Source: Victivallales bacterium (GTDB lineage Bacteria; Verrucomicrobiota; Lentisphaeria; Victivallales; Victivallaceae). From it: 36,903 nt of DNA. The notes under the pieces were generated by a model that was not told the DNA's origin, ran no database searches, and saw only the letters and a program-made list of their open reading frames with translations. Both the position numbers and the translations under genes were made by a program. Numbering within the stretch: position 1 is the first letter of the stretch; every line of letters begins with the position of its first letter. The stretch lies in contig JAISIP010000090.1 in NCBI GenBank assembly GCA_031261965.1, forward strand, positions 1 through 36,903, written 5' to 3'. This document shows, in pieces, positions 1-36,903 of the stretch.

Positions 1-992
1 GCAAACGCTACCCCGTCTGAAGTGGCGATTTCAACTGTGTCGCCCCGTTTGAATGCACCTGAAACCGATTTTACGCCGGAGGGCAACAGACTTTTGCCGT
101 GTGCCTTGAGTGCCTTTTCCGCCCCGGCATCAACCATAAGCGTGCCGGATACCCGGCTGAAAAAGCTGATCCAACGCTTGCGTCCGGGTATTCGTCGCGT
201 CCGCGGCAAAAACACCGTGCCGACATCTTTCCCGGCGATAATTCTGGCAATCGCCCCTTTTTCTCGACCGTCGGCAATCCAGAGATACTCCCCGGCGGCG
301 GTCACGATTTCGGCGGCGTGCAATTTTGAACTCATTCCTCCGATTGAGAACTCCGAATTGTCGGTTCCGCCCGCCATGGCGCGAATTGATTCGGAGAGCT
401 CTTTTACCACCGAAATACGCTCACCCAAGCTCCCGTCGGCTTTGCGTTCCCGCAACCCCTGTTCGGTGGTGAGAATCACGGTCAACGGAGATGCGGTGAG
501 CGAAGCGAGCATTCCGGCGAGCGTATCATTATCGCCGAACTTCAGCTCACTGACCGACACCGAGTCATTTTCGTTTACAATCGGCAAGACTCCCGCGTCC
601 CACAACGCGCCGATGCAATTCATCACGTTCAAATAACGTTCGCGATTGCGTAAATCACCGGCGGTCAACAATAGTTGCGCGGTACGAAAACCCCGTTTAC
701 GGCATTCGGCATCGTAAATCGCCATAAGCCGACTTTGCCCGATCGCCGCCAACGCCTGTACTTGAGCCAACTCTTTGGGGCGTTTGGTTATTTCCAGGGC
801 ACGCATACCCATGCCGACCGCTCCGGAGGTCACCAAAAGCACCCTTCGACCGTCCTTGCGCAACAGATCGATGCCGGAAACCAGCTCGGCGATCGCCGCC
901 TCGTTTGACAACAGCCGAGTACCTGCCTTGACCACCACCTGGCGGGCGTTTTTAAGCAGTTCGCGTCTGATTGCTATATTATTATCGTTCAT
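1..992 (-). CDS. proB: Glutamate 5-kinase, 3' end cut by window edge
   Basis: Phosphorylates L-glutamate to gamma-glutamyl phosphate, the first step of proline synthesis, in the cytoplasm. Translating the minus strand from the ATG at 992 gives 330 uninterrupted codons running off the left edge. Visible family features are the N-terminal VVKAGTRLL strand, the glycine-rich VTSGAVGMGM segment near residue 55, the VNENDSV and FGDNDTLA substrate/nucleotide motifs, and GGMSSKLHAA. Residues from about 270 onward (SGTLMVDAGAEKAL..., GVKSVSGAFKRGD) look like the C-terminal PUA domain. E. coli ProB is 367 residues, so only the last few tens of residues are missing. The start is preceded by a weak CGGGAA ribosome site. 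It lies 43 bp after the glycosyltransferase on the same strand and could be co-transcribed; proA is not in the window. Confidence 0.93.
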   Translation of the reverse strand, partial: MNDNNIAIRRELLKNARQVVVKAGTRLLSNEAAIAELVSGIDLLRKDGRRVLLVTSGAVGMGMRALEITKRPKELAQVQALAAIGQSRLMAIYDAECRKRGFRTAQLLLTAGDLRNRERYLNVMNCIGALWDAGVLPIVNENDSVSVSELKFGDNDTLAGMLASLTASPLTVILTTEQGLRERKADGSLGERISVVKELSESIRAMAGGTDNSEFSIGGMSSKLHAAEIVTAAGEYLWIADGREKGAIARIIAGKDVGTVFLPRTRRIPGRKRWISFFSRVSGTLMVDAGAEKALKAHGKSLLPSGVKSVSGAFKRGDTVEIATSDGVAF

Positions 993-1035
993 AAAAATTC
1001 CCGTTACAAACTTGAGGTAGTCATAATATACACCC

Positions 1036-2931
1036 TCAGTAGACGACTTTCAACAGTCGATACCGCCCGCTTTCGGCGACCGGGACAAATTGAAGTTTGC
1101 CGATTTTGACCAGTTCGAGCAAACGCAAAGTCAACGCCTCGTTTTCGTTGTCGAACTCCGAAATCGGGTCGGGATTGCGTTTGGACTCCCCGCCGATTAA
1201 AATGGCGATATAGTCTATCTTATTTTGGCGCAACTGATCGTACACCGCGCTGGCGGAGTCGGGTATCGGAGTAAAAAACTTCTCCTGAAAAAACGGCGTA
1301 GCAAGAACATAATCACGGGGAATATAAAGTCCGCGCCGGTCGAAAACCAGCATAATTTTCGATTGAGCCGGGGTCGCCTTTGCGATAAAGTCAAGCAGAT
1401 TCATATACTCCCGCTCACGTGAGCCGAAACGGACAAACTCCTCAGGAGTTTTTCGCCCCGCTTCCAACGAACGCCAGGCATAATAAAAATTTTTCCCCAT
1501 TCCGGTTTGAAACGACAGCAACGTCGTCGCCGCAATCGCGCCGAGCAACCATTTGCGCTGACATCGGGGGTAAAAGAACAACGCCGAACCACCCCAGAAC
1601 AGCACTAAAAAGTAGCCCGGCAACAAAAAGCGCGTCTGTTGCGAACTTAAACACCAAAAAATATAACCCAAAAATCCGCCCAAAATCGCCCACCCGAATG
1701 GCAGCATACGACGAAAATTGCGGCGTGCCGCATAATACCACCCAACCGCGCCGATAACAATCAGCAACGGAAACTGCCAGCCCAAAAGATAGCCGTCGTA
1801 AATCTCCATTCTATAAGCAGCGACTATCCACGAAGTAAATACGCTCGCCACCCCGGTTAACCCGAAACGGTCGGTGCCGAGCAGAGAGTGATAAAGCTCC
1901 ACCGCCGCCGCCGGAGTTGCCGGGTCAAGCAGGGCCGAGCCAAACGGGTAAAACGGATTCCCGGTCGACTGGTACGCTCTCAGGTAAAAAGGTGTGACTG
2001 CAAACAACCCGGCAAAGGCAAAGTAGAACAACACCAACCCGGTGCGTCGGCGCGGAACACGATCAAACGCAAGCACGCAAAAAAAGAGTCCGGCAAGTGC
2101 CAAAGCCGCCGCTCCCCCGGTGAGCTTTACCGCCACTGCCATACCGGCAAAGAACCCGGTCAAAATGGCAAGTTTGCCAAGTCCGGAGCGAAACAGCCGA
2201 ATCGCCTCCGCTCCGGCAAGCAAATTAAGCAGGATAAACGACTCAAGATAGACCTCGGGGCTCATCCCCCCGGTCAGGGGCGAGAGCATAAACGCCGCGA
2301 CTAATATCAGAGCCGGAATCCGCCCGAAACGGCGCAACAGGAGATAAATCCACGGTAGAATCAAGAGATAACTGCCGAGAGTTAACATGCGCGGGAAATT
2401 CAGACCGCCAAGCTTAACGCCCCAAAGCATCAAAAAGTGCGGCATCGACGACAACGCCGAGTAGGGATTGTCCGCCAGCACGGCGGTAGAACCTTGCCTT
2501 AAATAACGGTACACCAAAGAGACCTGATAGGACTGCTCGTCCCACGAATAGGGCGGGAGAAACGCCGGAGCGATGACAATCGCGCCAAGCAGGAGAACCA
2601 CACTCCAGAGAATCCACTCTTCGCGATGAAATTTTCGCATCTGCCCGGTTAGGGAATAGACCCCGTAAACGGCGGGCAAAGCGACAACGCCATACAGCAC
2701 CTCAGGCGGAAGAGAAATGACCGCACAGTCACCGAGTCTGAAAATAATCGATAGCAGATCCAACCCCAAAATAAGCGACAAAAAACCGAATCCGCCCCGA
2801 TTTGAGTTCGCCTTAAGCTGCTTTAGCAGCGCAAAACCGATGCCGTAAGAGGTGAACAGCAAAATTATAAACGCCCCAAGCGGCTCATACCACGCACCTT
2901 GCATCGACGTAATTAGTTCATGCAAATTCAT
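1036..2931 (-). CDS. Membrane glycosyltransferase, GT39/ArnT-like
   Basis: A 631-residue polytopic membrane protein, probably a glycosyltransferase that uses a polyprenyl-phosphate sugar donor and acts on the periplasmic side. About ten or more hydrophobic segments fill residues 15-500. The first large loop carries an acidic pair in SWDEQSYQ (D131, E132), the position where GT39/ArnT-like enzymes have their catalytic acidic residue. The last 120 or so residues form a soluble domain. The reading frame is open 40 codons further upstream, but I choose the ATG at 2931 because it overlaps the preceding gene's TGA as ATGA, a translational coupling pattern, and the extra 40 residues would lie inside that gene. 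The partner is the O-antigen-ligase-like gene, which suggests surface glycan or glycoprotein assembly. The substrate cannot be told from sequence. Confidence 0.75.
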   Translation of the reverse strand: MNLHELITSMQGAWYEPLGAFIILLFTSYGIGFALLKQLKANSNRGGFGFLSLILGLDLLSIIFRLGDCAVISLPPEVLYGVVALPAVYGVYSLTGQMRKFHREEWILWSVVLLLGAIVIAPAFLPPYSWDEQSYQVSLVYRYLRQGSTAVLADNPYSALSSMPHFLMLWGVKLGGLNFPRMLTLGSYLLILPWIYLLLRRFGRIPALILVAAFMLSPLTGGMSPEVYLESFILLNLLAGAEAIRLFRSGLGKLAILTGFFAGMAVAVKLTGGAAALALAGLFFCVLAFDRVPRRRTGLVLFYFAFAGLFAVTPFYLRAYQSTGNPFYPFGSALLDPATPAAAVELYHSLLGTDRFGLTGVASVFTSWIVAAYRMEIYDGYLLGWQFPLLIVIGAVGWYYAARRNFRRMLPFGWAILGGFLGYIFWCLSSQQTRFLLPGYFLVLFWGGSALFFYPRCQRKWLLGAIAATTLLSFQTGMGKNFYYAWRSLEAGRKTPEEFVRFGSREREYMNLLDFIAKATPAQSKIMLVFDRRGLYIPRDYVLATPFFQEKFFTPIPDSASAVYDQLRQNKIDYIAILIGGESKRNPDPISEFDNENEALTLRLLELVKIGKLQFVPVAESGRYRLLKVVY

Positions 2932-4745
2932 TGGCGAATCCTTTGCAAAAAATTTCGCAATTGCAGCGGGCTGTCGTCCAGCTCCTGATTTTGCATAAGA
3001 TAAATAAATTCGTGCGGGCGGACATCTTTGCTTTTGAGTAAACTTGTACACCTGTTTTGCAAAGCGTCAGCCTCCTGTCTTCGACCCAATTCGCGCAACA
3101 CCGACTGCCAAAGAAAGAGGTTAACTGCACTTCGGGGGAAGTTAAGCGACTCTTGCTCAAAAAACGGCAAAGACTCCTGTAATTTCCCTTGGGCGGCAAG
3201 CGAGCGGGCCAGCCGCCCGGCACTGTGGGAATAAGAGGACAAACGCAATTGGGTGTTGATTTGACGCAACGCCGTTTCGGCGTTGGCGGGATTTTTAAAA
3301 TTAAAGAGTTCGACTGCGGCAAGAGTGTACAAATTTTCCGCCGTCGGAAGAATCGAGACGCTTTGTTGCAACTCCTTATGCGCCTCAAGAATATCACCGT
3401 CAAGCAACGCCAATTTGCCGTTTCGGCAATGCCAGGAACTTGACAGATTCAAAATCAGCAGCCCAAACGCGGCAATAAAGAATCCCCCCGCAAGCAGCCG
3501 GTTACAACGACCGACCGGGTAATCCTTCTTTTGCGGAATGCCGACTCCGAGCAAAACCCCCGTCAGCAACAAAAATATTCCGCCGGAAAGCGGAGTTTGC
3601 AGCAAGACATCGACTTCGCCATGCAAAAACAGCACGCTCCACGCCCAAAGCGCCAAGAGTATACGCTCATCGGAGCAGCGGCGCAAGATCGCGGCGCGAA
3701 TTCCGGCGCAGGCGATCAAGATAAACCACACCACCCCAACGACCCCAAAGCTGCACCACAAATAGAGCAACTCGTTATGCGCATGGGGATGGCGGTCGGT
3801 CGCATAGTCTGAGTCGTAGTAACTCTCCGGTAAAAAGTGGGGGATCTCTCCCTCGAAACGATCAGGGGCAACCCCGCACCAGAAGTTACTTTCGCCCAGC
3901 TTAATCGCCCCTTCGTATAACATCAGGCGGTTTTCTCCCGGCAAGTGCCGGGAAAAATCGCCGGAACGCACCCCGTAATACACCACCGCGCCAAGAGCGA
4001 TAGACAGAATAATTGCGAATCGGGCAATCCATGGGCGGATTTTCGGCTTCCGATGCAAATACGCGGCAAAAACAAGCCACAGAGTGGCGATTATACAGCT
4101 GATCAACGTTCCGCGGGAGGCGTACTGCCCGCCCCAGACAAATTGCCCGACGCCCACAAATAGAGCGATAATCGCCCCGACCGATACGCGGTAACGGCGA
4201 AACGGCAAAAAGAAGACCAATGCGGGGGCGGAAACGGCGAGCAAACTCCAATTCCAGTTCCAATTCCCCGCCAAACCTACGGCGAATTTACCCATGCTCC
4301 ATTCGCGCAACGTAATACCCGAACTCAGCAAAAACAGAATCAAAAAAAAGAGCGGCAACATTCGACGCAAATCACGTGCGAGCAATAAGCCCGACAATGG
4401 AAGAATAAAAATGGCAATGGCGTAAAAAAACGCCGAGAGATTCCTGCCGTATAAAAACTGCTGAACAAGGGAAAGAATCACCCCGAACCCGGCAACAACG
4501 GCAAAGATCCGCAAAAATCGCGAAGACCTGCTCAAAACAGATAGCTTCCCGGCATCGCCCCCCAAAACTCCCAAGGCGAGCAGACCATAAAGCGCGAAAT
4601 TCACGCCAACAACTTCACCGAAAAGCGGAATCTCACCAAAAAACAACTTGCCGAATGCCAAGGGCAGAGCAAACGGCGAAGCAAAAAGCAAAACAACTGC
4701 CGTTAAACGGGCTGTTAATTTTTTACAATCGTTATATTCAAACAT
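2928..4745 (-). CDS. O-antigen ligase/polymerase-like membrane protein with TPR-like C-terminus
   Basis: A 605-residue membrane protein with about ten hydrophobic segments over residues 12-420, then a soluble helical tail. The periplasmic loop has RLMLYEGAIKL (about 273-283) and HPHAHNELLYLW (319-330); the HxHN motif is typical of the Wzy_C/WaaL family, which transfers undecaprenyl-linked glycan to lipid A or to proteins. The tail (about 440-600: LDGDILEAHKELQQSV..., ANAETALRQINTQ, GKLQESLPFFEQE) reads like TPR helices, an arrangement seen in WaaL/PglL-type ligases. It overlaps the downstream GT39-like gene by 4 bp, so the two are very likely co-translated. No clear ribosome binding site is seen before the ATG. 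A terminator hairpin sits 24-50 bp upstream, so the pair needs its own promoter or read-through; I see no good promoter. Confidence 0.78.
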   Translation of the reverse strand: MFEYNDCKKLTARLTAVVLLFASPFALPLAFGKLFFGEIPLFGEVVGVNFALYGLLALGVLGGDAGKLSVLSRSSRFLRIFAVVAGFGVILSLVQQFLYGRNLSAFFYAIAIFILPLSGLLLARDLRRMLPLFFLILFLLSSGITLREWSMGKFAVGLAGNWNWNWSLLAVSAPALVFFLPFRRYRVSVGAIIALFVGVGQFVWGGQYASRGTLISCIIATLWLVFAAYLHRKPKIRPWIARFAIILSIALGAVVYYGVRSGDFSRHLPGENRLMLYEGAIKLGESNFWCGVAPDRFEGEIPHFLPESYYDSDYATDRHPHAHNELLYLWCSFGVVGVVWFILIACAGIRAAILRRCSDERILLALWAWSVLFLHGEVDVLLQTPLSGGIFLLLTGVLLGVGIPQKKDYPVGRCNRLLAGGFFIAAFGLLILNLSSSWHCRNGKLALLDGDILEAHKELQQSVSILPTAENLYTLAAVELFNFKNPANAETALRQINTQLRLSSYSHSAGRLARSLAAQGKLQESLPFFEQESLNFPRSAVNLFLWQSVLRELGRRQEADALQNRCTSLLKSKDVRPHEFIYLMQNQELDDSPLQLRNFLQRIRQ

Positions 4746-4767
4746 AGCGAATAAAAACTACCGCTAA

Positions 4768-4797
4768 AAAAAAGGAGGCGTTGCCGCCTCCTTTTTG
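4768..4797 (-). terminator. Rho-independent terminator, possibly bidirectional
   Basis: GGAGGCG (4774-4780) pairs with CGCCTCC (4785-4791) around a 4-nt loop, and the stem extends with A/T pairs on both sides, giving a U tract on either strand. It lies 23 bp after the stop of the prepilin-like gene on the minus strand and separates it from the O-antigen-ligase-like gene. Confidence 0.85.
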
Positions 4798-4819
4798 GTC
4801 TCAAATCAGACAACTACAA

Positions 4820-5404
4820 TTAGAACGCAGTCGTCTTATTCGGCTCGATAGTGAGGGTATAGCCGCGATTCGACAAGCTGTACCAACGGCTGGTGTTGAA
4901 CCCATTGGCGTTGCCGCCGAGGAACAGGATGTTGCCGTAATCGGTATGGTTCGAGGTGGCACCGCTGTTACGATTAGTGACACTATCGGTATTAGCCATA
5001 TCCGCCGAAACCGCAGAGTCGGAACGACCGAACTTGGCGGAGTCACCCATCATCATGCCGCCGCAGAACGCATAGTCGGTGTTGGTGCTGTCAAGCGCGC
5101 CGTTACCGGTCTGGGCGGAGGTGGTGGTGGACGGGCAGAGATAGATGGTGTAGTCGGTCAAAAGACCGGTCACACGCAGCTCTTCCAAGCCTTCGGCATA
5201 TTGTTTTTCCGGCAGACGGCTGTCATAATCGCCGGAATACTGCGCCAACGAAAGACCGATCTGCTTCATATTGCTGGTGCAGGAAATACGACGGGCACGT
5301 TCACGCGCCTGATTCAACGCCGGCAACAGCATTCCCGCCAGGATCGCGATGATCGCGATAACCACGAGAAGTTCGATAAGGGTAAACCCACGACTCTTTT
5401 TCAT
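4820..5404 (-). CDS. Prepilin-type N-terminal methylation-domain protein
   Basis: A 194-residue protein with a class III (type IV pilin/pseudopilin) leader: MKKSRG, then [18 protein letters not shown] with the conserved glutamate five residues after the cleavage glycine, followed by [13 protein letters not shown]. The prepilin peptidase should cut after G6 and methylate F7. The C-terminal region has [14 protein letters not shown], a variant of the H-X9-DG motif common in Planctomycetes and Lentisphaerota pseudopilin-like proteins, here with GG where DG is expected. Two cysteines in the SCTSN and YLCPS regions may form a disulfide. The ATG is preceded by AAAGGAG at good spacing. It is a single-gene unit with a promoter at 5491-5519 and a terminator at 4768-4797. 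It may be a minor pseudopilin or a surface protein; relatives occur in very high copy number in some PVC genomes and mostly lack known roles. Confidence 0.85.
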
Positions 5405-5490
5405 TTCTATCTCCTTTTGATTGATTTCGGATTCCGTTTCCGCCTTTGAAATGCCAATAATTTAAAAGCGAACCCGTATACGTTGCTTAT

Positions 5491-5519
5491 ATTATAGCAA
5501 AAAAATAGCCAAAAAGCAA
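5491..5519 (-). promoter_or_regulatory. Sigma-70 promoter for the prepilin-like gene
   Basis: Reading the minus strand, TTGCTT (5519-5514), a 17-bp spacer and a perfect TATAAT (5496-5491) lie about 90 bp before the start codon. The surrounding sequence is very A/T-rich. Confidence 0.65.
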
Positions 5520-5641
5520 GAGGGTTTGCATTTTTTTTTGAAAAATCAACTTAAAAACAGCCCAAAACCCCACAAAACAACCCTAAGTGCGTTCATTTTC
5601 AATGCAATGTAGTTTTTAGAGATACCCTATTAGAAAAAAAG

Positions 5642-5669
5642 TTGAAGTTTCATTTTTCCGTATTATAGT
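5642..5669 (+). promoter_or_regulatory. Possible promoter for the sigma factor gene
   Basis: TTGAAG (5642-5647), a 16-bp spacer and TATAGT (5664-5669) end 35 bp before the start codon. The -10 is acceptable and the -35 is partial. No Shine-Dalgarno sequence is visible before the ATG at 5705. Confidence 0.4.
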
Positions 5670-5704
5670 AATACATACGCCTTTATTTTTCACATTTCCG
5701 CAAA

Positions 5705-7117
5705 ATGGACAAAATGAATTTAACAGACGACGAAAACGTTATAAAGCCGACTCCCGGCGAAGTTATTCCGACGGTGACGGAATCCGGCGATTTCGCGGAT
5801 TCTCTCTCCATTTATCTCAAGCAGATCGGTAAACTGCCGCCCCTGCCCCCTGAGCAACAGGAGGAGTTGGTGCGTCAAATCGACGCGGTCACTTCACAAA
5901 TGCGGCAAAAACTTCACGCGTTCGGATTTGTCACGCTGGAACATTTGCGTCTGATCGATGAGTGTTTAAATTCCAATGCCGCCCCCGGCGACTATTTTCA
6001 ACCCTCGTCACTGCACAAAAAAGAGCTTTCCGCCGGAGAATTGCTCCATTTGCTTGCCGCGTGGCGCGATAAACTCGCCAAAGACTACGAAGCGCTCCAA
6101 ACGGCGTTCAAAGCAAAAACCGCGGATTACCCGCTCCGCCGCAAAGAGCTGATAGCCACGCTCTCAAGATTCGATGTTTCCGGCGATCAGATCGGAGAGT
6201 ACTTTCAAATTATCATCGATTGGGTCAAAGTACTTCAGCCGGGCATAAATCTTGACGATACAATTCAATTCAATCCGGGCGAGGTAAACGCTCAACGTTT
6301 GTCGATGCTTGAAGACCGGTTTTTGATGACTTTGGAGGAGTTCACCGATAATATCCGCGAACTGCTCGATATTAACGGGCAATTGCAAGACCTGCACCAA
6401 AAGATGATTGAGACAAATTTGCGCCTGGTTATCAGCATCGCCCAACGTTATCGCAACCGGGGATTGCCGTTCAACGACCTGATTCAGGAGGGCAACCTCG
6501 GACTTTTGCGGGCGTTGGAAAAATTTGACTTCAGGCTCGGAAACAAGTTTTCAACTTACGCCAGCTGGTGGATCAAACACAATATCTCGCGCTCGATCGC
6601 GGAGCAATCGCGGGTTATCCGCATTCCGGCGCATATGGTACACGCGATAAACACCATGATCGGGGCGGAGCAGCGTTTTGTCCAGATCAACGGCCGCGAG
6701 CCGGAGATTGAGGAGCTGGCCGCCATGCTCGAAATGCCGGTACCGCGGGTAAGCGCGATTAAAAAGATGTCGTGCCAGACGATTTCTTTGCACGCGCCTA
6801 TCGCCAACTCCGATGACGGCGCGATGCTGGAAGATTTGATCGCCGACGACAACTCCGCCAACCCGGCACGCGACTTTGCCCGAAACATACTCTACGAAAA
6901 ACTCTATGAGATGTTGTGTACTTTGCCGGAACGCGATCAGCAGATCATTATTTTGCGTTTCGGTTTGTTCGGGCAACCGTGCCTGCCGCTGGTCGATATC
7001 AGCAAACGATTTAATTTGACACGTGAACGGGTTCGGCAAATCGAAGCGAAAATCATCACAAATTTGCGAACTCCCGCCAAACTGAAGTTCCTCGACGGTT
7101 GCGTCCAAACCGAATGA
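5705..7117 (+). CDS. RNA polymerase sigma factor, sigma-70 (RpoD/RpoS type)
   Basis: A 470-residue sigma factor that directs core RNA polymerase to promoters. Region 1.2 is at about 32-60 (DSLSIYLKQIGKLPPLPPEQ). Residues about 75-230 are a poorly conserved acidic/helical insert. Region 2 is at 233-312, with NLRLVISIAQRYRNRGL, DLIQEGNLGLLRALEKFD and YASWWIKHNISRSI (2.3-2.4). Region 3 is at 315-395, and region 4 at 396-465, with LRFGLFG and the helix-turn-helix LTRERVRQIEAK (438-449). Where RpoD usually has TLEEVG before the helix, this protein has PLVDISKRF. The full region 1.2-4 set indicates a group 1 or group 2 factor rather than an ECF sigma. Whether it is the housekeeping factor cannot be decided here. 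An alternative ATG lies three codons in (5714). It stands alone and converges on the sugar dehydrogenase gene. Confidence 0.9.
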   Translation: MDKMNLTDDENVIKPTPGEVIPTVTESGDFADSLSIYLKQIGKLPPLPPEQQEELVRQIDAVTSQMRQKLHAFGFVTLEHLRLIDECLNSNAAPGDYFQPSSLHKKELSAGELLHLLAAWRDKLAKDYEALQTAFKAKTADYPLRRKELIATLSRFDVSGDQIGEYFQIIIDWVKVLQPGINLDDTIQFNPGEVNAQRLSMLEDRFLMTLEEFTDNIRELLDINGQLQDLHQKMIETNLRLVISIAQRYRNRGLPFNDLIQEGNLGLLRALEKFDFRLGNKFSTYASWWIKHNISRSIAEQSRVIRIPAHMVHAINTMIGAEQRFVQINGREPEIEELAAMLEMPVPRVSAIKKMSCQTISLHAPIANSDDGAMLEDLIADDNSANPARDFARNILYEKLYEMLCTLPERDQQIIILRFGLFGQPCLPLVDISKRFNLTRERVRQIEAKIITNLRTPAKLKFLDGCVQTE

Positions 7118-7143
7118 CCTGTCTTGTCACCCAGCAATCTACA

Positions 7144-7312
7144 GAGCTAATTGCAAAACTACTTTTTTGACATGATTTTGACGGTACTATTGAGAAATTT
7201 TTGTTCTTTGGTAAGCTTCAAAGCGTAGCAGCACTACGTAAAAAAGCGAGTCAAAGAAGCAAAAAAAATCAATAGAACTCAAAAGCGAACCAAAATAGTT
7301 TGTAATTAGCTC
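7144..7312. mobile_element. Family B palindromic element, full copy 1 (169 bp)
   Basis: A 169-bp intergenic element with terminal inverted repeats. The left end GAGCTAATTGCAAAACTA matches the reverse complement of the right end (GAGCTAATTACAAACTA) with one change and one gap. Inside, TATTGA near 7188 pairs with TCAATA near 7268, TTCTTTG pairs with CAAAGAA, and the centre has CGTAG-CAGCA-CTACG, so the whole could fold into one imperfect hairpin. TACA flanks both ends (7140-7143 and 7313-7316), consistent with a target duplication. No open reading frame of note. It lies between the convergent 3' ends of the sigma factor and the sugar dehydrogenase. A second copy of identical length is at 28462-28630. 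Confidence 0.78.
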
Positions 7313-7343
7313 TACAATTCTGAAGCCATGAAAAAGACTGTCA

Positions 7344-7381
7344 AAAAAAACTCCGCACCTTGTATAAGATGCGGAGTTTTG
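7344..7381 (-). terminator. Rho-independent terminator of the sugar dehydrogenase gene
   Basis: CTCCGCA (7351-7357) pairs with TGCGGAG (7370-7376), continuing inward with CTT/AAG around a short loop. On the minus strand the stem is followed by a run of eight U residues. It lies 43 bp after the stop codon at 7423. Confidence 0.9.
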
Positions 7382-7422
7382 TTTGCAGTATGAGAAAAGG
7401 CGAGAGCCTTTTCCCATGTAAC

Positions 7423-8835
7423 TTACAGATCGCCGACGTAACGGAACACCAGAATGCTGCCCGGATTTTTCATCACAGTAGTCGGGACAAGCGCGTCGTC
7501 GCGACCGCTGCCGCCATTGTCGGTGATCACAAAGAGCCGACGCCCCTCAGGGTCGATCGCCAAACTGCGATAACGGTTTTCGGAACGGAAGAACCGACCG
7601 ACATCGCCCTGCAACTGCTTGCCGCTTTGTCCGAGCTTGGCGACATAGACCGAGCCGTTCTTAAGCGAGGTCATCATCAGCGAATTGCGCCAAAACGGAA
7701 CTACGCCTTTTTCGGGATAATACAGTACGCTTGATGCGCCGACCGTCGGCCAGCAGACATAGTCAAGACCGTCTCCGGCATTGCGGGCATCGCTGAAGTT
7801 GAACCCCATCGGAACCGTGTAAAACGTCTTGAGCGGCTCTTTGAAGTTCGGCGCGTTCCAGGACGTTTCCTTTTGCTGCGGGACTCCGGCGGGAATCACG
7901 TTGGCATCCCACTTGAGATTTTTGCAGTCCGCCGCCGCCGAATAGTTGGCATAAACATAGCCGTGATCGTCGCGGAATCCGGCGACGTGCGGCCAGCCGT
8001 AGTTGCCGCCGCTCTCAAGCAAGTTGAGTTCGTCGTCCGACGACGGACCCTGCTCGCTGGAATACAAAAGCCCGGTCGGACCGAACGCCAACCCCTGCGG
8101 ATTGCGATGCCCGTAGGTAAACACATGGCTACGCACGCCGCTCAACACCGGGTTGTCGGCAGGAATCGAACCATCGGGGTTAAGCCGCAACACTTTGCCG
8201 ACATAGGCGGTCCAATCTTTTTTCGCCACTTCGACCGTAGTTGGCAGCCGCTGCGCTTCGATCGGCAAACAGGCGTTCAGGAACTGGTTGTGACCCATCT
8301 CGCCCTTGGAGAGATAGAGTTTTTTGTCCGGCCCGAAGATAAGTCTGCCACCATTGTGGTCACTGCCGGCGGGAATGCCGTCGATAATGATCTGAGGATC
8401 GCCCATGGTCTGGGTTTTGAGGTTATAGGTGTAACGGGCGATGCGTGCAAGCCGTTGACCGTTGACGCGATGAGTGTAAAACACATAAATATAGTCGTCA
8501 CCGCCCTTGAGCATATCCGGGGAAAGTGCGAAACCGAGGACTCCCTCATGCGGGGTTTTGGGATCGGGGTACGCTTCGTCGATAGTTCCGACCAGCTTCT
8601 TTTCGCCGGTTTCGGGGTTGATGCGGGTAATACGTTTGCCGGAACGCTCCGACACCCACAAATAGTCGTCCGGTCCCCAGACGATGTTCCACGGATTTTC
8701 CAGATCTGTGGTCAGAACGTAGCCCTGGAACGGATTCAGAGCAAGTTTCTCAAACTTGCAATCCTTCGAGCCAATACACCCCGCCAGGCAGAGTGCGACC
8801 AAAAGACCGCCTACGATTGATGTTCTTTTTAACAT
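7423..8835 (-). CDS. PQQ-dependent sugar dehydrogenase-like lipoprotein (glucose/sorbosone dehydrogenase family)
   Basis: A 470-residue secreted beta-propeller of the soluble aldose sugar dehydrogenase (YliI/GSDH) family, which oxidises sugars with PQQ. The N-terminus is a lipoprotein signal: a basic start, a hydrophobic stretch and a lipobox LAGC with the acylated cysteine at about residue 20. Family motifs are SDHNGGRLIFGPDKKLYLSKG, YGHRNPQGLAFG and SEQGPSSDDELNLL, with WPHVAGF further on. The frame is open 52 codons upstream, but the ATG at 8835 is chosen because AAGGAG lies 9 bp before it and the signal peptide starts there. No PQQ synthesis genes are in the window; homologues without PQQ dependence are known, so the cofactor is an inference. 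It is a single-gene unit with a terminator at 7344-7381. Confidence 0.82.
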   Translation of the reverse strand: MLKRTSIVGGLLVALCLAGCIGSKDCKFEKLALNPFQGYVLTTDLENPWNIVWGPDDYLWVSERSGKRITRINPETGEKKLVGTIDEAYPDPKTPHEGVLGFALSPDMLKGGDDYIYVFYTHRVNGQRLARIARYTYNLKTQTMGDPQIIIDGIPAGSDHNGGRLIFGPDKKLYLSKGEMGHNQFLNACLPIEAQRLPTTVEVAKKDWTAYVGKVLRLNPDGSIPADNPVLSGVRSHVFTYGHRNPQGLAFGPTGLLYSSEQGPSSDDELNLLESGGNYGWPHVAGFRDDHGYVYANYSAAADCKNLKWDANVIPAGVPQQKETSWNAPNFKEPLKTFYTVPMGFNFSDARNAGDGLDYVCWPTVGASSVLYYPEKGVVPFWRNSLMMTSLKNGSVYVAKLGQSGKQLQGDVGRFFRSENRYRSLAIDPEGRRLFVITDNGGSGRDDALVPTTVMKNPGSILVFRYVGDL

Positions 8836-9227
8836 AATGCATTTCTCCTTCTTTCGATTAGTCCGCATGTAAAAGCGGAACAATACACAGGAATCTCTAA
8901 AAATCATCACCTTGAAAATTACGTATCGCGCAACAACAAAAGCGTAAATTTGTAAACATTTGGCTATTATTGGCTTAACCAATTTGCACACAAAAGCACA
9001 CTTCTAAGAGTGCGTAACTGCGGTTTTTTAGGCAAGGTTATGAAATTTAGCGATCCCCCTCATCTTAATCGACTTCTTTATCCCTCTCTCAAAACTAATT
9101 TAACCCCCGGAAAAACGAAAGTCAAGTCTTTTGTCAATAAAAAAAGAAAAATTATTATCCTCTTGATTTAAGCAACTTAACCATGTATATTAGTCTTCGC
9201 TAATTTACAAAAAACGGAGCGTGATTT
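8836..9227. other. 392-bp divergent intergenic region
   Basis: This space separates the divergent sugar dehydrogenase and metal permease genes, so it should hold promoters for both. The permease-side promoter is listed separately. On the dehydrogenase side I see no clear -35/-10 pair. The stretch near 8889-8904 carries a short TTTTTAGAGAT-type motif (minus strand) that recurs elsewhere in the window. No gene is seen. Confidence 0.5.
9163..9191 (+). promoter_or_regulatory. Promoter for the metal permease gene
   Basis: TTGATT (9163-9168), a 17-bp spacer and TATATT (9186-9191), placed 36 bp before the start codon. No MerR-type elongated spacer or clear operator palindrome is visible. Confidence 0.6.
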
Positions 9228-10466
9228 ATGTTCGATATTGTTGAAAACTTTTTGTTTGAGTTTTGGAATATTTCCTGCCTGATGGCACCGTGGTTGCTGT
9301 TCGGCTTTTTAATCGGCGGAGTGATCGCGGTGTTCATTCCCGATGCGTTCATCAAAAAGCACCTCGGCGGCAAAGGTTTTGCAGGAATTATAAAAGCGTC
9401 GTTGATCGGAGTACCCCTGCCGCTATGTTCGTGCGGAGTAATTCCGGTGGCGGCGACGCTCAAACGGCAAGGCGCCGGCGGCGGAACTATCGCGTCGTTT
9501 ATCACCTCCACGCCGCAGATCGGGTTCTCCAGTTTTATCCCGGCATGGCAACTAATCGGCGCGCCGCTGGCGGTCATCAAGGCGGTATTCGCCTTTGTGA
9601 CCGGCACGCTGGTCGGAGTCCTGATCAATATCTTTTGCCCGGCAACGGTAATACCACGTGTGGAGTCACCTGACCGGGACGGGCAACCCGAAAATTCTCC
9701 CTATAGCAACAAGCTTGTCGCCATGTTAAAATACGCGTTCGGCACGCTAATGGGAGATGTAGGGGGTACTCTGATGTTCGGCTTGGCGATTTCTGCTCTG
9801 ATCGGGGCATTGTTGCCGGCGGATTTTGCCGCCAGATACGCCGCAAATACCATGTTAGTAGTTCCGGTTATGATTTTGGTCAGTTTACCGATGTATGTAT
9901 GCACCAATGCCGCCATACCGATTGCCGCGACATTGTTGATGAAGGGTTTCACGCCGGGAGCTGCTCTGGCGTTTCTGATCGCCGGGCCGTCATGCAGTGC
10001 GCCGATGATCGCCGCTTTTTGGAAATTGCTCGGTCGCCGCGCCGCATTCGTATATATCGCGCTGATGATGACCGCCACGCTGATGGTTTGCTGGGGTGTC
10101 GATTACTTCCATAGCGCGATTCCGGGGTTGAAAGAACATACTATGGCGCATCACGACTCCAGAAGCTGGGTCGAAATCACCTGCGCGATACTGATGTTTG
10201 TTATTTTGATTTATAACTTTATCGCTCCTTATTGTCGAAAATCGAAAGAAACATTGACCGCCGGGGACGGGCAAATCCTGCTTCAAGTCGATGATATGAC
10301 TTGCACTCACTGTTTGCAATCGGTCACAGGCACGGTCAACTCGTTGCATGGTGTCCGCTTGCTGAAAGCCGACATCGCCGGGCGAAAAATTCTTTTGGAA
10401 GCTCCGCAGGAGTCCCGCAGTGCGATCATCGAACTATTGCGAAAATCCGGGTTCAACGCGCATTAG
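9228..10466 (+). CDS. SO_0444-type heavy-metal permease with fused C-terminal HMA domain
   Basis: A 412-residue inner-membrane permease of the UPF0718/YraQ superfamily, SO_0444 Cu/Zn efflux type. Eight or so hydrophobic segments cover residues 10-330. Signature motifs are GVPLPLCSCGVIPVA, TSTPQIG, CTNAAIPIAA and AGPSCSAPMI; the cysteines in CSC, CTN and PSCS are likely metal or thiol sites in the membrane. Residues 349-412 form a heavy-metal-associated domain with MTCTHC (cysteines 359 and 362) as the metal-binding pair. The fusion suggests a metallochaperone domain that passes a soft metal ion to or from the channel. A GGAG ribosome site precedes the ATG. It is a single-gene unit with its own promoter and no adjacent metal regulator. 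Metal specificity cannot be read from the sequence. Confidence 0.85.
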   Translation: MFDIVENFLFEFWNISCLMAPWLLFGFLIGGVIAVFIPDAFIKKHLGGKGFAGIIKASLIGVPLPLCSCGVIPVAATLKRQGAGGGTIASFITSTPQIGFSSFIPAWQLIGAPLAVIKAVFAFVTGTLVGVLINIFCPATVIPRVESPDRDGQPENSPYSNKLVAMLKYAFGTLMGDVGGTLMFGLAISALIGALLPADFAARYAANTMLVVPVMILVSLPMYVCTNAAIPIAATLLMKGFTPGAALAFLIAGPSCSAPMIAAFWKLLGRRAAFVYIALMMTATLMVCWGVDYFHSAIPGLKEHTMAHHDSRSWVEITCAILMFVILIYNFIAPYCRKSKETLTAGDGQILLQVDDMTCTHCLQSVTGTVNSLHGVRLLKADIAGRKILLEAPQESRSAIIELLRKSGFNAH

Positions 10467-10501
10467 CTCACTATTTTGACCCATATAGCTTGCGGGTATC
10501 T

Positions 10502-11668
10502 CTATATAACTGCCCAGTCGGAGGGTTTGGTCGAGGTGATGGTCTTTAACGAAATGCCGTATGCGTTCTGAAATGCGGTACTGCTACCTCGTTTTTTACC
10601 CCATTTGATTTCATAAGGTTGAAGGCTTCCGCCTTGTTTAATTACCAGATCGACTTCCGCTCTGTCCTTGTTTCTCCAAAAATAGAGTTCCACAGGATTC
10701 AAAGAGAGCCAATTTCGTTTGGCAATTTCCGAAATCAGGTAGTTTTCAAAAAGACTGCCAATATCCGGGCGATTTTCATTGAGGTCAAAGGTATTCAAAA
10801 GTGCATTGCGAATGCCGGTATCCCAAAAGAAAATCTTCTTGCTCTTGACAATTTCCTTGCGGGGATTAGTACTGTATGCAGGAAGCCGGAAAATGACAAA
10901 TGTTTCTTCCAGTAAGTCCAAATATCGGTCAATTGTAACTCTCGACATGCCGAGTTGCTGCGATAACTCGTTGGTGGAAACTTCAGAACCGACCTGATGG
11001 GCAAGCAAGGTGAGCAGTCGCCGTAACAGATCCGGCGTCCTAACCAAACCGGCTTGCAGAATATCTTTCCAAAGGTAATCGCCGGAAAGTTCACGCAATA
11101 ATGCGATTTTATCATCAGAAGTCACCACCTCGGGATAACTGCCGAACACCATTGATTTCAATAGGAATACTCGAAACTGCAAAGCAAAATGCTCTTCGAT
11201 GACCGACAAAGTATATTCCTGGCGATACCAGTTTTCCGCTTGCAGCGATTCTGACATTGTCAGCGGGGGCAACTGGATTTTTCGATTGCGCCCGGTCAAA
11301 CTTTCCGATGCCTGAGAGAGCAAATTCAAACTGGAAGAGCCGAGCAAAACGAACTTTACCGGCAATTTTGAATCATACCATCCCTTAACAATCTGGGCAG
11401 TCTCCGGCAATCGCTGGGCTTCATCAATTACCAGCACTTCTGGAAAGTCCAATGATTTCATGCCGTCAATCGGAGGCAACACCGAAGCGGCTTTGAATCG
11501 GACAACATCGAAGGGAATATCAAAGTTCAATATTACTGTTTTTCGTTCTTTCAAAGCTTCGGAAACTAACGTTGTTTTACCAACTTGACGGGCGCCGATT
11601 ACAATAGCAATTTTCCCGCTTTCAACGATCCGCAAAAATTCCGGCAATGCTGTTCTGTCAATGATCAT
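10502..11668 (-). CDS. AAA-type ATPase with DUF4143 domain
   Basis: A 388-residue ATP-binding protein of the widespread AAA_14-DUF4143 family. The Walker A motif is GARQVGKT (25-32), Walker B is VLVIDEAQRLPE (about 79-90), and sensor-like LLGSSSLNLL follows. The middle carries a winged-helix-like stretch (TNELSQQLGMSRVTIDRYLDLLEETF), and the C-terminal DUF4143 part has YFWRNKDRAEVDLVI with YEIKWG, resembling the core of restriction-endonuclease-like folds. The biological role of this family is not established, and it is often scattered as accessory genes. It stands alone between the permease (convergent, 35-bp gap) and tRNA-Pro, with no obvious toxin-antitoxin partner. Confidence 0.88.
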   Translation of the reverse strand: MIIDRTALPEFLRIVESGKIAIVIGARQVGKTTLVSEALKERKTVILNFDIPFDVVRFKAASVLPPIDGMKSLDFPEVLVIDEAQRLPETAQIVKGWYDSKLPVKFVLLGSSSLNLLSQASESLTGRNRKIQLPPLTMSESLQAENWYRQEYTLSVIEEHFALQFRVFLLKSMVFGSYPEVVTSDDKIALLRELSGDYLWKDILQAGLVRTPDLLRRLLTLLAHQVGSEVSTNELSQQLGMSRVTIDRYLDLLEETFVIFRLPAYSTNPRKEIVKSKKIFFWDTGIRNALLNTFDLNENRPDIGSLFENYLISEIAKRNWLSLNPVELYFWRNKDRAEVDLVIKQGGSLQPYEIKWGKKRGSSTAFQNAYGISLKTITSTKPSDWAVI

Positions 11669-11763
11669 TTTCTCGATACTCCTATTTTTGCCACCTTACA
11701 TTGCAATATATACCATATTTTTGCAAAGTCAACTATACAAAAATTGGATATAAGGAATATTCC

Positions 11764-11799
11764 CAAAAAAAATCCGCCAAGCCTAAAAGGCTTGACGGA
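11764..11799 (-). terminator. Terminator after tRNA-Pro
   Basis: TCCGCCAAGCCT (11773-11784) pairs with AGGCTTGACGGA (11788-11799) with one mismatch and a 3-nt loop. On the minus strand it is followed by a run of U residues. It lies 16 bp downstream of the tRNA 3' end. Confidence 0.85.
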
Positions 11800-11814
11800 C
11801 AATAAATTAAAAAA

Positions 11815-11892
11815 TGGTCGGGGTGAGAGGATTTGAACCTCCGGCCTCTGCGTCCCGAACGCAGCGCTCTAGCCAGACTGAGCCACACCCCG
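11815..11892 (-). tRNA. tRNA-Pro (anticodon CGG)
   Basis: The minus strand folds as a standard cloverleaf of 78 nt including an encoded CCA end. Acceptor stem CGGGGTG pairs with CACCCCG. The anticodon stem is CTGCG/CGCAG with loop TTCGGGA, giving anticodon CGG, which reads CCG proline codons. The T arm is GGAGG-TTCAAAT-CCTCT, with one imperfect pair. A promoter and a terminator flank it. Confidence 0.95.
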
Positions 11893-11907
11893 TGCAATGT
11901 GTTCAAT

Positions 11908-11936
11908 AATATAAACCAGCAACAAACAAAATGCAA
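11908..11936 (-). promoter_or_regulatory. Promoter of tRNA-Pro
   Basis: On the minus strand TTGCAT (11936-11931), a 17-bp spacer and TATATT (11913-11908) end 15 bp before the tRNA. Confidence 0.65.
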
Positions 11937-11985
11937 GCAACAAAATAGCGATTTTTAGCCAAGTTTCCAGTTTTTAAAGGTAGCC

Positions 11986-12026
11986 TTGAACTCAAAAGCG
12001 AATCAAAACAGTTTTGCAATTAGCTC
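11986..12026. repeat. Solitary right end of a family B element
   Basis: About 41 bp match the right terminus of the 169-bp family B element: CTCAAAAGCGAATC, then AAAACAGTTTTGCAATTAGCTC. The left part of the element is absent. It lies 22 bp after the jag stop codon and before tRNA-Pro's promoter region. Confidence 0.65.
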
Positions 12027-12048
12027 TTCAGCTTGCTTTTATCGGGAT

Positions 12049-12651
12049 TCACGCCTCTTTTTTCAGAGAAATCACCACTTTTTTGTAGGCACCCTCGCCC
12101 AAAGACTCGGTGGTCAGCTCCGAATCTTCCTTGAGCGTCACATGAATAATGCGGCGATCGTGTGCATTCATCTCCGGCAACGTCACCGGCTCACCCCAAC
12201 GCTTCACCTCTTTGGCGGCATCAAGAGCCTGCAACTCCAGCTGTTCCTTGGTGCTTTCACGCTCTTCGCCGCGGGGACGGCGTTCGCGACGCTCCCGCGA
12301 CGGACGCTCGCGGCGTTCTTCGGATCTTCCGGCGCGATCATCGTCATCGCCGTCGAAATCAGGACGCGTTCCCCGTTCGCCCCGGGCATAGCCATCGATG
12401 TCCAGCATGACGTGCGGAAAATCTTTGTCGTCTTTAAACATGATTCTATTTAGCAAAAGTTGCAAACTTTCAAGCGTCTGCCCTTTGCGTCCGATAATCC
12501 GCCCCGCGTCTTCCGAATTGATTTTTACGCCGATACGGGTGCCTTTTTCTTCGACTCTGAGATCTGCCGACAACCCGAGGTAATCAAACATGGTATTGAG
12601 GGTGGTGACAATCCGTTTCTCGCGTTCTTCGAATTTAACGTTTTCCGACAT
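12049..12651 (-). CDS. jag: KH/R3H RNA-binding protein (Jag/KhpB family)
   Basis: A 200-residue RNA-binding protein that usually sits next to yidC. The KH domain is at about 30-90, with the GRIIGRKGQTLESLQ loop (GRKG at 54-57). The C-terminal R3H domain has HDRRIIHVTL (R166/R167 and H170 of the R-x3-H motif). The N-terminal Jag-N domain found in Firmicutes homologues is absent. Between the KH and R3H parts, residues about 91-133 are a charged linker very rich in Arg and Glu (RSEERRERPSRERRERR type), probably disordered and able to contact RNA. It lies 30 bp after yidC as the last gene of the rpmH-rnpA-yidD-yidC-jag cluster. Homologues (KhpB) act with KhpA in RNA binding and cell-envelope control; that role here is inferred. 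Confidence 0.9.
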   Translation of the reverse strand: MSENVKFEEREKRIVTTLNTMFDYLGLSADLRVEEKGTRIGVKINSEDAGRIIGRKGQTLESLQLLLNRIMFKDDKDFPHVMLDIDGYARGERGTRPDFDGDDDDRAGRSEERRERPSRERRERRPRGEERESTKEQLELQALDAAKEVKRWGEPVTLPEMNAHDRRIIHVTLKEDSELTTESLGEGAYKKVVISLKKEA

Positions 12652-12681
12652 GGTTTATTTCCTTTTTTTAAGGCTGCTTGG

Positions 12682-14322
12682 CTACTTGCCGGATACTCCA
12701 GCCGGCTTCGCCGCATGATCGTTATAATGACGCCTTTGCAGACGCATCTGAATTATACTAAAGAAGTTACTGACACTCCAGTAGAGTGTCAAACCCGATG
12801 GCAAATCATATAAGAACAAAAGCATGATCACAGGCATCATCAGCATCATTTTCTTTTGCATCGGATCGGCCGACATCGGAGTCATATGCTGCTGTACAAC
12901 CATCAAGCCGGTCATAATCAACACCAACGGGTTGATCGGCAAATCGAAGAAATAGAGCGGAATTGTCGCAACCGTATCGGCAGCCGCAAGATCGCTTGCC
13001 CAGAGGAACGGGACTTGACGAAGTTCCACCGCGCCGTCCAGCGTTGCGTACAACGCGAAAAATACCGGGATTTGCAACAAAATCGGCAGACAGCCGCCGA
13101 GCGGGTTGGCTCCTTCCGCCCGTTGCAATTCCTGCATTTTGGTGTACTGAAGCTGGGTGTTGTCTTTATACTTTTCGCGAATCTCTTTCATCTTGGGCTG
13201 GAGAGCTTGCATTTTGCGCATCGACGCATTAGCCTTTGCAGTAACCGGGTAGAAGAGAGTTCGCACCATCAGCGTTAAAATAATAATCGCCACTCCGTAA
13301 GAGCCGATCACCCCGTGCAAGGCGACCAACACCCAAAGCAACAGCCGAGCGAGATAATCCAACGGACCCCACGCCAAATGCATCACCCGTGCGGTTGATC
13401 CGTCGAAATTCTTGAGCAGTGAAATGACTTTCGGACCGTAATAAGCGCGAAAATTGAAACTCCTGGTCTCGTTCGGCGACAGCGTGAAGTTCGGATACTG
13501 CGCTCCGACCTCGGCGATGACGTGCTGTTCTTTTAGTCCGCAATACCAAAAACGGTTCTGATAGAGGACAAACGGCTGCTCCGCCGTTAAAATCGCGCTG
13601 AAATACTTGTTGCCGACTCCTGCCCACGCAACCTTGGGCGACGGAGCGAGAAAAAAGTCCTCATTTTCCGCCTTGTCCCCCGCCTTGATGTCGATATATT
13701 TGCCGTTGTCGGTCAGAAGATCCATGCGGTGAGAGGGAATCCGCACCGCGTCACCGGAATACATCGCCCACGGCGCCAAATCCCCGCCGTTTACCGTCAA
13801 CGCCGGGAAAAGCAACCCTTTTTTACCCGAATTCTGAAGCGCAACTTGGCAATGCACCTGATAATCTCCGGCAAGTTGCCAGATTTGTGTCAGTCGAAAC
13901 TCTTCCCCGTTGGCAGTACGCAAAAGGCGACTTAAGGTGTAACTCCGGGTCGATTGGTCTACTTTGTCGGTTTCAATTTTCAGCACCTCCCACTTTGAGG
14001 TGCGGTCAAATACCGAAAACGCTCCAATCCCGGTCAAATCAGGATAAAGATCGATCGGGTGCTGCCCGGTGGCATCGAGGTATTTGGGGAAACTAATCCG
14101 GCTGATTTTGCCGGATTCGGGTTGAAACGTCAAACTCATTTCGCCGTTTTGCAAAACCCGGAACGGCTCTGCCGGCGGATTCTCCGCCGTCCAAACCGCG
14201 ATCGACACATCTTTTTCGCGATCGGGCGGAATCAGCCCGAAAGAGCGGGCAAGCGGACGACCGGTGATCAAAATCACCGCGCATATTACGATAAAAGTTA
14301 TCGTATCTTTATTTAATTTCAC
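12682..14322 (-). CDS. yidC: Membrane protein insertase YidC
   Basis: Inserts and folds inner-membrane proteins with or without SecYEG. The protein has an N-terminal membrane anchor (about 7-23), a large periplasmic beta domain (about 40-310), and the conserved five-segment insertase core (about 325-535) with HGVIGSYGVAIIILTLMVRTLFYP, a cytosolic hairpin (MRKMQALQPKMKEIREKYKD) and GGCLPILLQIPVFFALY. The final segment is LPSGLTLYWSVSNFFSIIQ. The frame is open 15 codons further, to a GTG at 14367. I prefer the GTG at 14322, which gives KLNKDTITF right before the anchor and has an AGG 9 bp upstream; both starts are GTG, so this is uncertain. About 546 residues is normal for a Gram-negative YidC. 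It lies 100 bp after yidD in the same cluster. Confidence 0.92.
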   Translation of the reverse strand: MKLNKDTITFIVICAVILITGRPLARSFGLIPPDREKDVSIAVWTAENPPAEPFRVLQNGEMSLTFQPESGKISRISFPKYLDATGQHPIDLYPDLTGIGAFSVFDRTSKWEVLKIETDKVDQSTRSYTLSRLLRTANGEEFRLTQIWQLAGDYQVHCQVALQNSGKKGLLFPALTVNGGDLAPWAMYSGDAVRIPSHRMDLLTDNGKYIDIKAGDKAENEDFFLAPSPKVAWAGVGNKYFSAILTAEQPFVLYQNRFWYCGLKEQHVIAEVGAQYPNFTLSPNETRSFNFRAYYGPKVISLLKNFDGSTARVMHLAWGPLDYLARLLLWVLVALHGVIGSYGVAIIILTLMVRTLFYPVTAKANASMRKMQALQPKMKEIREKYKDNTQLQYTKMQELQRAEGANPLGGCLPILLQIPVFFALYATLDGAVELRQVPFLWASDLAAADTVATIPLYFFDLPINPLVLIMTGLMVVQQHMTPMSADPMQKKMMLMMPVIMLLFLYDLPSGLTLYWSVSNFFSIIQMRLQRRHYNDHAAKPAGVSGK

Positions 14323-14421
14323 TGCTGTAAACCTGCCTATAAGAGTATAAAACAATAAACCTGCCACTCAACTGCGATTGCCCGATTTCAGTCTGCCTCA
14401 AAGAACTATACCGAGGAGTCT

Positions 14422-14652
14422 TTAACGAGCCGCCGGGGGCTTCAAACGGGGCGGAGGAACAGGGTCATAACCGCCACGACAATAAGGGTGACACCGCAAC
14501 AACCGCCAAATCGCCAAAGCACTCCCCCGCCAAAAGCCGTGAATTTGCAACGCTTCAACAGCGTAGTGCGAACAACTGGGCTCAAATCGGCAGCAATTCG
14601 GCAGCAACGGGGCAATCACCCATTGATAAATTTTAATTGATCCAATCAACAC
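14422..14652 (-). CDS. yidD: Membrane protein insertion efficiency factor YidD
   Basis: A 76-residue YidD family protein, a small membrane-associated helper of YidC. Core motifs are GSIKIYQWVIAPLLPNCCRF, the cysteine-bearing EPSCSHYAVEAL and RCHPYCRGGYDPVP. The GTG start at 14652 overlaps the end of rnpA (the bases shared include the rnpA TGA), the usual coupling of these two genes. The frame stays open a further 79 codons, but those would lie entirely inside rnpA in another frame and have no YidD similarity, so they are excluded. Normal YidD length is about 70-90 residues. Confidence 0.9.
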   Translation of the reverse strand: MLIGSIKIYQWVIAPLLPNCCRFEPSCSHYAVEALQIHGFWRGSALAIWRLLRCHPYCRGGYDPVPPPRLKPPAAR

Positions 14653-15032
14653 TCGGGCGGAAAGTCCGCAATTACCTGCGGCAACAACCCCGCTTTTTGC
14701 AACAGTCGCGCCAACTCCCGAGTCACTTCTTGACGCATCGCATTCTCCATCTGGCGACGCGGAATCAGCAACAAATGACACGTTTGAGTCTGCCCCTTGA
14801 GCAGGCGGAAACTTTCCCATAAAAGACGACGCGCCCGGTTGCGTTTTACCGCAAGAAGACTGTACTTTTTCCCGCATATCACCCCGCAACGCAACCGATC
14901 GTCGGGTGCCGGAGAGTATACGAGCAACATATTCGCCCCGACCAACTTGACTCCGTTTTGCCGAATTTGATCAAATTCGGACTTGAATCGAATCTTATCG
15001 GTTTTGCCAAGCGTTCGTTTTACCATTACCAT
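14646..15032 (-). CDS. rnpA: Ribonuclease P protein component
   Basis: Protein subunit of RNase P, which trims tRNA 5' leaders. The 128-residue product has the central cleft segments GVICGKKYSLLAVKRNRARRLLWESFR with the RNR signature (65-67), preceded by an FKSEFDQIRQNG helix. Basic residues abound. Two starts are possible, at 15032 (MVMVKR) and 15026 (MVKR); neither has a strong ribosome site. It lies 45 bp after rpmH and overlaps yidD by 7 bp. Confidence 0.92.
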   Translation of the reverse strand: MVMVKRTLGKTDKIRFKSEFDQIRQNGVKLVGANMLLVYSPAPDDRLRCGVICGKKYSLLAVKRNRARRLLWESFRLLKGQTQTCHLLLIPRRQMENAMRQEVTRELARLLQKAGLLPQVIADFPPEC

Positions 15033-15077
15033 TCCGACCTAATCCGGCAGGTCACTCCCCGCCGAACGGAGCATAAA

Positions 15078-15212
15078 TCAGGCGGTCAAACGGGCGCGGC
15101 CTTTTTGGCGACGGCGCTTGATGACCAACCGACCGGCTTTGGTCGCCATACGGGCAAAAAATCCGATCCGACGCTTACGGCGACGGTTCGACGGCTGAAA
15201 CGTTCTTTTCAT
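15078..15212 (-). CDS. rpmH: 50S ribosomal protein L34
   Basis: A 44-residue, highly basic protein read from the ATG at 15212 to a TGA at 15078. It begins [20 protein letters not shown] and continues [20 protein letters not shown], the invariant L34 pattern. A GGAAAAGAAA stretch stands before the start. It heads the rpmH-rnpA-yidD-yidC-jag cluster, with a strong promoter 60 bp upstream. dnaA, often divergent from rpmH near origins, is not here. Confidence 0.97.
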
Positions 15213-15271
15213 TTTCTTTTCCTTCTATGCTGAAATTGATGCTTTTTGCAATAACAAAATACAAGAAACAT

Positions 15272-15300
15272 AAAATACATTCACTTCTACTTTTAGTCAA
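15272..15300 (-). promoter_or_regulatory. Strong promoter of the rpmH-rnpA-yidD-yidC-jag cluster
   Basis: On the minus strand TTGACT (15300-15295), a 17-bp spacer and TATTTT (15277-15272). The -35 is one base from consensus. It ends 59 bp before the rpmH start and no other promoter of this quality is seen inside the cluster. Confidence 0.75.
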
Positions 15301-15341
15301 GTTGCAAACTCCTTAAACGGCAAAAATTCCGCTATTTTCGC

Positions 15342-15379
15342 AAAAAAACGGGCAAAAACGACCGATTCGCTTTTGCCCG
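15342..15379 (-). terminator. Terminator of the SH3-domain gene
   Basis: CGGGCAAAA (15349-15357) pairs exactly with TTTTGCCCG (15371-15379). On the minus strand the stem is followed by seven U residues. It lies 20 bp after the stop codon. Confidence 0.85.
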
Positions 15380-15398
15380 ACACTACAAAAAATCGGGA

Positions 15399-16370
15399 TT
15401 ATTTTATTGCCGCAACCGACTCGACATACAAAATCGGCACGCGCCACCCCGGAACCCGGAAAGCCTGCCCTTTAAATGTCATTTTAACAGCGCCCAAACC
15501 CGCAAGGTTGACTTTGTCGGCACACACATAGTACTCGTGAGTTATATTGTTTTTCATAAGCGCGTATTGCAGCAATGGAACAGTTGTTTTGTCGATTTTA
15601 AGCAAATTACCATCGGCGGTAACGGCTTTGCCCTGTGCAAGATCAACGCCGATCTCCCGAAGTGCTTTTTCGGTCGCGGCACTCATTTTCTCCTCCGTCG
15701 CCGGGGTGACGGGTTTAACTTCCGGCGTAATTGTGACAGTTTCGACCAAAATTACTTCCGGTTTAGGAACATGTTCCGCTTCGGGCTTGGCTTCCTCTTT
15801 TACTTCGGGCTTGGTTTGGGGAGTAACTGTGACGGTCTCAGGCTTTACCTCCGGTTTGACTGCGACTTCTTCTTTCACATCTGCGACGACCTCGGCTTTG
15901 GGTTTTACTTCCTCTTTAACTTCGATTTTGGCTACCGGCGCATATTTTATGTACCGCTTCGCGGCGTAAAGCTTCAGTCCGGCGGGCGGCTCGATTTTCG
16001 CCCAGCCAAAGCGGTCTATTTCCAAAACCTTAACTTCGCTGCCCTTGGGCAAAGAGCCGTAGCTTGCGGCACCGATGCTCCCGGCGACATACATTTTCAG
16101 AACCGAGGTGGTTTTGTTTTCGTTCAGATAGACCGCCGAGATGTAAACCGGCGCGGTTGCCGGGATCGCGACTTCCACGAATTCGCCGGATTCACCGAGA
16201 ACTTCGACTTTAAACCCTTTAGCAAGCTTGACCGCCACCGGGGCTTTAATGCTCGGTTGCGTCCGAATATTCAGGAGATCGGCGATCACTTCGCCTTCGC
16301 CTGCTGCCGCTATTGAGCTACCCAACGCATAAATCAACCCAAAACACGCAAATGCAAATATTTTTTTCAT
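15399..16370 (-). CDS. Secreted SH3-domain protein with Lys/Glu/Val/Pro-rich region
   Basis: A 323-residue exported protein. Residues 1-22 are a Sec signal peptide (KK, then FAFACFGLIYALGSS, cut near AAA-GE). Residues about 25-85 form a bacterial SH3 domain (ADLLNIRTQPS, KLAKGFKVEVLGESGEFVEV), and a second SH3-like segment follows (about 95-145: GSLPKGSEVKVLEIDRFGWAKI). From about 150 to 245 there is a low-complexity stretch of KPEV, KEE and VTVTP repeats, then a C-terminal segment ending in an LYVESVAAIK tail. Such domains often bind peptidoglycan peptides, so a periplasmic wall role is plausible. The ATG at 16370 is chosen over upstream in-frame starts because GAGGGAG lies 11 bp before it and the signal peptide begins there. 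It is a single-gene unit with its own terminator. Confidence 0.78.
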   Translation of the reverse strand: MKKIFAFACFGLIYALGSSIAAAGEGEVIADLLNIRTQPSIKAPVAVKLAKGFKVEVLGESGEFVEVAIPATAPVYISAVYLNENKTTSVLKMYVAGSIGAASYGSLPKGSEVKVLEIDRFGWAKIEPPAGLKLYAAKRYIKYAPVAKIEVKEEVKPKAEVVADVKEEVAVKPEVKPETVTVTPQTKPEVKEEAKPEAEHVPKPEVILVETVTITPEVKPVTPATEEKMSAATEKALREIGVDLAQGKAVTADGNLLKIDKTTVPLLQYALMKNNITHEYYVCADKVNLAGLGAVKMTFKGQAFRVPGWRVPILYVESVAAIK

Positions 16371-16425
16371 TGTAAAAACTCCCTCAGGGTTGTAAACTGA
16401 TTCTACTTTAACCCCGAAATATAGT

Positions 16426-16461
16426 TTTTCAACTTTTTTTTCGTTATTTTCAACTTTTTTT
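16426..16461. repeat. Two 15-bp direct repeats 21 bp apart upstream of the SH3-domain gene
   Basis: TTTTCAACTTTTTTT occurs at 16426-16440 and exactly again at 16447-16461, 56-91 bp before the start codon. The 21-bp period is two helix turns, which puts both on one DNA face. This could be a regulator or curved-DNA site, or simply A/T-rich sequence. Confidence 0.45.
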
Positions 16462-16654
16462 GCAAAATTGTAAGACAAACACCGTACATCTGTACGACAC
16501 CAGCCACAGACTGATCTGTTCTCCGGCTCTCCGAGTCGAGGGAAACCGCGCAATGCGGTTAGCAAACAACCCAAGTAGGGGCGGCCGGCGGTAGTTTGCT
16601 TTCATATAACAACCGCGAACCACGCAAAAGGCGCGAAAAACAAGAAACAACCCA
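16462..16654. other. Intergenic sequence without a recognised gene
   Basis: Between the SH3-domain gene and tRNA-Leu. It contains a hairpin AACCGC-GCAAT-GCGGTT near 16548-16564 and CGTACATCTGTACG near 16483-16497. A small frame on the minus strand (up to 76 codons, overlapping the family B remnant) has no ribosome site and no recognisable similarity, so I do not call a gene. Confidence 0.4.
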
Positions 16655-16712
16655 CGAAACAAAAGCACCAAAGCGACCAAAAAGCGAACCGAAATAGTTT
16701 TGCAATTGACTC
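16655..16712. repeat. Right-hand remnant of a family B element
   Basis: About 58 bp resemble the right half of the 28462-28630 element: CACGAAACAAAAGCACC, AAAGCGACCAAAAAGCGAACC and AATAGTTTTGCAATTGACTC. The left half is not recognisable. It sits 11 bp downstream of the tRNA-Leu 3' end. Confidence 0.6.
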
Positions 16713-16723
16713 TTGGGGAGATA

Positions 16724-16807
16724 TGGTGCGCGAGGGGGGACTTGAACCCCCACGCCTTGCGGCACTGGAACCTAAATCCAGGGCGTCTGCCATTCCGCCA
16801 CTCGCGC
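16724..16807 (-). tRNA. tRNA-Leu (anticodon TAG)
   Basis: An 84-nt type II tRNA with an encoded CCA end. Acceptor GCGCGAG pairs with CTCGCGC. The anticodon stem CTGGA/TCCAG encloses TTTAGGT, giving anticodon UAG for CUN codons. A long variable arm (TGCCGCAAGGCGT) follows, and the T arm is GGGGG-TTCAAGT-CCCCC. The length and long variable arm fit leucine. Confidence 0.95.
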
Positions 16808-16826
16808 TGATTTCACAAGGTGCGTT

Positions 16827-16855
16827 ACTATACCCCGGGATTCACATTTTCGCAA
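16827..16855 (-). promoter_or_regulatory. Promoter of tRNA-Leu
   Basis: On the minus strand TTGCGA (16855-16850), 17-bp spacer and TATAGT (16832-16827), 19 bp before the tRNA 5' end. Confidence 0.6.
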
Positions 16856-16889
16856 TCGCGCATCAATGTTTTTTAAGGATTTTTCTTTA

Positions 16890-17053
16890 GAGCTTATCAA
16901 CTAATAATGGAAATGTTATGATGAAGCACCGGGAATCAGGCACGCAGTTGAAAAAAATCGGGGATATTGGAAGAAATATCTACGATTTTTTTCGACAAGT
17001 GAATGGCTAATCGGGGCAAGTCAGAGCGTTTTCGTTTATTAGTTGATAAGCTC
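16890..17053 (+). mobile_element. Family A MITE-like element, copy 1 (164 bp)
   Basis: Perfect 18-bp terminal inverted repeats, GAGCTTATCAACTAATAA at the left and its reverse complement at the right. The direct repeat TTA flanks it (16887-16889 and 17054-17056) as a target duplication. The centre holds a near-perfect palindrome in which TTGAAAAAAATCG pairs with CGATTTTTTTCGA around GATATT/AATATC. It has no transposase. The GAG ends and T-N-A target fit the IS1031 group of the IS5 family as I know it, which is an inference. A 165-bp copy in opposite orientation lies at 18363-18527. The right-hand TTA is also the TAA stop codon of the neighbouring oxidoreductase. Confidence 0.88.
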
Positions 17054-18232
17054 TTAGCCGATTTGACCGTTTTCAAAATATTCGATCACATCCGGCGAAA
17101 GCGGCGGAATATCGCAACGGTTGCAACCGCCGCGCATGGATTCGTGTCCCTTGACACCCGTCGCAACCGAATTTCGCGCCGCTATCGGCGACGTGTTGGT
17201 CTTTCTGCCGCAACGGATAAAATCGATGAAATTTTGAACGATAAAAACATCCGAGCCGCCATGAGTGCCAGCTAACGGTTTAATATTGTAGATTATATCC
17301 GGCGTTTCACGCGGCCCGCGACGATTCCAGACATGAATCTCCGCCTGACCGTTGTCCCCGATATTTTCGATCCGCCCTCTTGTGCCGATAAACGTGTAGT
17401 TGCGTTCGGAATCCGGCGAATAATGCGATTGGGTATAACACGCCTGAGTGCCGTTATCCAGTTGCATTAAAATCATATTGTGGTCTTCCACATCGATAAT
17501 CGGCGAAAAACCGGTCTGCTCAAGCGGCGGATAATGTTCGTCCGACCACCCGGAATAATCACCGCTGCCGATTGTATTCGGCGGACGGCGGGCGCATTTA
17601 TCGTAAACCGAGAGCATTCCCATCCCCACCACCGACTTGGTGTATCCGCCCATAAGCCAATGCATTACATCAATGTCGTGTGCGCCTTTTTGCAGCAACA
17701 ATCCGTTGCTGTACCGTTGCTCCGAGTGCCAGTCATGAAAATACGCGTCACCGCCGTATCCGATAAAATGGCGACACCAGCCGGAGCGGATTTCACCGAT
17801 CGCGCCGGAGTCAATTATCTCTTTCATCTTCAAAATAACCGGAAAATGGCGCATATTATGACCGATAAACAGCTTGCTTTTACTCTCCATTGCCGCTTTG
17901 AGAATACGGTCGCAACCCGCAATCGTGATCGCCATGGGTTTTTCCAGATAAACATGCTTGCCGGCATACAGCGCAGCCACAGCCTGCTCTTCGTGGCAAA
18001 AGTCCGGGCTGGAGATAAAAACCGCGTCAACTTCGGGATTTTTCAGCAACTCTTGATAATCGGAGTATTCCGCTATTTTTTCGTTCGGAAATTTCTCTTT
18101 GAATTTCGCGAACGCTTTGGGATCAGGGTCAGCTCCAGCGATGATACGCACACCATCTTCCGGCTTATGCGACAACCAGCCGTTTTGTCCGCGTCCACCG
18201 ACCCCGATCAAACCGATAGTCAACTTTTTCAT
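17054..18232 (-). CDS. Gfo/Idh/MocA family oxidoreductase (392 aa)
   Basis: An NAD(P)-dependent sugar or inositol-type dehydrogenase with an N-terminal Rossmann fold and a C-terminal alpha/beta domain. The nucleotide-binding loop is IGVGGRG (about 9-15), SSPDFCHEEQ follows beta-4, the conserved EKP is at 97-99, and the catalytic-region motif KGAHDIDVMHWLMGG lies in the second domain. No signal peptide is seen, so it should be cytosolic. The substrate cannot be read from sequence; relatives in PVC bacteria act in breakdown of sugars and cyclitols. The ATG at 18232 has no strong ribosome site. The gene is bracketed by inverted family A elements, and its TAA stop coincides with the target duplication of the left copy, so the coding sequence was left intact. 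Confidence 0.9.
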   Translation of the reverse strand: MKKLTIGLIGVGGRGQNGWLSHKPEDGVRIIAGADPDPKAFAKFKEKFPNEKIAEYSDYQELLKNPEVDAVFISSPDFCHEEQAVAALYAGKHVYLEKPMAITIAGCDRILKAAMESKSKLFIGHNMRHFPVILKMKEIIDSGAIGEIRSGWCRHFIGYGGDAYFHDWHSEQRYSNGLLLQKGAHDIDVMHWLMGGYTKSVVGMGMLSVYDKCARRPPNTIGSGDYSGWSDEHYPPLEQTGFSPIIDVEDHNMILMQLDNGTQACYTQSHYSPDSERNYTFIGTRGRIENIGDNGQAEIHVWNRRGPRETPDIIYNIKPLAGTHGGSDVFIVQNFIDFIRCGRKTNTSPIAARNSVATGVKGHESMRGGCNRCDIPPLSPDVIEYFENGQIG

Positions 18233-18245
18233 TTTAATATACCCT

Positions 18246-18268
18246 AAAAATAGTTTTGCACTCAGCTC
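18246..18268. repeat. Solitary family B right end
   Basis: AAAATAGTTTTGCACTCAGCTC matches the last 22 or so bases of the family B element. It lies only 14 bp upstream of the oxidoreductase start, in a spot where its promoter or ribosome site would be expected. Confidence 0.55.
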
Positions 18269-18362
18269 TGCTACTTAAGAGAACATCTTAATCGGATTTT
18301 TCAACTCAAAAATTTACTTTTTGCACGATATTAGATTATTTTTGCAAAATAATCCATATTAA

Positions 18363-18527
18363 GAGCTTATCAACTAATAAACGAAAACGCTCTGACTTGC
18401 CCCGATTAGTCATTCACTTGTCGAAAAAAATCGTAGATATTTTTTCCAATATCCCCGATTTTTTTCAACTGCGTGACTGGTTGCCCGGTGCTTCGTCATA
18501 ACATTTCCATTATTAGTTGATAAGCTC
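18363..18527 (-). mobile_element. Family A MITE-like element, copy 2 (165 bp), inverted
   Basis: Reverse complement of the 16890-17053 element with about ten differences by eye (mostly in one 15-bp patch, including a 1-bp indel). The 18-bp terminal inverted repeats are perfect and the central palindrome is retained. TAA flanks both ends (18360-18362 and 18528-18530), the same target as TTA for copy 1 when orientation is taken into account. It lies between two oxidoreductase genes on the minus strand, 8 bp beyond the stop of the upstream one. Confidence 0.88.
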
Positions 18528-18538
18528 TAAGGCTACCT

Positions 18539-19534
18539 CTAAAGGGTGATCCAGCTATGTGAAGCTGCTGCCCGGTAAAGTGCCTCCATAACCACGTTGC
18601 GTTGCGCCGCCTCAGATGCGGACACCAACGGAACGTTTTTGCCCTCAAGCGCGTCGAGGAACAAATCAAACGCATGGGGCAATTCGTCGGGAAGATTCTT
18701 CCACGGAGTCTCTCCGTCGGCATTTTCCAGCTTATTTGACTTGACAAAAAGCTCTTCATTGCGAATATAGGCAAAACCTTCGGTTCCGCTGACTTCACAA
18801 GTAATCGGGCATATGAGATCAACCCATGCGCCGGACATGGTCGCAACCATTCCATCAGGGAATCTCAACAACGCGCTGCCGGTTTCATCGCATTTATCGC
18901 CATAACGCCCGGTTACGACCGCGATGTCGGCGGTCACTGATTCCGGCATACCGAAGAGCCACATAAGTATATCCAGCGAATGCGTCCCAAGGTCGCCGAA
19001 CGCGCCGCACCCGGCGATCTCCGGGTTGGTCATCCAGCGATAATCGGTATCGAACCAGCCTCCGAGCGAACCGCAGTGACAGTTAACATGCCTAACTCGG
19101 GTGATTTTGCCGAACACGCCGGATTGCACCATCTCTTTTAACGCCATGTGGGGCGACCTTCCGCGCATAAAGTACCCGGTCTGAAAAAGCACTCCGCTTT
19201 TTTCTACGACCTTTGCCATTTCAAGTGCGTCCGAGGCGGCAAATCCGAGCGGTTTTTCGACAAAAAGGTGCTTCCCGGCGGTGGCGGCAAACGGCACAAT
19301 ATCTTTATGCAGATTGGTTTCGGAGCAGACAATGATCGCATCGACCTCGGGGTCGCGCCACAAAGCGTCACACTTCGAAACGCTCTTACAGTTAAGTTCC
19401 AAGGCGTATTTTTTCGCCAAATTGCAGTCATGATCCCAAAGCGCGACCACTTCAACACTGGAACGCAACTTTATGCGACGGACAAAATCCGGCAGATGAA
19501 TATGACTAAGCCCGGCGATAGCGATTTTTTTCAT
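18539..19534 (-). CDS. Gfo/Idh/MocA family oxidoreductase (331 aa)
   Basis: A second, divergent member of the family. The N-terminus reads IAIAGLSHIHLPDF, so the usual GxGxxG is replaced by GLSHIH, a variant known in some subfamilies. SETNLHKD, the conserved EKP (93-95), TGYFMRGRSPHMALK and GDLGTHSLDILMWLFG follow in normal order. Length is typical (about 330-350). It is on the same strand as the 392-residue oxidoreductase and upstream of it, but more than 300 bp and two repeat elements lie between, so coordinate transcription is uncertain. The substrate is unknown. No strong ribosome site precedes the ATG. Confidence 0.88.
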   Translation of the reverse strand: MKKIAIAGLSHIHLPDFVRRIKLRSSVEVVALWDHDCNLAKKYALELNCKSVSKCDALWRDPEVDAIIVCSETNLHKDIVPFAATAGKHLFVEKPLGFAASDALEMAKVVEKSGVLFQTGYFMRGRSPHMALKEMVQSGVFGKITRVRHVNCHCGSLGGWFDTDYRWMTNPEIAGCGAFGDLGTHSLDILMWLFGMPESVTADIAVVTGRYGDKCDETGSALLRFPDGMVATMSGAWVDLICPITCEVSGTEGFAYIRNEELFVKSNKLENADGETPWKNLPDELPHAFDLFLDALEGKNVPLVSASEAAQRNVVMEALYRAAASHSWITL

Positions 19535-19681
19535 GATTACACTCTACTCTTTTCGATAAAAATCATTGGAATTTAGGGTAAAAAAACAGTAATATTGAAT
19601 AATTATATCACGAATTTTCATTTTTGCAATGTGTTTTGGCGCAATCGTTTTGATTTTCTTTGAATCCGGTAAAAAACCGAC

Positions 19682-19710
19682 TTGACAGCCGATAAAAATG
19701 ATGATATATT
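19682..19710 (+). promoter_or_regulatory. Strong promoter of rpsD
   Basis: Perfect TTGACA (19682-19687), 17-bp spacer and TATATT (19705-19710). The start codon is 120 bp downstream, leaving a leader of about 110 nt. Confidence 0.85.
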
Positions 19711-19790
19711 AGGTTTCTTGTTCGGTCGAATTTCGGGCCCCAATATATTATTGTAGGCTTGACACCCGGAGTTCGCGTATAAAAAAACGT

Positions 19791-19809
19791 TCCGACCTAA
19801 GTTGTCGGA
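19791..19809 (+). promoter_or_regulatory. Leader hairpin before the rpsD ribosome site
   Basis: TCCGAC (19791-19796) and GTCGGA (19804-19809) pair perfectly around a 7-nt loop, ending about 8 bp before the AAAGGGA ribosome site. S4 represses its own operon through leader structures in other bacteria, so this could be a control element; that is an inference. Confidence 0.4.
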
Positions 19810-19829
19810 CACAAAGAAAGGGATTGGTT

Positions 19830-20432
19830 ATGCCAACCGCAAGTCGAGCGAAACACAAATTCTGTCGTCGCGTGGGGCAGTGCATCTGGGGTGATGCCAC
19901 TTGTCCGAGCGTCAAACGTCCTTATGCGGCCGGTCCGCACGGCAAAGGTCGCCGGGTGAAACTCTCCACCTACGGCGCATTGCTGATGGAAAAGCAAAAA
20001 CTCAAGAACTATTACGCAATCAGCGAAAAGCAACTTCAGATCGCCTACGCCAAAGCAAAAGCCGGTCTCGGTCAGGCGCACGAAAAGCTGTTCCGCAGTT
20101 TAGAGCAACGCCTTGACTCTGTGGTTTACCGTGCCGGGTTGGCCCCGTCGATTTTCGCGGCGAAACAGTTTGTGAATCACGGACATATCTTGGTTGACGG
20201 TAAAAAGGTTGACCGCTCCAGCTACCTGGTTAAAGAAAGTCAGGTCATCTCTATAGATGCCGCGAAGTCTCCGGCAATCGCCGAGATCGCCAAAAAGGGC
20301 AATGCGACAGTTCCGGCGTATCTGGAAGTTGATCTCGAAGCTCTCAAAGTGACGCTGGTTCGCGCTCCGCAGCTGGAAGAAATTCCGGTCAATGTGAAGA
20401 TCATGAGCGTCATCGAGTACTACGCCCGTTAA
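19830..20432 (+). CDS. rpsD: 30S ribosomal protein S4
   Basis: A primary 16S rRNA-binding protein of the small subunit, 200 residues. The N-terminus contains RPYAAGPHGKGRR, the usual S4 signature before the helical domain. The S4 RNA-binding domain is at about 94-143 (RLDSVVYRAGLAPSIFAAKQFVNHGHILVDG...). Three cysteines (12, 18 and 25) fall in the region that in zinc-bearing S4 forms a Cys cluster, but the spacing is unlike the usual four-Cys pattern. The ATG at 19830 follows AAAGGGA at 6 bp. The gene is not in the rpsM-rpsK-rpsD-rpoA operon but alone with its own promoter and terminator. Confidence 0.96.
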   Translation: MPTASRAKHKFCRRVGQCIWGDATCPSVKRPYAAGPHGKGRRVKLSTYGALLMEKQKLKNYYAISEKQLQIAYAKAKAGLGQAHEKLFRSLEQRLDSVVYRAGLAPSIFAAKQFVNHGHILVDGKKVDRSSYLVKESQVISIDAAKSPAIAEIAKKGNATVPAYLEVDLEALKVTLVRAPQLEEIPVNVKIMSVIEYYAR

Positions 20433-20464
20433 TCGGGAGTTGACTTAAGTCATTCATTTGTTTT

Positions 20465-20495
20465 AAACCGATCGATTTTCGATCGGTTTTTTTTT
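20465..20495 (+). terminator. Terminator of rpsD
   Basis: AAACCGATCGA and TCGATCGGTTT form an 11-bp stem with a short TTT-type loop, followed by a T run, 33 bp after the stop codon. Confidence 0.92.
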
Positions 20496-20567
20496 GCAAA
20501 ACAGCAAAATTCCGCTATATTATAAAGGGTATCCCTAAAGGTATCCTTTTCACAACCGGGAGTTGTC

Positions 20568-21896
20568 GTGACCAATACAGTCCAGATTCAATTAAACTCT
20601 GCCAACCGGGCACTGAGATTCCTTTTTGCCGCCCCCGATGCCGATGGCAAATTGACGTATGCTCCAGATTCCCTGCCGGAATTTTTGGATGCGATACTCA
20701 CTGACACGATCCATAATCAGGAGAACAGCGTCGTCTTTGCGAATTTATTGTTTCGCAAATTTGGAGATGTACCGCTGAGATCGCGTTTGACGGCACTGTT
20801 CTTTAATTTTCTGGTTGAAAACCGCATTTTGCCGGAGGAACTTGAAAAATCTCCGAGGAGCGAAAGTTGTCGTTTTGTGCTTTATTCCGCCCGCGATTTA
20901 TGGAAAGGCATTAACACCGCCACACGCATACTTTCAAGAAAAACGGAGCTAATTTTCCCGGCGACTCTTGATTACCTCAAGGCGTTGCCCACTCCTCCAG
21001 GTTCTCTTGATGAACAATTTAAAGCTTTATCCGCCAGTATTTTAGAGGCTGATCCGTTTCGTACATCGCGTACATTTCGATATTTTAACGGTCGTTTTAT
21101 CAGTGTGGGATTCGATTCAATCAAGCCGCTGGGCGAGTTTTTCGGATTTCCGGGCGTTCGGTCGCAAATGCGGGATCATTTTCACAAGTTCGCAACAGGG
21201 AAGAGCAATCTGCCGCTTTTGGTAAACAGTCTGCCCGGACACGGCAAAACCAGCATGATTCTCTCGTACGCCAACGCCGAGCCGGAGCTGATTGTCGTTT
21301 TGCCCGACCCGATAACGCTGGAAACCGGGTGGAATGAATTGATTTCCCCGCTTGCCGCCCGACCCGATCGCAAGTTCGTGCTGTTTTTTGACGATATTGA
21401 CCCGAACGCGACCAACTGGTTCACCTTTCGCACCAATGTCGGGGGAGCGTTTTCGCTGCCGGACAATATCATGCCGGTACTGTCGGCAAATTACGAATTT
21501 CCGGCGAATATCCTTTCCCGCGGACAAAAAATATCGTTCCCGCTGTTTGACGAGCTGCGTTGTTGTGAGATGGTGGAAGATTTTTTGGCGACTTTTGGAG
21601 TCCGCCACTATCATCGCAACTTGATCTCGCAAATTGCGGCGGATTACACCGAGGAATTCGGACAAAAGAAATTCACCGAACTTTCGCCGCGCAGTCTGGT
21701 ACGCTATCTTTCCGCATATAAAACCGACCCAAACAAACGGCGAACGATTGTCAATCTTGCCTCCGGTCCGATGGTTACACGCCCGGATGCTCAACTTTTT
21801 TATGAGTTCAATATCGAGTTAATGCGCTCTCTTTACGGCGAAGAACATATCAAAAAGCTGCTCAAAGAGCGGTTGGATGATTTAAGTCATACATAA
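20568..21896 (+). CDS. DUF815-type AAA ATPase
   Basis: A 442-residue ATPase that looks like the DUF815 family. The Walker A motif is PGHGKTSM (223-230), Walker B is KFVLFFDDID (269-278), and the family-like VGGAFSLPDNIMPVLSANYEF (about 291-311) follows, matching the typical EGG...PDN...ATSN layout. Residues 1-200 are a less conserved, mainly helical region; 370-442 form a helical lid. It has no signal peptide or membrane segment. The GTG start at 20568 is preceded by GGGAG. Family function is unknown; some members are thought to be remodelling ATPases. It lies 22 bp before pgi, so the two are probably co-transcribed, but I see no functional link. Confidence 0.75.
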   Translation: MTNTVQIQLNSANRALRFLFAAPDADGKLTYAPDSLPEFLDAILTDTIHNQENSVVFANLLFRKFGDVPLRSRLTALFFNFLVENRILPEELEKSPRSESCRFVLYSARDLWKGINTATRILSRKTELIFPATLDYLKALPTPPGSLDEQFKALSASILEADPFRTSRTFRYFNGRFISVGFDSIKPLGEFFGFPGVRSQMRDHFHKFATGKSNLPLLVNSLPGHGKTSMILSYANAEPELIVVLPDPITLETGWNELISPLAARPDRKFVLFFDDIDPNATNWFTFRTNVGGAFSLPDNIMPVLSANYEFPANILSRGQKISFPLFDELRCCEMVEDFLATFGVRHYHRNLISQIAADYTEEFGQKKFTELSPRSLVRYLSAYKTDPNKRRTIVNLASGPMVTRPDAQLFYEFNIELMRSLYGEEHIKKLLKERLDDLSHT

Positions 21897-21918
21897 AGCA
21901 TAAGGTTACAAAAAAACT

Positions 21919-23493
21919 ATGAACAACTGGATCGAACGCAACCAAAAATACACGCTCACCGATGCAAAGAGCCAATTTTCCATCGCATTTGCCGGGATGA
22001 ATTTTCAACCCGCCGACCTTGAGGCGTTGCGCCCGAAATTTGAGCGTGCCACCCGCGAAATGGCACGCATTGAAGCCGGAGAAATCAAAAACCCCGACGA
22101 AAATCGCAAAGTCACCCACTTTTCCGATCGCAAAATCTACCCCAAAAGCGAACTTTTTTCATCGGTAGAGAGCTTTGCCGAACAGATCCGCACGGGCAAA
22201 ATCACCAGCGAAAACGGCAAAAAATTTGACGCGGTGGTAGTCAACGGCATCGGCGGCTCCGCGTTGGGTCCGCAATTGATGCAATGTGCGATCAACGGTC
22301 CGTACTGGAACGAAAAATCCGACGTCAAACGCGACGGCTATCTCAAACTTTATTTCCTCGACAACACCGACTCCGCCGAATTCGCCGACCTGGTCGAAGT
22401 CATGGATCTGGAGAGAACTTTGCATTTGGTCATCAGTAAATCCGGCGGTACGCAAGAGACCAAAAACAATATGATCGCCATGGAGGCTCTTTACGCTGCT
22501 CAAAAGCTCTCCTTCCCCAAGCACGCCGCCGCGATTACCATGAAAGGGAGCGAATTGGATAAACACGCCCGCTCCAACAGTTGGCTCGCCGTTTTTGAGA
22601 TGGCCGAATCGATCGGGGGACGCACCAGCGAAACCAGCGTGGTCGGTCACCTCCCGGCGGCGTTGACCGGAGTAAAGTTCAGACGCTTTATCGAAGGCGC
22701 GTGCGATATGGATCAGTGGACCAGCACCGCCGACCCGACCCAAAATCCGGCGATGATGCTCGCGGCGATGTGGTATATCGCAGGCGACGGCAAAGGCAAC
22801 CGCAATATGGTCATTGTGCCGTATTCCGACCGGCTGATTCTGCTCTCGCGCTACATGCAGCAATTGGTAATGGAGAGTCTGGGCAAAGAGCGTGATCTTG
22901 ACGGCAAAATCGTCCATCAGGGTTTGAATGTCTTTGGCAACAAAGGCGGCACCGACGCCCACGCTTTTATCCAGCAGTTGAACGATGGACGCGACGACTT
23001 TTTCGCCACGTTTATCGAAGTTCTCAAAGATGCCGAGAAGCTCCCGATCACCGATTCCACGGATATGGGAACTTACCTGCACGGATTCCTCGAAGGGCTT
23101 TCGGCGGCGTTGCGCGGCAAAGGTCGGCAGGTAATTTCCATAAAAGTTGCGCAAATCACCGAGTACGAACTCGGTATGCTGATCGCACTTTATGAACGCG
23201 CCGTTGCAATCTATGCCGAGTTCATCAATATCAACGCCTTTCACCAGCCTGGAGTGCAAAATTACAAGCTTGCCGCCAAAGGGGTGCTGACTTTGCGCGA
23301 AAAACTCTTGACCGCGCTTGCCGCCGCCGGATCGGTAACCGGCAGTGCCGATGAAATCGCCAAAATGGCAAATTGCCCGGATGACGCGGTGGAAATCGGC
23401 GGACTTTTGGACAAAGCGGCGGCGAATTGCCCGAAGATTTCGCGCCAATTCTGCGAACAGTCGAACCAATGGATCTACACCGTATCAAAATAA
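21919..23493 (+). CDS. pgi: Glucose-6-phosphate isomerase
   Basis: Interconverts glucose 6-phosphate and fructose 6-phosphate in glycolysis and gluconeogenesis. The 524-residue protein has two sugar isomerase (SIS) domains. Motifs seen include VVVNGIGGSALGPQL near residue 110, VISKSGGTQETKNN near 175 (phosphate binding), SVVGHLPAAL, and HQGLNVFGNKGGTDAHAFIQQLNDG near 335-360 with the catalytic-region glutamine and histidine. The form resembles the GNKGxTDxH type of planctomycetal and cyanobacterial enzymes rather than E. coli Pgi. An AAGG about 13 bp before the ATG may serve as a weak ribosome site, and coupling to the upstream ATPase gene is possible. Confidence 0.95.
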   Translation: MNNWIERNQKYTLTDAKSQFSIAFAGMNFQPADLEALRPKFERATREMARIEAGEIKNPDENRKVTHFSDRKIYPKSELFSSVESFAEQIRTGKITSENGKKFDAVVVNGIGGSALGPQLMQCAINGPYWNEKSDVKRDGYLKLYFLDNTDSAEFADLVEVMDLERTLHLVISKSGGTQETKNNMIAMEALYAAQKLSFPKHAAAITMKGSELDKHARSNSWLAVFEMAESIGGRTSETSVVGHLPAALTGVKFRRFIEGACDMDQWTSTADPTQNPAMMLAAMWYIAGDGKGNRNMVIVPYSDRLILLSRYMQQLVMESLGKERDLDGKIVHQGLNVFGNKGGTDAHAFIQQLNDGRDDFFATFIEVLKDAEKLPITDSTDMGTYLHGFLEGLSAALRGKGRQVISIKVAQITEYELGMLIALYERAVAIYAEFININAFHQPGVQNYKLAAKGVLTLREKLLTALAAAGSVTGSADEIAKMANCPDDAVEIGGLLDKAAANCPKISRQFCEQSNQWIYTVSK

Positions 23494-23500
23494 ACCATCA

Positions 23501-23530
23501 TTTAGAGGCAGCTTTCCGGCTGCCTCTAAA
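23501..23530. terminator. Hairpin between convergent pgi and DUF445 gene
   Basis: TTTAGAGGCAGC (23501-23512) pairs exactly with GCTGCCTCTAAA (23519-23530) with a 6-nt loop. It lies just after pgi and overlaps the last codons and stop of the opposing DUF445 gene. There is no long U tract, so it may terminate weakly in both directions. Confidence 0.6.
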
Positions 23531-24785
23531 CGTGATTTGACAGTTGTTGTAAAAATCCGATTATCGCGCCAAGCACATAGCCGAGAATTTGAATCATTCC
23601 GAGGTGTTCGGCGGCTACCCGGTTGATCATCGCGTGAAATTCCCGGACATTTTGCTCGGCGATAGATTGCTCAATACGGTTATTTAAATCGAGCATTTCA
23701 ACGATTAAATTCCGTCCGTCGCGTTCCATCCAAAAGTTGACATAGCGTTGCAAAGTCGGCAACAATTCGACGCGAACCCAATTCCACAAATCGTCGGAAC
23801 TCAATATCTGATTGGCGATTTGAGGCACATTATCCGCTAAATACGTGTGCAAAAACTCTTCTAATTTTTTCCGCGTTCCGCCGAGAAACTCATGCAATTG
23901 CGGAGCGGCTTGGTCGCTATGCAGCCATTCGCGCAAACGCACGGTTTGCGCCGCAAGCTCATCGCCGATTAAATCGTGAATTCGCCGATCCTCCAATTTT
24001 GCGGCGATCTCTTTTTCTATATCGTCCCAGTTTAGGTGGTTCACTATCCCGGCGACAATTTCGCCGGAGTGCGGAATGAGCTTTAAGCGGTCATTTACAT
24101 AACTTTTTACCCCGTCACGCAAAAATTCCCGCAAAAGCTCGCGAAACTCAGGCGTTCTTGCCCGGAGTCCGGCGACAATTCCGCCCGCTATTTTTTCACG
24201 CGTGAGCGGAGAAGAGAGTCGCTTTTCGAGAACTTCGTCCCAAAAAATGCGCAAATTTTCCGGAGTCAGATTCTTATCGAAGGCATCGATAAAGGAAGCT
24301 TCAAGGCGAGGCATCAAAAATCGTATCACCGACTCTTCGTTTTTTCGCAGCATCAGTTGTACCGCCGTGCGAAATTGCTCCAGCAACGCCGGGTCGTTGG
24401 TCAAATCGGATAATTTTTCGCCGATCTCGCGGGAGATCTCCTCCGGCTTGAGCAACCGTTCGGGAATCTCCTCGCTGAGCACATGACCTATTTTCGCTTT
24501 ATTCGCCGGAACCATTCCCTGTTTCCAGAGTCCGAATGAAAATACTCTCAGCCAATGAAATCCGCTTCTTTCATAGGGCTTGAAGAGCATTTCTATAGCG
24601 ATATAGTTGGTCAAATATCCGACCGCCGCCGAAACCATAACCGGGAAAACCCAAGAGGCGAACCACTCCGGCGCATTCCACTCCAAGGCGTTGCGGGCAA
24701 TCACTGCTTTTAGCACAAGCAGCGCAATGGTGATCGCGCTGACCCAAGTGAGAATCTTTTGCAAATCCGCTAAACAGCGATTCAT
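23526..24785 (-). CDS. DUF445 family membrane protein
   Basis: A 419-residue protein with membrane segments near the N-terminus (about 12-30 and 40-66) and at the extreme C-terminus (LGMIQILGYVLGAIIGFLQQL), with a long charged helical region between. The signature AAVGYLTNYIAIEMLFKPYE fits the DUF445 (YheB/YjiN-like) family. The helical body (EEIPERLLKPEEISREIGEKL, repeated LxxxLRxxxR patterns) is probably periplasmic or cytosolic coiled coil. Function is unknown. I choose the ATG at 24785 rather than the GTG two codons upstream because GAGGGC lies 8 bp before it. It is 38 bp downstream of the phenylacetate-CoA ligase gene on the same strand, probably the tail of that transcription unit. Confidence 0.82.
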   Translation of the reverse strand: MNRCLADLQKILTWVSAITIALLVLKAVIARNALEWNAPEWFASWVFPVMVSAAVGYLTNYIAIEMLFKPYERSGFHWLRVFSFGLWKQGMVPANKAKIGHVLSEEIPERLLKPEEISREIGEKLSDLTNDPALLEQFRTAVQLMLRKNEESVIRFLMPRLEASFIDAFDKNLTPENLRIFWDEVLEKRLSSPLTREKIAGGIVAGLRARTPEFRELLREFLRDGVKSYVNDRLKLIPHSGEIVAGIVNHLNWDDIEKEIAAKLEDRRIHDLIGDELAAQTVRLREWLHSDQAAPQLHEFLGGTRKKLEEFLHTYLADNVPQIANQILSSDDLWNWVRVELLPTLQRYVNFWMERDGRNLIVEMLDLNNRIEQSIAEQNVREFHAMINRVAAEHLGMIQILGYVLGAIIGFLQQLSNHV

Positions 24786-24823
24786 CTTCACGCCCTCTTT
24801 ATGGCGGAAATATCCCTAATATA

Positions 24824-26137
24824 TCAATGCTCCCGGCGATCGATCACGCGCCGAGCCTTACCCTCGCTGCGCTGAATGGTGTTGGGTGCGACGAGTTTCA
24901 GTTTGATTCGCAAACCGATCAACCCCTCCACGGCGGCAGTCAAGTGCTGGCGCAAACTCTCCATGGAGCGAACCTTGTCCGAAAAAAGCTCCTCGGTGAC
25001 TTCGACATCAACCTCGATGCAATCAAGACCGTGTTCGGTGCTTAAAATGATATTGTAGTTCGCGGTCGTACCTTCGACCGAAAGCAACGCCGTCTCGATT
25101 TGCGACGGGAAGACGTTCACTCCGCGGATGATAAACATATCGTCACTGCGCGACGAGATTCGATCGATGCGTCGGAGCGTCCGCCCGCACTTGCACGGTT
25201 CGGAGATGATTCGCGTCAAGTCACGCGTCCGATAACGGATCATCGGCATGGCGTATTTTGAAAGCGTGGTCAATACCAATTCGCCAAACTCGCCGTCCGG
25301 CAGGACTTCCCCGGTGTCGGGGTCGATAATTTCAGGGTAAAAATGATCTTCAAACACGTGCATTCCCTGCTGGCAACTGCACTCCACCGCCACGCCCGGC
25401 CCGATAATTTCGGACAATCCGTAAATATCGTACGCCTTGATTCCGGCGGAGCTTTCAATTCGCTTACGCATCTCGTTCGTCCACGGTTCCGCCCCGAAAA
25501 CTCCGACCCGAATCGGCAATTCACGCATATCTATGCCACTTTCGGCGGCCTGTTCGATCATATAACAGAAATACGATGGCGTGCAACAAACCGCCGTCGT
25601 GCCGAAATCACGCATCAGCATAATCTGACGTTGAGTGTTGCCGCCGGAGGTCGGTACGACCGTCGCGCCGAGTGCCTCGGCTCCGTAATGCGCGCCGAGT
25701 CCACCGGTAAAAAGCCCGTAGCCATACGCCACTTGAATAACGTCTTCGTGGGTAAGTCCACTGCTTGCCAAGGCGCGTTTCATCACTTCGTTCCAGACTT
25801 CAAGGTCTTTTTGAGTGTAGCCCACGACAATCGGTTTGCCGGTAGTTCCGCTTGAAGCGTGCAACCGCACTACCTGCGACATCGGCACGGCGAACAGCCC
25901 AAACGGGTAAGTGTCGCGCAAATCGGTTTTGACCATAAAGGGTAATTTGCCTAAATCGCTGAGAGTTTGCACGTCTTTGGGTTGCAAATTACGCTCGTCC
26001 ATGCGGTTGCGAAAATGCAAAACGTTGCTGTAAGCATGTTGGACGATCTTACGCAACCGTTCAAGCTGAAGTTCACGCAAATACTCTTTTCGCACATAAT
26101 CCAGGGCACTTAAATTATCGTTCAGATAAAGCGACAT
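24824..26137 (-). CDS. paaK: Phenylacetate-CoA ligase
   Basis: A 437-residue adenylate-forming enzyme that makes an acyl-CoA from phenylacetate or a related aryl acid with ATP. The ANL-family P-loop is HASSGTTGKPIVVGYT (about 93-108), with later motifs YGLSEIIGPGVAVEC, the aspartate of YRTRDLTRI and the C-terminal lysine segment IQRSEGKARRVIDRR. Length and motifs fit the PaaK clade. No other paa genes are nearby; in anaerobes such enzymes often reactivate aryl acids made from amino acids, so a salvage role is plausible. The ATG at 26137 is chosen over a 26-codon longer form because AAGGAT lies 7 bp before it. Confidence 0.9.
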   Translation of the reverse strand: MSLYLNDNLSALDYVRKEYLRELQLERLRKIVQHAYSNVLHFRNRMDERNLQPKDVQTLSDLGKLPFMVKTDLRDTYPFGLFAVPMSQVVRLHASSGTTGKPIVVGYTQKDLEVWNEVMKRALASSGLTHEDVIQVAYGYGLFTGGLGAHYGAEALGATVVPTSGGNTQRQIMLMRDFGTTAVCCTPSYFCYMIEQAAESGIDMRELPIRVGVFGAEPWTNEMRKRIESSAGIKAYDIYGLSEIIGPGVAVECSCQQGMHVFEDHFYPEIIDPDTGEVLPDGEFGELVLTTLSKYAMPMIRYRTRDLTRIISEPCKCGRTLRRIDRISSRSDDMFIIRGVNVFPSQIETALLSVEGTTANYNIILSTEHGLDCIEVDVEVTEELFSDKVRSMESLRQHLTAAVEGLIGLRIKLKLVAPNTIQRSEGKARRVIDRREH

Positions 26138-26155
26138 TTTTATATCCTTTATGTT

Positions 26156-26167
26156 GGCAATTAGCTC
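26156..26167. repeat. Short family B terminus
   Basis: GGCAATTAGCTC matches the last 11 bases of the family B right end plus one. It lies between paaK and the CCA-enzyme stop. It is too short to be sure on its own; the call rests on the pattern in the other intergenic spaces. Confidence 0.3.
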
Positions 26168-26201
26168 TATAGATAATCTTGACTCTAATATACACCTTAG
26201 T

Positions 26202-27557
26202 TTACTTAATGGCAACCTTTCCCCAGAGTTTCAACGCCGCTTTAAGCGCGTCCTCCCGCGTCTGAAATTTCCCCGAGAGCTGCTTATCGTAAATCGCGTC
26301 AAGCACCCGGCTGAATTTCGGCCCGGGCAGACAACCCGCCTCAATAAGATCACGTCCCATAATCAGCGGTTTGGGCAAAGTCGAAAGTTGCGGAGACTCC
26401 CGCAATAAATCCAGCAAAAATACAAAAACATCCAACATGCCGTGGCAGGAGATGCAGTCAAGCCGGTGCAACTCCAGCTCCAAAGCAAAATTTGAATCGG
26501 AGAGCAATCGGCGCAATTTGGGTTTTTTCATGTTTTTGACCGACGCAAAACGCATATGATTTTTCACCGCATGTACCACGCTGTCGCGTTCGGCAACGGA
26601 AAATCGAAACCGCTCAAGAATCTTTTGGGCTGACTCTTCACCTACGCTCTCATGCCCGAAAAAACGGATTCTGCCGTCAGGGTCAACACTTTGGGTTTGC
26701 GCCTTGCCGACATCGTGAAGCAAGACGCTCCACGCCAAGTTCACATCAGGATACGCCATATGCTCCAACATAAGCATGGTATGGGTGAATACATCGCCTT
26801 CGGGGTGAAATTGCGGCGGTTGCTCAACTCCGACCAGAGCCGAGATCTCCGGCAAAACAACAGCAAGGATGCCGGTCTTAAGCAACAAACGCATGGCACG
26901 AGACGGGTCGTTGCCGATTAACATCTGCGAAAGCTCCGTTTTGAGCCGCTCCCCCGCGATCTCCCGACATTTCGGAGCTAATTTGATTATGGCTTGTTCG
27001 GTTTCAAACTCAAGCTCAAAACGCAACCGAGCAGCAAAGCGGATCGCCCGCAACATGCGCAAATAGTCTTCGCTGAAACGCTCAAGCGGATCGCCCACAG
27101 TCCGCACCACGCCGCGTTCAAGGTCGTCGATTCCGCCGACCGTGTCATATATGACGGCCTCTTCCGGGTCGAACCAGAGTGCGTTGATGGTAAAATCGCG
27201 CCGTTGCACATCCACGGCAAGCTCTTTGGTGTAACGCACCTCTTCAGGGTGGCGACCGTCGAGATAAAAACGCTCCTCGCGGGCGGTGGCAACCTCAAAC
27301 TCAAAGCCATCTAAACGCACCAGTGAAACGCCAAATGCAGCTCCGACAATCCGGCAGTCGGAAAACAATTCGGCAAGCTCTTCGGGAGTCGCCGACGTGA
27401 CAATGTCACAATCCGACGGAGTTCGCCCAAGCCAAAGATCCCGGACGCACCCCCCGACCAGACCCGTTTCAAATCCGGCTGATTTTAGAATTTTCGTTAC
27501 TTTTGTCGCGATCTTAAGCAACTCAGTATAGCGGGGTGTAAACGGAATTTTACGCAT
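26202..27557 (-). CDS. cca: CCA tRNA nucleotidyltransferase / poly(A) polymerase family, with HD domain
   Basis: Adds or repairs the tRNA 3' CCA end (or adds poly(A)) in the cytoplasm. The class II nucleotidyltransferase head has LVGGCVRDLWLGRTPSDCDIV with the metal-binding DCD at 49-51, then RRDFTINAL (119-127) and the DPLERFSEDYLRMLRAIRFAARL neck. An HD phosphohydrolase domain follows with HPEGDVFTHT (251-260) and HD at 281-282. At 451 residues it matches the HD-bearing class. Because both known tRNA genes here already encode CCA, repair or polyadenylation is also possible. It starts 7 bp after the nitroreductase stop, so they are co-transcribed. Confidence 0.9.
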   Translation of the reverse strand: MRKIPFTPRYTELLKIATKVTKILKSAGFETGLVGGCVRDLWLGRTPSDCDIVTSATPEELAELFSDCRIVGAAFGVSLVRLDGFEFEVATAREERFYLDGRHPEEVRYTKELAVDVQRRDFTINALWFDPEEAVIYDTVGGIDDLERGVVRTVGDPLERFSEDYLRMLRAIRFAARLRFELEFETEQAIIKLAPKCREIAGERLKTELSQMLIGNDPSRAMRLLLKTGILAVVLPEISALVGVEQPPQFHPEGDVFTHTMLMLEHMAYPDVNLAWSVLLHDVGKAQTQSVDPDGRIRFFGHESVGEESAQKILERFRFSVAERDSVVHAVKNHMRFASVKNMKKPKLRRLLSDSNFALELELHRLDCISCHGMLDVFVFLLDLLRESPQLSTLPKPLIMGRDLIEAGCLPGPKFSRVLDAIYDKQLSGKFQTREDALKAALKLWGKVAIK

Positions 27558-27563
27558 ATATTC

Positions 27564-28391
27564 TCACTTGACGGAAGAAATTTGCACTCGTTCTGGCTGG
27601 ATTGCGCGGCAATAGCGCAAATCAGTATTGCCAAACAACATGCAGCATCCTGGTTTATATCCTTTGGGCAACTTCAATCGCGATAAAAGATCAGGGAAAG
27701 TTAAAAGTGCCCCCTGTGCCAAGCCGCACCAAACCGTGCCGATTCCGAGCGATTGGGCGTAAAGCTCAAAATACGACAGCGCGATTGCCGGGTCGATTTC
27801 GGGAGTGGGGGAATTCTCGTCGGCCGCCACGACCAGCATATGCGCGGCTCCGCGAAAAATCACGTCTTTGCCCCGCTCAAGTTGTTCACGATAACGTGCC
27901 ATTCGGGCGACAAAAGGCGGAACGGGATCTTCTTTTAGCATTCTATTGATCGCTTTAATGGTATAGTCCCGAAACTCATCCATGACTTTCACATCGTCGA
28001 TAAAGGCGAAATAGAGCGAATGCGCATTCACCCCGGTGGGGACAAATTTCAGCATATCTTTGAGCTTGTCAAGCGTCACCTTATCGACATTTTCATGCCG
28101 ATAACTGCGAAATGAACGACGGTTGGCGATCAGGGAAAGTATCTCCTCGGAGTCAGGATTGGAATCGGGGGGGATGCTCTCTTCCGGGTCGCGTCCGAAA
28201 ATCTCCAACGCGCCGGTCGGGCAGATCGCCAGACAATGCTGACATTTGTTACATCTCTCTTCCATACCCGCAATTAAATGCGGGAATTCACGTTCCTGGT
28301 CAAACTCCAAGATCTCCGATGCGCAATCACGAATGCACGCACCGCATTTAACGCATTTTGACTCGTCAACGAAAAATTTCAACGGATTCAT
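27564..28391 (-). CDS. Nitroreductase family protein with N-terminal 2[4Fe-4S] ferredoxin domain
   Basis: A 275-residue fusion. Residues 1-65 hold two [4Fe-4S] motifs, CVKCGACIRDC (cysteines 13, 16, 19 and 23) and CNKCQHCLAIC with P following (47, 50, 53 and 57). Residues about 82-260 are a nitroreductase/FMN fold with RRSFRSYRHE (91-100) for FMN contact, SLGIGTVWCG and GYKPGCCMLFG. Such fusions are common in anaerobes and may pass electrons from ferredoxin to a flavin that reduces a quinone, nitro or other substrate; the substrate is unknown. No good ribosome site is seen. It forms a tight pair with the CCA enzyme. Confidence 0.88.
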   Translation of the reverse strand: MNPLKFFVDESKCVKCGACIRDCASEILEFDQEREFPHLIAGMEERCNKCQHCLAICPTGALEIFGRDPEESIPPDSNPDSEEILSLIANRRSFRSYRHENVDKVTLDKLKDMLKFVPTGVNAHSLYFAFIDDVKVMDEFRDYTIKAINRMLKEDPVPPFVARMARYREQLERGKDVIFRGAAHMLVVAADENSPTPEIDPAIALSYFELYAQSLGIGTVWCGLAQGALLTFPDLLSRLKLPKGYKPGCCMLFGNTDLRYCRAIQPERVQISSVK

Positions 28392-28435
28392 TTTGCCCCC
28401 CTTGTCTCTATTTTCTAAAGGCTATCTCTAAAAAT

Positions 28436-28461
28436 CGCCTTTTGACATGATTTTGACGGTA
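28436..28461. repeat. Extra partial family B left fragment next to copy 2
   Basis: CCTTTTGACATGATTTTGAC at 28438-28457 repeats the sequence found inside the family B left arm at about 7164-7182, and again at about 28480-28499 within copy 2. Copy 2 therefore appears to be inserted in or beside a fragment of another copy. Confidence 0.6.
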
Positions 28462-28630
28462 GAGCTGATTGAAAAAATACCTTTTGACATGATTTTTATC
28501 GGCGACTTGAATGATTTTGCTCGTTTTGAAAACGCTTAAAGCGTAGCAACGCTACGTAAAAAAGCGTTTCAAGGCGACAAAAGCACCAAGGCGACAAAAA
28601 AGCAAACCAAAATAGTTTTGCAATCAGCTC
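28462..28630. mobile_element. Family B palindromic element, full copy 2 (169 bp)
   Basis: Same length as the 7144-7312 copy. The ends are GAGCTGATTGAAAAAATA at the left and the reverse complement of GAGCTGATTGCAAAACTATT at the right, with matching inverted repeats. The centre is a perfect GCGTAGC-AAC-GCTACGT-type hairpin, and TTGAAAACGCTT pairs with AAGCGTTTCAA. TA flanks both ends (28460-28461 and 28631-28632). Its first base and the flanking TA together make the TAG stop codon of the putative glycoside hydrolase. Confidence 0.78.
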
Positions 28631-30633
28631 TAATAAGCAAACTCCACCATCGAGTGACAGAGCAACTCCGAAACGGTGAATTCGATTCGTCCGTCCTTTT
28701 CGAGATAATCAACCGCCTCGCCTTGCGGCACTAAACGCACCGATTTGACCGGATGAGGCAATTTTACCGAAACAGTTACATTATGCAACGGCACGAGTTC
28801 CTCGATCACTTCGATCATTTTCCCTCCTGCATACGGATTGTTCGGCAACGGAACTTCCCCCCCGCCGCGGGCAATTGTGTTGGCATAGAGCAAGTGCAAA
28901 ACCGCACGTTTTTCTTTGACTTGGTCAAAAAGCGTCACGCGTCCTGTGCTGGGAAGCGAGGTTTTTAACTGCAAATCCGCGCCGATAAAACGCCGAATAG
29001 CGTTGGTGACAAAATTCCGCAAAACAACCGGCCCGACATTGCGGTAGATCGAAAATACCGGGTTGGCAAAATAAAGAATTTGCCCGCTCATAACTCCCGC
29101 ATCAAAGCCGGACGCTTCCGTCTGATACGGCGCATGCTGATGGCTGCAAAAATGGCGGACATCACGATTGAAATAGGGATCGTAAATCTTGCCTAATGAT
29201 ACCCCTTCGCTCAATTTAATGCGTCGCGAAGACACATACATGAGAAACGGCGTTTTGATGTAATCCAACGCAAACTCATTGGACGCTTCGATGTAATCAA
29301 TCGAATATGGACTTTGCCCGGCATCACTGAACGGCAAGCGCAACATGAATTTTTCGCCCTTGGGGTCAAGTCCGCTACCGCCGGAAAGAATCAACTTTCC
29401 GCCTTTGGCGATAAACGCTTCGAGCTTAAGTCGAAGTTCTTCATCTATCGACACTTCATCAGGCAACAGCAAAAAACGGTATCGATCGAAATCCATGCCG
29501 TTATCGACCACGTCAAACGGAATATGCGCCTCAAGTAAAATCCGCGCCGCCCCCACATCGGACGGAAGTTCGCGCTTGCCCGATACTCCTGCCGCCGAGA
29601 GGATCGCAAGCTCGGCAAGAGACTTCACATTGTCGCACCACGGCTCTTTTTGCTCTATATCCGCATAAGCTTCGCCGATCATGTCATAAGTGCTTTGATC
29701 CAGCTTGCCATCGGGGTGGAGCTGGTCGCCGATACTGCATTTCGAGCCGTTTGCGATCATTGCGGCACACTCGTAACGCAACGCGTTCGGATGTTTAAAG
29801 CCGCCGAATTCTCCCCATGTTGTATGAAATTTGCCGGTCATGCCGAGAAAATCCAGCCCGAGATTCCGGCTGTACGCCGCCGAAAACGGATAGTGGTCGT
29901 AGCCCCAGCCGCCGGTCGGCAAACTCTCAAGCTCAAGATGGCTGAAGTACTTCAGAATCCCGGTATCACCGATAGTCACATGACCGCTGTTATGAAATAT
30001 CGGCATGGACGGGTTTAATTTCTTCGCCGCCGCAGTGGTTCTAACATAGTAATTTTCAAGAACTTTACGGGCAAACAATATCCGATCGCCCTCCTGCTCC
30101 GGATCAAGCCCAGAGTCAAGCATGCCTTTGATGCAACGCGGACAACAACATTGGTTCTGATTGATAATGTCGAGAAAAATCCCGTCCGCCTCGGGAAACA
30201 GCGCGGCGGTTTCTTCGATCTGGTCGCACAACACGTCAAGATACGGCGTATTAAAGCAAAGTTTGATAAAACCTACGCGCAACGGGTTGTAAGATCTGCC
30301 CTCCGGCGAGTACTCATTCCAGTCGGGATGCTCCATGGACAAGCGGTAGTTGAATCCGGCGGTGATGTACACGGGGACGTTTATATTGATCTCTTTTGCC
30401 GCGTCCATTTGCTCTCTAAGCAAATTGAACTTCAAATGCGGGTGCATTTTACCTACCTTGGTCGGATGATAACTCCAGCCGTGATGGCAAATCGAAAAGC
30501 ATGTGATCGAATCGACATGCGCTTTTTTCAGCTGCTCTTGCCACTCTTTGCGATTGAATTTCTCGCCGATTCCGGCAATATCCGGCGAAGTGTGAAAATC
30601 AAGATGAACCTGACGAAATCTTAGATGATGCAT
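28630..30633 (-). CDS. Putative glycoside hydrolase, GHL6-type barrel with beta-galactosidase-type trimerisation domain
   Basis: A 667-residue protein without a signal peptide. Residues about 1-330 look like a (beta/alpha)8 barrel of the hypothetical glycosyl hydrolase 6 group (QVHLDFHTSP, VDSITCFSICHHGWSYHP, PVYITAGFNYRLS, ADGIFLDIINQNQCCCPRC with an acidic residue at 155 and a Cys cluster at 162-167). Residues about 370-560 resemble the GATase-like trimerisation domain of GH42 enzymes (LEAHIPFDVVDNG, FLLLPDEVSIDEELR, GGKLILSGGSGLDP). A C-terminal beta domain follows. Substrate and catalytic residues are unknown. It starts 2 bp after the HAD phosphatase stop, so it is translated in the same unit. 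The stop codon abuts a family B element and may be made by it. Confidence 0.7.
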   Translation of the reverse strand: MHHLRFRQVHLDFHTSPDIAGIGEKFNRKEWQEQLKKAHVDSITCFSICHHGWSYHPTKVGKMHPHLKFNLLREQMDAAKEININVPVYITAGFNYRLSMEHPDWNEYSPEGRSYNPLRVGFIKLCFNTPYLDVLCDQIEETAALFPEADGIFLDIINQNQCCCPRCIKGMLDSGLDPEQEGDRILFARKVLENYYVRTTAAAKKLNPSMPIFHNSGHVTIGDTGILKYFSHLELESLPTGGWGYDHYPFSAAYSRNLGLDFLGMTGKFHTTWGEFGGFKHPNALRYECAAMIANGSKCSIGDQLHPDGKLDQSTYDMIGEAYADIEQKEPWCDNVKSLAELAILSAAGVSGKRELPSDVGAARILLEAHIPFDVVDNGMDFDRYRFLLLPDEVSIDEELRLKLEAFIAKGGKLILSGGSGLDPKGEKFMLRLPFSDAGQSPYSIDYIEASNEFALDYIKTPFLMYVSSRRIKLSEGVSLGKIYDPYFNRDVRHFCSHQHAPYQTEASGFDAGVMSGQILYFANPVFSIYRNVGPVVLRNFVTNAIRRFIGADLQLKTSLPSTGRVTLFDQVKEKRAVLHLLYANTIARGGGEVPLPNNPYAGGKMIEVIEELVPLHNVTVSVKLPHPVKSVRLVPQGEAVDYLEKDGRIEFTVSELLCHSMVEFAY

Positions 30634-30635
30634 TT

Positions 30636-31274
30636 TTAAAAACCCTTGATTGCTCTTACAAACTCCGAAAACGAATTTACTTCAAAATCGAACTTTTCCT
30701 CACGCGGATCACCGAAGCCATAGCGTGCCAACGCTTTATGGCACCCGGCACGGCGTGCGGTCGCCAAATCGGTGTAATGGTCGCCAAACATCCAGCACTG
30801 ATCCGCCGGAGCATCGAATTGACGCATTAAATCGAGCAACGCATCCGGCTCCGGCTTGAGCGGAAAATCACTGTCCCCGCCGATAATCGCCGAAAAACGA
30901 TCCCCGACACCCAACGCATTTAAGATCTTCTTCGATGCGTCGGTCGGTTTGTTTGACAGCACGCACAAGGTGATTTTCGCTTCGTACAACTCCGCCAAGC
31001 CTGCCGAAACACCCGGATACAAGGCGGTGGTCTTCAGCAAATGCCCTGAGTAATATTTTTTCATGCGATGCAACGCCTCGTCGAAATCGACATCCGAATC
31101 CGCAATCGCCCGCCGCACCAGGTTCGCCACCCCGTTGCCGACGAACGTCACAACGCGTTCGGTGGCAAGTGGTTCAAGCCCCATTGAGCCGCGCATCTGA
31201 TTGACCGCCCCGGCAAGGTCGCACCGGGAGTCGATCAAAGTTCCGTCAAGATCAAAAACGATCAATTTAACCAT
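30636..31274 (-). CDS. gph: HAD-superfamily phosphoglycolate phosphatase-like enzyme
   Basis: A 212-residue HAD hydrolase. Motif I is VFDLDGTLIDS with the nucleophile and acid aspartates, motif II is VLSNKPT, motif III is the lysine in FPLKPEPDAL, and motif IV is FGDHYTDLATARRAG. The alpha-helical cap sits between motifs I and II. This pattern fits Gph, which removes 2-phosphoglycolate formed in DNA repair, although related substrates are possible. I choose the ATG at 31274 over a 24-codon longer frame that overlaps tsaD; an AAAGGA site stands before it. It begins 13 bp after tsaD stops. Confidence 0.82.
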   Translation of the reverse strand: MVKLIVFDLDGTLIDSRCDLAGAVNQMRGSMGLEPLATERVVTFVGNGVANLVRRAIADSDVDFDEALHRMKKYYSGHLLKTTALYPGVSAGLAELYEAKITLCVLSNKPTDASKKILNALGVGDRFSAIIGGDSDFPLKPEPDALLDLMRQFDAPADQCWMFGDHYTDLATARRAGCHKALARYGFGDPREEKFDFEVNSFSEFVRAIKGF

Positions 31275-31287
31275 CAAAAAAATTCCT

Positions 31288-32364
31288 TTATGCCAAAAAC
31301 GGGATTCGGGTGATTTGCGGCAATCGCGCATACGAATCGATGTCAAATGTAGAAAATTCCCCCCGCTTCCAGTAATGATACCCGACTCCGCCGATCATCG
31401 CGGCGTTGTCGGTGCAATATTTACGCGGGGCAAGGCGGAGACGAACTCCGGGGGGTGTCAGCTTTTCAAACCGTTCACGCAACACGCTGTTGCACGCCAC
31501 TCCGCCGGCAACCACGATCGTCTTGGCATTGGTATCCTTTGCCGCAGCGAGCGTCTTGCGCGTCAAAACATCGACCACCGCTTCCTGATAGGACGCAACG
31601 GTGTCTTTCAGCAGCGACTCCGGCAGTCTCCCCTCGGAATCGGCGTACTTTTTCACATGGTACAAAAGCGCGGTTTTTATTCCGCTGAAACTGAAGTTAT
31701 AGCGGTTTTCTTCGGCGAGCGGTTTGCCCGCCGCCCCGGTCAGCGGACGCGGAAATTCAAATCTGTGCGGGTCTCCTCCCTCGGCGGTCTTTTGCATCAC
31801 CGGTCCACCCGGATAACCCAAGTTGAGCAGTTTCGCCCCCTTGTCGAGTGCCTCTCCGGCGGCGTCGTCGATGGTGTATCCCAATGCCGTCGATTGCCCG
31901 TGTTCATCGATAAGCATCAAGGAGGTGTGTCCGCCGGAAACCACCAGCGCCAGCAACGGATAGCTTGCTTTATCTTCCAACGCCCGATTTGCCTCGTCGA
32001 GAAACGCGCCGTAAATATGCCCGATAAAATGGTTGACTCCGACATACGCGATATTGTTCCCCAACGCCAGCCCTTTGGCGAACGACAGCCCGACCAGCAG
32101 CGCCGGAATCAATCCGGGTCCCTGAGTCACGGCGATCGCGTCGATGTCGGACAACGTCACACGTGCATTACTCAAAGCCTCCTGCAAAGTGGGAATCAGC
32201 GCAGTAAGGTGTTCTCTCGCCGCTAATTCCGGCACTACACCCCCATGAGCGGCGTGTTTGGCGATTTGCGACGCAACGCTGTTAGACAGCACATCGTACC
32301 CGTCACGCACTACCGCCACTGCGGTTTCATCGCAACTACTTTCGATACCTAAGACAAGCGCCAT
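31288..32364 (-). CDS. tsaD: tRNA N6-adenosine threonylcarbamoyltransferase TsaD
   Basis: Transfers the threonylcarbamoyl group to A37 of ANN-decoding tRNAs, with TsaB and TsaE (not in this window). The ASKHA fold is clear: LGIESSCDETAVAVV at the N-terminus, GVVPELAAREHL (42-53), VTQGPGLIPALLVGL, the iron/zinc-binding histidines in NHFIGHIYG (112 and 116), VSGGHTSL, and the late VVAGGVACNSVLRERF and CTDNAAMIGG motif. Length of 358 is normal. It is the first gene of a minus-strand run tsaD-gph-glycoside hydrolase. Confidence 0.96.
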   Translation of the reverse strand: MALVLGIESSCDETAVAVVRDGYDVLSNSVASQIAKHAAHGGVVPELAAREHLTALIPTLQEALSNARVTLSDIDAIAVTQGPGLIPALLVGLSFAKGLALGNNIAYVGVNHFIGHIYGAFLDEANRALEDKASYPLLALVVSGGHTSLMLIDEHGQSTALGYTIDDAAGEALDKGAKLLNLGYPGGPVMQKTAEGGDPHRFEFPRPLTGAAGKPLAEENRYNFSFSGIKTALLYHVKKYADSEGRLPESLLKDTVASYQEAVVDVLTRKTLAAAKDTNAKTIVVAGGVACNSVLRERFEKLTPPGVRLRLAPRKYCTDNAAMIGGVGYHYWKRGEFSTFDIDSYARLPQITRIPFLA

Positions 32365-32570
32365 AAAAAAATACCCAAAACTGTGTCCTGATTACGTGAG
32401 AAGAAAAGAATATATCATGCGGCGGCAGTTTTTTCAATGTGGTAAATACTACTATTTTTGAACACTTGTCATGGTAGCAGGAGTACCCGTCCATTGTTTC
32501 TTTGCACCCATTTGATACCCCTTTCTGACACTCTCTTAATTTAGCACACATTTCAATGGGCGCAATATAA
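32365..32570. other. Intergenic sequence without a recognised gene
   Basis: Between tsaD and the rubrerythrin terminator. A frame of 71 codons on the minus strand covers part of it but has no similarity I recognise and lacks a ribosome site. Promoter elements for tsaD should lie here; I see no convincing pair. Confidence 0.35.
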
Positions 32571-32571
32571 A

Positions 32572-32607
32572 ATTTCGGATAAGTGACGACAGCACTTATC
32601 CGAAATA
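32572..32607 (-). terminator. Long hairpin terminator of the rubrerythrin gene
   Basis: ATTTCGGATAAGTG and CACTTATCCGAAAT form a 14-bp perfect stem with a 7-nt loop, followed on the minus strand by TTTTATATT. Positions could be off by one base. Confidence 0.82.
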
Positions 32608-32623
32608 AAGTGAGTATTTATTG

Positions 32624-32634
32624 GGAATCAGCTC
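32624..32634. repeat. Family B-type terminus abutting the rubrerythrin stop codon
   Basis: On the minus strand GAGCTGATT follows the TAA stop codon directly, the same nine bases that begin copy 2 of family B. The rest of an element is not seen; a terminator hairpin follows instead. Too short to be sure alone. Confidence 0.35.
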
Positions 32635-33171
32635 TTAGTAGTTGATCGCTTCGATCTCAAAAAACGCCTTGGGCTTTTTGCAGACCGGGCAAACTTCCGG
32701 GGCTTTCGTCCCGATATAGACGTGACCGCAATTGCGGCACTCCCACCGATTTTCGCCGGTGCGGACGTAAACTTCGCCGGATTCGAGGTTTTTCAACAAC
32801 GATAAATAACGCTCTTCGTGCCGTTTTTCGATCACCGCAACCCGTTCAAACGCCCGCGACAACGCCTCAAAACCCTCCTGTTTGGCGACTTGGGCGAAAT
32901 CCTTGTACATCTCGGTCCACTCTTCGTGTTCACCCTCGGCGGCGGCTTTGAGGTTGGCGGCGGTGTCACCTATAATACCAAGCTCCTGCGCCCAAAGTTT
33001 GGCGTGTTCTTTTTCATTGTTCGCGGTCAATTCAAAAATCGCAGCGATATGCTCGTATCCCTCTTTGCGGGCGATTTCGGCAAAGTAAGTGTACTTATTG
33101 CGTGCCTGGGATTCTCCGGCAAACGCGTAAGCAAGATTTCCGGCGGTTTTGCTGTCTTTAAGTTCAGCCAT
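32635..33171 (-). CDS. Rubrerythrin
   Basis: A 178-residue peroxide-reducing diiron protein typical of anaerobes and microaerophiles. The N-terminal four-helix domain has the ligand-bearing segments [10 protein letters not shown] (E20), [10 protein letters not shown] (E53 and H56) and EKRHEERY (near 115-121). The C-terminal rubredoxin-like domain has [10 protein letters not shown] and CPVCKKPK, with cysteines at 145, 148, 161 and 164. It accepts electrons from rubredoxin or NADH-linked carriers; none are encoded here. AAAGGA precedes the ATG. It is a single-gene unit with a terminator at 32572-32607. Presence of this gene, together with the ferredoxin-nitroreductase, suggests an oxygen-sensitive host. 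Confidence 0.95.
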
Positions 33172-33259
33172 ATTCAGTTATCCTTTTATGCTAAAATAAT
33201 ACAAGTTTTTAGAGATCCTCTTTAAGCTTATCTCTAATATAATAATCATTACTGAAAAA

Positions 33260-35179
33260 TCAACCCTGTTCCAACAAAAAACGGCGGAAAAATTCCGCCG
33301 CCAACGGGGCGCAACTTTTCCCGCCGGAGCGTCCTTCTTCGATCATAATACAACAAGAGTAGGTTTTTTCCCGGTAAGTCACAAACGCGATAAACCAAGT
33401 GGTTAAAAAACGGTTTGCGCCGGAACCCACCTCGGCCGAGCCGGTTTTACCGTGAATTTCAAGCCCTTCGACTCGCGCCTCTTTCCCTGAGCCGCCGGAA
33501 GAATTGACCACGGCATACATACCGCTATGCACGGCTTCAAGTGCGTCGGGTATCGCGACAAGTTCACCGACTTTTTCGATCGTACGTTCATACAGCGCGT
33601 TGCCGTTTGCATCCACCACCTTCCAGACCACATGGGGCTTGTAAATCTTGCCCCCATTGGCGATAGCAGCGGCGTACACCGCCGCCTGAAGCGGACTAAG
33701 CGTAATGATTCCCTGCCCGATCGAGAGCAGAGCAGTGTCGTAACTGTTCCAACGCACGGCGTTGGGGTCACTGCGTCGTTTGCTCACATTACCAGGGAAT
33801 GTTCCGCTAATTTCCGGCAACTCCACACCGGTCTTTTGACCGATTCCGGCGGAATGCAATACATCGGCGATGGGTTCAAATCCCACTGCCTGGGAGTTTT
33901 CAATCATATAGTCGTTGCACGATTTTTCCAATGCGCTATGCAAATTTACCATGCCATGACCGTATCGCGCCGCACAACGGATACGCACCCCGTTGACGAT
34001 CGCCGCGCCGTCGCAATTTACCGTTTCATCCGGCGAAATCCCGGAATTTAAAAATGCCAGCGCAACCAGCGGTTTGAGGATCGAACCCGGGGTATAATTT
34101 CCGAGAAAAGCGCGGTTGTAAAGCGGGCGGCTTGGACTGTTGAGCAGTTTTTTGTAATAATCTTTGCGAATAATCGTAGAAAATCCGGCAGATAGATTGT
34201 AACTTGGAGCGGAAGCCGATGCCACGACATCGCCGTTGGACGCGTCCAAAATCACCATTGCCCCCCGTTGTCCGGCAATGAGCGACTCGGCGATCTTCTG
34301 GGCGCGTGAATCGATCGCAAGAATAACGTTGTTGCCGTGATGCGGCTCAATTCGACTGATGATTTTTCGGCGGATAAGTCCGAGATGATCCACCTGAAAC
34401 AGCGAATATCCCGGCATACCGCGCAATCCGAGCGGAGTGGCCAACGTCCCCGATTGCGGGGTGTAATCTGCTTGACTCGGCAAGACACCGGGCAGGCGAT
34501 CGAAGACGCGTTCGACCCCCTGCACTCCGATGCGATCAGGAATATAATAAGAATAATCCCGTCGGTCGCTGGCATTTTGCGCATCTTCATTTCGGGTATA
34601 GCCTACGATATGAGCTGCGAGGATGCCCTCGGGGTAAGTTCGCGATTCGTCCGGCGCAATATCGACACCGGGAAATTTTCTGGCACTTTCCAAAGCACGT
34701 TCAAGCTCCCGTACCGACAGTTGCCGAAATAAGGTCAGCGGCAATCCCGGCTGAAAATTCAGATGCACGGTAATATCCCGTTCCGTCAGAGGGTTCGGTT
34801 TGCCGATCGCTTTTGAGATGGTTTCCGCCACGTCAAAAATATATTTGACGGTTTTTCTTTGTCCCCCTTTTTGCCGCATTTCCTGCGGATAGAAAACTAA
34901 ATTCAAATCGCTGCTGTTACCGGCGAGGAGCAATAAGTCACGGGTATAGATTTTCCCGCGCTTGGCAGGAATACGGATTCGGCGTAAAGATTGACGCGAA
35001 ATCGTTTCGATGCTTTGATCCGCCGACTTAATCTGCACATAAGCAAGGCGAATTATCATAATGAAAAAAATTATTACGATAATTCCGCCGAGAATCAAAA
35101 TCCGCCACTGATCGGGTTTAAAGATTCCCGATAGCGATTTTTTAGATTCGCCGCTTCGGTGGGATTCGGGATAGTTCAC
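33260..35179 (-). CDS. mrdA: Penicillin-binding protein 2 (peptidoglycan transpeptidase)
   Basis: Cross-links peptidoglycan during side-wall elongation, together with RodA and the MreBCD system. The 639-residue protein has one membrane anchor (about 26-46), a PBP dimer domain (about 65-260) and a transpeptidase domain with the active-site serine in SILK (366-369), SCN (420-422) and KTG (578-580). Late motifs WFIAFV and the short C-terminus fit PBP2 rather than PBP3 or a class A enzyme. The start is a GTG at 35179 that overlaps the mreD stop as GTGA, so translation is coupled. rodA is not present downstream, where it usually follows. Confidence 0.94.
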   Translation of the reverse strand: MNYPESHRSGESKKSLSGIFKPDQWRILILGGIIVIIFFIMIIRLAYVQIKSADQSIETISRQSLRRIRIPAKRGKIYTRDLLLLAGNSSDLNLVFYPQEMRQKGGQRKTVKYIFDVAETISKAIGKPNPLTERDITVHLNFQPGLPLTLFRQLSVRELERALESARKFPGVDIAPDESRTYPEGILAAHIVGYTRNEDAQNASDRRDYSYYIPDRIGVQGVERVFDRLPGVLPSQADYTPQSGTLATPLGLRGMPGYSLFQVDHLGLIRRKIISRIEPHHGNNVILAIDSRAQKIAESLIAGQRGAMVILDASNGDVVASASAPSYNLSAGFSTIIRKDYYKKLLNSPSRPLYNRAFLGNYTPGSILKPLVALAFLNSGISPDETVNCDGAAIVNGVRIRCAARYGHGMVNLHSALEKSCNDYMIENSQAVGFEPIADVLHSAGIGQKTGVELPEISGTFPGNVSKRRSDPNAVRWNSYDTALLSIGQGIITLSPLQAAVYAAAIANGGKIYKPHVVWKVVDANGNALYERTIEKVGELVAIPDALEAVHSGMYAVVNSSGGSGKEARVEGLEIHGKTGSAEVGSGANRFLTTWFIAFVTYREKTYSCCIMIEEGRSGGKSCAPLAAEFFRRFLLEQG

Positions 35180-35730
35180 GATTCCACCCCCTCTTGCATT
35201 TCACGCACCCGACGCGGACGCAATCGGTCGAATTTCGACTTGGGCGTACCCAGAGCACCGGATAATCCGAGTTTTTTACCGAATTTATCCAGCATTCGCG
35301 TTAAAATCGGCATGATAAATAATCCAAGCGCGCCGAAAAAAATCAATTGCCAAAAAGAATCATCGCTTCTTGCGGGCTGATTGGCAAGTGTCAGACCAAC
35401 GACAATGTTGCCCAGTATTGCGCTTAACGCAACGCCCATTCCCGGCAGTGCGGTTTCCAAAGGGTGAGTTGGGGTTTTCACATGCATTGCTTTCCCGACA
35501 ACTAAAGATATGGTCAAAATCACCGCCGTTATCGGCAAAGCGCGGTCGTAGATCAAATCCAGCAGCACTCCGAATAAAATGGCAAGCCAAAGAGCCCGGC
35601 GAAACGGCCCGGACAGCGAAATATAATACAACACCAACGCCGAAAGGAACAACGGAAAAGCGAACGAGCCAAGCACCAACTCAAAGAGCAGAGAAAAAAA
35701 CAGCAGAACAAAAATATAAACTGCCCTCAT
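35176..35730 (-). CDS. mreD: Rod shape-determining protein MreD
   Basis: A 184-residue inner-membrane protein with five or six hydrophobic segments (residues 3-25, 27-45, 46-62, 65-82, 96-118 and 126-145). It belongs to the elongasome between MreC and MreB. The segment LAILFGVLLDLIYDRALPITAV is typical of the family. The C-terminal tail, about 40 residues and basic (KKLGLSGALGTPKSKFDRLRPRRVRE), is longer than in many homologues. It overlaps mreC (ATGA) and mrdA (GTGA) by 4 bp each. The position between mreC and mrdA supports the call, since MreD sequences are poorly conserved. Confidence 0.88.
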   Translation of the reverse strand: MRAVYIFVLLFFSLLFELVLGSFAFPLFLSALVLYYISLSGPFRRALWLAILFGVLLDLIYDRALPITAVILTISLVVGKAMHVKTPTHPLETALPGMGVALSAILGNIVVGLTLANQPARSDDSFWQLIFFGALGLFIMPILTRMLDKFGKKLGLSGALGTPKSKFDRLRPRRVREMQEGVES

Positions 35731-36599
35731 GGATTTGCTCCTCTGTCATCGCCGGTTTCCGGCGTGGCAATCAGCATAAAACGCAAATTGTCAAAATCGA
35801 CTTCAGGGGTCAACAAGCCCGAAACGTGCAACGCGCTGGAGAAATTCTGATCCACTTCGTCCAGCGTCGTTAATTTGCCAACCAACAGTCCGGGGGGAAT
35901 CGTCGCGGTAAACCCGGTAGTCAAGGCGGAATCCCCGGCGGCGACCTGACGATTCACCGGGATATAACCGACTGGGATGGTTCCTGCTGCGGCTTTGCGT
36001 TCACCAGCGTTCAAAAAACCGTTTCCGCCCTTGGGAAAAGACACTGAAACACGCAATTTGGCAGAACAGATGGTTTCGACTTCGGCGTGACGCTTGCCCA
36101 CAAAGGATATAACCCCGACCAGCGCGGGAACTCCGGTTGAAGTCGGAGTGACCACGGCGGCTCCCGGTGTGATTTTCATCTCCGGGTTGATTTCCACCGT
36201 GAATTTTTCGCGCCAAAACAAAGGGTCGCGCAACAGAATTTGCACGGTGTAATACCGCCATTTCGCAGGTGGCGGCAATTGGGCAAGTTCGCGCAAAGTT
36301 TGATTTTCTTCGGCGAGAGTTTCGAGGTGCAGTTTCTCGGTTTTAAGCTGATTGTTCTCTTGCTGCAACGTCTCGCTTTTGGAAATCAGCTCGGCGCGGC
36401 TGAACAGCCAGAGCGACTGTTCCGCCACGCTATGCGTCACCACACGATTCAACGCGAGATAGGGGTAAAAGAAATCGCCAATCAATAGTGCCGCGTTGCG
36501 CCGAATTGCCCGATAACCGGCAAACGCAAGCAGCAATGTCAACACGATCGACATCGCGAAAAACACCCAGCGATCAAGTTTTTTACCGGGCTCGTTCAT
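35727..36599 (-). CDS. mreC: Rod shape-determining protein MreC
   Basis: A 290-residue bitopic membrane protein that links the MreB cytoskeleton to periplasmic PBPs. A membrane anchor covers about 12-30, a coiled coil about 68-102 (KSETLQQENNQLKTEKLHLETLAEENQTL), and the beta-barrel MreC domain follows, with AVVTPTSTGVPALVGVISFVGKRHAEVETI and a GKLTTLDEVD segment. mreB is not upstream here; a FabK-like gene is, 25 bp away, which breaks the usual mreB-mreC order. Confidence 0.93.
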   Translation of the reverse strand: MNEPGKKLDRWVFFAMSIVLTLLLAFAGYRAIRRNAALLIGDFFYPYLALNRVVTHSVAEQSLWLFSRAELISKSETLQQENNQLKTEKLHLETLAEENQTLRELAQLPPPAKWRYYTVQILLRDPLFWREKFTVEINPEMKITPGAAVVTPTSTGVPALVGVISFVGKRHAEVETICSAKLRVSVSFPKGGNGFLNAGERKAAAGTIPVGYIPVNRQVAAGDSALTTGFTATIPPGLLVGKLTTLDEVDQNFSSALHVSGLLTPEVDFDNLRFMLIATPETGDDRGANP

Positions 36600-36624
36600 C
36601 GAATCGAACTTTACGCCCCTTCTG

Positions 36625-36903
36625 TCAACAACTGCAAAGTTTCTTTTTGAGTTCCAAAAGTTCTGTTTCCGCCCCGCAAAGCAGCTCGTCTATCAACTCC
36701 TGCACGGTGATGACTTCATCGACCAATCCGACCGACTGACCTGCCATCAAAGAACCGTTTTCCACATCGCCCTCAACTGCGGCGCGGCGCAACGCGCCTA
36801 TCCAGAATTTTTCGACCTCTTCCTGCGCCTGGGGGCGGTGAATGGTTCCGGCTTCGAGTTCGCGCAACAGCCGCAACTGAAGTTGCCCGAATAGATCGGT
36901 TCC
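36625..36903 (-). CDS. Enoyl-ACP reductase II / nitronate monooxygenase-like enzyme (FabK type), 5' part outside window
   Basis: The last 92 codons of an FMN-dependent TIM-barrel enzyme. The C-terminal motif EGDVENGSLMAGQSVGLV, followed by a helical tail (TVQELIDELL), is characteristic of FabK-type enoyl-ACP reductases and the related 2-nitropropane dioxygenases. Such enzymes end fatty acid elongation cycles. The reading frame is open from 36903 to a stop at 36625, and the N-terminal two thirds lie beyond the right edge. It stands just upstream of mreC on the same strand, so it may be part of that transcription unit. Confidence 0.75.
   Translation of the reverse strand, partial: GTDLFGQLQLRLLRELEAGTIHRPQAQEEVEKFWIGALRRAAVEGDVENGSLMAGQSVGLVDEVITVQELIDELLCGAETELLELKKKLCSC

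Follow-up and report, generated by a model that had tools for sequence, protein, structure and literature searches.

The window, by which we mean the whole 36,903-nucleotide stretch of Victivallales DNA that was analyzed, contains two copies of a MITE family. We are highly confident that these are independent insertions of a non-autonomous, IS5-type MITE that is moved in trans by an IS5-family transposase. The family is real and young; it is a new family of an ordinary kind. It adds to the Lentisphaerota a MITE family together with a candidate mobilizer.

In the model that we favor, an IS5-family transposase supplied in trans would recognize the 18-bp ends and mobilize the MITE, which would be joined into a YTNAR site (N = A or T) with duplication of the TNA. 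The MITE is non-coding, with an interior that forms a long imperfect hairpin unrelated to the interior of the IS. The pair in the window would be two separate insertions into neighboring non-coding sites, one of which coincides with the stop codon of an oxidoreductase gene, where the target duplication (TSD) would preserve the stop.

The two elements and their surroundings

Element 1 (16890..17053, plus strand) is 164 bp long and has 4 differences from the family consensus. Element 2 (18363..18527, minus strand) is 165 bp long and inverted relative to element 1. Both are short, as is expected of MITEs, and both have a central palindrome and perfect 18-bp terminal inverted repeats (TIRs) with the sequence GAGCTTATCAACTAATAA, where MITE repeats may be perfect or nearly so. 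The TIRs are at 16890..16907 (plus) and 17036..17053 (minus) in element 1 and at 18363..18380 (plus) and 18510..18527 (minus) in element 2. At up to 3 mismatches the 18-bp TIR occurs 4 times in the window, compared with 0.04 expected from shuffles. The TSDs of element 1 are TTA (16887..16889 and 17054..17056) and those of element 2 are TAA (18360..18362 and 18528..18530). The center of element 1 is a terminator-like hairpin with A-tract and T-tract arms (16947..16996; RNA fold -22.4 kcal/mol, z -8.2), and the corresponding hairpin of element 2 is at 18420..18469. No ORF of at least 100 aa was found inside the 164 bp of element 1, so it has no transposase gene.

An earlier note on this DNA had described a MITE-like pair without a transposase, and its coordinates, lengths, TIRs, palindrome, TTA and TAA duplications and opposite orientation were all reproduced. 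The note had put the differences between the two elements at about ten. We count 6 (5 substitutions and 1 single-base gap), so the two are 96% identical; the family mean is 8.

Between the elements there is, as the note had it, one oxidoreductase gene (GFO_IDH_MocA; 17054..18232, minus strand), which encodes a Gfo/Idh/MocA-family protein of 392 aa (Pfam PF01408, PF22725 and PF02894). Its TAA stop codon (17056-17054 on the minus strand) is one copy of the TSD of element 1. A second Gfo/Idh/MocA-family gene (18539..19534, minus strand) is transcriptionally upstream of the first and ends 8 bp from the TSD of element 2. An Rfam search of the window gave two tRNAs only.

The family in its own genome

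The genome is a Victivallaceae-kin MAG of 2.38 Mb in 209 contigs that is 89% complete and broken at repeats. A genome-wide search with the 18-bp terminus, which the earlier note had suggested, found 48 exact ends, and 71 at up to 3 mismatches compared with 3 in the control. The family occupies about 40 places in this assembly, with about two dozen copies near full length. Many copies sit at contig ends, as is expected because the repeat breaks the assembly.

Dispersed copies with target duplications are a further mark of a MITE, and 20 of the 22 copies with both flanks have identical 3-bp flanks (10 TTA, 9 TAA and 1 TTT), where a chance match would occur in about 1.6% of copies. The earlier note had said that copies lacking these duplications would point to old conserved structures, and such copies are the exception. 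Among MITE copies in relatives, 9 of 10 also have identical 3-bp flanks. Read in the TAA direction, the empty-site context has a pyrimidine at -1 in 20 of 26 cases and a purine at +1 in 25 of 26, and the +1 purine is present in 12 of 12 cases among the 22-bp palindromes that are described below. The target of the MITE is YTNAR (N = A or T), with the TNA duplicated.

Copies are about 4 changes from their own consensus, mostly 2–5, while the genomes of relatives differ by 17–27%. Judged by these distances, the family is a young burst in this genome, which agrees with the description of the two elements as recent.

Some copies have unusual forms. MITE copies are interrupted by, or fused to, a second MITE-like family at L022/L060 (contig C36), L024/L059 (C146) and L025/L055 (C187), and these nested insertions give a relative order of insertion. 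A 36-bp element (L058:1458-1493, or G000:C198:3257-3292) consists of two directly abutting ends with TAA TSDs, placed right after a stop codon, and is a deletion derivative of the MITE family. Another short end-bearing element (L064, from G000:C42:10460 onward), directly after a TAA stop, has an interior strong hairpin, then eight T and a shortened right end; it resembles a MITE remnant joined with a terminator.

The second MITE-like family is far commoner, with 522 ends CAGTTTTTAGAGRTANCC in the own genome (at most 2 mismatches; control 2), and occurs in the window at 18531-18543, 5615-5627, 28420-28432 and other places. Its full elements are 166–168 bp with GGGTATCTCTAAAAACTGG ends and apparent 4-bp TSDs (TTCA, TCAA, GTTA, TGTA, ATAA, TTGA), and no transposase with its ends was found in the own-genome sequence that we read. 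A third dispersed family, of 171–173 bp with AGAGCTAATTGCAAAACTAT ends, has 94 ends across the genome when up to 3 mismatches are allowed (control 0) and is found in the window at 7143-7314, 28461-28631, 12008-12027 and 16694-16713.

Relatives and the candidate mobilizer

We scanned genome contigs for a TNA next to the 18-bp end, and the relatives that this named are Victivallaceae and Victivallales. Diverged kin of the MITE, with nearly unchanged ends and TNA TSDs, are present in G009 (81–83% identity) and in G004 and G008 (73–75%). We judge G008 to be the type strain of Victivallis vadensis, DSM 14823.

The scan also found IS copies with identical 18-bp ends and TNA on contigs of JAQULZ, JAAYPP, CASEFP, CASEYW and CALXRI, so the MITE, as expected of its kind, has the ends of an autonomous IS. 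At one end of these copies the start of an ORF follows (MAQARLKTWEITDEF, MATTRLRTWEITDEF or MATTRLRTWEITDEFWAKVETY), and the other end is preceded by the end of an ORF (...EKTACAYNGLLYLAATMITMNKI... or ...YEKTACAYNGLLYLAATMITMNKIMAIYPKL and the stop); these are the start and end of an IS5-type transposase. The sequence common to the MITE and the IS is the 18-bp ends only. The exact-end copies run off the ends of their contigs or, at L107, are truncated, and none of them gave an intact transposase. The left IS end was found at 97–100% in G009 and G013, which belong to different genera, and was not found in the own assembly, itself 89% complete and broken at repeats.

A complete 970-bp relative of the IS is present in G011, with one mismatch per end and unequal flanks (TTA and TAA). 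It has two overlapping ORFs in different frames (DUF4096/DDE_Tnp_1/NF033580). OrfA matches PF13340 and OrfB matches PF01609/PF13586, and both halves match NF033580 (transpos_IS5_3) at 82 and 102 bits. Because the protein is split, each half stays under the cut-off of 110 set for the whole protein. The presumed mobilizer should have an IS5-type DDE transposase, and the G011 copy has one. G005, from the same genus as our genome, has a decayed IS copy whose right end is one mismatch from the window MITE end, and G026 has complete, more distant copies with ends GA..TTATCCCTAAATAA and TTA TSDs. In G028 (L243-L259) there are at least ten C-terminal ends that match the G011 IS (L156), mostly at contig ends; this IS is likely multicopy, and possibly active, in that genus.

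Searches of the own assembly (89% complete) with PF01609, PF13340, IS-end DNA and OrfB found no transposase that has these ends. The one intact transposase that they did find, on contig C196 (DUF4372 and DDE_Tnp_1), was rejected as the parent, being of another kind. Phage and plasmid collections gave no match to the MITE. TIR matches in viral contigs L141-L145 are probably due to chance because they have neither a TNA flank nor a MITE or IS interior.

We infer from the matching ends that the MITEs were moved by the exact-end IS of other Victivallales, or by a lost or unassembled copy of that IS. Against this model, the only parent-like IS that is complete, that of G011, is mismatched in its TIRs, differs in its two flanks and encodes its transposase in two frames. 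The IS5 assignment of the earlier note is borne out by the exact-end copies, with their IS5-type transposase start and end, and by the two-ORF IS5 transposase of G011. The search that it proposed, for a matching IS with an intact transposase, found identical ends on incomplete IS copies in other genera and none in the own assembly.

The note had also named the IS1031 group of the IS5 family, which has GAG ends and TNA duplications. That much agrees, since the MITEs have GAG ends with TTA or TAA in 19 of the 22 two-flank copies, and the complete G026 relatives have TTA. The transposase of the IS1031 group is usually in a single ORF (PMC3196728), and here the agreement fails, because G011 has two ORFs that overlap in different frames. 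The literature knows IS5-family members with mixed features of several groups (PMC2516522, PMC3196728). The G011 gene is possibly damaged. With the relative's transposase split in this way, the IS1031 subgroup is a candidate placement only.

Insertion at stop codons

The outer end of a MITE can fall on a stop codon in two ways: the TAA duplication is itself the stop, or TTA and the first G of the element produce TAG. This was the case in 7 of 17 judged copies (P 0.0035) and in 13 of about 43 when one-sided copies were included (P 0.002); among the permitted TTA/TAA sites the share is 12.9%. The excess was similar when permitted sites were restricted to the YTNAR context. With only sites up to 100 bp downstream of a stop it had P 0.05, and within each copy's own intergenic gap it was not significant (expected 6.2, observed 7, P 0.39). 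We regard the own-genome excess as suggestive only because it was noticed in the same data and with a crude ORF caller. YTNAR contains TAA or TTA before the R, and the terminal G makes TAG, so an insertion at a stop codon would regenerate the stop and be harmless. The excess suggests how a TNA-targeting element may multiply in a compact genome while sparing its genes.

In the V. vadensis orthologue of the gene between our elements, the corresponding stop codon carries a 22-bp palindrome, GAGCTTATTTAGGGATAAGCTC, with TAA on either side. There are nine dispersed 22-bp palindromes (GAGCTTATCCCTRAATAAGCTC or its complement) in G008 and nine in G005 (L260-L275, and L211 from about 5391). These 22-mers are absent from 19 other genomes and from the reversed control. 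We read 17 of them: the TTA or TAA flanks match in 12, and 9 are exactly on a stop codon. The share to compare with is 10–11% when all permitted sites are counted (P about 2e-5 to 3e-5) or 27% for those immediately downstream of stops (P 7e-5 to 3e-4).

Each 22-mer is equivalent to one G026-type 18-bp end that runs, across an ATAA repeat, into the final bases of the opposite end, and because of this it reads as a nearly precise excision, a process known for Tn10. We believe that the 22-mers are probably excision scars of an IS5-type element more than 22-bp mobile units. A broader idea is that transposases of this IS group prefer stop codons, with the 22-mers of G005 and G008 being either recurrent scars of excision or mobile units smaller than any yet known. 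We hold this only tentatively and think it rather unlikely. Of all that was seen here, the 22-mers and the excess at stop codons most deserve to be followed.

The hairpin and the question of a host function

An excess at stop codons is also what one might see if the elements served the host, as RNAs or terminators kept by selection at gene ends. The fold points the same way: the whole 164-base element folds end to end (RNA -76.1 kcal/mol, z -10.8), and covariation is present across subfamilies, with 14 pairs changed on both sides compared with 6.0 in shuffles (0 of 500) and 2–5 in slid controls. The covariation set consisted of 18 elements from five genome sets, and the ends contribute only some of the pairs. 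The central A-tract/T-tract hairpin is strong in the own and G009 copies, where it resembles a two-way terminator, and a terminator role is a guess.

However, the V. vadensis copy has only a weak central hairpin (z -1.1), a scan for terminators did not pick the hairpin up, and copies are also found between divergent genes. Covariation can come from quasi-palindrome correction or from selection on a transposing master copy. Within the own genome, paired and unpaired positions change equally (0.35 and 0.34 events per position). Individual copies thus drift freely, and we saw no sign there of host selection on the hairpin. For these reasons we consider a host function improbable and conclude that the hairpin is kept in the transposing lineage or restored by quasi-palindrome correction, and not by selection on single copies.

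The inverted pair

The earlier note had treated the bracketing of one gene by inverted elements as a special arrangement, in which recombination could flip the 1.3-kb gene segment or the pair could move as a composite. Two inverted copies that are 96% identical and 1.3 kb apart would suit this reading. With about 40 copies in 2.38 Mb, however, 0.96 neighboring pairs this close are expected, with a probability of 0.62 for at least one and of 0.38 for an inverted one (for 35–45 copies, 0.7–1.2 pairs, 0.52–0.72 and 0.30–0.45). Two MITEs flanking one gene are what chance predicts, and there is no special arrangement.

A composite transposon would have a single TSD at its outer ends. Here the outer TSDs differ (TTA on the left, TAA on the right) and each element has its own matching pair, so the elements did not arrive as one unit, and we rejected a composite insertion of the pair and gene. 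TTA and TAA are reverse complements, so the TSDs would look intact after a flip. In addition, the neighbors of the bracketed gene are ordinary and on the same strand, and the pair was seen in no relative.

The A at 16942 (partner 18474) is private to this pair among 25 distinct copies, and the two elements are otherwise in different subgroups. Exchange or gene conversion between copies may have left this base, and a recurrent transition by chance is also possible. A switch or composite is not supported, and we give it a very low probability.

The 10 orthologues of the bracketed gene that we found in relatives all lack these elements at the stop codon. This empty-site comparison, which the note had proposed, was limited to that stop codon because neighboring genes are not conserved, and only such empty stop codons in diverged orthologues bear on the mobility of the MITE. 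The reading of the elements as old conserved structures at fixed places has next to no probability, since the family is present in several genera but its copies are far closer to each other than the genomes are, their TSDs are intact, and the 10 orthologues lack the elements at the stop codon.

Comparison with known systems

A literature search on Victivallis and insertion sequences found no paper, by title or abstract, on Victivallis or its mobile elements. The sibling subfamilies in several genera, including the cultivated V. vadensis, together with the identical-end IS, make this a testable case of cross-mobilization.

RUP of Streptococcus pneumoniae is an IS630/TA-type element that is probably mobilized by IS630-Spn1, which has matching ends. 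Our family differs from it in having IS5-type ends, 3-bp TNA TSDs and a Lentisphaerota host. The likeness is that RUP is also small (107 bp) and non-autonomous, with TIRs, TSDs and a long stem-loop, in about 100 intergenic copies, and it provides the best evidence among bacterial repeats that MITE TIRs serve transposition (PMC2229807). ERIC and Correia (NEMIS) repeats are similar in being intergenic, of 100–160 bp, with end-to-end stem-loop transcripts and TSDs; they differ in their TA-type termini and hosts, and effects on mRNA are reported for them (PMC2229807).

Our elements are distinguished from MITEAba12 of Acinetobacter by their 3-bp TNA duplications, GAG ends and full-length hairpin. 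The IS elements related to MITEAba12 belong to the IS5 family. MITEAba12 is likewise short (113 bp), with ends that it has in common with IS elements such as ISAba12; it is reported to be mobile, can give host genes stop codons, and has 9-bp TSDs and GGCTTTG ends, while its secondary structure is weak and it lacks a predicted terminator (PMC6382973).

IS1031/IS427-type elements such as ISLxx6, ISCaa8, ISCaa9 and ISCaa13 are about 0.9–1.0 kb with an IS5 DDE transposase; ISLxx6 has a 3-nucleotide target, and two-ORF IS5 members are known (PMC2516522, PMC3196728). These elements encode their transposase, whereas the MITEs in the window do not and have only their ends in common with the IS of their relatives.
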